Both the position numbers and the translations under genes were made by a program. This document shows, piece after piece, positions 1 to 47,288 of a stretch of DNA of 47,288 nt. Position 1 is the stretch's first letter; each line of letters begins with the position of its first letter. The DNA is from an uncultured Spirochaetaceae bacterium (GTDB lineage Bacteria; Spirochaetota; Spirochaetia; Treponematales; Treponemataceae): positions 1 through 47,288 of the forward strand of contig CACZPR010000091.1 of the NCBI GenBank assembly GCA_902783155.1, given 5' to 3'. The notes below the pieces were generated by a model. It was not told the origin of the DNA. It did no database searches and worked only from the letters and a program-made list of their open reading frames with translations.

Positions 1-72
1 CAGTGAGAAAGCATGTGTTAGTCAGTGAGAAAGCATGTGTTAGTCAGTGAGAAACAAAAAATTCTCAGTGAG
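1..72. repeat. 22-bp tandem direct repeat
   Basis: A 22-bp unit beginning CAGTGAGAAAGCATGTGT is present twice without change (1-22, 23-44). A third copy starts at 45 and diverges after ten bases, and the CAGTGAG core recurs at 66. The period is not a multiple of three, so it is not a coding repeat. The array starts at the window edge, so its true length is unknown. Confidence 0.85.
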
Positions 73-112
73 GAATGGGATGGTTCTCTGTGCGAGGAAG
101 AAAATCTCTCAA

Positions 113-141
113 TTGAAAATTTCCCCTTAAGCGGCTATAAT
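113..141 (+). promoter_or_regulatory. Sigma-70 type promoter of the AAA/DUF4276 remnant
   Basis: TTGAAA at 113-118 and a perfect TATAAT at 136-141 are separated by 17 bases. It lies 40 bases upstream of the ATG at 182. The promoter looks intact although the gene behind it is broken. Confidence 0.6.
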
Positions 142-181
142 ATGACGCAGAACAAATCTATGATGAAACAGGATTGAAGCT

Positions 182-1077
182 ATGAAACACGCTAAGAATA
201 AGCTGACGCAGGTTGTCATCCGGGGATATAAATCCATTTCCTTTGAAAAGCCTGTAACTCTTGATATAAAAGACATCACAGTTCTGCTCGGAGCCAACGG
301 TGCGGGGAAAAGCAATATCATCAGTTTTTTTAAATGCTCGGTTACATGATGAGCGGCACATTCCAGCGTTTTATAGCACAATCAGGGACAAATCAGCAGT
401 TTCTTTATTATGGTCCTAAAAGAACACCGTCCATCAGCGCAGAAATACGATTTGATTCAGATAAGGTTTATGATACTTACCGATTCAGTCTGCTTATGAC
501 TTCCAGAAAAAAGAATGCCTATGGCGGAATGATAAGCTATTCACAGGCAAAAGGAGATCTTACAAAATGGATGAAGGAAGTTTATCAGGAAAAGAATGTC
601 GAGCATTATTTTACTACGATGTTTGATTTCTATGCACTCCCGAATGACTTCCCTGGATTTTGTGATACAAAAAATATTTCAGATGCATATTCCAAAGTAA
701 ATAAAATCGAAGAATCATTGGCAGCTGATATAGGTTGGAAGAACTTTATCCCTTACATACAGTTGCATGAGTTTGAAGCCCTGCTTTTTTGTGACATAGG
801 AAAGCTTGAAAAACAATATCCCCGGTGTAAAAAAGACATACAGGGGCTGAATGATGTCTTGCAATCATACAACGGAAATCCAGAAATGATAAACAGCGGA
901 GTTGATACGGCTCCGAGCAAGCGGATTATCTCCGCCATAGAAGGAAAAAGATTTTACAGATATAACAAACCTTCTTCTGGTGCGAATGTTACGGCAGAAA
1001 TAGGCATCGATAATTTAAAGTCAAAATGTCGGCATTTTAAAATGTGGCTGGAAAAACTGGAAGGGCTGAAAGATTAA
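182..1077 (+). pseudogene. AAA ATPase N-terminus fused to a DUF4276 protein, with a frameshift
   Basis: The reading frame opens at 182 (AGGA eight bases upstream) and encodes the start of an SMC/OLD-like AAA ATPase, with Walker A GANGAGKSN at about residues 37-45. A one-base loss in the T7/A3 run near 324-333 ends that frame at 349. The frame resumes at 334 and continues AAA-type sequence to about nt 480-515. It then changes abruptly into DUF4276-type (TOPRIM-like) sequence, with motifs YGGMISY, YFTTMFDFYALP, LHEFEALLF and DTAPSKRI, and stops at 1077. Known: AAA ATPase and DUF4276 genes are often neighbours, and AAA-TOPRIM pairs such as PARIS are anti-phage systems. Inference: a two-gene operon was collapsed by a deletion that removed most of the ATPase and the start of its partner, and was then frameshifted. 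The stop overlaps that of the convergent GNAT gene. Confidence 0.75.
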
Positions 1078-1523
1078 TAATCCTTGAGCTTCATTATGAA
1101 TGCTTTTTTTGCGTCGCCGTCAAAGCCAAGGTTTCTGTAAAACTGATGGGCTTCTTTTCTGAAACTTGCGCTTTCCAGAATCACCTTGTAGCAGTCCCTT
1201 TCGCGGGCAAATGCAATCGCCATTTCCATGATTTTTCTTCCAAGCCCCTGACCACGAAAAGCTTTGTCGGTGACGACGTTTTCAACAAAGCAGGCCGAGC
1301 TTCCAATACGCGTGAGGTTTGGGATTATCAGGCAGAAGCATGTTGAAACAACTTTGCCGTCTTGAACCGCACCAAAATATTTTATGTTTTTGTTGCCCTC
1401 AATCTCTCTTTTCCAGATTGCGCGTGCGGCTTCAACCGTAAAATCGGCGTTGCTCCCGTCAAGCTGCTCGTAAAGTTTTATGAGCGAATCCAAATCGCTT
1501 TCGTTCAGTTCACGAAATTCCAT
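1074..1523 (-). CDS. GNAT family N-acetyltransferase
   Basis: Predicted single-domain acetyl-CoA-dependent N-acetyltransferase of 149 residues, about normal length for the family. The acetyl-CoA binding motif A is visible as FRGQGLGRKIMEMAIAFA near residues 89-106, followed by the usual motif-B end with FYRNLGF. The ATG at 1523 is preferred over an in-frame TTG four codons earlier because an AGGGG stretch lies upstream of both. The acceptor substrate cannot be read from sequence. Its stop codon overlaps that of the convergent AAA/DUF4276 remnant, so there is no room for a terminator between them. Confidence 0.85.
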   Translation of the reverse strand: MEFRELNESDLDSLIKLYEQLDGSNADFTVEAARAIWKREIEGNKNIKYFGAVQDGKVVSTCFCLIIPNLTRIGSSACFVENVVTDKAFRGQGLGRKIMEMAIAFARERDCYKVILESASFRKEAHQFYRNLGFDGDAKKAFIMKLKDY

Positions 1524-1543
1524 ATTAACACCCAACCCCTATT

Positions 1544-1912
1544 CTATTCACATTGCATTCTTGCCGCTTCTGACGCATGAATAATCGTTGTGTCGTAAAC
1601 AGGAAGAACGCTGTCCTTTTGCGCAATCAACATTCCGATTTCGGTGCAGCCCAAAATTACGCCTTGCGCGCCGGCCTTTTCCAGCTTTTTTGCAGCCTCG
1701 GAAAGAATCACGGCGTTGCCATCCCAATTTCCGCTACGCATGTTTTCTTCCAGCTCCGCAAAATCAACATTGTACATCATTATTTTTGAAGAATGGAATC
1801 CGCCTAGCATGTTTTTGACAGACTCATTAATAACTTGATAGTAAGTGACAGTGCTTTCCCAGCTCATTCCGCCGATTAATCCGATTGTTTTCGTTTTTTT
1901 CCCTTCATCCAT
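1544..1912 (-). pseudogene. Aspartate/glutamate racemase with internal deletion
   Basis: The N-terminus (GLIGGMSWEST, YYQVIN) and the C-terminal catalytic segment (GVILGCTEIGML) are clear Asp/Glu racemase family sequence. The product has only 122 residues where the family has about 230. The frame is open, but the missing block contains the region that normally carries the first catalytic cysteine (CTNTMH-type motif). The join is at about residue 80 (nt 1666-1680), where LEKAGA runs straight into QGVILGCTEI. Family members often have an EKGA-type sequence before both cysteines, so recombination between the two is a plausible cause. With one of two catalytic cysteines it should not racemise amino acids. 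It lies 20 bp upstream of the GNAT gene on the same strand. Confidence 0.8.
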
Positions 1913-1975
1913 TCCATTTTTGCTAGATTTCTTTATGAATAGTTTTTTGGATTTTGCGCATGGATTCTACATGCA

Positions 1976-2929
1976 TTATACCAGAGACGCTCTTTGTATA
2001 ATCCGCTCATCTATCCTGCGCACAAGGCTATTGGTATAGGCATTAAAATACTTAAGCCAAAAACCGCTTCCCGACGGATTGATGCTTTCAAAATCCACTC
2101 CAAGTTTGGTATATCCTTCCGTTTTCAAAATATTTATAACAAAATTCAACAGGTTCTGATATATTCCCCTGCCCCTGTATTCCGGCAAACAATATGCCCC
2201 CGTGATGTGCCGGTAAACGTTTCCAGATGCGACAAATGTTTCGCCTTCATTTGACACTTCCATATAGGCGCATAGTTCTCCGTCTTTTTTCGCAGCAAAG
2301 TAACGTCCGTTTTTCTTTTCAGCTAAAAACTCTTCCTGTGTATCCGGCTTTCGATTCACAAAAAACGGGCTGGAGCAGTAATGTTCATTAAGTGCCAAAT
2401 AAAGCGGATAAACATTTTCATAATCCGTCTTTGGCAATTCCAAAAACTCATATCCATCGCATGGGGCGCAGTCGATTGTTTCCATCGGACGAATGGCATC
2501 TACACATCTCATTCCAAATCCATAACGAAAAAGCTGCTGTTTTGCTTCTTCATCATGTTCATATAAACAAATGGAATGTGACACCGCCCCGGCTTTTACC
2601 CACTTTTTTGCAGCCTCTTGATACAATGCCGCATAAATCTTCCCGTGATTTTCCGCAACCGCTCCATTCGCACCCATAGGCGAAAAAATTCCTTTCACAT
2701 CAGTGGAGCGAAAGACATTTTCAAAAGGCCCCACACTGCAAAGGAATCCGACCATTTTTTTTCCTTCAAATGCAGCAACACCTAATCCGTTTTCGGATAA
2801 TTGTTCAAGTATCGGAACATTTGATATTTCAGGAAGATCCTGTGTAAATGTTCTTTCATAATTGTATACGCCAAGAGCAATTTCTGCGGCTTCCTCTGTA
2901 TGTTTCGGTTCAAAGTCTCGAATTATCAT
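1976..2929 (-). CDS. GNAT family N-acetyltransferase, two-domain size
   Basis: A 317-residue protein with the GNAT acetyl-CoA loop in its C-terminal half (YRGRGIYQNLLNF, about residues 250-262). The N-terminal half also looks GNAT-like (MVGFLCSVGPF, then IYAALYQEAAKKW), so this may be a tandem GNAT with a degenerate first domain. The start at 2929 opens with MIIRDFEP, a typical GNAT beginning. It stands alone between decaying genes on the left and a membrane protein on the right. The substrate is unknown. Confidence 0.8.
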   Translation of the reverse strand: MIIRDFEPKHTEEAAEIALGVYNYERTFTQDLPEISNVPILEQLSENGLGVAAFEGKKMVGFLCSVGPFENVFRSTDVKGIFSPMGANGAVAENHGKIYAALYQEAAKKWVKAGAVSHSICLYEHDEEAKQQLFRYGFGMRCVDAIRPMETIDCAPCDGYEFLELPKTDYENVYPLYLALNEHYCSSPFFVNRKPDTQEEFLAEKKNGRYFAAKKDGELCAYMEVSNEGETFVASGNVYRHITGAYCLPEYRGRGIYQNLLNFVINILKTEGYTKLGVDFESINPSGSGFWLKYFNAYTNSLVRRIDERIIQRASLV

Positions 2930-2997
2930 TTTTTCCTTTTCTGCAAACTCCGATTTAAATTATTTTTCATGAACAACACAAATTTAAAAAGAAAGAT

Positions 2998-3714
2998 TTA
3001 TTTTAAAAACTTCCCGACAGCAAACAAAACAATCGATGCAATCTCAAAAATCAGAACGAAAACATTGAGGGATTCTTTCCGTCTCATCAAAATCAAAACT
3101 GTGTCCAATACTGCGACAAGAATTATCGGGATCCAGTACAAAAGATTTCCACCCTGTCCCAAAAATAATTTTCTCAGCATGAACGTGAAGCAGGCGACCA
3201 GAACCAAAGCCGCGACCGCTTCAATTATATGGAAGAGAACAGAAAGTTTTATGTGCGAATGATACATGACAGGAATCGCCATTGAAAATACCGTGAGATA
3301 AACAAGCGAGTACCAGAGCATAAAACGGCTGCCACTTGTTCCCGATATCTGCACGGTACGCAAAACCATTGCCGCAATCAAAAATCCGTAGGAAACAAAC
3401 TGAACAGGAGGAAGCGTAAACTCGGTGTGCACCATTCCCGACACGAGCATGACTCCTACAGTAATCGTCAGGATTGAATAGTTTATTTCCGAAGCGGAAT
3501 CAAAAAGCGATTTCCAGAATCCGCCGTTGAAGCCTGTCAGAAGAACAAGTGTCGCCAGAATCGAAATGATTGCAAGCACGTTCACAAATCCATCAAAAGC
3601 TGTCACAAAAAATTTTTGCCCGCCGCCCCGACCAATCCGAACAAGACTCTGCACACGCTCAAAAGTCAGAATCAAAAAATAAAGCAAAATCAACCAGGAA
3701 ATTATTTTTTTCAT
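2998..3714 (-). CDS. Polytopic membrane protein of unknown function
   Basis: A 238-residue, strongly hydrophobic protein with about seven membrane-spanning stretches. One is at the N-terminus (residues 4-20) and the rest are spread evenly to the end, which finishes with a basic tail. GAGG lies upstream of the ATG. No catalytic motif or recognised domain was seen. The conserved-looking charged patch ILMRRKES near the C-terminus probably faces the cytoplasm. It is on the same strand as its neighbours but separated from them, so operon membership is unclear. Confidence 0.7.
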   Translation of the reverse strand: MKKIISWLILLYFLILTFERVQSLVRIGRGGGQKFFVTAFDGFVNVLAIISILATLVLLTGFNGGFWKSLFDSASEINYSILTITVGVMLVSGMVHTEFTLPPVQFVSYGFLIAAMVLRTVQISGTSGSRFMLWYSLVYLTVFSMAIPVMYHSHIKLSVLFHIIEAVAALVLVACFTFMLRKLFLGQGGNLLYWIPIILVAVLDTVLILMRRKESLNVFVLIFEIASIVLFAVGKFLK

Positions 3715-3774
3715 AAGGCAAGCTCCTCAAATGGAATTCAAAAATATCAGCTGAAATTTATCATAGCACACTCA

Positions 3775-3876
3775 TCACTTAAAATCCACCGCACTTCCTT
3801 TCCAGATTTTTCGTCCATTTTTTATCTGGATGATTTTGTCGCCGACTGTTTTTGCTTCATTAATATCGTGCGTCAC
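3775..3876 (-). pseudogene. 3' fragment of an ABC-transporter ATPase gene
   Basis: Read on the minus strand this 102-bp piece encodes VTHDINEAKTVGDKIIQIK and then NGRKIWKGSAVDFK before a stop. It matches, residue for residue with few changes, the last 33 residues of the ThiQ-like ATPase at 6350-7039 (VTHDIEEAKTVSDRIIQIK...). No start or Walker motifs remain. Its first bases (GGTGACGC) supply the stop codon of the gene at 3873-4649. It is either a duplicated end of thiQ or the last trace of a paralogous importer. Confidence 0.85.
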
Positions 3877-4649
3877 CTCCAGAGATTGATTCTCTTTTCC
3901 GCAATTTCCTGTTCAAGCGTCTTTATCTGAGCGACCTTTTTTGTCTCCCAGTCAAACTCATAGAAACAGATTTTTCCGTCTTTGTATTCGGTAAACAAAA
4001 ATTTATTTTTTCCTAGGTTTTCATAATAATAAATCGACGATGAAATTTTCTGGACGTTTTTTCCGTCATAATCTGAAACATATAAAGAAATGTTGTCCTT
4101 GCTGTCGAGTTTTTTATCGCCGTTTGAATCTTCCTCAACCACGGCATAGACATTGAAATCATGAACAAGCAAATACGAAGGTGCAAGATCCTCATACACT
4201 GCCGATGTGACATAATATCCTGCGGTATTTTTCAATTCATACTTGTAGATATATGCCTTTGACGGTAAAAGACTGTATTCTTCGCCATCCTTGACGAATA
4301 TGAAATTGACGGTCTGTGACGAAGAAGGCCGGTACGACTGACCGATTGAATTTGAAAATTCCATGTCGCTGTAACCAGATACACCCAGCTCATCAGATTT
4401 AATCGCCTTTGTTGAAACCATGAAAACATACACGTCATCCATTTTTTTCAGAAAGTCAACAGACTCTTTTGTTTCTTCAGGGTTCAAATCCTCATCAGAA
4501 TCCACCACTGAAATATGAGGCGATTCGGCTTTGTATCTTGGAATGGATGAAATCTTTTCAACCAAAAACGAAACTATTCCGACAAGCGCAATAACAAGCA
4601 CCAGCACATAATCGATTTTTTTTATGATTTCAAAATTAAATTTTTTCAT
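3873..4649 (-). CDS. Membrane-anchored extracytoplasmic protein of unknown function
   Basis: A 258-residue protein with GGAGGAAAAT directly before the ATG. One N-terminal membrane segment (residues 11-32) follows a short basic cytoplasmic head, so the remaining 220 residues probably sit outside the inner membrane. The rest is soluble with many aromatic and acidic residues. A DSNGDKKLDSKDNISL stretch (about 178-193) resembles a dockerin/EF-hand-type calcium loop, and neighbouring segments look like beta-propeller-style strands. No enzyme motif was seen. The stop codon falls inside the stray ABC-ATPase fragment, so the natural C-terminus may have been replaced. Confidence 0.7.
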   Translation of the reverse strand: MKKFNFEIIKKIDYVLVLVIALVGIVSFLVEKISSIPRYKAESPHISVVDSDEDLNPEETKESVDFLKKMDDVYVFMVSTKAIKSDELGVSGYSDMEFSNSIGQSYRPSSSQTVNFIFVKDGEEYSLLPSKAYIYKYELKNTAGYYVTSAVYEDLAPSYLLVHDFNVYAVVEEDSNGDKKLDSKDNISLYVSDYDGKNVQKISSSIYYYENLGKNKFLFTEYKDGKICFYEFDWETKKVAQIKTLEQEIAEKRINLWR

Positions 4650-4676
4650 ATTTTCCTCCAGAAAAACTGTTAATAT

Positions 4677-6266
4677 TTAACGCTCTTCAACTTCCCACTC
4701 AATGATGTTGCGCTCCGCAGTAGAAAAGTTCACGCCGATTTTGAAGAGTTTTCTTTTATCTGCCAGATACGGTTTTGCATAATTCTGCTCCTCAATCTGT
4801 TTCAGTGCATCGCTTGCAGGAACGTCGCGCTTGAACTCAAAAATGTAAACGTATTCGGAAGTTTCAAGTATACAGTCAGCACGTCCCTTTGCGCTGTGAA
4901 CTTCGGTTCTGGCATATTTCCCCATCATCGTGAGCGACATGAAGATTACGTTCTGAAAATTCTGTTCCGTCACTGACTCGGCATCACTTCCGGAGGGATA
5001 CGGCAAGAGTGCTAACAAAGCGGTAAACCAGTCCCTCATTCCGTCGGTGTTTCCTTCTTCAACCGCATCATCCAGAATATCGATGTTGAACGGTGCCGGC
5101 TTGTCCTCAACATGCAGATAACTTGGCGCAAGGCTGTTCAGAAATCCGTATTTGACTTCCGCATTCGGGAAACCAAGTTTGAAAGACCTCTGCCTGTGAT
5201 TCCAATCCTTTATCGTCAAATAGCCCGACTGATAAAAAAGCGGTGCAGGATCCATGTTTTCCGGTCTGTAATCTTTCAATACCGACTCAGTAACCTTTAC
5301 CTCTTCCGTAAATCGCCGGACATCATAGTTCGAGGCTTTAAGTTTGTTTATTAGGAAAGTTGGAGTTCCGCTTTCAAACCAATAATTTCCGAAATCCCTT
5401 TCATCAAAGCAATGGAGCAGGCTGAAAGGATTGTACATTCCATCGCCGCTGCTTGAAAAGTGATATCCGTCGTACATCCGTTTTAATTCGTCAAGACATT
5501 CAGTTTCGGAAAGACCGTTTGCATCAGCAAGATTTTTTATGTACGGAACAAAATTTTTCTCCAGCTCGATTTGCGAAATGCCGCAGAGTCCGTTGTATTT
5601 TACGTTGAGCGAAATGTCCGTAAGCTGATTCAAATCACTGAATATGCTTACCTTGCTGAATTTGGTTACGCCCGTGAACATGTAGAATTTTAAGTATTCA
5701 TCGCAGTCCTTCAGCGTGGAAAAGAATGCCTTGTACAATGTTCTGTTTGCTTCTTCCTGCTCAGGATTTACGCTCATATTTTTCAAAAGAGGATTGTCAT
5801 ATTCGTCAATAAGCACGACAACTTTTCTACCGGTTTTCTTTACAGCATTCTCCAGCGCCTTTGCAAAACGAATTGCCAGCGTCGGCTCCTCATGCGGAAG
5901 TCCATATTTTTCTTCAAAATCATTTAGCGTTGTCCTGAGTTTTTCAGAAAGCCCTTCTTTTTCCGTAAACTCACCGCTTGCAAGTGAAAAATACAGCACA
6001 GGATGCTCAATCCACGGCTCACTGTTTTCGGATTCAAGTTTTTCAATTTCAAGCCCCCGGAACAAATCTTTACAACCAAGGAAGTAGTATTTAATAGTAG
6101 AAAGAAGAAGACTTTTTCCAAATCTACGCGGACGGCTTAAAAAAACTGCTGAAGTTGAATGTATCAAATCGTAGACAAGTCCAGTCTTATCAACATAGAG
6201 AAAATTATTCTCACGAAGCTTCTTAAAATCTTGTACGCCTAACGGCAAACGCTGCAACTTTTCCAT
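4677..6266 (-). CDS. AAA-ATPase-like protein with C-terminal PD-(D/E)XK nuclease domain
   Basis: 529 residues with the architecture of Pfam AAA-ATPase_like plus PDDEXK_9 (DUF1703). The N-terminus LPLGVQDFKKLRENNFLYVD is diagnostic. The P-loop variant RPRRFGKS is at 45-52 and a Walker B segment VVVLIDEYDNP at about 149-159. The nuclease core is near the C-terminus (ADCILE...YIFEFK, about 464-480), with D, E and K all present. The family is multicopy in Treponema and Bacteroidetes and its cellular role is not settled; selfish-element or defence roles have been suggested. The protein is full length with all key residues. No clear Shine-Dalgarno sequence precedes the ATG at 6266. Confidence 0.9.
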   Translation of the reverse strand: MEKLQRLPLGVQDFKKLRENNFLYVDKTGLVYDLIHSTSAVFLSRPRRFGKSLLLSTIKYYFLGCKDLFRGLEIEKLESENSEPWIEHPVLYFSLASGEFTEKEGLSEKLRTTLNDFEEKYGLPHEEPTLAIRFAKALENAVKKTGRKVVVLIDEYDNPLLKNMSVNPEQEEANRTLYKAFFSTLKDCDEYLKFYMFTGVTKFSKVSIFSDLNQLTDISLNVKYNGLCGISQIELEKNFVPYIKNLADANGLSETECLDELKRMYDGYHFSSSGDGMYNPFSLLHCFDERDFGNYWFESGTPTFLINKLKASNYDVRRFTEEVKVTESVLKDYRPENMDPAPLFYQSGYLTIKDWNHRQRSFKLGFPNAEVKYGFLNSLAPSYLHVEDKPAPFNIDILDDAVEEGNTDGMRDWFTALLALLPYPSGSDAESVTEQNFQNVIFMSLTMMGKYARTEVHSAKGRADCILETSEYVYIFEFKRDVPASDALKQIEEQNYAKPYLADKRKLFKIGVNFSTAERNIIEWEVEER

Positions 6267-6349
6267 GCGGACATTATATCACGGATTGGAAGAAAAAATC
6301 CACAGCACAAGTCACATCACAATTTCGTGCAAAAATGATTCTGTGCAAT

Positions 6350-7039
6350 TTAAAAATCAGCCGCACTTCCTTCCCAGACTTTTCGTCCGTCCTTTATTTG
6401 GATGATTCTGTCGCTGACCGTTTTTGCTTCTTCAATATCGTGCGTCACCATGATTGCGCAAAAACCAAGTTCGCGCTGCATTTTTTTTATGTCGACTGCA
6501 AGTTTTTTTCTAAGGTCGGAATCAACCGCGCTCAAAGGTTCGTCCAGCAGAACAAGTTTCGGCTCCACAATCAAAGTTCTTGCAAGCGCGCATCTTTGTG
6601 CTTCTCCTCCGCTCAAAGTTTCTGGATTCCGTTTTCCGAATCCGCCAAGCCCCACGCGCTCCAAAAATGATTCCGCTTTTTCATGCGTCTCTTTTTTTTT
6701 CATTCCATGGCACCGAAGTCCATAAGCCACATTTTCAAGGACGGACATGTTCAAAAAAAGTGCGGAGTTCTGGAAAACCATTCCCAGATTTCTTTTTCCG
6801 CTCGGAAGATTTGTTATGTCATCACCGTCCAAAATGATTTTGGGATTTACGGTCGAATCTTTTTTGTCGATTGATTCAAGTCCCGCAATCATTTTCAGTA
6901 CGGTTGATTTTCCGCTTCCGCTTGGTCCCACAATCGAAACAAAACATTTTTCTTCTATATTAAACGATATGTCCACATCAAAATTATCACGTGAGTCAGG
7001 AAACTTTTTATAGAGGTTCACACATTCAAGGAAACTCAT
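6350..7039 (-). CDS. thiQ: Thiamine ABC importer, ATP-binding subunit
   Basis: A 229-residue ABC ATPase that powers thiamine/TPP uptake with ThiP and ThiB. Walker A GPSGSGKST is at 38-46, the Q-loop near 90, signature LSGGEAQR at 142-149, Walker B LVLLDEP at 162-168, and the switch histidine in MVTHDIEEA. It is shorter than FbpC/PotA-type ATPases because it has no C-terminal regulatory domain, which fits ThiQ. Its ATG overlaps the permease stop by four bases (ATGA), so translation is probably coupled. The assignment as thiQ rests on the ThiB-like neighbour and the TPP riboswitch upstream. Confidence 0.88.
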   Translation of the reverse strand: MSFLECVNLYKKFPDSRDNFDVDISFNIEEKCFVSIVGPSGSGKSTVLKMIAGLESIDKKDSTVNPKIILDGDDITNLPSGKRNLGMVFQNSALFLNMSVLENVAYGLRCHGMKKKETHEKAESFLERVGLGGFGKRNPETLSGGEAQRCALARTLIVEPKLVLLDEPLSAVDSDLRKKLAVDIKKMQRELGFCAIMVTHDIEEAKTVSDRIIQIKDGRKVWEGSAADF

Positions 7040-8661
7040 TTTTCACCTCCAAATCTTTTTGCGGCAAAAAAAACAACCGAGCAGACAAGACCAAGAATCA
7101 AACCGGAAACACATGCTTCGGTAAATCTGTAGCTTGATGCAAGCCTGTATGTAAAAAGCGAAAGCGTTGAAAATTTCTGCATGGACAAAACCAACGGCAA
7201 TGTCGCATCCCCCGCGCTGATTGCAAAACAAAATCCAAGCGCACTCAAAATGCCCCGCCATGAATATGGAATTATGATTTTAAAAATCTTGTCCAGGGGA
7301 TTTGACGAAAGCACGCTTGCGGAATCCAAAACAGTCTGCGGGATTTTTGACATCTGCGCATGAATCTGACGGAACGCAAACGGCCATGAAAGCGCAGTCT
7401 GTGCCATAACCAAAACCAAGGGCGAAGAGTTTTTAAAAACCGATGACATTCCAATTCCTATGGCAACCGACGAGACCGCCATGGGTAAAATTGGGAGCGT
7501 ATAAAAAAAAGCAGTCATGCGTTTTGTTTTTGACAGGCGGACCAATGTTGAATAAAAAATGCCGGCTACCGTACACAAAAGCGATGTACATGCCGCAACG
7601 GAAAAAGTATTTCCAAGCGACGAGCAAAAATCTTTCATCGCAAAAACTTTTTTCCAGGCGTCAAAAGAAAAATGATTCTGTCCTCCGTTTTTTGAAACAA
7701 AGGAGCCAAAGAAAATTGAAATGAGGGGAAGCAAAAAAAAGACTGAGACAATCAAAAAATAAATTCCAGTAAATAATTTTTTTATACCCAAAATCTTTGT
7801 TCTGCGGTTCTCAAAAAAAACTACCTGATGGTTCCGCCGCATTTTCTTTTCAAGCACGCTCCATAAAAAAAGCATGGCAAGCGCAGAAAAAGTTTCCACA
7901 AGCGAAAGTATTGCAACGGACTTAAAATCCAAACTGCTCCGGCCTGCATGATAGATTTCAAGTTCCAGCGTTGAAGTTCCAGGAGCACCAAAAAGCAGGA
8001 CAATCATAAAAGAAAAAAAACAAAAAAGAAAAACAGGAATGCACGCCGAAACAAGGGAAGGGAAAATCTGCCGGAACGTTATTGTAAAAAAAATCTTTAT
8101 TTCCCCCGCACCCAAAAGTCTTGCGCTGTCTGCCTGCGAGCTGTCCAAAGTTTTCCATGAATCTGCAACGCTCACCATGACAAGCGGAAAATTGTAGAAG
8201 CCCTGAACCATTACGATGCCCCAGAACGAATACAAAAATTTCAGCGGCGCATCTTTCAAATTAAAAACCGACATCAAAAACCGATTGAACATTCCGTTCA
8301 TGCCGAAAGTTGAAATGTAGCCGAGCACGACAATCAGCGGAGGAACGCACAGCGGAACTGCTCCAAAAAAATAGAGAACCTTTTTTCCAAAAAATTTTTT
8401 GTTTGCAAGAAGATAAGCGGCAGGAATCCCCACGGCCACGGAAATCAGCATGGAAACCAGCGCCTGTAAAAATGTGTAAGACGAGATTTTTAAAATGCGG
8501 AAAAAACTGTGCGTGGATTTAAAATCTATTTCCGATAAAAAAATCGGAAGCACGGCACGGAAGAATGGAATCAAAAAAGACAGAACCGCCAGAACAAAAA
8601 CCGACAGCGCAAAAACGCAAAGCAGATTTCTGACCGGCGATTTAAAAATCTGTCTTCTCAT
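7036..8661 (-). CDS. thiP: Thiamine ABC importer, fused double permease
   Basis: 541 residues forming two successive MetI-type permease halves with about twelve membrane spans in total. Each half carries an EAA-type cytoplasmic loop: DSARLLGAGEIKIFFTITF (about residues 178-196), and DSASVLSSNPLDKIFKIII in the second half. This is the usual arrangement of ThiP, where one polypeptide supplies both membrane domains. The gene overlaps thiB (stop/start ATGA at 8658-8661) and thiQ by four bases each, so the three genes are one translationally coupled unit. Confidence 0.87.
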   Translation of the reverse strand: MRRQIFKSPVRNLLCVFALSVFVLAVLSFLIPFFRAVLPIFLSEIDFKSTHSFFRILKISSYTFLQALVSMLISVAVGIPAAYLLANKKFFGKKVLYFFGAVPLCVPPLIVVLGYISTFGMNGMFNRFLMSVFNLKDAPLKFLYSFWGIVMVQGFYNFPLVMVSVADSWKTLDSSQADSARLLGAGEIKIFFTITFRQIFPSLVSACIPVFLFCFFSFMIVLLFGAPGTSTLELEIYHAGRSSLDFKSVAILSLVETFSALAMLFLWSVLEKKMRRNHQVVFFENRRTKILGIKKLFTGIYFLIVSVFFLLPLISIFFGSFVSKNGGQNHFSFDAWKKVFAMKDFCSSLGNTFSVAACTSLLCTVAGIFYSTLVRLSKTKRMTAFFYTLPILPMAVSSVAIGIGMSSVFKNSSPLVLVMAQTALSWPFAFRQIHAQMSKIPQTVLDSASVLSSNPLDKIFKIIIPYSWRGILSALGFCFAISAGDATLPLVLSMQKFSTLSLFTYRLASSYRFTEACVSGLILGLVCSVVFFAAKRFGGEK

Positions 8662-9698
8662 TTACCGAGAACATCCATTATTGTCTGGACATAATCATCA
8701 TTTTTTGAAGCGTCGTATTCCAAAACTTTTGTCGGAAGAGGAGCGGCAGTCTTGTAGCTTTCGGGAAGATTAAAACCATGGTTTGCAGGATACATCCACT
8801 GTGTAAGAGGAAGGACTTTCTGGGCATCAATAGAAATCATAAAATCCATGAATGCCTTTGCACCTTTTTTGTTCGGGGCATTTTTCAAAAGACCGAATCC
8901 TTCAACCTGCATTACGTGACCTTCATCAAAAATCAAAGTCACGTAGCGGTCATTGTTTTCATACTCAACATTGTATGCAGGACTTGTGTTGTAGCTTATG
9001 CACAAAGGAGCCTCGCCGTTCTGGAACATTCCCCAGCCTTCGCTCCAGCCGGATGTCATGGTAAGAATGTTCGGCTTCAACGCTTTCCAATAATCAGAAA
9101 GTTTTTCGCCATAAACAGCGGCAGTCCATGATGCAAAACCAAGTCCCGGAGTTGAAGTGCGCGGATCCATCAGAATTATTTTTTTCTCATAAACCGGAAG
9201 CGTCAAATCTTCAAGAGACTTCGGGGCAGGAACAGAGGACTGGGTGTCATAGATGATTGCAAAATATCCATAGTCATAGGGAGTCAGATTCCAATTTCCG
9301 CCGAGACTTTTTTCATGCCGCAAATCAAAAAGAACTTTGTTGTCTGCCTCAAGCGGCTTGTATGATTCAAGGATTCCTTCTTTCAAAGCTTTTGGAGCAA
9401 GGTTGTTGTCGATTCCCAAAACCACGTCGGCCTGCACATCTTTTTTTTCAAGCACCGCCCGGTTGTAAGCCTGGACAGCATCACCGCAGTCAACAAGATT
9501 CAAAGTGTAACCGGTCTTTTCCTTGAACAGCTTCACAAGCTCAGGACCAGGCCCCCACTCCCCGGCAAAACTGTCGTAAGTGTAGACGACAACTTCATTC
9601 AATCTTTCTTCAGAAGTTTTTTTTGATTTGCAGCTTACAAGAAGAGCGGCAAAAGCCATAGAAACAGAAATAAATTTTACGAAAGTATTTTTTTTCAT
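8658..9698 (-). CDS. thiB: Thiamine-binding lipoprotein of the ABC importer
   Basis: 346 residues. A lipoprotein signal peptide ends at the lipobox LLVSC with cysteine 23, so the protein should be anchored in the envelope. The mature N-terminus VVVYTYDSFAGEWGPGP and the ADVVLGIDNNL motif are characteristic of thiamine-binding TbpA/ThiB. The first gene of the thiBPQ operon, it sits directly behind a TPP riboswitch. GGAGGAAG lies at optimal distance from the ATG and is part of the riboswitch 3' end. Spirochaetes of this type often import thiamine instead of making it. Confidence 0.93.
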   Translation of the reverse strand: MKKNTFVKFISVSMAFAALLVSCKSKKTSEERLNEVVVYTYDSFAGEWGPGPELVKLFKEKTGYTLNLVDCGDAVQAYNRAVLEKKDVQADVVLGIDNNLAPKALKEGILESYKPLEADNKVLFDLRHEKSLGGNWNLTPYDYGYFAIIYDTQSSVPAPKSLEDLTLPVYEKKIILMDPRTSTPGLGFASWTAAVYGEKLSDYWKALKPNILTMTSGWSEGWGMFQNGEAPLCISYNTSPAYNVEYENNDRYVTLIFDEGHVMQVEGFGLLKNAPNKKGAKAFMDFMISIDAQKVLPLTQWMYPANHGFNLPESYKTAAPLPTKVLEYDASKNDDYVQTIMDVLGK

Positions 9699-9795
9699 AT
9701 ACTTCCTCCGCCGGCATTATCCGGATCAGGTTAGGGACTCCATGCGGAATCCTGCGGGTATAATCTCAGGCCTTGCGACCACCCCGGTATTGCGT
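9699..9795 (-). promoter_or_regulatory. TPP (THI-box) riboswitch controlling thiBPQ
   Basis: On the minus strand the conserved THI-box parts appear in order: CCGGGGTGG, then CTGAGA, ACCCGCAGG, ACCTGATCCGGATAATGCC and GGCGGAGGAAG. The closing helix P1 can form between ATAC (9787-9790) and GTAT (9699-9702), which touches the thiB start codon. The Shine-Dalgarno GGAGGA lies inside this closed structure. No terminator follows before the ATG, so control is most likely by hiding the ribosome binding site when TPP is bound. Confidence 0.95.
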
Positions 9796-9804
9796 GACAT
9801 ATAG

Positions 9805-9845
9805 GCATATCTAAAAACTCATTTTCAATAACTTTTTAGATATGC
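9805..9845. repeat. 13-bp perfect inverted repeat
   Basis: GCATATCTAAAAA (9805-9817) and TTTTTAGATATGC (9833-9845) are exact complements around a 15-base loop. It lies upstream of the riboswitch, where the thiBPQ promoter should be. On the minus strand TTGAAA and TATATG flank its left arm at a 19-base spacing, a weak promoter candidate. Confidence 0.8.
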
Positions 9846-9846
9846 T

Positions 9847-9887
9847 GCGAGTTTAAAAGCCCGAAATTACAGGCTTTTAAACGTCGC
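9847..9887. repeat. Inverted repeat, 11-bp arms with extended stem
   Basis: GTTTAAAAGCC (9851-9861) pairs with GGCTTTTAAAC (9872-9882). The stem extends through GCGA on the left and TCGC on the right with one bulged base. It starts two bases after the previous inverted repeat. Confidence 0.8.
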
Positions 9888-9899
9888 GTTTTCAGAGTT

Positions 9900-9927
9900 A
9901 CCTCTAAAAACTGAAGTTTTTAGAGGT
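9900..9927. repeat. 13-bp perfect inverted repeat, terminator-like
   Basis: ACCTCTAAAAACT (9900-9912) and AGTTTTTAGAGGT (9915-9927) form a nearly uninterrupted hairpin followed by TTTT on the plus strand. It is the third hairpin in a row. It could end transcription of the regulator gene at 9976, but the T-run is on the wrong strand for that. From 9928 to 9975 nothing else is seen. Confidence 0.75.
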
Positions 9928-9975
9928 TTTCATATTAGAATATTTTTTTTAGAAGGTCAAGGAATTGAAAATTTG

Positions 9976-10299
9976 TCATTTGTTTTTAATTTCAGAAATC
10001 CTGAGTTTTGTTGAGACCATCATTTTTTGGACTTCCTGCGTAATGATTTCTTCTATTTTTGACCAGTCGCTTTCGTCCACGGACATTTCATCCGGGGTAA
10101 AAAAAAGTGCCGAAGGTGAAATATGGAGGACCTGCGAAATGTTTTCCAGAAGCTCCGCCGAAACAAAACTTTTCCCCGTCTCAAGGTCGCTCAGATGCTT
10201 TGTCGAAATGTCGAGCGTTTCCGAAAGCTTCTCCTGGGAAATCCCCTGCTTTTTTCTATATATATGCAAATTGTTTCCAAAGATTTTCTTCACATCCAT
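9976..10299 (-). CDS. Cro/CI-family (XRE) helix-turn-helix regulator
   Basis: 107 residues. The N-terminal HTH_3 domain (about 8-63) has the usual SQEKLSETLDISTKHLSDLETGKS core. The C-terminal 40 residues are acidic and then helical, likely for dimerisation. AGGGTG precedes the ATG at 10299. It lies 24 bp downstream of a second XRE gene on the same strand, so the two are probably co-transcribed from the operator region at 10587-10658. It probably controls itself, its neighbour or nearby genes; no target is proven. Confidence 0.85.
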   Translation of the reverse strand: MDVKKIFGNNLHIYRKKQGISQEKLSETLDISTKHLSDLETGKSFVSAELLENISQVLHISPSALFFTPDEMSVDESDWSKIEEIITQEVQKMMVSTKLRISEIKNK

Positions 10300-10323
10300 T
10301 CTGCACCCTGCCGAAAAACAAGT

Positions 10324-10593
10324 TCAATGCCCGTCAATACCTAAAAGTTCCAGCACAGAAACATCCAGCACCTTTGCCATAACCACAAGCTCTATGTCCG
10401 TGACGAATCTTTTTCCGCACTCAATTCTTTGGATGGCATTTTTGTCGAGATCAATTCCCAAGAGCTGCATTTTGTCGGCCAATGCACGCTGAGAAAGAGT
10501 CGGACTTTTTGATTTCCTAATCCGGGCAATATTTTCCCCGGAGATATTATTTGAGTCACCGTTTTTATTCTTGAACATAGGCAATATTGACAT
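10324..10593 (-). CDS. Cro/CI-family (XRE) helix-turn-helix regulator, first gene of pair
   Basis: 89 residues at most. The HTH_3 domain spans about residues 22-85, with core SQRALADKMQLLGIDLDKN and IERIECGKRFV-like recognition sequence (read as IQRIECGKRFV). The ATG at 10593 lies inside the 10587-10607 operator and has no visible Shine-Dalgarno. An in-frame ATG at 10578 (MFKNKNG) is an alternative start. Starting inside an operator would suit a leaderless, self-repressed transcript. Confidence 0.8.
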   Translation of the reverse strand: MSILPMFKNKNGDSNNISGENIARIRKSKSPTLSQRALADKMQLLGIDLDKNAIQRIECGKRFVTDIELVVMAKVLDVSVLELLGIDGH

Positions 10594-10607
10594 TCAGTGC
10601 TTGTCAA
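10587..10607. promoter_or_regulatory. Operator 1, imperfect TTGACATT palindrome
   Basis: TTGACATT at 10587-10594 faces CTTGTCAA at 10600-10607. It is the same size and spacing as the perfect palindrome at 10638-10658 and overlaps the start of the first XRE gene. Likely autorepressor site. Confidence 0.7.
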
Positions 10608-10624
10608 CCATGAGGATACATGGT
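10607..10624. promoter_or_regulatory. Central inverted repeat between the two operators
   Basis: ACCATG (10607-10612) and CATGGT (10619-10624) flank AGGATA. It sits halfway between the two TTGACATT palindromes and could be a third, different operator or a start-site element. Confidence 0.45.
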
Positions 10625-10637
10625 AAACTGCTTGTAA

Positions 10638-10658
10638 TTGACATTTAGTGAATGTCAA
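10638..10658. promoter_or_regulatory. Operator 2, perfect TTGACATT-N5-AATGTCAA palindrome
   Basis: The 8-bp arms are exact complements around TAGTG. The centre-to-centre distance to operator 1 is 51 bp, about five helical turns, which would allow two dimers on the same DNA face. Confidence 0.75.
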
Positions 10659-10756
10659 ATTTTACAAAAAGAACTTTTTTCAAGCGGGAAAAACAGGGAA
10701 ATGATTTTGCAAGCCTATTGAAAAAGACATTTTGGGATTTTTTGGAACAAAAAAAT

Positions 10757-10780
10757 TTACCTCACTGTACAGTGAGGTAA
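10757..10780. repeat. Perfect 24-bp palindrome
   Basis: Arms TTACCTCACTG and CAGTGAGGTAA meet at a central TA with no loop. It is first of a second three-hairpin cluster; together with 9805-9927 this brackets the XRE gene pair. The stretch 10659-10756 before it is AT-rich and shows nothing further. Confidence 0.85.
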
Positions 10781-10800
10781 GGGGCTTGACCTAGCCCCTT
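10779..10800. repeat. Inverted repeat AAGGGGCT / AGCCCCTT
   Basis: AAGGGGCT (10779-10786) and AGCCCCTT (10793-10800) enclose a six-base loop. It shares its first two bases with the palindrome before it and runs straight into the next inverted repeat. Confidence 0.8.
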
Positions 10801-10837
10801 AAAAACGAAAACTTCGCTTACGCTCGTTTTCGTTTTT
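10801..10837. repeat. Inverted repeat with 12-bp arms
   Basis: AAAAACGAAAAC (10801-10812) pairs with GTTTTCGTTTTT (10826-10837). The right arm ends in a T-run, so on the plus strand this could act as a terminator, although no plus-strand gene ends here. From 10838 to 10893 nothing is recognised. Confidence 0.8.
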
Positions 10838-10893
10838 ACAACCAGAACGGCAAGACATCTTATTTGAAACAAAGATGACTGCACAATTTTTGG

Positions 10894-10941
10894 AAAAAAA
10901 ACTTCACTCCACCGCCGGATGACAGACTGGAGTTTTATAAT
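10894..10941 (+). promoter_or_regulatory. Shared envelope-gene promoter element, copy A
   Basis: Eight A (10894-10901), CACTC (10905-10909), 14 bases, AGACTG (10924-10929), and TATAAT (10936-10941). The same order and the same AGASTG-to-TATAAT distance occur at 19383-19431 and 22439-22490. The leader after it (CATAAACTAC, then AAAAGGAG) also matches copy B. No good -35 box sits 17 bases from TATAAT, which suggests an activator. Confidence 0.75.
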
Positions 10942-10976
10942 GATGGCATAAACTACAACAAAAGGAGATTTGACCT

Positions 10977-12908
10977 ATGAAACAAACAAAAAACAAGCTT
11001 TTGTCATTGCTCGGCATTCTTGCCCTGGGTTTTGCGCTCTTCTCATGTGAAACACAAGTGGAGCCTCCCGCACCCACTACCTACACGGTGACATATACAT
11101 CCGAACACGGAACGGTACCAGAGGCAATCACGGTTGAAGAGAACACGGTTCTTTCAGAGGAGCAGCTTCCAACATGTTCTTACGGAGGCCTTGTATTCAA
11201 AGGTTGGTTTGACGGAGACACAAAAGCTGTTCCCGGTGAGTATACGGTAACTGACAATGTGACACTCACAGCACGCTGGGCATCGACCGCGACCGTTTCA
11301 TACCACAGCAAGAACGGCACCGTACCGGAAAGCTTTGACGCAGAATTGCACCAGACACTTACGGCAGAAAACCTTACGCCGATCACTTGCAGCCCTTATG
11401 TTTTCCTCGGATGGTTCTACGGAAAGGACGCAAACAACAACGGAACCGGAGAGCAGATAAATGCAGGCCTTGCAATAACAAACAACACAGACCTGTATGC
11501 AAAGTGGAAGACAGCGACAGTTTCCTTTACAACACAGTACGGTACTAACCCGGCATCCATAAAAAAATACACAGGTGAGAAAATCACGGAAACGGAAATT
11601 CCTAGCCTTAATGCAAGAACCGGTTACACATCCGATGGTTGGTTCAACAGTTCCACAAAGCTCACAACTAATTACACAGTGAATGGCGATGTGGCGTTCA
11701 CGGAAAAATGGACGGCGAACACATACTCCATAACATTCAAGGCAAACGGCGGAACAGGGGATGACTACACACAGACCGTAACTTATGCTACGACGGCAAA
11801 GCTGAATCCAAACACCTTCACCCGCGAGGGCTACACCTTCAACGGATGGAACCGCGCCGCAAACGGAAGTGGAACTGCATATCCAGATAAAGCTGATTTT
11901 GCCGTGAACGAGGCAAATGGAGTTACCCTTTACGCACAGTGGACTCCAAATGAATACACAATAACATACAAGGCAAACGGAGGAACCGGCAGCGATTTCA
12001 CACAAAACGTGACTTTCGGAACAACTGTTAAGCTTGCCGCCGCCAATACATTTACACACACTGGCACTGGATTGTGCTTTGCACAATGGAATACTGATGC
12101 AGACGGAGAAGGAGCGAATTATTCAGCTGAAACTGATTTTACGGTAACAGAAGCAAATGATATAACACTGTATGCACGTTGGGAAAATATCGTAACAAGG
12201 ATAAAAAACATGACCGAATCCGGGACTATTGTTGCGACAGGAACTTGTAATACATCTACTGTACGATCTATAAATAGTGCTCTTAAAGACTTATATGAAT
12301 CACATAAGGATGTTCTGGTAACACTTGATTTGTCTGGTGTTGAAGGATTGTCCGCATTGGAAGACTCTGCATTTAACAATGGTTACGAGTATAAGTGTAA
12401 AAATCTTGAAGGAATTATTCTACCGTCCAGCGTGACATCGATAGGAGACTTTGCGTTCTTTGAATGCATCGGACTCACAAGCATAACGATACCGTCCTCC
12501 GTGACATCGATAGGAGACTATGCGTTCTATAGATGCAGCGGACTCACAAGCATAACGATACCGTCCTCCGTGACAAAGATAGGAGCCTCTGCGTTCAAAG
12601 GATGCAGCGGCCTCACAAGCATAACGATTCCGTCCTCCGTGACCTCGATAGGAGGCTCTGCGTTCGAAGAATGCAGCGGACTCACAAGCATAACGATACC
12701 GTCCTCCGTGACATCGATAGAATACCTTGCGTTCTATAGATGCAGAGGACTTACTGATGTCACTTTTGCTGATACAGAGAGCAGTTGGGATTTTTATACT
12801 TATGGCACAAAAAAAGGCACTAGAAAAATGAGTGCTACCGATACGGTGGGAAATGCAACATTGCTAAAATCAACATATGTGAATTGTGAGTGGCGCAAAC
12901 AACAGTAG
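10977..12908 (+). CDS. InlB-repeat / BspA-type leucine-rich-repeat lipoprotein
   Basis: 643 residues. A lipoprotein signal ends at the lipobox FALFSC, with cysteine at about 24, so the protein is probably surface or periplasm anchored. Five InlB B-repeat (Listeria-Bacteroides, Flg_new) domains follow at about 36-400; each ends in a GW-F and an ARW/AKW/EKW-type strand. A linker and five BspA-type LRR_5 units come next (about 476-595). Such proteins usually mediate adhesion or host and polysaccharide contact. The LRR part is encoded by nearly identical 69-bp units. AAAGGAG precedes the ATG by eight bases, and promoter copy A drives it. The last 45 residues lack repeats. Confidence 0.9.
   Translation: MKQTKNKLLSLLGILALGFALFSCETQVEPPAPTTYTVTYTSEHGTVPEAITVEENTVLSEEQLPTCSYGGLVFKGWFDGDTKAVPGEYTVTDNVTLTARWASTATVSYHSKNGTVPESFDAELHQTLTAENLTPITCSPYVFLGWFYGKDANNNGTGEQINAGLAITNNTDLYAKWKTATVSFTTQYGTNPASIKKYTGEKITETEIPSLNARTGYTSDGWFNSSTKLTTNYTVNGDVAFTEKWTANTYSITFKANGGTGDDYTQTVTYATTAKLNPNTFTREGYTFNGWNRAANGSGTAYPDKADFAVNEANGVTLYAQWTPNEYTITYKANGGTGSDFTQNVTFGTTVKLAAANTFTHTGTGLCFAQWNTDADGEGANYSAETDFTVTEANDITLYARWENIVTRIKNMTESGTIVATGTCNTSTVRSINSALKDLYESHKDVLVTLDLSGVEGLSALEDSAFNNGYEYKCKNLEGIILPSSVTSIGDFAFFECIGLTSITIPSSVTSIGDYAFYRCSGLTSITIPSSVTKIGASAFKGCSGLTSITIPSSVTSIGGSAFEECSGLTSITIPSSVTSIEYLAFYRCRGLTDVTFADTESSWDFYTYGTKKGTRKMSATDTVGNATLLKSTYVNCEWRKQQ
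12402..12757 (+). repeat. Five 69-bp tandem repeats encoding LRR units
   Basis: Each unit encodes 23 residues of the form GLTSITIPSSVTSIG-x2-AF-x2-C. Adjacent units differ by only a few bases, so the array is young and prone to gain or loss of units by slippage or recombination. Confidence 0.85.
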
Positions 12909-12980
12909 GTGTTTGTGAGCAATGATATTTGTCGGGGAGAGTTTTTATCAGATTTTAGGAGAGATAAGGAGTGATTAGAT

Positions 12981-13451
12981 ATGGGTAGTGAAAAGAATAG
13001 GAGTGATGACGAACTTAGAAATTTGTATGAGCATCGTTATGAAGCTGGTTATTACTTTTTTTATAGCAGCCTGAGTCAGGAGGATAAAGAAAGGTATGAG
13101 TCAATTTCGGCAGAGGAAGATGTAAAAAAATGGAGAAAAGAAGGAAAGTTAATAGGCAAACTGCTCTGTTATGGATTAAAAGAAAAGCATAAGGATTTTA
13201 TTGATCTAGACGAATCCATTGAAGTTTTTGTTAGACGTTGGATTATAAAACGTATTCTTGATATGAAGTCTGGAAAAAGAGATAAAAAAAATATCCAAAA
13301 TGAAGTTTTAAAAATTTCACAAGACTCAAAAAATCGAGTGACAACGTTCTTGAAAGAAGAATTGCAAAATAGCGCTTCAAAAAACTACGTATCTGAAATA
13401 AATGATATTATATCATGGTTGCAAGATGAAAAAGGAAAAGAGATGTCGTAA
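12981..13451 (+). CDS. Hypothetical protein, charged and helical
   Basis: 156 residues, not recognised. It is rich in Lys, Glu and Asp, with no membrane segment or signal peptide, so probably cytoplasmic and mostly helical. AGGAG lies ten bases before the ATG. It comes 72 bp after the lipoprotein gene and 56 bp before a PD-(D/E)XK protein gene on the same strand. Base composition drops sharply in G+C here compared with the genes on both sides, which suggests that this gene and the next arrived together. Confidence 0.6.
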   Translation: MGSEKNRSDDELRNLYEHRYEAGYYFFYSSLSQEDKERYESISAEEDVKKWRKEGKLIGKLLCYGLKEKHKDFIDLDESIEVFVRRWIIKRILDMKSGKRDKKNIQNEVLKISQDSKNRVTTFLKEELQNSASKNYVSEINDIISWLQDEKGKEMS

Positions 13452-13507
13452 AAAAACATCAATTGACATGCACGCGGTTTAATAAAAACGTATGTTTGAT
13501 ATAAGTT

Positions 13508-14845
13508 ATGAATTTGAAAATAAAAATGCAGAAAAAAACAATTGCTACCAAAAACTCTCATATTGATAATACAAAAGATATTCTTTCATATATGATAAGA
13601 ACCTATCTACCAGAGAAAAAAAGAATTTTTGATGAATATGATTTAAATCATGCCGAGAAATTCTGTTTATTTGAAAGTCTCTCTGAAAAATATAGGAATG
13701 AAACATTCCATAGTGACATTCTTTTCTCTTTGCTAAATCTGAACACTCCGGAAATTGGAATGATTAATAATGAAGAGATATTAAAGAATTTTATTTCTCT
13801 GGTAGATAAAGATAATAAATTCACTATCGATTCAAGTATTAAAATAAAAAAGGAATGCTATAATTTTGTTTTTAATGGAATGAATAAAAAACGAGGATAT
13901 ATGGATTTGTTGATTACAAATGCCCATAATCAAGCCATTATCATCGAAAACAAAATCAACAATGCCCCAGACCAACCAAATCAGTTGGTACGATATCTAA
14001 AATTTGTCACTGAAAATATATGTAACGGGAATTCCTCTGACATTTTTATCATGTATTTAACATTAGTACCAGGAAAATACCCAGAAATTGATTCATATGA
14101 TAAAAATCAGTATGATAACTATATAAGAAAACTTTTAGACGCAAAAGAAGGAAAAGATGGAAAGATATTAAAATATTGTTCTGCTATAAACTCACAAGAT
14201 AAAGAAAATTCGTTGAAATTCTTCTTAGAAAAAAGTATGGAAATTCTTGATAAAAACGTGAACCAAAATGATTTAGCAAATAGAAAAAAAATATTTTTTG
14301 AACAATACAAAACATTATTGGAACATTTGGGAGGAAATATGGTTATGGCAGATAAAGAATTGATAAAAGAAATTTTCAAGTCAAAAGACAATCTTGAAAC
14401 TGTGAGAAATTTAAATGAAGTATATTCTAAAGATGTATTAATCAATTCATATATAACCGATTCGTTAAAAAATTCTATGGAAAGCAAAGGTTTTAAGTAT
14501 GAATATGATAATACCGGTGGAGGCTTATATTATCCTATGCATGAAAATTGTAAATTTATTTTTATAGGTGGTGATTATCGAAACTTTCAGATTGCCTTTG
14601 GAATAAGAGGAAAAGAACTAAATGAAGCCGAACGAAAACCGTATGCAGATATTTTAGAAAAATATTTTACTACGCATGAAGCTATACCATGGTATGATAA
14701 AAAATTACTTATGCAGTGGGTTTTCTTAGAAATAGAGCCATTAGGTGAACAAAATAGTATGGATGAGTTTTTAAAAGACTGTACAAAAAACATAGATGGT
14801 ATCATCAAGGATTTCAATAACTCAATCAATACCAAGAGAAAATAA
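13508..14845 (+). CDS. PD-(D/E)XK nuclease superfamily protein (PDDEXK_4-like)
   Basis: 445 residues. The nuclease core is visible in the N-terminal third: GYMDLLI supplies the Asp (about residue 133) and AIIIENKIN the E-x-K (about 148-150), followed by DQPNQLVRY, whose Gln is typical of the PDDEXK_4 family. The C-terminal half contains no recognised domain. No clear ribosome binding site precedes the ATG at 13508, and an ATG six codons later is possible. The gene is the most AT-rich in the window. Genes of this family are frequent in defence islands and on mobile elements; its target is unknown. Confidence 0.75.
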   Translation: MNLKIKMQKKTIATKNSHIDNTKDILSYMIRTYLPEKKRIFDEYDLNHAEKFCLFESLSEKYRNETFHSDILFSLLNLNTPEIGMINNEEILKNFISLVDKDNKFTIDSSIKIKKECYNFVFNGMNKKRGYMDLLITNAHNQAIIIENKINNAPDQPNQLVRYLKFVTENICNGNSSDIFIMYLTLVPGKYPEIDSYDKNQYDNYIRKLLDAKEGKDGKILKYCSAINSQDKENSLKFFLEKSMEILDKNVNQNDLANRKKIFFEQYKTLLEHLGGNMVMADKELIKEIFKSKDNLETVRNLNEVYSKDVLINSYITDSLKNSMESKGFKYEYDNTGGGLYYPMHENCKFIFIGGDYRNFQIAFGIRGKELNEAERKPYADILEKYFTTHEAIPWYDKKLLMQWVFLEIEPLGEQNSMDEFLKDCTKNIDGIIKDFNNSINTKRK

Positions 14846-14876
14846 ATCGCAAGGAAGCAGTTTTATATTCTCCCGT

Positions 14877-15097
14877 TGGCATATCGCCAAGTTCCCCGGC
14901 ACATTGAAAATCATTCGCTTCGCAATCCATTGTAACCCGGCAGTCGGGGACGCAATTGGGGTGGTGAATAAAGACATGCTGTGAAACAAATCGTAAAATC
15001 AAAATCCGCTGTCCGTTCACAATAAAAAAATCAGCTTGAACTTTTTCTGCCAATTCAATTTCTGAAACATGCCCAAATTATTATTCCACAACCATTT
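14877..15097. repeat. Long direct repeat, copy 1
   Basis: Positions 14877-15069 match 15747-15939 over 193 bases with seven substitutions and no gaps. Weaker similarity continues to about 15097 and 15968. Neither open frame on the minus strand resembles a known protein, and the substitutions change residues freely, so it is probably non-coding now. A 21-bp piece at 14989-15009 (AATCGTAAAATCAAAATCCG and one more base) also occurs at 15859, 17180 and, with one change, inside the XRE gene at 18872. From 15098 to 15186 only a second short match (AATCCGCGTGACAAAAAAA) to 17193 is seen. Confidence 0.9.
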
Positions 15098-15186
15098 TAA
15101 AGAAATTACGTTATCAATCTCGAATCCGCGTGACAAAAAAATGGAATTGGGAAAAATCTATTCAGGCTACTATTTTTACCCCTGAC

Positions 15187-15215
15187 TTGACACCCTATTG
15201 GATAGGGTATACATT
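15187..15215 (+). promoter_or_regulatory. Promoter with embedded operator of the toxin-antitoxin unit
   Basis: TTGACA at 15187-15192 and TACATT at 15210-15215 are 17 bases apart. The spacer contains the perfect inverted repeat ACCCTAT-TGG-ATAGGGT (15192-15208), which touches the -35 box. This is the expected place for autorepression by the HTH antitoxin. Confidence 0.75.
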
Positions 15216-15221
15216 GTAAAT

Positions 15222-15374
15222 ATGACAAGAGAATTCATCATTACAAAAGAATTTGACCGTACTTAGAAAGAACTCGGCTTGAATGATGATGATTTAGGCG
15301 AGTTGGAAATATATCTTTGCAAGAATCCAGATTGCGGAGAGACATTACCCCTCCGCTCGAATAAAAAATGCTGA
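15222..15374 (+). pseudogene. RelE/HigB-type toxin, nonsense mutation and C-terminal deletion
   Basis: The frame begins MTREFIITKEFDRT, meets a TAG at codon 15, and continues KELGLNDDDLGELEIYL before switching to unrelated residues and a stop at codon 51. The toxin family has about 110 residues, so roughly the last 60, which carry the catalytic residues, are missing. It sits directly before the antitoxin gene in the normal toxin-first order of higBA. Confidence 0.8.
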
Positions 15375-15388
15375 GAAGGAGGCATTGG

Positions 15389-15721
15389 ATGGTAGAAAAT
15401 AAAGCATTTGAAAGCATTATGAAAGGTCTCACGGAAAGTCTTGAATATGCAAAAGGGGATACTTCAAAGGGAAGAAAAACAACTGTTACCGTTGCAGAGC
15501 TTCCTCAATACCATGATAAGGAAATCAAGCAAATACGAGAGAACCTGAACCTCACGCAGAAAAACTTTGCCTTTGTTTTGGGAGTGTCAACTAAAACTGT
15601 TGAAGCATGGGAGTCCGGCAGAAATATTCCGCAAGGAACTGCACAAAGATTCCTTCAGCTCCTGCAAACCGGCGGTAAAAAAATGTTGCAGGATTATAAT
15701 GTAGTAACAGTGACTATGTGA
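15389..15721 (+). CDS. HigA-type HTH antitoxin
   Basis: 110 residues. Cro/CI HTH in the C-terminal half (about 50-100) with LNLTQKNFAFVLGVSTKTVEAWESGRN, preceded by a helical N-terminal region (MVENKAFESIMKGLTESLEYAKG) seen in HigA-2-type antitoxins. Start 15389 is chosen because GAAGGAGG ends seven bases before it; an ATG at 15368 overlaps the toxin remnant. The gene is intact although its toxin is not. It may persist as an autorepressor or as protection against a related toxin elsewhere. Confidence 0.85.
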   Translation: MVENKAFESIMKGLTESLEYAKGDTSKGRKTTVTVAELPQYHDKEIKQIRENLNLTQKNFAFVLGVSTKTVEAWESGRNIPQGTAQRFLQLLQTGGKKMLQDYNVVTVTM

Positions 15722-15746
15722 CAAAACTATAGCTTTCTTAAATCCG

Positions 15747-15968
15747 TGGCATATCGCCATGTTGCCCGGCACATTGAAAATCATTCGCTTCGCAATCCAT
15801 TGTACCTCGGCTGTCGGGGGCGCAATTGGGGTGGTGAATAAAGACATGCTGTGAAACAAATCGTAAAATCAAAATCCGCTGTCCGTTCGCAATAAAAAAA
15901 TCAGCTTGAACTTTTTCTGCCAATTCAATTTCTGAAACACAGCCCGAATCATTCTTTCAAAACCATCT
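15747..15968. repeat. Long direct repeat, copy 2
   Basis: Same orientation as 14877-15097, about 96% identical over the first 193 bases. The two copies bracket the toxin-antitoxin unit exactly, with the left copy following the PD-(D/E)XK gene and the right copy preceding the Fic gene. This resembles cassette boundaries, but no integrase or attC-like fold was recognised. Confidence 0.9.
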
Positions 15969-15971
15969 TTG

Positions 15972-16047
15972 TAACAAGCCATAATTGCAGTGCTGTTCAT
16001 TGACGCTGCTGTGTGATAGAATAATGTTGATATTGGAATGGCAAAAT
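15972..16047 (+). repeat. 75-bp leader repeat before fic, copy 1
   Basis: It begins TAACAAGCCATAATTGC and contains GCTGCTGTGTGA, AGAATAATGT and ATGGCAAAA. It matches 18591-18667 with scattered substitutions and one indel. It covers the stretch where the fic promoter should be, so it is probably a mobile or duplicated promoter/leader. Confidence 0.8.
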
Positions 16048-16085
16048 CAAACTACAGAGGAGTAAAAGTTGAACAGCGAACTTGA
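16038..16085 (+). other. Possible 15-codon leader ORF overlapping the fic start
   Basis: ATG at 16038 opens a 15-codon frame (MAKSNYRGVKVEQRT) that stops at 16085, after the fic TTG at 16069. The GAGGAG that serves fic lies inside it. Translation of this frame could influence fic initiation, but the frame could also be the decayed start of another gene, because the same MAKxx start follows the second leader copy at 18660. Confidence 0.3.
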
Positions 16086-17124
16086 TAGTGCCTTAGAAGA
16101 ATATATTCAGCTCGGCATTCAGCAGCAGCTTGATTATGATAAATTCTATCTCTATTCAATTATTACTCACTCAACTGCAATTGAAGGTTCAACCGTAACA
16201 GAAATAGAAAATCAACTTTTGTTTGATCAGGGGATTTCTGCCAATAAGCCGATGACAGAACAATTGATGAATCTGGATTTGAAATCCGCATACGAGCAGA
16301 GTTTTGTTTACGCAAAAAAACATACGGATTATTCAATTGAACTCTTATGTAAGCTTGCAGCCCTTGTCATGAAAAATACCGGTTCAACATATAAAACTAT
16401 AGCAGGGGAATTTTCATCTGCAAAAGGGGAACTTAGACTTTTAAATGTAAGTGCCGGTCATGGTGGAAAATCATATCTTGCATGGCAGAAAGTTCCGGAC
16501 AGACTGGAAAAATTCTGCCAATGGATAAATGAAGAACGAAAGAAAATTGATAAATCAAATACTCAAAAAATCTATGAGCTTAGTTTTGAAGCTCATTACC
16601 GAATAGTTTCCATTCATCCTTGGGCAGATGGAAATGGAAGAATGAGCCGCTTGATTATGAATATGATTCAGTATGAAGCCGAAATTATTCCTTCCATTGT
16701 AAAAAAAGAAAGTCGTGCAGAATATATACAGTCTCTTTCTCTGAGCCAGGACTATGAAGATTCTTCAAAGTTTATAGACTTTATGCTAAAACATCATATT
16801 GAAAATCTTAGGCATCAGATAGCAGATTATAAAAAATCTATGGAAGCTGATTTTAATGATAACGAACAAAAAACTTCGGTGCAAAATCAACATACAAATG
16901 ATACCGCAAAGATTACTCAAAAGATAACTGTAAAGATTACTGTAAACCAACAGAAAATAATTGATGCAATTAAAGAAAATCCATTTATTACGCAAGATGA
17001 ATTATCATCTATTGTTGGAATTGCACGCCTTAACATAAATAAAAACATGAAAAAATTACAGGAGCAGGGAATCATCAAACGAGTTGGAGCAGACAAAAAC
17101 GGGCATTGGGAGATTGTAAAATAA
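16069..17124 (+). CDS. Fic-domain protein (predicted AMPylase) with C-terminal winged helix
   Basis: 351 residues. The N-terminal inhibitory motif STAIEG is at 35-40, of class II type, where the glutamate blocks ATP gamma-phosphate. The Fic motif HPWADGNGRMSR is at about 183-194 with the catalytic His and the full DGNGR loop, so enzyme activity is expected. The last 70 residues form a winged-helix DNA-binding domain (TQDELSSIVGIARLNINKNMKKL). The start is TTG at 16069, supported by GAGGAG seven bases upstream. Such proteins probably attach AMP to a target protein under self-inhibition; the target is unknown. It lies immediately behind the second long repeat and a leader repeat. Confidence 0.9.
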   Translation: MNSELDSALEEYIQLGIQQQLDYDKFYLYSIITHSTAIEGSTVTEIENQLLFDQGISANKPMTEQLMNLDLKSAYEQSFVYAKKHTDYSIELLCKLAALVMKNTGSTYKTIAGEFSSAKGELRLLNVSAGHGGKSYLAWQKVPDRLEKFCQWINEERKKIDKSNTQKIYELSFEAHYRIVSIHPWADGNGRMSRLIMNMIQYEAEIIPSIVKKESRAEYIQSLSLSQDYEDSSKFIDFMLKHHIENLRHQIADYKKSMEADFNDNEQKTSVQNQHTNDTAKITQKITVKITVNQQKIIDAIKENPFITQDELSSIVGIARLNINKNMKKLQEQGIIKRVGADKNGHWEIVK

Positions 17125-17202
17125 GCACAACGGATGTCGCAATAAATCTGGAAAATATTTTCCCCGCCTTTATCACATCAATCGTAAAATCAAAATCCGC
17201 GT
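17125..17202 (-). pseudogene. C-terminal fragment of an XRE regulator gene
   Basis: Minus-strand reading gives ADFDFTIDVIKAGKIFSRF and a short tail, close to the C-terminus of the intact XRE gene at 18794-19123 (ANFDFTIDAIKAILDG, then SFETF). No HTH remains. The same ADFDFTI coding piece is also buried in both long repeats. Confidence 0.6.
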
Positions 17203-17224
17203 GACAAAAAAAAACGCACAAGCA

Positions 17225-17277
17225 TTGACAAGTAAACTTGGTATGATTATAATCAAAACGATGACAAGCAAACTTGG
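17225..17277 (+). promoter_or_regulatory. Consensus promoter with two operators
   Basis: TTGACA (17225-17230) and TATAAT (17248-17253) match the sigma-70 consensus exactly with a 17-base spacer. Two near-identical 15-mers, GACAAGTAAACTTGG (17227-17241) and GACAAGCAAACTTGG (17263-17277), are 36 bp apart. Each contains the palindrome CAAG-N4-CTTG. One covers the -35/spacer and the other the expected start site, so a repressor here would shut the promoter tightly. The XRE gene ending this operon is the likely repressor. Confidence 0.85.
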
Positions 17278-17299
17278 CAACAAAAAGGAGGCCTGTTTT

Positions 17300-18025
17300 A
17301 TGACATTGCAGAGAATCCGGCGGTTCACGCTCATAATTTCAATGCTGCTCTTTCCGATTACAATCTGGTATTTTTCTCCGTACCTTATAATCATGGCGGC
17401 GTTTAATCACATAATCAACGGAAGCTTCATTGTCTTTACGCTGATGTTTTTGTTCGGCATGTTTTTCGGCAGACTCTGGTGCGGATTTTTTTGTCCGACC
17501 GGATGCATGGGCGAATGTTTTGCGCAGTTTTCACCAAAGCCACCGAAACAGGGTTGGCGCAATTACATAAAATACGGAATCTGGCTCGTGTGGATTTCCG
17601 GGATAATTGTGTGCCACGTTCTTGGAAAAGGCGGATACACGGTTCAGCCGTTTTTTATGACGGACCACGGCATTTCAATTTCAAGCATCTACAATTATGT
17701 AATCTACTACGGCATTGTGATTTTATTTTTGATTCCAGCAATCGTTCATGGAAAAAGAGCAAACTGCCACTACATCTGCTGGATGGCTCCGTTCATGATT
17801 TTTGGCGGAAAGGTCGGTCACTTTTTACATCTTCCACAGCTTAAAATAAAATCGGAAAAATCAAAATGCACGGGATGCGGGATGTGCGAAAAAAAATGTC
17901 CCATGAGCCTTAACGTAAAATCGCTTGCGGAATGTGGTGAAATAAAAACTGCGGAATGTATTTTGTGCGGAGAGTGCGTGAGTGCATGCAAAAACAAAGT
18001 CCTAAAATATAAGATGGGGAGATGA
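17300..18025 (+). CDS. Membrane 4Fe-4S protein, NapH/CcoG-like
   Basis: 241 residues. About five membrane spans (Fer4_5-type) with conserved cysteine motifs between them: RLWCGFFCPTGCMGEC near residues 56-71 and CHYICW near 155. A C-terminal pair of ferredoxin motifs follows: CTGCGMCEKKCP and CILCGECVSACK. This is the layout of quinol-to-periplasm electron-transfer proteins such as NapH. Redox partners are not present in the window. The start at 17300 is chosen because AAGGAGG lies eight to nine bases upstream; earlier in-frame ATGs lie inside the promoter. First gene of a three-gene operon with a small membrane protein and an XRE regulator. Confidence 0.85.
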   Translation: MTLQRIRRFTLIISMLLFPITIWYFSPYLIIMAAFNHIINGSFIVFTLMFLFGMFFGRLWCGFFCPTGCMGECFAQFSPKPPKQGWRNYIKYGIWLVWISGIIVCHVLGKGGYTVQPFFMTDHGISISSIYNYVIYYGIVILFLIPAIVHGKRANCHYICWMAPFMIFGGKVGHFLHLPQLKIKSEKSKCTGCGMCEKKCPMSLNVKSLAECGEIKTAECILCGECVSACKNKVLKYKMGR

Positions 18026-18028
18026 AAA

Positions 18029-18367
18029 ATGACAAAAGAAGAGATTCTGGAAAAAAGCCGTGATGAAAATGCAGGCCGGGATATTGACGATATTGATGTT
18101 CAGAGATCGGCGGCAAGGGTTGCGTATTTTGGGTCCCCCGTATTGTGCGCGGGAATTTCAATATTGCAATTCATTTTTAAAAAGCGTGTGAGCGTCCAAT
18201 GCTGGATTGTATTTTTCGGAATGCTTGCAATTGCGTTTTCTGTAAAATATTTCAAACGTAAAAAACTTCACGAACTTTTTGTTGCCATAGGTTATTTTTT
18301 GATTTTCGCATCGCTTGTCGTTGCATTTATTTTTGAACTGACCGGACGGTTCGGAGGAGAATCATGA
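18029..18367 (+). CDS. Small membrane protein paired with an XRE regulator (DUF6442-like)
   Basis: 112 residues: a charged cytoplasmic N-terminus (KSRDENAGRDIDDID) and three hydrophobic segments at about 35-50, 58-73 and 85-103. GGGGAG precedes the ATG, three bases after the stop of the Fe-S gene. Membrane proteins of this shape are commonly encoded next to a tiny Cro/CI regulator, as here, where its end overlaps the XRE start by four bases. The function of the family is unknown. Confidence 0.75.
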   Translation: MTKEEILEKSRDENAGRDIDDIDVQRSAARVAYFGSPVLCAGISILQFIFKKRVSVQCWIVFFGMLAIAFSVKYFKRKKLHELFVAIGYFLIFASLVVAFIFELTGRFGGES

Positions 18368-18570
18368 ACGAGTCACTTGTCCTGAAAAACCGGCTGAAAG
18401 AAATCCGTGCAGAAAAAGGACTTTCACAAACGGAGCTTTCACGGATGGTCGGCGTATCGCGGAATACAATCAGTTCAATAGAGACGCTTCAATACTGCCC
18501 CACCGCAAAGCTTGCCCTCATTTTATGTGTCGCCCTGGACAAAAAATTTGAGGAAGTTTTTTATTTTTGA
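18364..18570 (+). CDS. Minimal Cro/CI-family regulator
   Basis: 68 residues, essentially only the HTH domain (LKEIRAEKGLSQTELSRMVG, then VSRNTISSIE), ending KFEEVFYF as is usual in this YgzD/YozG-like group. GGAGGAGA precedes the ATG, which overlaps the upstream stop. It probably represses its own operon through the CAAG-N4-CTTG sites at 17227-17277. Confidence 0.88.
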   Translation: MNESLVLKNRLKEIRAEKGLSQTELSRMVGVSRNTISSIETLQYCPTAKLALILCVALDKKFEEVFYF

Positions 18571-18590
18571 TATTGTTATAAATCTGGTTT

Positions 18591-18667
18591 TAACAAGCCA
18601 TAATTGCCATGATGTTCAATGCCGCTGCTGTGTGACAGAATAATGTGGAAGAGATTGAAATGGCAAA
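18591..18667 (+). repeat. 75-bp leader repeat, copy 2, without a gene
   Basis: Second copy of the fic leader repeat, here 20 bp after the XRE gene. It ends in ATGGCAAAAGCAAAAGAG followed by TTGTATGA, an open frame of only eight codons. The copy has lost whatever gene it served. The following stretch up to 18793 shows no convincing gene. Confidence 0.8.
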
Positions 18668-18793
18668 AGCAAAAGAGCTTGTATGAATGTTTTTAATATT
18701 GAAAAAATAGCGAAGACCGTTAGGTCTGAACAAATCCGTTTGTTAATAAAAGAAGGATTAAGTAGACAAAAACGGACACTGGGAGATTTCAAC

Positions 18794-19123
18794 TCACCCT
18801 CTATCAAAATAATCCCTGCAGAAAGTCTCAAACGATTTTACCTGGCCGTCCAGAATCGCCTTTATCGCATCAATCGTAAAATCAAAATTCGCAGACCGGA
18901 CATTTTCCTTTCCACGGAACAAATCCGAAACTGAAACATCGAGCGCATCGGAAAGTTTTGCGAGAATAGCAGGAGACGGAAACTTGTTGGCGCACTCAAT
19001 CTGCGACAAAAACGGAACCGAAATATCCGCCGTTTCAGCAAGCTCCGCCTGTGAAATGTGCCGGACAGCCCTGAACATCTTGATGTTGTGCGCAAGATTA
19101 TCCCTGATTTCCTTTTCTGTCAT
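18794..19123 (-). CDS. Cro/CI-family (XRE) regulator with C-terminal tail
   Basis: 109 residues. HTH_3 domain at about 10-65 (ISQAELAETADISVPFLSQI, then ECANKFPS), followed by a 40-residue helical tail with ANFDFTIDAIKAILDG. AAGGA precedes the ATG at 19123. The coding sequence of the tail recurs as fragments at 14989, 15859 and 17180, so this gene family has been shuffled across the area. ATTTG-N8-CAAAT at 19173-19190 in its upstream region is a possible operator. Confidence 0.85.
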   Translation of the reverse strand: MTEKEIRDNLAHNIKMFRAVRHISQAELAETADISVPFLSQIECANKFPSPAILAKLSDALDVSVSDLFRGKENVRSANFDFTIDAIKAILDGQVKSFETFCRDYFDRG

Positions 19124-19174
19124 ATTCTCTTTCCTTACAGTTATTTTTACTATTTCTAATTGATTAAGAAAAAT

Positions 19175-19203
19175 TTGACAAATAGCAAATCGGTTGGTAA
19201 AAT
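19175..19203 (+). promoter_or_regulatory. Orphan near-consensus promoter
   Basis: TTGACA (19175-19180), 17 bases, TAAAAT (19198-19203). It points right, but no supported gene begins until 19466, which has its own promoter element. A 51-codon frame from 19253 has no ribosome binding site and is unlikely. The transcript could be a small RNA, or the promoter could be a leftover. Confidence 0.55.
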
Positions 19204-19248
19204 ATATCTTAAAGGCACAGTTTGGTTTGCCAAGAGGATATATTTTAC
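19197..19248. repeat. 12-bp perfect inverted repeat overlapping the orphan promoter
   Basis: GTAAAATATATC (19197-19208) and GATATATTTTAC (19237-19248) are exact complements. GGCA (19214-19217) and TGCC (19228-19231) pair inside. The left arm contains the -10 box of the orphan promoter. A third GTAAAATATAT lies near 19336. The rest of the spacer to 19382 shows nothing. Confidence 0.75.
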
Positions 19249-19382
19249 GAAAAATGAACGCAAATGCTTGTCGTCATGCAGATTTTGTCCCTCCGTTTCA
19301 GCCGCACCCCACACCCGCGACTGCAAATTTCTACCGTAAAATATATACACAAACCAAATCCATAAATTCTCCAAAAAATCCG

Positions 19383-19431
19383 AAAAAAAATTTTCACTCT
19401 ATCACGTAACGCTAGAGTGAGCTTATATAAT
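19383..19431 (+). promoter_or_regulatory. Shared envelope-gene promoter element, copy B
   Basis: Eight A (19383-19390), CACTC (19395-19399), 14 bases, AGAGTG (19414-19419), TATAAT (19426-19431). CACTCTA and TAGAGTG also form an inverted repeat. Leader to the ATG is 34 bases and aligns with copy A. Confidence 0.8.
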
Positions 19432-19465
19432 GAAGCCATAAACTACTACTTAAAAGGAGTTGACT

Positions 19466-22387
19466 ATGAGAAACATGAAAAGGAAAATCGTTTCGGTCGT
19501 AATTGCTTTTTTTGCGATGGCAGTTACTTGTGCTGGAGCTTTTGCCGACACCGTAACATTCGACAAAAAGAATAAGGGAAACGAAAAGGATTTTGTCACG
19601 TTTGAATTCAGTACTTCTACTGAACTTGCTGCATTGTGCAAAAAATATCCGAAGAATAATGCCGAAGTCCTTATACAGGCAGGCTCTCCACTTGGAAAAA
19701 TTCCAGTTTCAAATAATGATGATGCTGAGTTTTTCTCAATTATAAAATGTTTTCCCGGTGCTGAATTTGATATGAATCTTTTTACTAATAGCGGTGTTCG
19801 GCTTAATGCGGATTCAGACGGAACCACATTTGAAAACGATGCGCTCATCGAATTCAAATACGATGGAAAAGCTTATTCATTGTCAAAAGTCACCGGTCAG
19901 GAACCAAGTATCGTATCATTCTTTAAGTTCAAACTGAAAGATCGATATTATTATCATGCTTATGTCAGCGAATTTATAAATGACTTGAGAAATGGTATTT
20001 GCAATGAGCAAAAATACGAATTCCGCTCGACAAAAGAGTTTGAAAAGCTCCGGGAAAAACACAAAGATGAATTATTTTGCGTAATAATTCCTGCTAATTC
20101 TAAGATTCGAAATGAAAAAGAATTGGAAAAACTTTCAAAACTGATTTTTAATGATTCAAAAACCATTAAGGACAAATATAATTCCAATTTTACTTCAACC
20201 TCAACAGTTGTAATAGAACCTCTTATTATTATTCCTCAGGACAGAAATGATCCAGTAAGTAGTATCGACCAAACAATTTCGTCACTATCTTCTGTCAGCA
20301 AGGGATCACGAAAATTTAATGTATGCGAAGAATCGGACTCAACTGTTATCAAGTTTGAAAAAGCCATTCTTAATAGCGAACGAAAAGCAAACGAAAAAGC
20401 CGGGCTTGGTAAAATTACAAATGAAGAAGTCAAGAATGAACGCAAACAGAATGAAGCTGCAGGATACGGACGGCTTACCAATGCGGAGGTAGCAAAAAAA
20501 CTTGAAAACGAAAGAGCAGCAAATGAAAAAGCCGGGCTTGGTAAAATTACAAATGAAGAAGTTGAGAAAGAACGCAAGCAGAATGAGGCTGCCGGGTATG
20601 GACGGCTTACCAATACGGAGGTAGCAAAAAAGCTTGACGCAGAAAGAAATGAAAATGATAATGCCGGCTATGGAAGATTGACCAATGCGGAAGTTGAAGA
20701 AGAACGCAAGTCAAATAAAGCTGCCGGAAATGGATCGATCACCAACGCAGAGCTTTTAGAAATACAGGGGACAGGTGGCAAAGCATGTTCTGTTTATTTT
20801 TTTGATTTTGAAGTAAAGGATAAGGCAGAGTGGAATGTAAAAAATTTTCCTGAGGGAAATGCCAAAACAAGAATGGAAACGGCTTTGGAAAACAGGAAGC
20901 AATATAATTTCAACCTGCTGACGACATTAAAAAAGCTGGACAAGGGGCATGAAAAAGAGTCCATATCTGTTACAATTCCCGTTGGAGCAAAAATGTGGAA
21001 CGAAAAGGATATGGTGGCTTTTATGGAATATTTTTATCTTGACACATCTAAGGCTCAAGAATATGTAAACACATTTATAATGCCAAAAATTAAAAAAAAC
21101 AAACCTGTGATATTTGAATTTTATGTATATGAAGGAAGGCGATATTATTCAATTTTTCTAAGCCAGTCACTAGCAGATCAATTTGAAGCAGAAAAAGAAA
21201 AAGAACGAATTGCAAATGAAGCTGCGGGTCGCGGTCGGTTTACAAATGCAGAAATAAACAAACAGTCACTTATGCAATTTGTTAAACAGGCAAAAGCGTA
21301 TGAACAAAAAAAGCAGTGGGCATTTGCTCTGAATTCTTATTACGATGCGATGGCATTGGATGTTGATCCTTATGCTAAAAAAGAAGCTGTGGAAGGTTAT
21401 ACGGCCTTAAAAAACACAATAGAAAGCGGAAACCCCGGATTTGGAAAATACAATGTATTTGATATACCGGGAGAATGGAAAAACCTTTTGATTGACGCAG
21501 AGAAATGTGCCTGTACATTCAGCCCTTATGATGTTTCCGTTGAACGCATCGAGTTTAAGGAAGTGGATTATAAAACAAAAACTGCAACTTATGACGTTCT
21601 GAAATCAGTAAATGTTAACGATAGATACAATAAAGTTGTAAAAGTAATCGAAAGCGGGTATAAAACAGCTTGGCGTAGTAGTTGGCCGGATTTGCCCAAA
21701 CCGGAAGATTGGCCGAAATATTCCGTCAGCGGTATCTATGCATTCAATTACCCAGAAGGTACTGATGTGGACAGCTCAGGTAAAAACAAATTGAAAACTG
21801 AACGCAGGAATTTCAATGCATTTGCAATATATTTTACAGATGACTTAAGTTACCCACGTAAATATATAAATGGCTATGGCATTGGTTATGAAAACAACCC
21901 GTTGTTTGGATATAGAACCCTCACCGATAAAGTATACTTATTCGAATACGAGATATCTATTTTTGATGAAAACGGCAAACCATTAACAAAGGGACAAAGA
22001 TTTACCATGGAAAAACAGGGTACAGACTATTATTCTTATATACCGAATGATTCAATTAAAGGTATATCCGCAGAAGTAATGAATCTTATAGATAATGGAA
22101 AGGCATATGCAAAAATTACAGGATGCTACCTGAAATATGGCTATGGAGAATATATATCTGTTTATGACAATGCAGTAAATGGTTTACACCAGATTGTCGG
22201 AAAAATGGAACACAACAGTCTTGTTTGTGATTTCGTTACGCTTTCAGGTGCGCAGGGTTGGGTGGCAACACTTTCCAAATGCGAAGCGTTTATTCATAAC
22301 TTAAAAGATCTAAAGGTTCGTATTGAAGATCCAAATGCGGAAAAAAATGTTGAAAAAGCTTTTGAGTTATGGGGTGAAAAAAAATAA
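19466..22387 (+). CDS. Secreted repeat protein of unknown function
   Basis: 973 residues. A signal peptide (basic start, hydrophobic 8-25, cleavage after AGAFA) sends it out of the cytoplasm; no lipobox. At about residues 304-433 there are about seven imperfect copies of an 18-24-residue unit of the form E-R-x2-N-x2-A-G-x-G-x2-T-N-x-E-V, with one more near 575-598 (IANEAAGRGRFTNAE). The sequence between and after is mixed alpha/beta with many Lys and aromatic residues, and two segments (about 160-240 and 460-540) look like duplicated domains. I do not recognise the family. AAAAGGAG lies before the ATG at 19466; an in-frame TTG two codons earlier is less likely. Driven by promoter copy B. Confidence 0.8.
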   Translation: MRNMKRKIVSVVIAFFAMAVTCAGAFADTVTFDKKNKGNEKDFVTFEFSTSTELAALCKKYPKNNAEVLIQAGSPLGKIPVSNNDDAEFFSIIKCFPGAEFDMNLFTNSGVRLNADSDGTTFENDALIEFKYDGKAYSLSKVTGQEPSIVSFFKFKLKDRYYYHAYVSEFINDLRNGICNEQKYEFRSTKEFEKLREKHKDELFCVIIPANSKIRNEKELEKLSKLIFNDSKTIKDKYNSNFTSTSTVVIEPLIIIPQDRNDPVSSIDQTISSLSSVSKGSRKFNVCEESDSTVIKFEKAILNSERKANEKAGLGKITNEEVKNERKQNEAAGYGRLTNAEVAKKLENERAANEKAGLGKITNEEVEKERKQNEAAGYGRLTNTEVAKKLDAERNENDNAGYGRLTNAEVEEERKSNKAAGNGSITNAELLEIQGTGGKACSVYFFDFEVKDKAEWNVKNFPEGNAKTRMETALENRKQYNFNLLTTLKKLDKGHEKESISVTIPVGAKMWNEKDMVAFMEYFYLDTSKAQEYVNTFIMPKIKKNKPVIFEFYVYEGRRYYSIFLSQSLADQFEAEKEKERIANEAAGRGRFTNAEINKQSLMQFVKQAKAYEQKKQWAFALNSYYDAMALDVDPYAKKEAVEGYTALKNTIESGNPGFGKYNVFDIPGEWKNLLIDAEKCACTFSPYDVSVERIEFKEVDYKTKTATYDVLKSVNVNDRYNKVVKVIESGYKTAWRSSWPDLPKPEDWPKYSVSGIYAFNYPEGTDVDSSGKNKLKTERRNFNAFAIYFTDDLSYPRKYINGYGIGYENNPLFGYRTLTDKVYLFEYEISIFDENGKPLTKGQRFTMEKQGTDYYSYIPNDSIKGISAEVMNLIDNGKAYAKITGCYLKYGYGEYISVYDNAVNGLHQIVGKMEHNSLVCDFVTLSGAQGWVATLSKCEAFIHNLKDLKVRIEDPNAEKNVEKAFELWGEKK
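20378..20765 (+). repeat. Tandem repeats encoding NxxAGxGxxTN units
   Basis: Alternating unit types (AGLGKITNEEV and AGYGRLTNAEV) repeat as a longer pair. The stretch GCCGGGCTTGGTAAAATTAC is identical at 20400 and 20530, showing recent duplication within the gene. Confidence 0.8.
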
Positions 22388-22438
22388 AACTGCATAAATA
22401 GATTTTTTTATTCCATCCCAACAATCACAGTTTTAATG

Positions 22439-22490
22439 AAAAAAAATCCACTCGCCCTATCATTAAAATGACAGAGTGAGTGGATATCTT
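22439..22490 (+). promoter_or_regulatory. Shared envelope-gene promoter element, copy C
   Basis: Eight A (22439-22446), CACTC (22449-22453), 19 bases, AGAGTGAG (22473-22480), TATCTT (22485-22490). The AGASTG-to-minus-10 distance equals copies A and B, but the -10 is weaker and the CACTC gap is five bases longer. ATCCACTC and GAGTGGAT form an inverted repeat. Confidence 0.6.
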
Positions 22491-22553
22491 GAATATGCAA
22501 GCCACAAAAACATAACCAGCAAACAGGATAATAAATTTTACGGAGGATTAAAT

Positions 22554-24164
22554 ATGACAGAATATATTGTACCCATAATAATCAGTTTTGTAGTTTTAGT
22601 CATCATAGGAATTGTTATTCAAAAGTTCGCTCTAAGCATGATAGACACAGAATACTGCCGCAGAAATTACTTGTCCATGGCAAACAGCGTAATAGAAGAA
22701 AAAATAAAAAAAATAGAAGAACGTGCTTTTAAGATATCCTGGAAAATCGGCGGAATAATTGGTTGCGGCGTATCAGTTTTGTTCTTCATTCTAAAGATAT
22801 TTAAGTTCAATAATTTTTTCTTTGGAATATTAAAATTCCTTGCGCCTGTAGTCGTTTGTATGATTATCGCGCTCATTATTGCCCAAATAATTGTTGATGC
22901 TTATTGCACAAAACATTTCGGAAAATCTCTGGCTTTCATTGACATGTCTAACAACGCTTCAGAGATTAAAAAAGCTGTTTGCAAAGAAGATGTATCACCT
23001 CTTGATGAAGGAAGCGAAAAATATGGAGACAAGTATCTGCTCTCTCTTGGAAAAGGTTTGGGGGCTTCAATAAAAAGGACAATCTGGCTCTACCGCATAA
23101 TTGGTGCAATCATCGGATTTGCAGCAGGAAGCGTCACCCTATTCATTCTAATGACCTTGGGTATAATGCCGGAAAATGTCTTCCTTGTTATTTTGGCAGG
23201 AGTCCTTGGAGAAGCAATTTTTACAATCCTGTTTAATATTTTCGCAAAAAAATATTGTGTGGAACATTATGGATATTTGGCGACTTATTATCAACTGCAT
23301 GTTGACATTTATTCAATTAAGAAAAATCAAGATAAAATACTGGCTAAAGATGGTCAGGCAAAAAAAATTGATTCAATCTCCTTAAAAGAAGGCTATCAGT
23401 TTGCATCAGTTCCTTCACGGATTTTTGCAGAGAAAACGGATGCGCCGGGAAATTATTACTGTCCATATTGCTATGCGGAAATCTATTCGGAAACTTCATC
23501 CATGTGCGGAAGTTGCGGAAAATCATTGGGAGAGAGCATTCCTTCCAATCCGCAGCCAGAAAAAATTGATTTGACGAAATCCCCAAGTCCAGTGGCCGAA
23601 CAAGCTTCATCTCCAGATGTCCAAGCAAATGCGGTTAAAGTCGAAACAGCTGTTGAGCCTAAAACCGCTCCAGTTTCTGAATCAGTGGGTGGCAATCAGG
23701 CTGCGCCGAAAATAAAAAAATTATACATAATAATCGGTGCTGTGATGCTTGCCGTTATTGCGGGTCTGGTTTCCGTCATAATCTATCTTATAAACAGGGG
23801 ACCAAACTACGTGTATCAATATTTGCCGTCAGAAACGCAATATGAAAAAGTTGAGGTTCCGGTTTACAATTATGAGCAGGCAGAGCAAGTTGATGTTGTA
23901 ATGGATTTGACTTTACGCTGCACCGAAAATCTCAGAATCCGCGCGAGTGACGATTTTAACAGCGATGTAATCACCACGATGAACAGCGGAACGAAGGTCA
24001 AAGTGCTTACGATCGGAAAACAGGATGAAGTCGATGGAGTAAAATCAAATTGGATTCAGGTTGAAGTTCTTCCAGGCGGAAAAGACAAGGATTTGAACAG
24101 AATACCAAACGGAACGACTGGATGGTGCTTCGGAGGATTTTTGGAATCCTGCACAAAAAATTAA
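22554..24164 (+). CDS. Membrane protein with zinc ribbon and bacterial SH3 domain
   Basis: 536 residues. About five membrane spans in the N-terminal half (near 4-24, 60-80, 92-114, 180-202, 208-230), then a zinc ribbon with CPYCYAE and CGSCGKS (about 303-322). A Pro/Ser-rich linker and a sixth span (about 385-408) lead to a C-terminal SH3_3 domain (LRIRASDDFNSDV ... WIQVEV ... GWCFGGFLES, about 460-532). The order suggests a cytosolic ribbon and an external SH3 domain that may bind peptidoglycan. CGGAGG precedes the ATG at 22554, which is preferred to an upstream frame start without one. Promoter copy C is 63 bases upstream. Confidence 0.8.
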   Translation: MTEYIVPIIISFVVLVIIGIVIQKFALSMIDTEYCRRNYLSMANSVIEEKIKKIEERAFKISWKIGGIIGCGVSVLFFILKIFKFNNFFFGILKFLAPVVVCMIIALIIAQIIVDAYCTKHFGKSLAFIDMSNNASEIKKAVCKEDVSPLDEGSEKYGDKYLLSLGKGLGASIKRTIWLYRIIGAIIGFAAGSVTLFILMTLGIMPENVFLVILAGVLGEAIFTILFNIFAKKYCVEHYGYLATYYQLHVDIYSIKKNQDKILAKDGQAKKIDSISLKEGYQFASVPSRIFAEKTDAPGNYYCPYCYAEIYSETSSMCGSCGKSLGESIPSNPQPEKIDLTKSPSPVAEQASSPDVQANAVKVETAVEPKTAPVSESVGGNQAAPKIKKLYIIIGAVMLAVIAGLVSVIIYLINRGPNYVYQYLPSETQYEKVEVPVYNYEQAEQVDVVMDLTLRCTENLRIRASDDFNSDVITTMNSGTKVKVLTIGKQDEVDGVKSNWIQVEVLPGGKDKDLNRIPNGTTGWCFGGFLESCTKN

Positions 24165-24177
24165 ATTCGTGTCGTTT

Positions 24178-24211
24178 TTGTCAAAGGTTCCGGTGACAGA
24201 GCCTTTGACAA
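24178..24211. terminator. 10-bp inverted repeat between convergent genes
   Basis: TTGTCAAAGG (24178-24187) and CCTTTGACAA (24202-24211) are exact complements in the 59-bp gap between two convergent genes. No T-run follows on either strand, so it would be an atypical bidirectional terminator. Confidence 0.5.
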
Positions 24212-24223
24212 CCGACCGATTTC

Positions 24224-25036
24224 CTACCCCCTTGTTCCTGAGCGCACTACGCGGAATCCGACGTTTGCCGAAGCGGTCTCCGGATTTTTGCAGTCTCGGA
24301 AGCTGCCGGATTTATAATATGCCTTGTCATTATAGCTTCCGCCGCGAACTATGCGTACATCTCCGTCAGAGGGTCCTTCGGGGTCGAGTCCCGCTTTTCC
24401 ACTTGGATAGGCTCCGAACCAGTCCCAGCACCATTCTGAGACATTTCCAGACATGTCGTATATTCCAAGTTCGTTCGGAGTTTTTGTCATTACCTCGTGG
24501 ATTTTTCCGCCGCTGTTTTCCGGTGTCCATGCAACGTCATCAAGTTCATCGCTTCCGCTGAATGAGTAGCCGAGACTTTTATTTCCTCCGCTCGCTGCAT
24601 ATTCCCATTCCGTTTCTGTCGGGAGTCTGTATCCGTCTGCACCGATATTTAATTCGAATCCTTCCGTGTAGCACGGTGTATATCCTTCGGCAATGCTGCG
24701 TCTGTTGCAGTATTCGATTGCATCATACCACGTCACGTTTTCCACCGGAAGATTTTTTCCCTTGCACCTGCTTGGATTTGTGCCCATGATTTTTTCGTAT
24801 TCATCCTGAGTCACTTCATGCGTGCAGATATAAAACTCCGACACCACAGCTTCATGTTCAGGTGCGTCTTCATAATCATCGTTTCCCATGTAGCAGACTC
24901 CGCAATCCACGACAACAAAATCGTCCGCACATTTTGCCTGATACGGCTCAATGTAAAATATAGATTTTGTACCGTATGCAAACACAAGCGACGAACCCAG
25001 TACAAGAGCCGCCGCTTTAATCAAATTTTTTTTCAT
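24224..25036 (-). CDS. SUMF1/formylglycine-generating-enzyme-fold protein, secreted
   Basis: 270 residues. Signal peptide at about 1-20 (MKKNLIKAAALVLGSSLVFA). The remainder is one SUMF1 domain: MGNDDYEDAPEHEAVVSEFYI, then HEVTQDEYEKIMGTNPS, PVENVTWYDAIEYCNRRS, YRLPTETEWEYAASGG, MSGNVSEWCWDW, and a C-terminal GFRVVRSG. The cysteines that make true formylglycine-generating enzymes active are not evident at the C-terminus, so it is more likely a sugar- or protein-binding member, a type abundant in Treponema. AAGGGGG precedes the ATG. Confidence 0.9.
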   Translation of the reverse strand: MKKNLIKAAALVLGSSLVFAYGTKSIFYIEPYQAKCADDFVVVDCGVCYMGNDDYEDAPEHEAVVSEFYICTHEVTQDEYEKIMGTNPSRCKGKNLPVENVTWYDAIEYCNRRSIAEGYTPCYTEGFELNIGADGYRLPTETEWEYAASGGNKSLGYSFSGSDELDDVAWTPENSGGKIHEVMTKTPNELGIYDMSGNVSEWCWDWFGAYPSGKAGLDPEGPSDGDVRIVRGGSYNDKAYYKSGSFRDCKNPETASANVGFRVVRSGTRG

Positions 25037-25156
25037 GCGTTCCCCCTTAAAAAATCAACTATCATTTTCGTTTCATAATCGGTCAGAAAATTCATGTGAC
25101 CGCGGTCTTTCATAAATATCGGCCGTAATATAGATAACCTCCAAATATCCCATCAA

Positions 25157-25196
25157 CAAAAAATCCTCCGAAAAATTCATCTCGAAGGATTTTTGA
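25157..25196 (-). terminator. Rho-independent terminator of the chemoreceptor gene
   Basis: On the minus strand AAAAATCCTTCG and CGGAGGATTTTTT form a stem closed by an A/T-rich loop and ending in a T-run, 30 bases after the chemoreceptor stop. Confidence 0.8.
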
Positions 25197-25225
25197 CAAA
25201 ACAAAAACAAATTGAATAAAATCAA

Positions 25226-27328
25226 TTACACTTTGAACAAATCGATCTGGCTTCCGATTGTGTTTATGGCGTTTTTCATTTCGTTTGAAATCGTTCCGAG
25301 CGCGTTTCCGGTTTCGGTTATTTTCTGTGCGCCGACCGACATTTCATCCATGCTCTGTTTCATGCTGTCTGCAACATTCTGGAGTATGGACATTTCGGTT
25401 TTGATTCTGTCGCTCCGTACTGCAACTTCTTTTGATGCCTTGCGGACTTCGATAGTACTGTCGGTCATGTTTTTGAGTGCGCTGCTGATTTGCCTTGAAC
25501 CTGCGTTCTGTTCTTCCATCGCCGCCTTAATCTGGACGACAAGCTCATCGGTTTCCTTGATTCTTGATGACACTGATGCAAACGCTTCGCTTGATTCACT
25601 TGATGCGCTTACGACCTCGGTGATTGAATCCTTGATTTTTCCCAGCTGCTCACCGATTGTCTTTGACTGTGAACTTGACGTTTCCGAAAGCTTACGGATT
25701 TCATCTGCAACGACAGAAAATCCTTTTCCAGCCTCTCCTGCATGTGCCGCCTCAATTGCAGCGTTCATTGCAAGAAGGTTGGTCTGTTCCGCAATGCTTG
25801 AAATCGCCTGGTTTGCTTCGACAAGCATTTCGGACTGGCTTTCAATCTGCTTGATTCTGTCGTTCACATCCTGCTGCTTGTTGAATCCCGACTGCGCATC
25901 AAAAGAAAGAGCCTGGAATGAATCTGCCATCTTATCGACGGATTTGTTTACGGACGAAATGTTTCCGACCATCTGCTCAACGGCCGCTGAAGCTTCATTG
26001 ACTCCGGTTGCCTGACTTTCTATAAGATTGTTCATTCCCCTGATGTTCTGGGTTATGTCGTTGACAGCATCGGCAGCCTGTGTCACACTTCCGCCCTGAT
26101 TTTTAATCTGAGTTGATATGTCGCCTATGTTCGATATGATTTCAGAAATTGCACCAGCAGTGTTTTCCGCACTCTCGGTCATTTTGAATCCGGAATCATT
26201 GAGGTTGACCTTCGATGTCTGAACGTCGCGCATAATCTGCTGGAGCTTGTCAAGGAAGAGGTCGAAGTGAATTACAAGGTCTCCGATTTCGTCACGGATG
26301 AAAAGCTTGCACCGCTTTGTAAGGTCGGCATCCCCCGTTTCAAGTTCCTTAAGGAAGTTCGTTACATTGTAGATTCGCCACATGAGCCAGTGTATGAACA
26401 GGTAGCTCAAAATCAAAAGCACGACGACAAGGACTGCGCAAATCGGGATTACAATGGAAAGCGTTGTGTTGCGAATTTTTCCAACGACTTCCGTGCTCTT
26501 TGCGATGAAAAGCATTCCGCTGATTTTTCCGTCCTGGTCTTTGAGCGGCTGGTACGTGGAATAATAGCGGACTTTGTCAAGCACGTTCTCACCGTTGTAA
26601 TCCTCACCTTTTACAAGAACGGTATTTTCAATTTCTGGATTTCCGAGTTCCTTTCCTTCAAGCTGTTCGATTGTGGACTCAACTCTGAAAGAACCCCTGA
26701 ATATTGAACATTCAACGTTATAGCCGGCCTGCATCAGGTCGATGAAATATCCGTTGGTCAAATCATAGCCGGAAAGTATGCACCCTATGACCTTGCCGCC
26801 GTCATAAATCGGGCTTGTTGCAAGAGCAGCAAAACTCAACGTGCCTGCCGCCTCATAGGATTTGTATGCCTCACCTTTAAGCGCATGGGAAACGCAGGCC
26901 AGGGACGAAACATTGCTTCCTTCGTTGATTTCAGGTCCGCTTGTGCAGACGACTTTTCCATTTGAATCAATGACCACAAGAAATCCGAGGTCTATGTCAT
27001 CGACTTTGCCTTTGAGGTATTTCTGAACTTCCTTGTCACCCGGATTTGAGAGAGCGTCCACCACATAGGATGAATCCGAAAGAAGGTCGGCTGAAATCGC
27101 AAGTGTCGAAATCCAGTCCTGCATGACGGTCATAGCACCTTCTTCGTTATAGGAAAGCTCGTTCTTTGTGAATTCGATGAGCCTGCGGTGAAATACTGTA
27201 AGTGATATTGCCGCAACGACTGCGCATCCAAATAAAATGAATCCTCCGATAAGTCCGATGAGTTTTGTGGAAAGCTTCATGTTTTTCTTGGCATGAGTGT
27301 CAAATCTGTCCAGTTCTTTTTTTGCCAT
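25226..27328 (-). CDS. Methyl-accepting chemotaxis protein
   Basis: 700 residues. First membrane span at 23-46, an external sensor domain of Cache type to about 290 (with [19 protein letters not shown] and [15 protein letters not shown]), second span at about 293-317, HAMP ([20 protein letters not shown]), then the long coiled-coil signalling domain. The CheA/CheW-contacting hairpin is well conserved ([20 protein letters not shown], then [14 protein letters not shown], about 511-548). The ligand is unknown; Cache domains usually bind small metabolites. It stands alone with its own terminator, as expected for one of several receptors in a motile spirochaete. Confidence 0.95.
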
Positions 27329-27443
27329 TTTTGTACTGCCTCGCTGAAAGTGTCTCCGAAAATCTATACTTTAAGGAATATATTTAAGTTTACTACAGGA
27401 ATTGCAATCGCGCAACCTTTTCCAATAGATTTTTAAATCCGCA

Positions 27444-27483
27444 AAAAAAATCCTCCGGAAAATTAAGTCCGAAGGATTTTTGA
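27444..27483 (-). terminator. Rho-independent terminator of the pyridoxal kinase gene
   Basis: AAAATCCTCCGGA and TCCGAAGGATTTT pair around a short loop; on the minus strand the stem is followed by eight T. Nearly the same stem sequence is used after the chemoreceptor gene. Confidence 0.85.
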
Positions 27484-27510
27484 CAAGTCATGCAAATCAG
27501 CTGTTGAAAA

Positions 27511-28344
27511 CTACTTTCCAAGCCTTTCAATAAGATAAGGAAGAGCCTTTTCAAATTTCACGCCGTACCAGTGATCCTTGTCACCGATTGTTTTTTTGAT
27601 TGACTCGACTACGAAATCAGCCCCGATTGCGGCAGCCTCGGTCAAGGATTTTCCCCTGAGAAGTGCACCCGTGAATGCCGACGCATATGCATCTCCGGTT
27701 CCGTGCATTGAAACGTCCAGTTTTTCCGTGAAATAGTATTCAACATTTTTTCCGTCATAGGTTGCGACACCAAGTTTCTTTTCATCAAAACTTACGCCTG
27801 TGAGGACAACATTTTTTGCACCGAGCGCATGGAGTGATTTCAGCATGTTTTCGATATAGGCTTTGTCATAATCAGAACCGACATAAGGAACTCCAAGAAG
27901 GAATGACGCTTCCGTAAGATTCGGGAGGATAACGTCCGCACCCACGCAGAGTTTTTTCATCTCCTGTGGAAAATCATCGTCAAATCCGGCGTACATTTTT
28001 CCGTTGTCGGCCATTACAGGATCAACGATTCTCAGTGCATTTTCACGACCTGTCTTTTCCATTATCTCAAGGATGTAAGGAATCTGTGAAGGACTTACAT
28101 AACCCGTGTAGAACGCGCTGAAAGAAATATTTTCCTTAAGCCAGCGTTCAAGAATCTTTGGCATGTCGTCCGTCAAATCGTGGAAAGTCCATCCCGAAAA
28201 TCCCTGTGCGGTGTGGTTTGACAGCACGGAGCTTGGAAGAATTGCGGTCTCTATTCCGCAGGCTGATACTACCGGAAGTGCAACAGTAAGCGAACACTGT
28301 CCCACGCATGAAATGTCCTGAATCGTCAAAAGTCTTGCGTCCAT
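27511..28344 (-). CDS. pdxY: Pyridoxal/pyridoxamine kinase
   Basis: 277 residues of the PfkB/ribokinase-like PdxK/PdxY family, which phosphorylates pyridoxal or pyridoxamine to the active cofactor in salvage. The N-terminus LLTIQDISCVGQCSLTVALP, the DPVMADNGKMYAGF motif and the catalytic GTGDAYASAF near residue 223 are all present. The ATG at 28344 has GGAGG six bases upstream; an upstream in-frame ATG lies in the regulatory region. It is divergent from the MocR-type regulator gene, the classic pdxR arrangement. The symbol could equally be pdxK. Confidence 0.92.
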   Translation of the reverse strand: MDARLLTIQDISCVGQCSLTVALPVVSACGIETAILPSSVLSNHTAQGFSGWTFHDLTDDMPKILERWLKENISFSAFYTGYVSPSQIPYILEIMEKTGRENALRIVDPVMADNGKMYAGFDDDFPQEMKKLCVGADVILPNLTEASFLLGVPYVGSDYDKAYIENMLKSLHALGAKNVVLTGVSFDEKKLGVATYDGKNVEYYFTEKLDVSMHGTGDAYASAFTGALLRGKSLTEAAAIGADFVVESIKKTIGDKDHWYGVKFEKALPYLIERLGK

Positions 28345-28375
28345 TTTTGCCTCCAAATTTTTGAAAATTATATGC

Positions 28376-28432
28376 AAAATCTGGTATTGTTTATATACTC
28401 AATTTTTGTTAAATTTGATAATACCAGATTTT
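28376..28432. promoter_or_regulatory. 13-bp inverted repeat, likely PdxR operator
   Basis: AAAATCTGGTATT (28376-28388) and AATACCAGATTTT (28420-28432) are exact complements 31 bases apart, centred in the 100-bp space between the divergent kinase and regulator genes. MocR proteins often bind two spaced half-sites, so one bound dimer could control both directions. Confidence 0.8.
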
Positions 28433-28444
28433 AAGGAACAACTG

Positions 28445-29899
28445 ATGATAACGATAAATTTTGAGGGGCGCGAAAAGATTCCGCTGTGGGAATGGATTTA
28501 CCTGAGCATAAAACACCAGATTGAAAACGAAGTCCTTGTTTCAGGGGAAAAACTTCCTTCAAAAAGAAACCTTGCGTCCCATCTCGGAGTAAGCATAATA
28601 ACCGTGCAGACTGCATACCAGCGTCTCATTGATGAAGGGTGGATTTATTCCATCGAAAAAAAAGGATTCTTTGTCACCGACATAAAGAACAACAAAATAA
28701 TTAGCAGCGCAATCAAAGCAGACGCAGACAGGATTACAAAAAAAACTTCATCATCAAAAACAGAGCAGGAATCAAAAGGTGATGAAAAAAATTTAATCGA
28801 CCTTACAAGCAACTCTGTCACCGAAGAAAAATTTCCGTTCTCGCTTTGGGCTAGGATTGCGCGGAAAGTTTTAAACGGACAATCGCACACGCTTTTGGAA
28901 CGCACTTCGGTTTTTGGAACGGAGCAGCTCAGGTCATCGCTTGCAAAATATCTTTCGGACTTTCGCGGAATGTCGGTTGATGAAAACCAGATTGTAATCG
29001 GCGCGGGAACGGAATCGCTTTACTCAATGCTCGCTCAATTTTTGGGACGCGACAAAATTTTTGCGGTGGAAAATCCGGGCTATCCAAAGGTAAAAAAAAT
29101 CTTCGAGCTGAACGGAGTCAAAACCATAACGGTACAGACCGACGGCAACGGAATGTGCGTTGAAAAACTTTTAAAGACAAAGGCAGACGTAATCCACATT
29201 TCACCGAACCACCATTTCCCAACAGGAAGCGTCATGGGAATTAAAAGACGGCTGGAACTTTTGGACTGGTGCGAAAAAAAAACTGGCAGATTTATAATCG
29301 AAGATGACTACGACAGCGAGTTCCGCTTTAACGGAAAACCATTGCCGCCATTACAGTATTCGGATTCCACAGGCTCGGTAATTTATGTCAACACTTTTTC
29401 AAAAATACTTTCGCCTTCGTTCAGAATTTCGTACATGGTTTTACCAAAGAAAATTGTGGACGGGTTTGCAAAAAAAATTGGAATCTACTCATGTCCTGTT
29501 CCTGCGCTTGACCAATTGATTCTTGCGGATTTTATTGACGGCGGGCATCTTGAAAAACACATTTCGAGAATGAGAAACATCTATCGGAATCTTCGGAACA
29601 CTTTGATTCAGTCCATTGAAAAAAGTTCGCTTTCTAAAAACGCGGAAATTTTTGAAGAGAATTCCGGACTGCATTTTTTGCTGGAAATCAAAACGGAAAA
29701 AACAAAATCAGAAATCAGGAAGGAACTTTTGGAACGGAAAATCAAAATTGCGCAGCTGGACGATTTTTATCTGGATGCTAAAAATATGGAAGAAAAAAAT
29801 GGACGGACGGTTCTGGTTGTGAATTATTCTGCATTAAAAAAAGATGAAATCCCCACCCTGGTTTCCGCACTGGAAAAGGTCGTTGAAAAAACACTGTGA
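28445..29899 (+). CDS. pdxR: MocR/PdxR-type transcriptional regulator (GntR HTH fused to aminotransferase fold)
   Basis: 484 residues. GntR winged helix at about 10-75 (GEKLPSKRNLASHLGVSIIT, then VQTAYQRL), a linker rich in Lys/Ser, and a fold-type-I aminotransferase domain. The PLP lysine lies in VNTFSKILSPSFRISYM. Proteins of this kind sense PLP and control PLP salvage or synthesis, and here the divergent gene is a pyridoxal kinase. AAGGA lies before the ATG at 28445. Only one kinase is adjacent; no pdxST genes are in the window. Confidence 0.88.
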   Translation: MITINFEGREKIPLWEWIYLSIKHQIENEVLVSGEKLPSKRNLASHLGVSIITVQTAYQRLIDEGWIYSIEKKGFFVTDIKNNKIISSAIKADADRITKKTSSSKTEQESKGDEKNLIDLTSNSVTEEKFPFSLWARIARKVLNGQSHTLLERTSVFGTEQLRSSLAKYLSDFRGMSVDENQIVIGAGTESLYSMLAQFLGRDKIFAVENPGYPKVKKIFELNGVKTITVQTDGNGMCVEKLLKTKADVIHISPNHHFPTGSVMGIKRRLELLDWCEKKTGRFIIEDDYDSEFRFNGKPLPPLQYSDSTGSVIYVNTFSKILSPSFRISYMVLPKKIVDGFAKKIGIYSCPVPALDQLILADFIDGGHLEKHISRMRNIYRNLRNTLIQSIEKSSLSKNAEIFEENSGLHFLLEIKTEKTKSEIRKELLERKIKIAQLDDFYLDAKNMEEKNGRTVLVVNYSALKKDEIPTLVSALEKVVEKTL

Positions 29900-29910
29900 A
29901 TTTTGTGCCG

Positions 29911-29939
29911 TTGAGTTTTTTATGTATAAGTAGTAGAAT
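29911..29939 (+). promoter_or_regulatory. Promoter of the antiporter gene
   Basis: TTGAGT (29911-29916) and TAGAAT (29934-29939) with a 17-base spacer, 55 bases before the ATG at 29995. Confidence 0.5.
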
Positions 29940-29994
29940 CAGTTTTTAAAATTGCTGGGGGCTTAAAATCTAAGGAACTGGAAAGAAGGTTTTT

Positions 29995-31230
29995 ATGAAC
30001 AAACTGGAATTAATCAGGCAGCTTGCCATCATCATTATTTTTGCAAAAGTTTTTGGACTCATCGCGAGAAAACTCAAGGCTCCACAGGTTGCGGGCGAAA
30101 TCATCGCGGGACTTTTGATTGGACCGAGCATCCTTGGTTGGGTGCAGCCCTCTGACTTTTTGAGCGGTATGGCGGAAATTGGCGTAATCATGCTGATGTT
30201 CAACGCAGGGCTTGGCACGAACATAAACGACCTGAAAAAATCCGGGCTCAAGGCGACTCTGCTTGCGTGTGCCGGGGTTGCAGTTCCTTTGGCCGCAGGA
30301 ACTTTTTTGTTCATGTGCTTCTATGGCTTCGGCGAAATTGGGTCGCAGGAATTTTACAGGGGACTTTTCATTGGAACGATTCTGACCGCAACATCCGTGA
30401 GCATAACTGTGCAGGCCCTGAAGGAGCTTGGAAAACTTTCAACAATGGTCGGAACAACAATCGTGAGCGCGGCAATAATCGACGACGTGATTGGAATTGT
30501 CGTGCTTACGTTCGTAATCAGTCTGAATCCATCAAACGCGGGAGAAGGAGACCAGGTTGGAAGCATCGTGAAGGTCATTCTTTCAACACTTTTATTCTTT
30601 GTTCTTTCTATTGTAGTGGGCTATATTTTTTATAAAATCTTCAAGTTCTATGAAAAAAAGCACAGCCACACAAGGCGTATCCCGATTGTCGGTCTTGCGC
30701 TTGCATTCTCGCTTTCATATATCGCCGAACATTTTTTCGGAGTCGCGGACATAACGGGTGCATACATAGCAGGGGTAATCCTTTGCTCAACAAAAGATTC
30801 GTCTTACATTTCACGCAAAATGGACGTGAACTCATACATGCTTTTCGGTCCAATCTTTTTTGCTTCAATCGGATTGCAGACAAACATAAGGACGCTGGAC
30901 ACATCCATCCTTCTCTTTTCGCTCGCATTTGTCGTTGTCGGAATGTTTTCAAAAGTTGTCGGATGCGGTGCGGTTGCAAAACTGTGCAAGTTCAATTTCA
31001 GTGACAGTCTGAAAATCGGATGCGGAATGATGACACGCGGTGAAGTCGCATTGATTGTCGCGCAGAGGGGACTTACGGAAGGAATACTTGACCACGCATT
31101 TTTCACGTCGGTCATCCTTTTGATAATTGTAAGCTCCATATCCGTACCGATTATTTTGAAAGCGATATACGCACATGATGACAAAAAACTGGCTTTGCAA
31201 AAACCATCGGGAGACAGCGTTCAAGCTTAG
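29995..31230 (+). CDS. Cation:proton antiporter, CPA2 (Kef/Nha-type)
   Basis: 411 residues with about twelve membrane spans of the Na_H_Exchanger family. Recognisable segments are KAPQVAGEIIAGLLIGPSIL (residues 28-47), EIGVIMLMFNAGLGT and SAAIIDDVIGIVVLTF; the DD pair in the last is the ion-binding site expected of electrogenic members. No C-terminal TrkA/RCK domain, so it is not a full Kef potassium channel. GAAGG precedes the ATG. It probably exchanges Na+ or K+ for H+ at the inner membrane. Confidence 0.9.
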   Translation: MNKLELIRQLAIIIIFAKVFGLIARKLKAPQVAGEIIAGLLIGPSILGWVQPSDFLSGMAEIGVIMLMFNAGLGTNINDLKKSGLKATLLACAGVAVPLAAGTFLFMCFYGFGEIGSQEFYRGLFIGTILTATSVSITVQALKELGKLSTMVGTTIVSAAIIDDVIGIVVLTFVISLNPSNAGEGDQVGSIVKVILSTLLFFVLSIVVGYIFYKIFKFYEKKHSHTRRIPIVGLALAFSLSYIAEHFFGVADITGAYIAGVILCSTKDSSYISRKMDVNSYMLFGPIFFASIGLQTNIRTLDTSILLFSLAFVVVGMFSKVVGCGAVAKLCKFNFSDSLKIGCGMMTRGEVALIVAQRGLTEGILDHAFFTSVILLIIVSSISVPIILKAIYAHDDKKLALQKPSGDSVQA

Positions 31231-31252
31231 AGCCTGACATAAATCTGAAAGC

Positions 31253-31291
31253 AAAAAAAGCAGCCCCTGAAATCCAGAGACTGCTTTGCAA
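31253..31291. terminator. Bidirectional terminator between antiporter and NYN genes
   Basis: AAAGCAG (31257-31263) and CTGCTTT (31281-31287) form the stem, with A-rich sequence before it and T-containing sequence after it. It serves the convergent antiporter and Gld-like operon. Confidence 0.65.
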
Positions 31292-31306
31292 ATTCAAAAA
31301 AAATAT

Positions 31307-32125
31307 TTATTTTTCCCTGGGCTTGTAATACAAAATTGAATGTCCGCGCCTGCTGTTTGAGAGCGGAACTTTCTGGATTTCAAAATCGTCGTCCAGATAT
31401 TCAATCAAATCGGAAAGTTTTCTGAAACCATAGTCCTGAGTGTCAAAGCCCGGGTCCTGGCGTTTGAAATAAGAACCTGCCGCACTTACATCAGCCCAGC
31501 CGTCTTCGTTCGCATAAGTTTCGTAGGCCTTCATCAAAAGTTTGAAAATCTTCCGGAACTGGCGGTCGGTCATGGTCTCGCTATTGCGCTTAAAAATCCC
31601 AAGTCCTTTGGCCGGCTTGTGGTGTTTTATTTCAGCAGGTTTGTCGTTTTGCACAGGAGCGGAATCATCTTCGTCATCAACTTCTTTCAGATTTTCAATG
31701 TAGATAAAATCGTCACATGCGTTGACAAAAGACTGGGGTGTTTTTTTCTGACCCACGCCGAAAACATAAATCTGGCTTTCCTTCAGGCGGGTCGCAAGTT
31801 TTGTAAAATCAGAGTCGCTTGTCACAAGTGCAATGGCATCGTATTTTCCGGTGTAGAGCAAATCCATCGCGTCAATAATCATCGCGGAGTCGCTGGAATT
31901 TTTTCCCTGCGTGTATGCAAACTGCTGGACCGGTATGACCGCATTGTTGTTCAAATCGTCCTTCCAGTTTTTCAGCGTCTGGATTGTAAAATCCCCGTAA
32001 GCCCTTTTCGTGATTATGTGACCGTGGACCGCAATCTCCTGCAAAATCGGCTTCAATTTTTTTCCGGGAGTGTTGTCCGCATCAATCAGCACGGCGATTT
32101 TTTTCTGCTCGTCAATGTCAATCAT
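31307..32125 (-). CDS. NYN-domain protein (LabA/DUF88-type putative RNase) with OST-HTH
   Basis: 272 residues. The N-terminal NYN (PIN-like) domain has its acidic residues in VLIDADNTPG (12-21), DSAMIIDAMDLL and LVTSDSDF, the metal-binding set of the family. A charged linker (about 145-180) leads to a C-terminal OST-HTH/LOTUS-like domain (about 190-265), which binds RNA in related proteins. It is probably a single-strand-specific RNase or an RNA-binding protein. It lies three bases after the DUF4340 gene and ends the Gld-like operon. Confidence 0.88.
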   Translation of the reverse strand: MIDIDEQKKIAVLIDADNTPGKKLKPILQEIAVHGHIITKRAYGDFTIQTLKNWKDDLNNNAVIPVQQFAYTQGKNSSDSAMIIDAMDLLYTGKYDAIALVTSDSDFTKLATRLKESQIYVFGVGQKKTPQSFVNACDDFIYIENLKEVDDEDDSAPVQNDKPAEIKHHKPAKGLGIFKRNSETMTDRQFRKIFKLLMKAYETYANEDGWADVSAAGSYFKRQDPGFDTQDYGFRKLSDLIEYLDDDFEIQKVPLSNSRRGHSILYYKPREK

Positions 32126-32128
32126 ATC

Positions 32129-33136
32129 TTACTCCTCAATTTCCAAAGCTTCGGCGGGAGGCTCAAACTTTACAATCAGGTCGTTCAAATCTTTTGCATA
32201 GGAACTTGCGGAGGACTTCAGGATGTAAAAGAGTCCATCGGTCTGGTTTGATGAACAAAGATACTTGTCGTCATCCTCGCTGTACATGTTGATTGAATAA
32301 ATCATTCCACCAACCGCAATCTCAACTTCAATGTCGGGCGCACGTTCGGGAACATTCACATAAGGCTCGCACCACTGGTAGACCTTCATGCTGGAAAGGC
32401 TCGCAATCCATGTTCCAACATTGCCCTGGTCAAGAACAACATCAACCATATCCTCCGGCGACTTTGCAAGTTTCCATTCCGTGCGCTGATTTGCAACTTT
32501 GAAGACATCCGAATCGATTGTCTCCACCTGGTCAAGAAGAAGCTCAAACTCACTCTCACCATTTTTTATTCTGATAGAAGAAATGCTGTCCGACGCAATT
32601 TCATAGAGTGTCTTGTTCCGCAAACTTGAAATGGTTTTGTCAAACACGGACTGGAGCGCGCCATCGGCAACCATGACGGATTTTTTTCCATCAATCTGCA
32701 CATAGCACTGGCTTCCCGAACCGGAATTTTTTCCAACAAACACAGTGCGGAGAAGTTTATTTTTTCCATATACACTGACAGCAATTTTTGAATCGTCGTC
32801 AAGTCCATAACGCTGGACCCTATTCGCATTTCCGCTGCTGACCGTTCCAAGCAAATGTATTTTTGAAACAGCGTCAACAATATTCTGCACAGGATATTCC
32901 TCGGTGGTGAACTTCTGTTCCAGATTTTCCATCGTGCTGATTTTCCATTCACCGTCAATTTTTTCCAGACAAATGTTTCCGCCACGCTTTTCGATTGTCA
33001 CCCTGTCAACATCCTTGTTCAAGGAAATGGTCTTGTCCTTTGCCCGACCGGTAAGCGACAGCTGCAAAAAATAGACCAGCAGCAAGACCAGTGCCAAGCC
33101 AAAAAGTATTGATTTTTTTAATGCGGTCTTACTCAT
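32129..33136 (-). CDS. DUF4340 domain-containing membrane-anchored protein
   Basis: 335 residues. One N-terminal membrane span (about 9-28), then an external beta-rich domain of DUF4340 type (ISLNKDVDRVTIEKRGG, YGLDDDSKIAVSVYG, LLRTVFVGKNSGSG). DUF4340 proteins almost always follow GldG-like proteins in such operons. Its ATG overlaps the GldG stop by four bases. The biochemical role is unknown. Confidence 0.85.
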   Translation of the reverse strand: MSKTALKKSILFGLALVLLLVYFLQLSLTGRAKDKTISLNKDVDRVTIEKRGGNICLEKIDGEWKISTMENLEQKFTTEEYPVQNIVDAVSKIHLLGTVSSGNANRVQRYGLDDDSKIAVSVYGKNKLLRTVFVGKNSGSGSQCYVQIDGKKSVMVADGALQSVFDKTISSLRNKTLYEIASDSISSIRIKNGESEFELLLDQVETIDSDVFKVANQRTEWKLAKSPEDMVDVVLDQGNVGTWIASLSSMKVYQWCEPYVNVPERAPDIEVEIAVGGMIYSINMYSEDDDKYLCSSNQTDGLFYILKSSASSYAKDLNDLIVKFEPPAEALEIEE

Positions 33137-35358
33137 TTCTGTCCTCCCCTCTTTGATGTCTTCACTTTCATAACAGGCTTTGCTTCCTCACGGCTGTCAC
33201 CCGGATTATATTTCTGACGAATCAGCGAGCGACGTTTTTTTCTCATCAATATCACGATGAGTCCGACAGCAGCGACTATAACAGCAAGACCAATTTCATT
33301 GAAATATTTTACAAAGTTCGCAAATCCGTTTGACTTCACATCGAGGGTCGCAAGCGAAAGTCCCTTTGTGCGCATTGAACACAGGTCCTCGTTTCCACTC
33401 ATATAGTCAACCGCATTTTCAACAAAGAGTCCCGTGTTCTGGAAAATTGACTCTCCAAGGTACGGGCCTGCGATGTATGACGACGACACGAGCAAAACTT
33501 TTCCAGGCTGCACAGATTTTGAAAGGTGTGTTGAAGATTTGTAAACAGATTCCTCAGCGGCTTTTTCTTCTGATTCAGACTCAGCTTCCGATTCATTTTC
33601 AGCGGCAGGTTTTTCTTCATCCTTTGGGGCGGAATCAAACGCGCTTGAAAATTTTCCTTCAACAAGAACCGCAAGATTGTATTTCTTTTCGTCCTTTGGA
33701 TTCGGTGGAGCAAGATAGCTCGGGTCCAGAACAAAGTTTTCTTTTTCGGCCCAGGACTTTTCGGAGGATGTCGCAAGGACGGAAACTTTTTCACCAGAAT
33801 TTTTTTCGGCCTCGCCCGCATCTATCGAACCCGGGAGGAAGAACATTACGTAGCCCAGATTTTTTGTGACGGCATTTTTCTGGTCCAGACATTCGCTTTC
33901 AAGCATCGGGGCATAGTAGAGGTCCACAGTTTCTCCGGTCCACTGGTTTGATGTCTGCGCGCACATTTCGTCCATCACATATTCACTGTTCAATGTAAGT
34001 CCGTATTTTTTCAGCAGGGTGTCAAGACCTGTGTCCAGCGGAACATAGTTCGGCATTCCCATTTCATTTTGCGTCGGATTTGAATCAAACGGATCAAGGA
34101 ACATCAAAAGGTTTCCGCCGTTCATAAGGAACTGGTCCAGCTTGTAAAGTTCCGTCTCGGCGAATTTGGAGTTTGGTCCGTTAATGATTACGCATGAAAC
34201 ATCAAGAGGAATGTCACCCTCGGAAAGATTTACTTCCTTAAGCGAATAATGCTCGGAAAGAATTTCGGAAAGAACGGCGGCTCCATTTTGGTCATCGGAA
34301 AGTGCAAGCTCCCCATGTCCGGTGATGTACGCAACGGATGTAACATTCGAAGCAAGCGCCTTCAGACTTTCATCAACAGAGGTGGACAAATCCTCAAGGC
34401 CCTGGATGCTGAAGTGGGAAACAAGCGCACCGTCCTCAGAAAATGCAAAGCCCTGTCCAATTTTTACAGGAACAACGCGGCTTTTTCCATCGTTCTCAAG
34501 CACAATGCAGAGAGTCCCAAGTTCGGTGGAGCCATCGTCATTTTCAAGTTGATATGTTGTGACTCCGAATCGCTCAATCAGATTTTCAATTTCATCGTCG
34601 GAAGGATTTTTTACATCCAGAACAATTCTGTCCTCGTATTTTTGATTCAGGGAAGCGACGGCAGATTTTACGACAGGCTCCAAATCATCAAATCCATCAA
34701 CATATTTTTTTAGACCGGACGACTGGTAAAGTGTCACCCGCACATTGTCGGAGAGACCAAGCAGTGCGTTTGTGTTCGAGATGACCTTGTTGATTGCTCC
34801 CGTGATTTTGTATTCAATTCCGTCGCTCGATGTGAGTCCATTCAAAACCTCGTTCTGGTCCGAATATGAAACAACCATTCCCATGTAGGCGTTCTTGAAT
34901 CCCATCTCGTTGTTTTTGATTTCACGAATCTGCATCTGCTGGACACCATAAGTTGCCGCAAGCTGCTGGTTTTCTTCTTTATTCATATCAAAAAATTCGT
35001 ATGAGAAATTTTTGTTTCCCGCGGACTTGTACTCAGAAAGTATGTCCTTTATATATTGATATGTCGAAGAATATGGGGCATTCAGATTTGATGTGAAGAA
35101 AACCCTCACGGTCAGAGGCTCGTCAATGGTCCTGACAATCTCCTTGCTCGAAGCGGAAAGAGAATAAGATTTTGGAGATGTGATGTCCAGACGGACAAAA
35201 GCCCTCGATGCCACCAGATTTATCAAAACCAGGACAACAACAAACAGAGCAAAAATGCCCGACGGATTTCTTATAAACTTCAAAAAACTTTCTGCGAATT
35301 TTCCAAAGGCTGTTTTGATTTTTTCGCCCAAAGGAATTTTTTCGTTTGTATTTTTCAT
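33133..35358 (-). CDS. GldG-like ABC transporter auxiliary protein
   Basis: 741 residues. N-terminal membrane span (about 28-50), a large periplasmic region of ABC_transp_aux/GldG type (VRVFFTSNLNAPYSSTYQYI, ITGHGEL, GGNLLMFLDPF), and a C-terminal span near residues 695-715 followed by a basic tail. Between about 575 and 615 there is a Glu/Ser/Ala-rich disordered insert. The start is taken at 35358 (MKNTNEK) because GGAAGGGA lies upstream; a further upstream frame start would overlap the permease gene. Partner of the permease and ATPase encoded upstream. Confidence 0.88.
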   Translation of the reverse strand: MKNTNEKIPLGEKIKTAFGKFAESFLKFIRNPSGIFALFVVVLVLINLVASRAFVRLDITSPKSYSLSASSKEIVRTIDEPLTVRVFFTSNLNAPYSSTYQYIKDILSEYKSAGNKNFSYEFFDMNKEENQQLAATYGVQQMQIREIKNNEMGFKNAYMGMVVSYSDQNEVLNGLTSSDGIEYKITGAINKVISNTNALLGLSDNVRVTLYQSSGLKKYVDGFDDLEPVVKSAVASLNQKYEDRIVLDVKNPSDDEIENLIERFGVTTYQLENDDGSTELGTLCIVLENDGKSRVVPVKIGQGFAFSEDGALVSHFSIQGLEDLSTSVDESLKALASNVTSVAYITGHGELALSDDQNGAAVLSEILSEHYSLKEVNLSEGDIPLDVSCVIINGPNSKFAETELYKLDQFLMNGGNLLMFLDPFDSNPTQNEMGMPNYVPLDTGLDTLLKKYGLTLNSEYVMDEMCAQTSNQWTGETVDLYYAPMLESECLDQKNAVTKNLGYVMFFLPGSIDAGEAEKNSGEKVSVLATSSEKSWAEKENFVLDPSYLAPPNPKDEKKYNLAVLVEGKFSSAFDSAPKDEEKPAAENESEAESESEEKAAEESVYKSSTHLSKSVQPGKVLLVSSSYIAGPYLGESIFQNTGLFVENAVDYMSGNEDLCSMRTKGLSLATLDVKSNGFANFVKYFNEIGLAVIVAAVGLIVILMRKKRRSLIRQKYNPGDSREEAKPVMKVKTSKRGGQK

Positions 35359-35359
35359 T

Positions 35360-37051
35360 TTATTTTCCCTTCCTTGCACAGTTCAAGCGGCGGACCGTCA
35401 GAGCAACAAACAGCACGGTGACGGAAACAAAATAAATCAAATCCCTGCTGTCCAAAATTCCACGCGCGATGGAATCAAAATGGCTGGACGCGGAAATGAA
35501 TGTAAGCATATTCGCAAGGAACGGAGGAAGCAGCACGACAAACGAACTTACAAAGGTCAGGAAAATGCAGATTGCCAGAGCGACAAAAAGCGAGAGAATC
35601 TGGTTGTTCGTTATGGACGAGCTGAAAAGACCAATCGCAGAAAATGCCGCCGCAAGGAAAATCGCTCCAATGTATCCACCCCAGATTGGTCCCGCGTCTG
35701 GATGTCCAAAAATATTGCAGGCAATCAGATACGACAAGGTTGGGAGAAGCATGAAGAGGGACGAAATCAGTGCGGCAAAATATTTTCCAAGAACCACATC
35801 AAGACTTGTGACAGGGAGCGTCATCAAAGTTTCAAGGGAGCCGCTCTTTTTTTCTTCCGAAAACAGTCTCATCGTCATGGCCGGAATGAAAAGGCTGAAC
35901 AGCACCGGAAGATTCTGGAAAAAATATCGCAGTTCGGCGCGGTCCTCCAGGAAGAATGTCGGGAAGAACAAAAATCCAGACAACAGAAGGAAGCACACTG
36001 TGACAATGTAGGCAATCGGGCTTGTGAAATATGATTTAAGCTCGCGTCCCATTATCGTGCGCCAAAGACCTGTCGTTGATTTTTGGGAACGGTCCTCGGG
36101 CGCAAACATTCTCTGCCAATAGCTCGGTCCAAGTTTTTTTTGCGGCACATCTTTTTTGCTTTCAGCTTTGACGGCAGGAACATCGACCGGAGCGGATTCC
36201 ACTTCCTCCTCTTGATTTTGGTCATAAGTTTCCGCGACATAATTTTCGCTCTGTTCTATAGAAGATTCCGCCACTGATTCATCGGTGGATTTTTCCACGG
36301 GCATTTCCACAGATTCTTCCACCTCAACATTCTGAACCTGCTCCTGATAGTTTTCAGCTTCAACAACTGGAGCTTTCTCGCTGGATTCGGGAACAATTTT
36401 CTCCGATTCTTTTTCGGTGGATTTTTCGGTGGATTTTTTTTCAATCACGGTCTTAACTTTTTGCTGCACGTCTTTGAAAAATCCAAAAACATTTTTCCTT
36501 TCCTTCTTGATTTTGACAGCGACATTTTCTTCAGGAACTGGGGCCGGAGTTTCGGGAACAGGCTCCTCGATGGATTCCTCATATTTTACAGTTTCAGTCT
36601 CCCGGTAGATTTCGGAAGCCGCATTGTCCACCGCGTCAAGGTTTTCTTCCACCGGGGCAGAATCAATGGATGGGGAATCAGAAATTATCAAATCCGACGG
36701 TTCTGAAACAATCGGTTCCGAATCAACAGCGGGAGTTTCGGCTGCCTTTTTTACGCTGGCCGAACTATTCTTTGGTTTTCTTCCACGCTTTTTTTTCGGC
36801 TTCTCCTGGGTGATTATGTCCTCCAAAATATTTTCATCGGACTTTTTTTCTTCGTCGCCGGAGACAATCGCGGAGGTCTTTTTTTCTTCATCGGCAGCAT
36901 CAAAAATCTCCGAGGAGCTGACCTTTATTTCCTTCTCAATATCCCATGCAGATTTTGAAAGTTCCAGAAATGCAGCCCTCAAAGCCGCGCTCGCTGAATC
37001 GGGGGAAAACTCTGGAGTCTCGTTTACATCAGATTTTTTTTCATCACTCAT
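35360..37051 (-). CDS. ABC-2 permease (GldF-like) with 327-residue disordered N-terminal extension
   Basis: 563 residues. Only the last 236 residues (from GLWRTIMGRELKSYF) are an ABC-2 permease of GldF type, with six membrane spans and the conserved FSEEKKSGSLETLMTLPV segment. The first 327 residues are low-complexity and very rich in Glu, Ser, Pro, Val and Lys, with no membrane span, so they must be cytoplasmic. KPKKKRGRKPK at 84-94 matches an AT-hook. Known GldF proteins lack such an extension. The ATG overlaps the ATPase stop by four bases, and the next gene begins one base after its stop. Confidence 0.85.
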   Translation of the reverse strand: MSDEKKSDVNETPEFSPDSASAALRAAFLELSKSAWDIEKEIKVSSSEIFDAADEEKKTSAIVSGDEEKKSDENILEDIITQEKPKKKRGRKPKNSSASVKKAAETPAVDSEPIVSEPSDLIISDSPSIDSAPVEENLDAVDNAASEIYRETETVKYEESIEEPVPETPAPVPEENVAVKIKKERKNVFGFFKDVQQKVKTVIEKKSTEKSTEKESEKIVPESSEKAPVVEAENYQEQVQNVEVEESVEMPVEKSTDESVAESSIEQSENYVAETYDQNQEEEVESAPVDVPAVKAESKKDVPQKKLGPSYWQRMFAPEDRSQKSTTGLWRTIMGRELKSYFTSPIAYIVTVCFLLLSGFLFFPTFFLEDRAELRYFFQNLPVLFSLFIPAMTMRLFSEEKKSGSLETLMTLPVTSLDVVLGKYFAALISSLFMLLPTLSYLIACNIFGHPDAGPIWGGYIGAIFLAAAFSAIGLFSSSITNNQILSLFVALAICIFLTFVSSFVVLLPPFLANMLTFISASSHFDSIARGILDSRDLIYFVSVTVLFVALTVRRLNCARKGK

Positions 37052-37983
37052 TTGTCCTCACCTCCTGTTGTCAAAGCCCTGAACACATCCTCCAGACTGT
37101 TTTTCTGCATTTCAAGCGAAAACAAATCCCAGCCGCTCTCAACAATTGCCCTGGCAAGCCGTGGACGAATCTCCTCATCATTTTTTACGCCGACAGTCGC
37201 AAGCAAAAATCCCTCGGAATCCTCGCCGACCGAGCACGAATCAACGCCGCTAATCATCATAAGTTTTTGTTTGAGCTGGGTTTCGGATGGAGCGTCAACA
37301 GCCATGCGCACAAGTCCAGAATGTCCATAATGCTCCCGGAGTTCCTGTGTTGAGGAGTCCGCGACCTTTCTTCCTTTTGAAATGATGATTACACGGCTGC
37401 ACAGCATTTCAACTTCGCTAAGTATGTGCGTCGAGATGATTACGGTCCTTGTTTCTCCAATCTTTTTAATCAACGAACGCACCTCACTGACCTGGTTGGG
37501 GTCCAGTCCGCTGGTCGGTTCATCAAGAATCAGGATTTCGGGATTTCCCATCAATGCGTGCGCAAGTCCGACCCTCTGTTTGTTTCCGCGAGAAAGCTCG
37601 GATATGTTTTTGTGCATGACCTCTTTCAGTCCGCAGATTTCAACAAGCTCCGGGATTCTGGTGGACGGGTCACATCCATTCATTTGGGCGACGTAGGAAA
37701 GATAGTCCTCAACAATCATTTCGCCGTAAAGCGGAGCCGACTCAGGCATGTACCCGATTTTGGCCTTTGTCTCCACCGGGTAGTCCACAACATTTTGGCC
37801 GTCAATTTTTATGGAGCCGTCGGAAGGTTCCAGAAAGCCGGTTATCATACGCATTGTGGTTGTTTTTCCGGCACCGTTTGGTCCAAGCAGACCGACAATC
37901 TCGCCAGTCTGTATATCAAAGCTGATGTCATCCACGGCCCGGAATGTCCCGAACCTGCGAGAAACATGTTCAACCTGTATCAT
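37048..37983 (-). CDS. ABC transporter ATPase (GldA-like)
   Basis: 311 residues. Walker A GPNGAGKTTT (about 34-43), Q-loop IGYMPESAPLY, signature LSRGNKQRV, Walker B ILILDEPTSGLDP, switch STHILSEVE. The C-terminal DUF4162-like region (about 220-300) is typical of ATPases that pair with ABC-2 permeases. First gene of the operon ATPase, permease, GldG-like, DUF4340, NYN. In gliding Bacteroidetes the related set is needed for gliding; in other bacteria, including spirochaetes, the substrate is unknown. Confidence 0.9.
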   Translation of the reverse strand: MIQVEHVSRRFGTFRAVDDISFDIQTGEIVGLLGPNGAGKTTTMRMITGFLEPSDGSIKIDGQNVVDYPVETKAKIGYMPESAPLYGEMIVEDYLSYVAQMNGCDPSTRIPELVEICGLKEVMHKNISELSRGNKQRVGLAHALMGNPEILILDEPTSGLDPNQVSEVRSLIKKIGETRTVIISTHILSEVEMLCSRVIIISKGRKVADSSTQELREHYGHSGLVRMAVDAPSETQLKQKLMMISGVDSCSVGEDSEGFLLATVGVKNDEEIRPRLARAIVESGWDLFSLEMQKNSLEDVFRALTTGGEDK

Positions 37984-38132
37984 CTATATCTCCAAAGCAG
38001 AGAAGATTTTTTCCCTGTCAAAATTTTGTATTCCTTGCAGTTTACATTATAAATGATTTTTTTTCTATAAATTCATGTTAGATTGAACTAATTTAATGTT
38101 AGGGAAACAGGAAAAATTCCATCAAAAAAAAT

Positions 38133-38161
38133 TTGACCTTTGCAATTTATTTTATTAACTT
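38133..38161 (+). promoter_or_regulatory. groES promoter candidate
   Basis: TTGACC (38133-38138), 17 bases, TAACTT (38156-38161); TATAGT at 38161-38166 is an alternative -10. No CIRCE (TTAGCACTC-N9-GAGTGCTAA) was found, so HrcA control at this site is not supported. The rest of 37984-38132 contains only A/T runs. Confidence 0.45.
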
Positions 38162-38210
38162 ATAGTAAGAAAAAAATGGGGCACACCCCTAAACATATTT
38201 GGAGGAAATT

Positions 38211-38483
38211 ATGAAAATCAGACCTTTGGCAGACCGTGTTCTTGTAAAACAGGCGGCGGCGGAAACAAAAACTGCGGGCGGACTTTATATCCCGGAGACT
38301 GCACAGGAAAAAACACAGCAGGCGGAAGTCGTGGCCGTTGGACCTGGAACTGAAAAAGAAAAAATCACTGTAAAAGTTGGCGAAAAGGTTCTCTACGACA
38401 AGTATTCCGGAACAGCAGTCAAGATGGACGGAGAGGATTATCTTATTCTCAAGAATTCCGACATCATCGCTGTGGTTGAGTAA
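38211..38483 (+). CDS. groES: Co-chaperonin GroES
   Basis: 90 residues, complete. The N-terminal [12 protein letters not shown], the mobile loop [17 protein letters not shown] that docks on GroEL (about 17-34), and the ending [16 protein letters not shown] are canonical. GGAGGAAATT precedes the ATG at 38211. It is not followed by groEL; the stand-alone groES agrees with treponemes, where groEL is elsewhere in the genome. Confidence 0.98.
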
Positions 38484-38494
38484 CAGACTTTTAT

Positions 38495-38556
38495 AAAGCG
38501 GCGGGGGCTGCCATTTTTTCAATCGGACGGTTCCCGCTGTTCTTTTTTGGCTCAGT
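38495..38556 (+). terminator. Possible groES terminator
   Basis: GCGGG near 38503 can pair with CCCGC near 38534, and a TTCTTTTTT run follows. The loop is long, so this is a weak call. From 38557 to 38718 nothing else is recognised. Confidence 0.35.
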
Positions 38557-38718
38557 TTGCCAAAATCCCCCAGATTACTGTATCATTTTGACCCATCAAT
38601 TAAAAAAAATCTCTGCGGCACTCCAAAATGGACCAAACCAATCCAGATTTGACAGACAAAAACGGTCGTTTCCGGTGGATTTTTACCTTTTTTATTGATT
38701 TTAACCATCTCCCAAAAC

Positions 38719-38735
38719 TTGGCACGATTCTTGCT
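38719..38735 (+). promoter_or_regulatory. Sigma-54 (RpoN) promoter, exact consensus
   Basis: TTGGCACGATTCTTGCT matches the YTGGCACG-N4-TTGCW consensus at every fixed position. The -24 GG is at 38721-38722 and the -12 GC at 38733-38734, ten bases apart as required. The predicted start near 38746 leaves a 30-base leader to the ATG at 38778, with GGAGG inside it. No competing sigma-70 promoter with good boxes was seen. Confidence 0.9.
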
Positions 38736-38777
38736 ATAAATCTTGTGTAGAAAACACCGAAATCCGGAGGCAAGAAA

Positions 38778-39617
38778 ATGGCTAACGAAAAATCTATTAT
38801 GGAAATGTATCTCAATGAAATCAGAAAAATTCCGCTTATGACACGCGAAGAGGAAAACGATTTGGCAAAAAAAGCCGCCGCCGGAGACAGGGATGCCAGG
38901 GCAAAAATAGTGCGCGCGAATCTGCGTTTTGTCGTGAATATCGCAAAGCAGTACCAGAACCGTGGTCTTGAGTTTTCGGATCTGGTGAACGAAGGAAATA
39001 TCGGACTTTTGAATGCAATCGACAGATTTGATGCCGGAAAGGGATACCACTTCATTTCTTATGCGGTCTGGTGGATCAGGCAGGCAATCATGAAGGCAAT
39101 CTGCGAAAAGGGACGCGCAATCAGGCTTCCACAGAACAGGGCCAACGAGCTTGCACAGATTGAGAACGCACGCAGAATCATTGGACACGAAAAATCGGAA
39201 GAAAAAGAGATTGTCGAGATTGGAAAAATGCTTGGCATGGAGACCTCACACGTCCGCGAGATGCTCAACATTTCCAGGGACATGATAAGCCTTGACTCGG
39301 AAGTTACAATGAAGAGCGACGATAGCCACCAGCTGGGTGACTTCATTGAGGACACCGTTTCCGAAAGTCCAGACGCAATGGCAATCAACAATTCAATGAA
39401 GGAAGAGATTTCGGCAGTCCTTAACACTCTCCGCCCGAACGAAGCAAAGGTTCTCCGCCTGCGCTACGGTCTTACCGGCGAAAAACCGATGTCACTCAAG
39501 GAAGTCGGCGATGTATGCAACCTGACAAAAGAGAGAATCCGCCAGATTGAACGCAGGGCCATCGGAAGAATGCAGCACCCGGTAAGAATTGCAAAACTGG
39601 AAGCCTACGTCGCCTAA
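38778..39617 (+). CDS. Sigma-70-family RNA polymerase sigma factor (RpoD/RpoS group)
   Basis: 279 residues with region 1.2 (MEMYLNEIRKIPLMTREEEN, 8-27), region 2 (NLRFVVNIAKQYQNRGLEFS, EGNIGLLNAIDRFD, ISYAVWWIRQAI), region 3 (about 125-200) and region 4 with HTH (LKEVGDVCNLTKERIRQIE, RRAIGRMQ). It lacks region 1.1 and the non-conserved insert, so it is a group 2, alternative factor in place of the main RpoD. GGAGG precedes the ATG. The sigma-54 promoter upstream suggests it is made only when RpoN and an enhancer-binding protein are active. Its stop overlaps that of the convergent recG gene. Confidence 0.9.
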   Translation: MANEKSIMEMYLNEIRKIPLMTREEENDLAKKAAAGDRDARAKIVRANLRFVVNIAKQYQNRGLEFSDLVNEGNIGLLNAIDRFDAGKGYHFISYAVWWIRQAIMKAICEKGRAIRLPQNRANELAQIENARRIIGHEKSEEKEIVEIGKMLGMETSHVREMLNISRDMISLDSEVTMKSDDSHQLGDFIEDTVSESPDAMAINNSMKEEISAVLNTLRPNEAKVLRLRYGLTGEKPMSLKEVGDVCNLTKERIRQIERRAIGRMQHPVRIAKLEAYVA

Positions 39618-41854
39618 TTCAGATTTTCTTCCCGCACTTTTGTGAACGCGTCGTATCTTGCAAGCCTCAGCAAATCGCGGTCGCGGGTCAGGTCGGCAAT
39701 ACCCAGGGTCAAATATCCGGACTGCATTGTGCCGCCCATCTGTCCCGGTCCGCGAAGCTTAAGGTCTTCCTCCGCAATCACAAATCCGTCGGAATTGTTT
39801 CGGATTGCCTTCATCCTCTGCTTTCCGTCCTCCGTTATGTTTTTTCCGTAAATCAAAAAACAATATGACTGCAAATCTCCGCGCCCCACACGGCCCCGCA
39901 ACTGGTGAAGCTCCGCAAGTCCAAATCTGTCCGCATGTTCAATCACAATGCAGGTGGCATTCGGAACATCGACTCCAACCTCAACAACGGTCGTAGCCAC
40001 GAGAACCTGGATTTTTCCCGAGCGGAAGTCCTGAAGGATTTTGGTCTGTCCGTCCTCGTCAATCTTGCTGTGAATCAGGGCGCACGTAAAATTCGGGTAG
40101 ACAGTCTGATTTAAAAAACTGTACATCTCCTCGGCAGATTTTAGTCCACCGTCGTCACCTCCGTCCATCATGTCGCCTTCCGAAATGCGCGGGTAGACAA
40201 AGTATGCCTGGTGTCCCGCCGCAAGTTCCCTGTGGACCGCCCTGTAAACGTCGCTCTCCTTTCCCATGACCGTAAGATACGTTTTTATGGCCTTCCGTCC
40301 CTGCGGCATTGTGCGGATTGTCGTTATGTCCAAATCTCCGAACGCGGTAAGGGCAAGCGTCTGGGGAATCGGTGTCGCGCTCATCATAAGAACGTCGGGG
40401 CTGTGGGCAATCTTTCCCTCGCTGACCCTCCCCTTTGCGATTATGGACTCCCTTTGCGTGACACCAAAACGGTGCTGCTCGTCGATTACGGCAAGCATAA
40501 GGTTTTTGTACTGGACGTTGCGGCTAAAAAGAGCGTGTGTTCCGACAGCAATATCAACGTTTCCGTCCTTCAGCGCATTCAAAAGTGTCTGGCGGCTGGA
40601 GGATTTCAGATTCCCGGTAAGAAACGCGACCTTCACGCCAACCGGCTCCAAAAGTTTTGCGGCGTTCTCGGCATGCTGGCGTGACAAAAGTTCAGTCGGG
40701 GCAAGAAGAACGCACTGGCCGCCGTAGTCTATGGTTCTAAGGCAGACAAAAAAGGCCACCAGAGTTTTTCCAGAACCCACATCGCCCTGCAAAAGACGCT
40801 GCATTGAAAACGGTGGACGCTCCAGTTTTTCGGGACTGGTCCGCATGATATTGCACTCGCCCTGGCTTTTGTCTATGTCCTGGTTCATTTCATAGATGGC
40901 GGCCATCTGTCCGTCGGTCAATTTGAACGGAAGCCTTTCGTACAAAAGTTTTTGCTTCGGGGAAAGCTGTTTTTCAAAAGACGTGACGTTTATCTGCGGG
41001 GACTGAAAATAAGGGGCCGCCGACGGTGGATTCTGTGGATCTGCCTGATTTTGTGAATCCGGGGTCATGGCACCATCTGGCACTGAATCAAAAACAGCGG
41101 CCTGCTCCAGAGTCGGGAGAACGCCACGGTGGTCAAGGGTCCTCTGCGCCATCCTGTATTCAAAATGGTAAAGCTCCTCGTAAATCAGGGTGCGCCGGGC
41201 AAGCGCAAGTTGCTCCAGATTTTCGGGGGAATGAATCATCCTGATTGCGTCGGTCTTTTTCAGAAGATTTCTTTCCCCTATAATGTCCGGCGGAATCTCA
41301 TCATCAAGTGCGCGGGCATAAAGCCTGATGGCTGCCGAAACGCTTTTTCTGAAATTTTTTTGCGAAAGTCCCTCGGTCAAGGGATAGACTGGAAGAACTC
41401 CGGATGCGGGAATGTCCTTCTGCAAAAAATCTTCAAGCTCGCCTTCGGACGAAAGTTTTTCCGCCTCGAACGATGTGGACTGAATCTGGTTGTAGCGCAC
41501 ATCGAATTTTCCGGTGACAAGAACAATGCTACCCACCGGAAGCGATTTTTCAAGAAAGGGTCTGTTGAATGCGACAAGAACTGCATCTGCGGAGCCGTCC
41601 GTTATAAAAATTTTTAGCGTCCGCATTTTTCCATAGCCAAACCAGTCGTGGGAAACAACCTTGCACACCGTATGCACTTTTGACTGCGCGAAATCTTTCA
41701 AAAAAACACGCCGGGTCCTGTCCTCGTAGTCGCGCGGATAGGTCCTGAGCAAATCCGAAACGGTGAAGATGTTCATCCTGGCAAAAAGTTTAGCCGTTGA
41801 AGGTCCCACGCCCGGAAGGTTTTCCACCGCCGCACCCAAATCACCAATCTTCAA
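39614..41854 (-). CDS. recG: ATP-dependent DNA helicase RecG
   Basis: 746 residues. The N-terminal wedge/OB domain starts with LENLPGVGPSTAKLFA-type sequence (read ENLPGVGPSTAKLFARM). Motor domains carry Walker A GDVGSGKT (about 356), DEQH box (about 459), SATPIPQTLALT, and the C-terminal QLRGRVGRG. It rescues stalled replication forks and moves Holliday junctions. Between wedge and motor there is a Pro/Gln/Ala-rich insert of about 40 residues (about 253-292) not usual in RecG. Stop codons of recG and the sigma gene overlap by three bases on opposite strands. Confidence 0.97.
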   Translation of the reverse strand: MKIGDLGAAVENLPGVGPSTAKLFARMNIFTVSDLLRTYPRDYEDRTRRVFLKDFAQSKVHTVCKVVSHDWFGYGKMRTLKIFITDGSADAVLVAFNRPFLEKSLPVGSIVLVTGKFDVRYNQIQSTSFEAEKLSSEGELEDFLQKDIPASGVLPVYPLTEGLSQKNFRKSVSAAIRLYARALDDEIPPDIIGERNLLKKTDAIRMIHSPENLEQLALARRTLIYEELYHFEYRMAQRTLDHRGVLPTLEQAAVFDSVPDGAMTPDSQNQADPQNPPSAAPYFQSPQINVTSFEKQLSPKQKLLYERLPFKLTDGQMAAIYEMNQDIDKSQGECNIMRTSPEKLERPPFSMQRLLQGDVGSGKTLVAFFVCLRTIDYGGQCVLLAPTELLSRQHAENAAKLLEPVGVKVAFLTGNLKSSSRQTLLNALKDGNVDIAVGTHALFSRNVQYKNLMLAVIDEQHRFGVTQRESIIAKGRVSEGKIAHSPDVLMMSATPIPQTLALTAFGDLDITTIRTMPQGRKAIKTYLTVMGKESDVYRAVHRELAAGHQAYFVYPRISEGDMMDGGDDGGLKSAEEMYSFLNQTVYPNFTCALIHSKIDEDGQTKILQDFRSGKIQVLVATTVVEVGVDVPNATCIVIEHADRFGLAELHQLRGRVGRGDLQSYCFLIYGKNITEDGKQRMKAIRNNSDGFVIAEEDLKLRGPGQMGGTMQSGYLTLGIADLTRDRDLLRLARYDAFTKVREENLN

Positions 41855-41883
41855 TCAAATTCCCCCTCGCAAATCCGCACGAA

Positions 41884-42483
41884 TCAAACTGGAATCAGAC
41901 CAATCAGATTGCACAGCGTGCCTATGACTATGGAACCGACAAGAGACGCAATCACAAGCGCTATGATTGCCGCAATCAGCTGGGACTTGTAGTTTGAGTT
42001 CTTGAAAAAGGGTCTGGACACCCGGCCCGCCAAAGCACCGAGCGACGAATCTATTGCGCTCAAAAACGGATTGGATGTGTACGTGGTCTTGTTGACCAAT
42101 ATTGTTATGAGCCGGACAATCAGGACCACGGTTATGAAAATCAATACGGAATTTGCCATGTTCCACGCCAGGCCTACGATGGTCTGAAGCAGATGGCTGA
42201 GCGAAAATCCCTGTCCACTGGAAAAACTTCCAAGCAGGGTAGACACCGCGCTGAGTATGCACAGTCCCAGTGCCGGACTTAAATCGAAGCCGCCGAACCT
42301 GAGCCACTTTATGTTTTTAAAAAGGTTCAGATAGGGGTCGCAGATTTTTGCAAGGAAGTTCGTAAATCCGTTGCCGCTGGCCGGGGGAATCCATGTGAGT
42401 ATTATCCTTACGACGCACAGGATTGCATAAACGGATACCACCGCAGAAAGTATGCTGAGTATCAAAAAAATCGGGTTAAACAT
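41884..42483 (-). CDS. YggT family membrane protein
   Basis: 199 residues, two tandem YggT modules. The first has VVRIILTWIPPASGNGFTNF and ICDPYLNLFKNI; the second has IVRLITILVNKTTYTSNPFL and RVSRPFF. About four to five membrane spans. CTGGAG lies six bases before the ATG at 42483, which is preferred over the TTG two codons earlier. YggT proteins are linked to osmotic shock response and cell-envelope or division functions. It lies between recG and dnaE on the same strand with short gaps, so co-transcription is likely. Confidence 0.88.
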   Translation of the reverse strand: MFNPIFLILSILSAVVSVYAILCVVRIILTWIPPASGNGFTNFLAKICDPYLNLFKNIKWLRFGGFDLSPALGLCILSAVSTLLGSFSSGQGFSLSHLLQTIVGLAWNMANSVLIFITVVLIVRLITILVNKTTYTSNPFLSAIDSSLGALAGRVSRPFFKNSNYKSQLIAAIIALVIASLVGSIVIGTLCNLIGLIPV

Positions 42484-42511
42484 ATTCAACTCCAGTAAAA
42501 AATTTCAAGGT

Positions 42512-45500
42512 TCACTCGCACCAGACATCCTTGACCATCGGCATGTCCCTGAGACTTTGCACGGTATCCGGGTCCGATTTTGCGGTCATCTGTGTGTTCG
42601 CCTTGATGATATAACTTTTTCCATCTACATCTATATGAAAATATACAACACAATTGCCCTGACCGCCAAATAAAAATTCCTTCATTTCGTTGATTTCGCC
42701 AGGATTTTTAAAACCGCTCGCCATCTGTATATGCACCGACGATATTGATTTTTTCTGAAGCTCGGACGGATCCTCCAGACTTTCGACAAGCAGGGTCGGC
42801 ACATCCCTTGTTCCGTCAACGCGCCCCCTGAACGCATAGACTCCCTCGTTTTTGATTTTGTCGGAAAGAGCCTCCCAGACCTTCGGAAAAAATGTCACGT
42901 CGATTGTGTCCTTGAAGTCGGCAAGTTTTGCGAAAGCCATCTGGGTTCCCTTTTTTGTCATTATGACCCGCAAATCCTGAATCATTCCGATTGCCGTGTA
43001 GACCCTGCCGCTGTTGCGTGTCTGCCATGAATTTCTTCCGCTCGCCGCAAGTGAGTCCTTGAGTGCCTTGTCCTCCTTTCCCAGACGCGCGATGTTGTCG
43101 CTGTTGACCGTCACGCATTTTTCAATCACGTCCCGCCACTCGTCAAGAGGATGTCCGCTCACAAAACAACCGATGAATTCCTTCTCCATATTGAGAAGCT
43201 CCATCTTCGGCATCTCCTCCACTTCCTCGAACTTGTACTCCACAAATTCCTGTATGCCAGTGTCCTCAAAAAGACTTATCTGTCCGCTGTCCGCACCCAG
43301 ACGTTTCTTTTCCTCATAGGCAATTGCCTGCTCGTAGTTCAATATGAGGGTAGCACGGTTTTTGTCCAGCCTGTCGAATCCGCCGGTCTTGATTAAAACT
43401 TCTATCGCCTTTTTGTTGACCTCGTGCGTGTCGATTCGTTCGATAAAATCAAGAAAAGACTTGTACGGGCCGTTTGCCTCACGCTCGCGGACTATTGCCT
43501 CGGCAGCGCCCTGCCCCATGCCCTTGATTCCCATGAGACCGAACACAATGCGTCCGTCAACTACATCGAAGATTGAGTCGGAACGGTTGACATCAGGCTG
43601 GTCCACCGGGATTCCCATTTTGCGCGCCTCCTCGATGTAGACAGGAATCTTGTCGGTGGACGTGATTTCGTTCGTAAGGTTTGCGGCCATGAACTCAGCC
43701 GGTCTGTTTGCCTTGAGCCATCCGGTCCTGTATGCGACGACAGAATATGCGGCCGCGTGGGACTTGTTGAATCCGTAGCCTGCGAAAGGAACCATTATGT
43801 CAAAGATTTCATCCGCGTGTTCCTTGGTGAATCCCTGCTTTATGGCTCCCTCCTCGAATTCCTTTTTCTTTCCCATGAGGACTTCGGGCTTCTTTTTTCC
43901 CATGGCGCGTCGGAGCATGTCGGCTGCACCAAGAGAGAATCCCGCAATCTTCTGGGAGACCTGCATGACCTGCTCCTGGTAAACCATTACACCGTAGGTC
44001 TCCTTGAGGATGTCCTCCAGGCAAGGGTCAGGATAGTGGATTGTCTCCGGCTTCCATTTTCCGTCTATATAATTGGGGATAAAATCCATCGGTCCCGGAC
44101 GGTAAAGTGCGTTCAAGGCGACAAGCTCTTCTATGCAGCGGGGTTTTGCCTGACGCAGAATCTTCTGCATTCCCGGTGATTCAAACTGGAAGACCGCAAC
44201 CGTGTCCCCCCGGCAGAAAAGGTCGAAGGTTTTTTCGTCGCTGTCGCTCACATCCTCAATGCTGAACTCAGGTTCCCCCGGCTTTCTGTGTTTGTTGACA
44301 ATGTTTTCGGCGTAGCGGATAAGCGAAAGGGTCTTCAGTCCAAGATAGTCAAACTTGACAAGCCCGCACGGTTCGATTATGTCCATAGTGTACTGGACCG
44401 CCTTGCTTCCGGTTTTGTTGTCCTTGAAAACAGGCGCCCAATCGGGAAGAGCGGTAAGTCCAATCACCATGCCGGATGCGTGGAGACCTGTGTTGCGGTT
44501 TACGTTCTCCAGTTTTTTGCACAGGGCGAACATCTTCTGGTACAGGTCAAATTTTTCCTTGTCGTTGTTGAAGTGCTCCATCTGCGTGTACGGAATCAGC
44601 TGTCCGTTGTCGGGATGCTTTTCGTCAGGCGGAGTGAATGCGTCCTTAAGTTTTGCCTTGGGGTTGTCCGGGACACAGGCCTTCATCATGTTGACTTCGG
44701 AAAGCGGAATGTCCAGGATGCGTCCCACGTCGGCAATGCACTGCTTGGGTTTCAGGGTACCGAACGTGACTATGTGGCCAACCTGCGGCTCCCCGTAAAG
44801 GTCCACCGTATGCTCGATTATCCTCTGGCGGAATTCGAAGTCCATGTCCACGTCAAAATCAGGCATGGAGACGCGCTCAGGATTCAAAAAGCGTTCAAAA
44901 ATCAGCTTGTAGCGGAACGGGTCAATGTCTGTGATGGTCATGCAGTAGGCGACAAGGGAACCGGCTCCTGAACCACGCCCCGGGCCAATCGGAATGCCGT
45001 TCATCTTTGACCAGTTGATGAATTCCCACACAATCAGAAAGTAGCCGGAAAATCCCATGTTGAAGATTATGCCAAGCTCGTACTCGCATCTTTCCCTGAT
45101 TTCCGGGGTGATTTCCTTGTAGCGTTTTTTAAGCCCCTCCTCGACGATATGGCGGACATAGGCATCCTGATTTTTTGTGTAGTCCGAATCTTTCTGGAAC
45201 TCCGGCGGCAAATCGAAACGAGGAAGACAGTTCTTGAGTTCCTGGGTCTTGTACTGGTGGATTGTGAGGTCGCACATTGAGGCAATCTTCAAAGTATTTT
45301 CAATGGCATCCGGGTACTGGGGGAAGAGTTTCGCCATCTCCTCGTCAGTCTTCAGATACCATTCCTGTCCCGAAGAATACATGCCGATTCGGTTTGGGTC
45401 CTTAAGCGATTTTTTCAGCCCGATACAGACAAGCGCATCCTGGGCATCGGCATCTTCCTTCAGGCAGTAGTGGACATCGTTTGTAAGCACAAGCGGAATG

Positions 45501-46171
45501 TCAAGGTCGCGCGCAAGTTTCACGAGTTTCGGGGCAACCTTTTTCTGGTCCTCAAGTCCGTGGTCCTGGATTTCTATGTAATAATGGTCGGGACCAAAAA
45601 GCTCCTTGTATTTTCGGGCAGTCTCGTAAGCACGTTCTTCATCATCAAAAAGCAGAGCCTCAGGAACCTCACCCTGAATGCAGGCAGAAAGACATATTAA
45701 GCCCTCGTGGTACCGCTGCAGAAGTTCAAAACTGATTCTGGGTTTTTCAAAGATTCCGCCGGAATGGAGTCCCTCGGTATAAGCAAGTGAAGAAAGCCAC
45801 GAAAGATTTTTGTAGCCGGTCTCGTTTTGCGCAAGAAGAATCAGATGGTAATTGTAGTGCGACTTTCCGTTCCTTGAATATGGAATCCTGTTGTGCTCCA
45901 GATGGCTTCCTTCCGCCACATAGAATTCCTCGCCGCATATCGGGTTGATTCCGTTCGCATGGCAGATATGCTCAAAGTTGAGGATTCCGAACATGTTTCC
46001 ATGGTCGGTAAGGGCAAGGGACTTCATGTTAAGCTCTTTCGCCCTGGCAATCAGCGTGTCCAGCTTTGAGGCTCCGTCCAGAAGCGAATAGTCCGAATGT
46101 ACATGCAGATGGACAAACCTGCTTTCAGGCGTACCCTCCGGTGCATCAGGAAAAACATGAATATCAGCCAT
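42512..46171 (-). CDS. dnaE: DNA polymerase III alpha subunit
   Basis: 1219 residues, close to the usual 1150-1200 of DnaE1. The PHP domain begins at about 18 with HLHVHSDYSLLDGASK and keeps the metal-binding histidines. The palm has GRGSGAGSLVAYC and the catalytic aspartates in PDFDVDMDFEFR. Tandem HhH and OB-fold domains end the protein (AIGMIQDLRVIMTKKGTQMA). The ATG at 46171 has GGAGG five bases upstream; a TTG four codons earlier is rejected. No intein or insertion was found. It is the main replicative polymerase. Confidence 0.98.
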   Translation of the reverse strand: MADIHVFPDAPEGTPESRFVHLHVHSDYSLLDGASKLDTLIARAKELNMKSLALTDHGNMFGILNFEHICHANGINPICGEEFYVAEGSHLEHNRIPYSRNGKSHYNYHLILLAQNETGYKNLSWLSSLAYTEGLHSGGIFEKPRISFELLQRYHEGLICLSACIQGEVPEALLFDDEERAYETARKYKELFGPDHYYIEIQDHGLEDQKKVAPKLVKLARDLDIPLVLTNDVHYCLKEDADAQDALVCIGLKKSLKDPNRIGMYSSGQEWYLKTDEEMAKLFPQYPDAIENTLKIASMCDLTIHQYKTQELKNCLPRFDLPPEFQKDSDYTKNQDAYVRHIVEEGLKKRYKEITPEIRERCEYELGIIFNMGFSGYFLIVWEFINWSKMNGIPIGPGRGSGAGSLVAYCMTITDIDPFRYKLIFERFLNPERVSMPDFDVDMDFEFRQRIIEHTVDLYGEPQVGHIVTFGTLKPKQCIADVGRILDIPLSEVNMMKACVPDNPKAKLKDAFTPPDEKHPDNGQLIPYTQMEHFNNDKEKFDLYQKMFALCKKLENVNRNTGLHASGMVIGLTALPDWAPVFKDNKTGSKAVQYTMDIIEPCGLVKFDYLGLKTLSLIRYAENIVNKHRKPGEPEFSIEDVSDSDEKTFDLFCRGDTVAVFQFESPGMQKILRQAKPRCIEELVALNALYRPGPMDFIPNYIDGKWKPETIHYPDPCLEDILKETYGVMVYQEQVMQVSQKIAGFSLGAADMLRRAMGKKKPEVLMGKKKEFEEGAIKQGFTKEHADEIFDIMVPFAGYGFNKSHAAAYSVVAYRTGWLKANRPAEFMAANLTNEITSTDKIPVYIEEARKMGIPVDQPDVNRSDSIFDVVDGRIVFGLMGIKGMGQGAAEAIVREREANGPYKSFLDFIERIDTHEVNKKAIEVLIKTGGFDRLDKNRATLILNYEQAIAYEEKKRLGADSGQISLFEDTGIQEFVEYKFEEVEEMPKMELLNMEKEFIGCFVSGHPLDEWRDVIEKCVTVNSDNIARLGKEDKALKDSLAASGRNSWQTRNSGRVYTAIGMIQDLRVIMTKKGTQMAFAKLADFKDTIDVTFFPKVWEALSDKIKNEGVYAFRGRVDGTRDVPTLLVESLEDPSELQKKSISSVHIQMASGFKNPGEINEMKEFLFGGQGNCVVYFHIDVDGKSYIIKANTQMTAKSDPDTVQSLRDMPMVKDVWCE

Positions 46172-46226
46172 CGAATCCTCCAAAAAAACATTTAGGGGTC
46201 CATTATAGCACTAAAAATCACCATGC

Positions 46227-46910
46227 TCAACGAGGAAACGCTTTCATTTCACGGCCCTTCTTGCCCGTCACCAGTTCATAACTCTTTTCCGTAAGTTCAC
46301 AGAGCTGATTAAAATCAGTTACAGAAGTTAAGAGTACCGTAATCCAATATTTTTTATTCATGTGGTAAGCCGGAAAAATTGATTTCCTGTCCGCAACAGA
46401 AACTGCGTCAACGGTTTTTAGATTTACGGCCCAGACAGGTTCTTCGCTTTCAATTCCAAGGCTCTTGAATTTTATATTCATCAAAAGCGCAAACCATTTG
46501 TTATTCGGACAACGGAACACGGTACTTTCCGTATCTCCTTCATCTGCCCACGGAGTATCACCGGAAACATTAAAACGCGTGCGTAAAAAATCAAGATACT
46601 TTTTTTTCAGGTCCCCGCAAACAAAGCATTTTTCACGTATCTCGTTTACAAGCACCTGAACTTCAGAGCGAAGATTGCCGACAAAAGCTCCCTGCGCGGA
46701 AGGAACATTAAAAAGCACATACTTTTCATCCGTCAGAGATTCAAACACATCTGCGGCAAGTGAATTTTCCGAAAGCCGTATCACAACATAGAATCCACTT
46801 TCCGGCAGATTCTTTTTTAAAACAAGTTCCCCTTTGTTTTCAGAAAATCCGAAGGACTTGAGTTTTTCAATTTGAGGAAGCGATGCGTTCAAGACGTAAC
46901 TAAAGTCCAT
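46227..46910 (-). CDS. MmcQ/YjbR-family protein with N-terminal extension
   Basis: 227 residues. The second half is a YjbR (MmcQ) domain of the double-wing CyaY-like fold (DTPWADEGDTESTVFRCPNNKW, FALLMNIKF, VWAVNLKT, and ending YELVTGKK). The first 105 residues are an additional, moderately conserved segment found with YjbR in some Firmicutes and spirochaetes. YjbR was named a DNA-binding protein from its fold; its true role is not known. It lies 55 bp upstream of dnaE on the same strand. Confidence 0.85.
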   Translation of the reverse strand: MDFSYVLNASLPQIEKLKSFGFSENKGELVLKKNLPESGFYVVIRLSENSLAADVFESLTDEKYVLFNVPSAQGAFVGNLRSEVQVLVNEIREKCFVCGDLKKKYLDFLRTRFNVSGDTPWADEGDTESTVFRCPNNKWFALLMNIKFKSLGIESEEPVWAVNLKTVDAVSVADRKSIFPAYHMNKKYWITVLLTSVTDFNQLCELTEKSYELVTGKKGREMKAFPR

Positions 46911-46925
46911 TTTATTATTTCCATT

Positions 46926-47064
46926 ACATCAAACCGATAATTGCGGCCTCTTTCCTGATGTCAGTTTTCCAGATTTCCATGTCTATGTACTCCGTCGCAA
47001 GCAAAGCTTGCTCTTCAAGTTTTTACTTGGTCGCAAGGCTCCCATTTTCTACATCGTGGAAAAC
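46926..47064. other. Spacer with nested inverted repeats and a possible gene remnant
   Basis: GCAAGC-AAA-GCTTGC (46997-47011) and CAAGT-TTTT-ACTTG (47016-47029) form two adjacent hairpins, enclosed by GTTTTCC (46964-46970) and GGAAAAC (47058-47064). The minus strand from 47000 to 46930 reads ATEYIDMEIWKTDIRKEAAI without a start, possibly a leftover of an Rpn-type gene related to the one cut by the window edge. Confidence 0.4.
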
Positions 47065-47080
47065 CGCAAAAACTTGCAAC

Positions 47081-47288
47081 CTAATTTACACACGTTCTTT
47101 CCAATTCTGCCAGCACAATGTCCAAGGGGGCTCCCATCTGTTGTGCCGCAGTCTCCGCAGGAACATTGTAATTCCTTATCAGAATAAGTGCATCTTCCAC
47201 GGATTTTTTATAGATTCCCTGCTCTAGCCCTTGAGCTAATCCCTGTTCCACCCCCTTGGCAACTCCAGCTTCGTATCCTTCCTTTGTA
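47081..47288 (-). CDS. C-terminal part of an Rpn-type PD-(D/E)XK nuclease/transposase-like protein, cut by window edge
   Basis: The last 68 codons are present. The segment EAGVAKGVEQGLAQGLEQGI followed by SVEDALILIRNYNVPAETAA and a short tail has the Gly/Gln/Glu repeat hinge and final helical bundle typical of the C-terminus of Rpn family recombination-promoting nucleases. The nuclease domain lies outside the window. Completeness of the gene cannot be judged. Confidence 0.7.
   Translation of the reverse strand, partial: TKEGYEAGVAKGVEQGLAQGLEQGIYKKSVEDALILIRNYNVPAETAAQQMGAPLDIVLAELERTCVN

What the first reader, a model, noticed from the sequence alone, without database searches (positions are those of the whole stretch)
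10894..22490. Three unrelated envelope genes share one unusual promoter element
Upstream of the InlB/LRR lipoprotein (10894-10941), the 973-residue secreted repeat protein (19383-19431) and the zinc-ribbon/SH3 membrane protein (22439-22490) the same parts occur in the same order: A8, CACTC, then AGASTG, then a -10 hexamer starting exactly 12 bases after the AGASTG start. The CACTC to AGASTG gap is 14 in the first two and 19 in the third. The leaders of the first two also align (CATAAACTAC, AAAAGGAG). No -35 box is present. This looks like a small regulon controlled by an unknown activator, with the three products perhaps forming one surface system.
Basis: partly seen in the sequence, partly recalled or inferred. 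Interest (0 to 1): 0.75.

Follow-up and report, generated by a model that had tools for sequence, protein, structure and literature searches.

The report
Leucine-rich-repeat switch for Treponema promoters
Three promoters in this Treponema carry the same 25-letter mirror-image DNA site, which stands before dozens of genes in related species and is likely read by an unusual regulator that joins a leucine-rich-repeat part, predicted to be a sensor, to a DNA-binding part related to those of anti-phage regulators.

Summary
The three sites are copies of one 25-bp inverted repeat, [C/T]ASTCTATCA-N5-TGATAGASTR, then N6-7, then TATAAT. In site 3 the true left arm is CGCCCTATCA (centre 6), so the odd 19-base gap vanishes. 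A matrix trained only on other genomes ranks the three sites 1-3 in the window, above anything in 1 Mb of random sequence. A model of the element reaches E<=1e-3 in 21 of 59 genomes of the order, own included, often in clusters.

Elsewhere it stands directly before WYL-domain regulator genes; solved WYL regulators (BrxR) bind the same geometry. This genome has no WYL gene of that clade, but three proteins fusing BspA-type leucine-rich repeats to the same winged helix (LRR-HTH), two behind the element. In 3 of 11 LRR-HTH loci one element precedes an LRR lipoprotein, like that of site 1, followed by LRR-HTH.

I propose that LRR-HTH dimers read these promoters. No -35 box and fixed spacing favour activation; repression is a close rival. 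One three-part 'surface system' is not supported. New variant of the WYL-operator kind; nothing was bench-tested.

The parts
10894..10901 (+). A8 tract before site 1
   Evidence: A-runs of 5 or more precede 34 of 55 sites against 11.6% of control positions
10905..10929 (+). site 1, inverted repeat CACTCCACCG-ccgga-TGACAGACTG (arms 10905-10914 and 10920-10929)
   Evidence: score 26.6 with matrix from other genomes
10936..10941 (+). -10 hexamer TATAAT of site 1, 6 bp behind the repeat
10977..12908 (+). lipoprotein, 643 aa, InlB-type (List_Bact_rpt) and BspA-type LRR_5 repeats; the recurrent partner of the element
   Evidence: relatives behind elements on own C100, in G005 (two), G028 and L164, L170, L171, L172
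12981..13451 (+). 156-aa protein without Pfam family, perhaps in one operon with the lipoprotein
   Evidence: no plus-strand terminator-like site listed in 12850-15400
13508..14845 (+). PD-(D/E)XK protein, 445 aa, matches phage-defence candidate PDC-S26; perhaps the same operon
   Evidence: Pfam PF14281; PADLOC PDC-S26 E 1.4e-28
19383..19390 (+). A8 tract before site 2
19395..19419 (+). site 2, inverted repeat CACTCTATCA-cgtaa-CGCTAGAGTG
   Evidence: score 29.8
19426..19431 (+). -10 hexamer TATAAT of site 2
19466..22387 (+). 973-aa protein with a signal-like N-terminus, no Pfam family
   Evidence: partial relatives in 7 other genomes
22439..22446 (+). A8 tract before site 3
22453..22478 (+). 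site 3, inverted repeat CGCCCTATCA-ttaaaa-TGACAGAGTG (6-bp centre), inside a wider hairpin ATCCACTC...GAGTGGAT
   Evidence: score 23.0
22485..22490 (+). -10 hexamer TATCTT of site 3
22554..24164 (+). 536-aa protein with hydrophobic stretches, two CxxC motifs (zinc-ribbon-like) and an SH3_3 domain

Best explanation
The three promoters share a 25-bp inverted repeat (10-bp arms, 5-6-bp centre) fixed 6 bp before the -10 hexamer that is likely the binding site of a winged-helix regulator dimer of the WYL kind, predicted in this genome to be the three LRR-HTH proteins of contig C100, which would most likely switch the promoters on by taking over the job of the missing -35 box. Shown directly: the repeat and its spacing; its recurrence, often clustered, in related genomes; its place right before genes for WYL regulators and LRR-HTH proteins; and the homology of the LRR-HTH C-terminus to the winged helix of those WYL regulators. 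Inferred: that LRR-HTH binds the repeat; that the LRR part senses a signal, in the slot that the WYL domain fills in relatives; the sign (activation about 55%, repression about 40%); and that the output is a conflict- or phage-response programme that here includes surface LRR lipoproteins.
For: Repeat: 76 cores with 5-bp centre against 0-3 for each other centre length from 0 to 15 in 527 kb of loci (loci were picked for element or WYL hits). Strict -10 hexamers 6 bp (33) or 7 bp (15) behind it, at most 6 at any other offset 0-39. WYL link: exact core within 330 bp before 6 of 53 WYL-type genes, at most one mismatch before 11. Of the 8 WYL genes whose helix matches the LRR-HTH profile at E<=1e-15, 6 have the exact core, of the other 45 none (Fisher 1.2e-6, relatedness not corrected). 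LRR-HTH helix: profile positions 9-84 of the WYL family, E 1.5e-19, 1.5e-16 and 1.2e-10 for the three own proteins (alignment); AlphaFold model with LRR, linker and winged helix, pLDDT 88.9. Linkage: 10 of 11 loci fetched by LRR-HTH protein carry the element, none in random sequence three times as long; in 6 of 11 it stands on the LRR-HTH gene or operon. Geometry: Acinetobacter BrxR binds a 25-bp pseudo-palindrome with a central five bp (PMC9122589, passages); E. fergusonii BrxR 11-bp repeats with 5-bp spacer (PMC9122601, passages). Sign: no -35 and fixed spacing, as at the -26 site of the WYL activators PafBC and SiwR (PMC10693628, passages).
Against: Binding and sign are untested. LRR-HTH lacks the WYL/WCX parts through which BrxR dimerises, so how it would hold a palindrome is open. 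The closest solved relatives are repressors or proposed repressors. Some genomes with elements show no close reader: G013 has strong sites but only a WYL fragment with stops, and G009, G016, G017 and G025 have one or few sites and no WYL of this clade. Own right arms are TGACAG or GCTAG types rather than TGATAG. The WYL gene of the matching clade in G020 has no core directly upstream (4 mismatches). L167 has no element. Diverged repeats before other WYL genes do not all keep the 6-bp spacing: G039:C75 and G015:C3:100023 differ, and another clade (G034:C38, G019) has a repeat over the -10. Foldseek puts CapW only at rank 48 with E 0.31 and it is not among the 50 rows of the second aligner.
Confidence: 0.5

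Rival explanations
1. Same binding site and same regulators, but as a repressor: LRR-HTH or WYL dimers sit over about -43 to -19 and block RNA polymerase until a signal releases them, as shown for CapW and proposed for BrxR.
For: Acinetobacter BrxR's 25-bp site overlaps the predicted -35 and its authors suggest repression (PMC9122589, passages); CapW represses from palindromes over -10 (PMC9122588, passages); BrxR of E. fergusonii represses (PMC9122601, passages). Extended -10 TGN in 17 of 55 sites could let promoters work without -35. Other Treponema WYL genes have repeats on or behind the -10.
Against: Repressor sites need no fixed distance to -10, yet 48 strict -10 hexamers lie at 6 or 7 bp. 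A usable -35 is absent from nearly all sites (2 of 55), so most promoters would be weak when released.
Confidence: 0.38
2. The element is read by some other, unrecognised factor; WYL and LRR-HTH genes are only passengers of the same islands and are themselves targets.
For: Genomes with elements but no close WYL or LRR-HTH reader (G013, G009, G016, G017, G025). In the clusters XRE-type HTH genes also occur and sigma-factor genes stand behind some elements.
Against: The exact core sits directly before 6 of the 8 closest WYL genes, the repeat diverges with the protein in G048 paralogues, and the geometry equals that of solved WYL regulators. Some genomes are incomplete (61-100%).
Confidence: 0.1
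3. The inverted repeat is a hairpin, either an intrinsic terminator for the opposite strand (A8 read as T8) or a mobile repeat, and not a regulator site.
For: On the minus strand site 3 is a stem followed by T8 and folds better than its shuffles (z -4.9).
Against: Site 1 and the C100 site fold no better than shuffles (z -0.29 and +1.41), site 2 weakly (-1.59). The letters themselves are conserved, the centre is 5 bp in most, a -10 sits at a fixed distance, and A-runs of 5 or more occur at only 34 of 55 sites.
Confidence: 0.02

Closest known systems
BrxR (HTH-WYL-WCX regulator of BREX; PMC9122589, PMC9122601, passages seen)
   Same: winged helix; pseudo-palindromic site with 10-11-bp arms and 5-bp centre, 25 bp and over -35 in Acinetobacter; site before its own gene. 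Only PDB sequence hit of the G035 WYL protein (7t8k, E 0.0075, over its WYL part)
   Different: own-genome candidates have LRR in place of WYL/WCX and the helix at the C-terminus; the element is repeated before many genes; -10 spacing fixed and -35 absent
CapW (WYL repressor of CBASS; PMC9122588, passages seen)
   Same: homodimer on a palindrome in its promoter; Foldseek match of the LRR-HTH model, 73 columns, rmsd 2.3, probability 0.99 but E 0.31 and no residue range given
   Different: CapW sites overlap -10; here the repeat lies 6-7 bp before -10
PafBC and SiwR (WYL activators; PMC10693628, passages seen)
   Same: action at about -26 relative to a -10; promoters here lack -35, as for sigma adaptation (promoter detail recalled)
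   Different: palindrome rather than the PafBC/SiwR -26 motif; no activation data; LRR instead of WYL in this genome
BspA-type LRR proteins (e.g. T. pallidum TpLRR, 6mlx)
   Different: LRR-HTH shows no signal-like N-terminus in the alignment (by eye) and ends in a DNA-binding domain

Membership tests
HTH-WYL-WCX regulators (BrxR/CapW/PafBC): LRR-HTH of this genome | winged helix homologous to that of WYL regulators | tested here: met
   profile positions 9-84 of local WYL family, E 1.5e-19; alignment; helices and wing in model
HTH-WYL-WCX regulators (BrxR/CapW/PafBC): LRR-HTH of this genome | WYL domain | tested here: not met
   Pfam finds LRR_5 but no WYL in the three own proteins; they end after the wing
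HTH-WYL-WCX regulators (BrxR/CapW/PafBC): element-linked WYL proteins of relatives | WYL domain with WCX extension | tested here: met
   G048 protein: WYL E 1.3e-17 above cut-off; WCX 19.7 bits, below its cut-off of 23.9; only this one was run in Pfam
BrxR-type binding site | 10-11-bp inverted arms with 5-bp centre near the regulator's own promoter | tested here: met
   geometry from PMC9122601 and PMC9122589 passages
BrxR/CapW repressors | repression of the target operon | not testable with these tools
   no expression data
BrxR/CapW repressors | association with phage-defence genes | tested here: inconclusive
   IetA-like AAA ATPases, PDC-S26, PDC-M09A, HEPN/MNT pair near elements, but many targets have no family and PADLOC found nothing for several
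PafBC/SiwR sigma-adaptation promoters | no -35 box, factor site at fixed distance from -10 | tested here: met
   2 of 55 with 4 or more of 6 -35 bases; spacing 6-7 bp
PafBC/SiwR sigma-adaptation promoters | activation through contact with sigma | not testable with these tools
   needs transcription assays
Intrinsic terminator | stable stem followed by a T-run in the copies | tested here: not met
   fold z -0.29, -1.59, -4.90, +1.41 for sites 1, 2, 3 and the C100 site; A-run of 5 or more at 34 of 55

The most novel reading that the evidence does not exclude
Treponemes have swapped the sensing half of a WYL immune-type regulator for a leucine-rich-repeat sensor, giving a one-protein bacterial analogue of LRR immune receptors in which the LRR talks straight to DNA. 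It controls islands, marked by a common 25-bp promoter element, whose parts include matching surface LRR lipoproteins, AAA ATPases and split, non-flagellar FlhA and FliG pieces.
Probability: 0.3. Interest if true: 0.85.

Novelty: new variant of a known kind. Interest (0 to 1): 0.62.

Why it matters
It ties a conserved promoter element to a known class of DNA-binding domain and to a domain swap (LRR for WYL); the listings of three paper searches (10 of 15, 8 of 56 and 0 of 0 papers shown) held nothing like it. If true, it shows how treponemes switch surface LRR lipoproteins together with defence-like islands, makes the signal of a cytoplasmic bacterial LRR protein testable with a reporter, and gives a searchable mark for islands of unknown function.

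Full report
WHAT WAS CLAIMED AND WHAT IS THERE. All coordinates hold. The genes encode a lipoprotein-like protein with InlB-type and BspA-type LRR repeats, a 973-aa protein without a Pfam family, and a 536-aa protein with hydrophobic stretches, two CxxC motifs and an SH3_3 domain. In the own genome (3.1 Mb, 118 contigs; the window is the whole of contig C91) the literal pattern has four matches: these three and one before a paralogue of the lipoprotein on contig C100; the reversed control pattern has none.

THE REAL SHAPE OF THE ELEMENT. A sequence-only model of the four sites, searched in 59 genomes (own and 58 relatives), gave hits that cluster: four on own contig C100, others within about 12 kb in G048 and G035 and within 7-8 kb in G005 and G013. 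Reading them showed one 25-bp inverted repeat, [C/T]ASTCTATCA-N5-TGATAGASTR, then 6-7 bp, then TATAAT. A second model (28 sites) reached E<=1e-3 in 21 of 59 genomes, own included. Eight of the 21 gave training sites, 13 did not.

IS IT MORE THAN CHANCE? A matrix from 19 sites of other genomes puts the window's sites first to third (29.8, 26.6, 23.0; next 13.8); the best score in 1 Mb of first-order random sequence is 16.2. In 527 kb of fetched loci 86 distinct places score 12 or more with the 26-site matrix, and 300 kb of random sequence has none at 8 or more. The core with a 5-bp centre occurs 76 times, against 0-3 for each other centre length. Those loci were picked for element or WYL hits, so the counts describe shape, not genome-wide density. 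A cleaner test is the set of 11 loci fetched later by the LRR-HTH protein: 10 of 11 have a place scoring 12 or more (L167 has none, L173 only 12.8), and random sequence three times as long has none.

THE PROMOTER. Strict -10 hexamers lie 6 bp (33 cases) or 7 bp (15) behind the repeat and at most 6 times at any other offset from 0 to 39. Counted from the usual place of a -10, the repeat covers about -43 to -19; no start site is mapped. -35 likeness is depleted: 2 of 55 sites with 4 or more of 6 bases against 14.5% of control positions. A-runs of 5 or more precede 34 of 55 sites against 11.6%, perhaps an UP element (general knowledge). In 17 of 55 the -10 is extended by TGN.

WHO READS IT IN RELATIVES? 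In G048 a WYL-domain gene (PF13280, E 1.3e-17) starts 6 bp behind the -10 of an element. Exact cores also stand right before WYL genes in G035, G005, G001 and twice in G021; cores with one or two mismatches in G015, G024 and G012. Of 53 WYL-type genes compared, 6 have the exact core and 11 the core with at most one mismatch within 330 bp. A G048 paralogue has a diverged 10-5-10 repeat with the same 6-bp spacing, another with 8 bp. Further WYL genes have repeats placed otherwise: G039:C75 far before its -10, G015:C3:100023 behind it, and another clade over it. Solved relatives share the geometry: Acinetobacter BrxR, 25-bp pseudo-palindrome with a central five bp, overlapping a predicted -35 (PMC9122589, passages); E. 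fergusonii BrxR, 11-bp repeats with 5-bp spacer (PMC9122601, passages). CapW sites overlap -10 (PMC9122588, passages).

GENE ORDER. The full-length fusion occurs in 3 of 59 genomes: G000, G005 and G028. LRR lipoproteins directly behind elements were found in the same three (two, two and one). In T. saccharophilum (L170), an uncultured Treponema (L171) and T. zioleckii (L172) one element is followed by the lipoprotein and then by LRR-HTH, with a 147-aa gene between in the last. In L164, L165 and L174 the element stands before LRR-HTH itself. So 6 of 11 loci have it on the LRR-HTH gene or operon. This is why I take LRR-HTH as the likely reader of sites 1-3. G005 has both kinds of protein, so there either could serve.

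WHAT DOES IT CONTROL? Behind or near elements (with Pfam and PADLOC samples): WYL and LRR-HTH regulators, LRR lipoproteins, AAA ATPases (three IetA-like by PADLOC), a DnaQ-type exonuclease in G015 with a look-alike in G005 and one further off in G048, a MoxR-like ATPase, HD proteins, a sigma-70-type factor in G031, TPR and ankyrin proteins, FlhA and FliG pieces; many have no family. In the window the gene two behind site 1 matches the phage-defence candidate PDC-S26, with no plus-strand terminator-like site listed between. This leans towards a conflict programme without proving it.

SIGN. For activation: fixed spacing, no -35, and a proximal arm near the -26 site used by PafBC and SiwR (PMC10693628, passages). 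For repression: the closest solved relatives and the differently placed repeats of other WYL clades. I commit to activation at about 55 to 40.

LIMITS. Nothing was measured. Counts and the Fisher test treat relatives as independent. Homology of the helix is solid; binding by LRR-HTH is inferred. How LRR-HTH dimerises without WYL/WCX is open. Several genomes with few elements show no close reader (G009, G013, G016, G017, G025).

Noticed in passing
L049 (own contig C100) 2412-3446; G048:C1:304807-306687; G015:C3; G021:C1 and C2; G020:C4; G011:C62: Extra FlhA (FHIPEP) proteins or split N- and C-terminal halves lie in the element clusters, apart from the normal FlhA: of 14 non-canonical places, 9 are within 5 kb of an element, of 16 canonical ones checked 0 (left out before counting: G027:C66 at a contig edge, the split G036 hit, and sub-cut-off G028:C101). 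In C100 the piece follows an AAA ATPase behind one element.
   Followed up: partly
G015:C3:7755-8072 (L116 7371-8108) and G024:C8:278173-278487: Orphan 245-aa proteins with a FliG C-terminal domain stand directly behind elements; both genomes have a normal-length FliG elsewhere.
   Followed up: partly
L147 1235-2083 (G031); look-alikes in L148 (G027), L155 (G029), L169: A 282-aa sigma-70-type factor (regions 2, 3, 4 by Pfam for L147 only) stands behind elements, in G031 and G027 next to a WYL gene.
   Followed up: no
G034:C38, G019:C134, G015:C3:163908, G004:C12: Another Treponema WYL clade has a TATCA-TTTAG-TGATA-like repeat upstream; in G034 and G019 it overlaps the -10 of the WYL gene, as with CapW.
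   Followed up: no
window 13508-17124: Behind site 1 lie a PDC-S26-like PD-(D/E)XK protein, an XRE/MqsA-like HTH gene and a Fic protein (SoFic-like by PADLOC), a small defence-like stretch.
   Followed up: no
L049 7130-8065 and L165 1812-2747: FGE-sulfatase-domain proteins in two LRR-HTH loci; in L165 one stands right behind an element.
   Followed up: no
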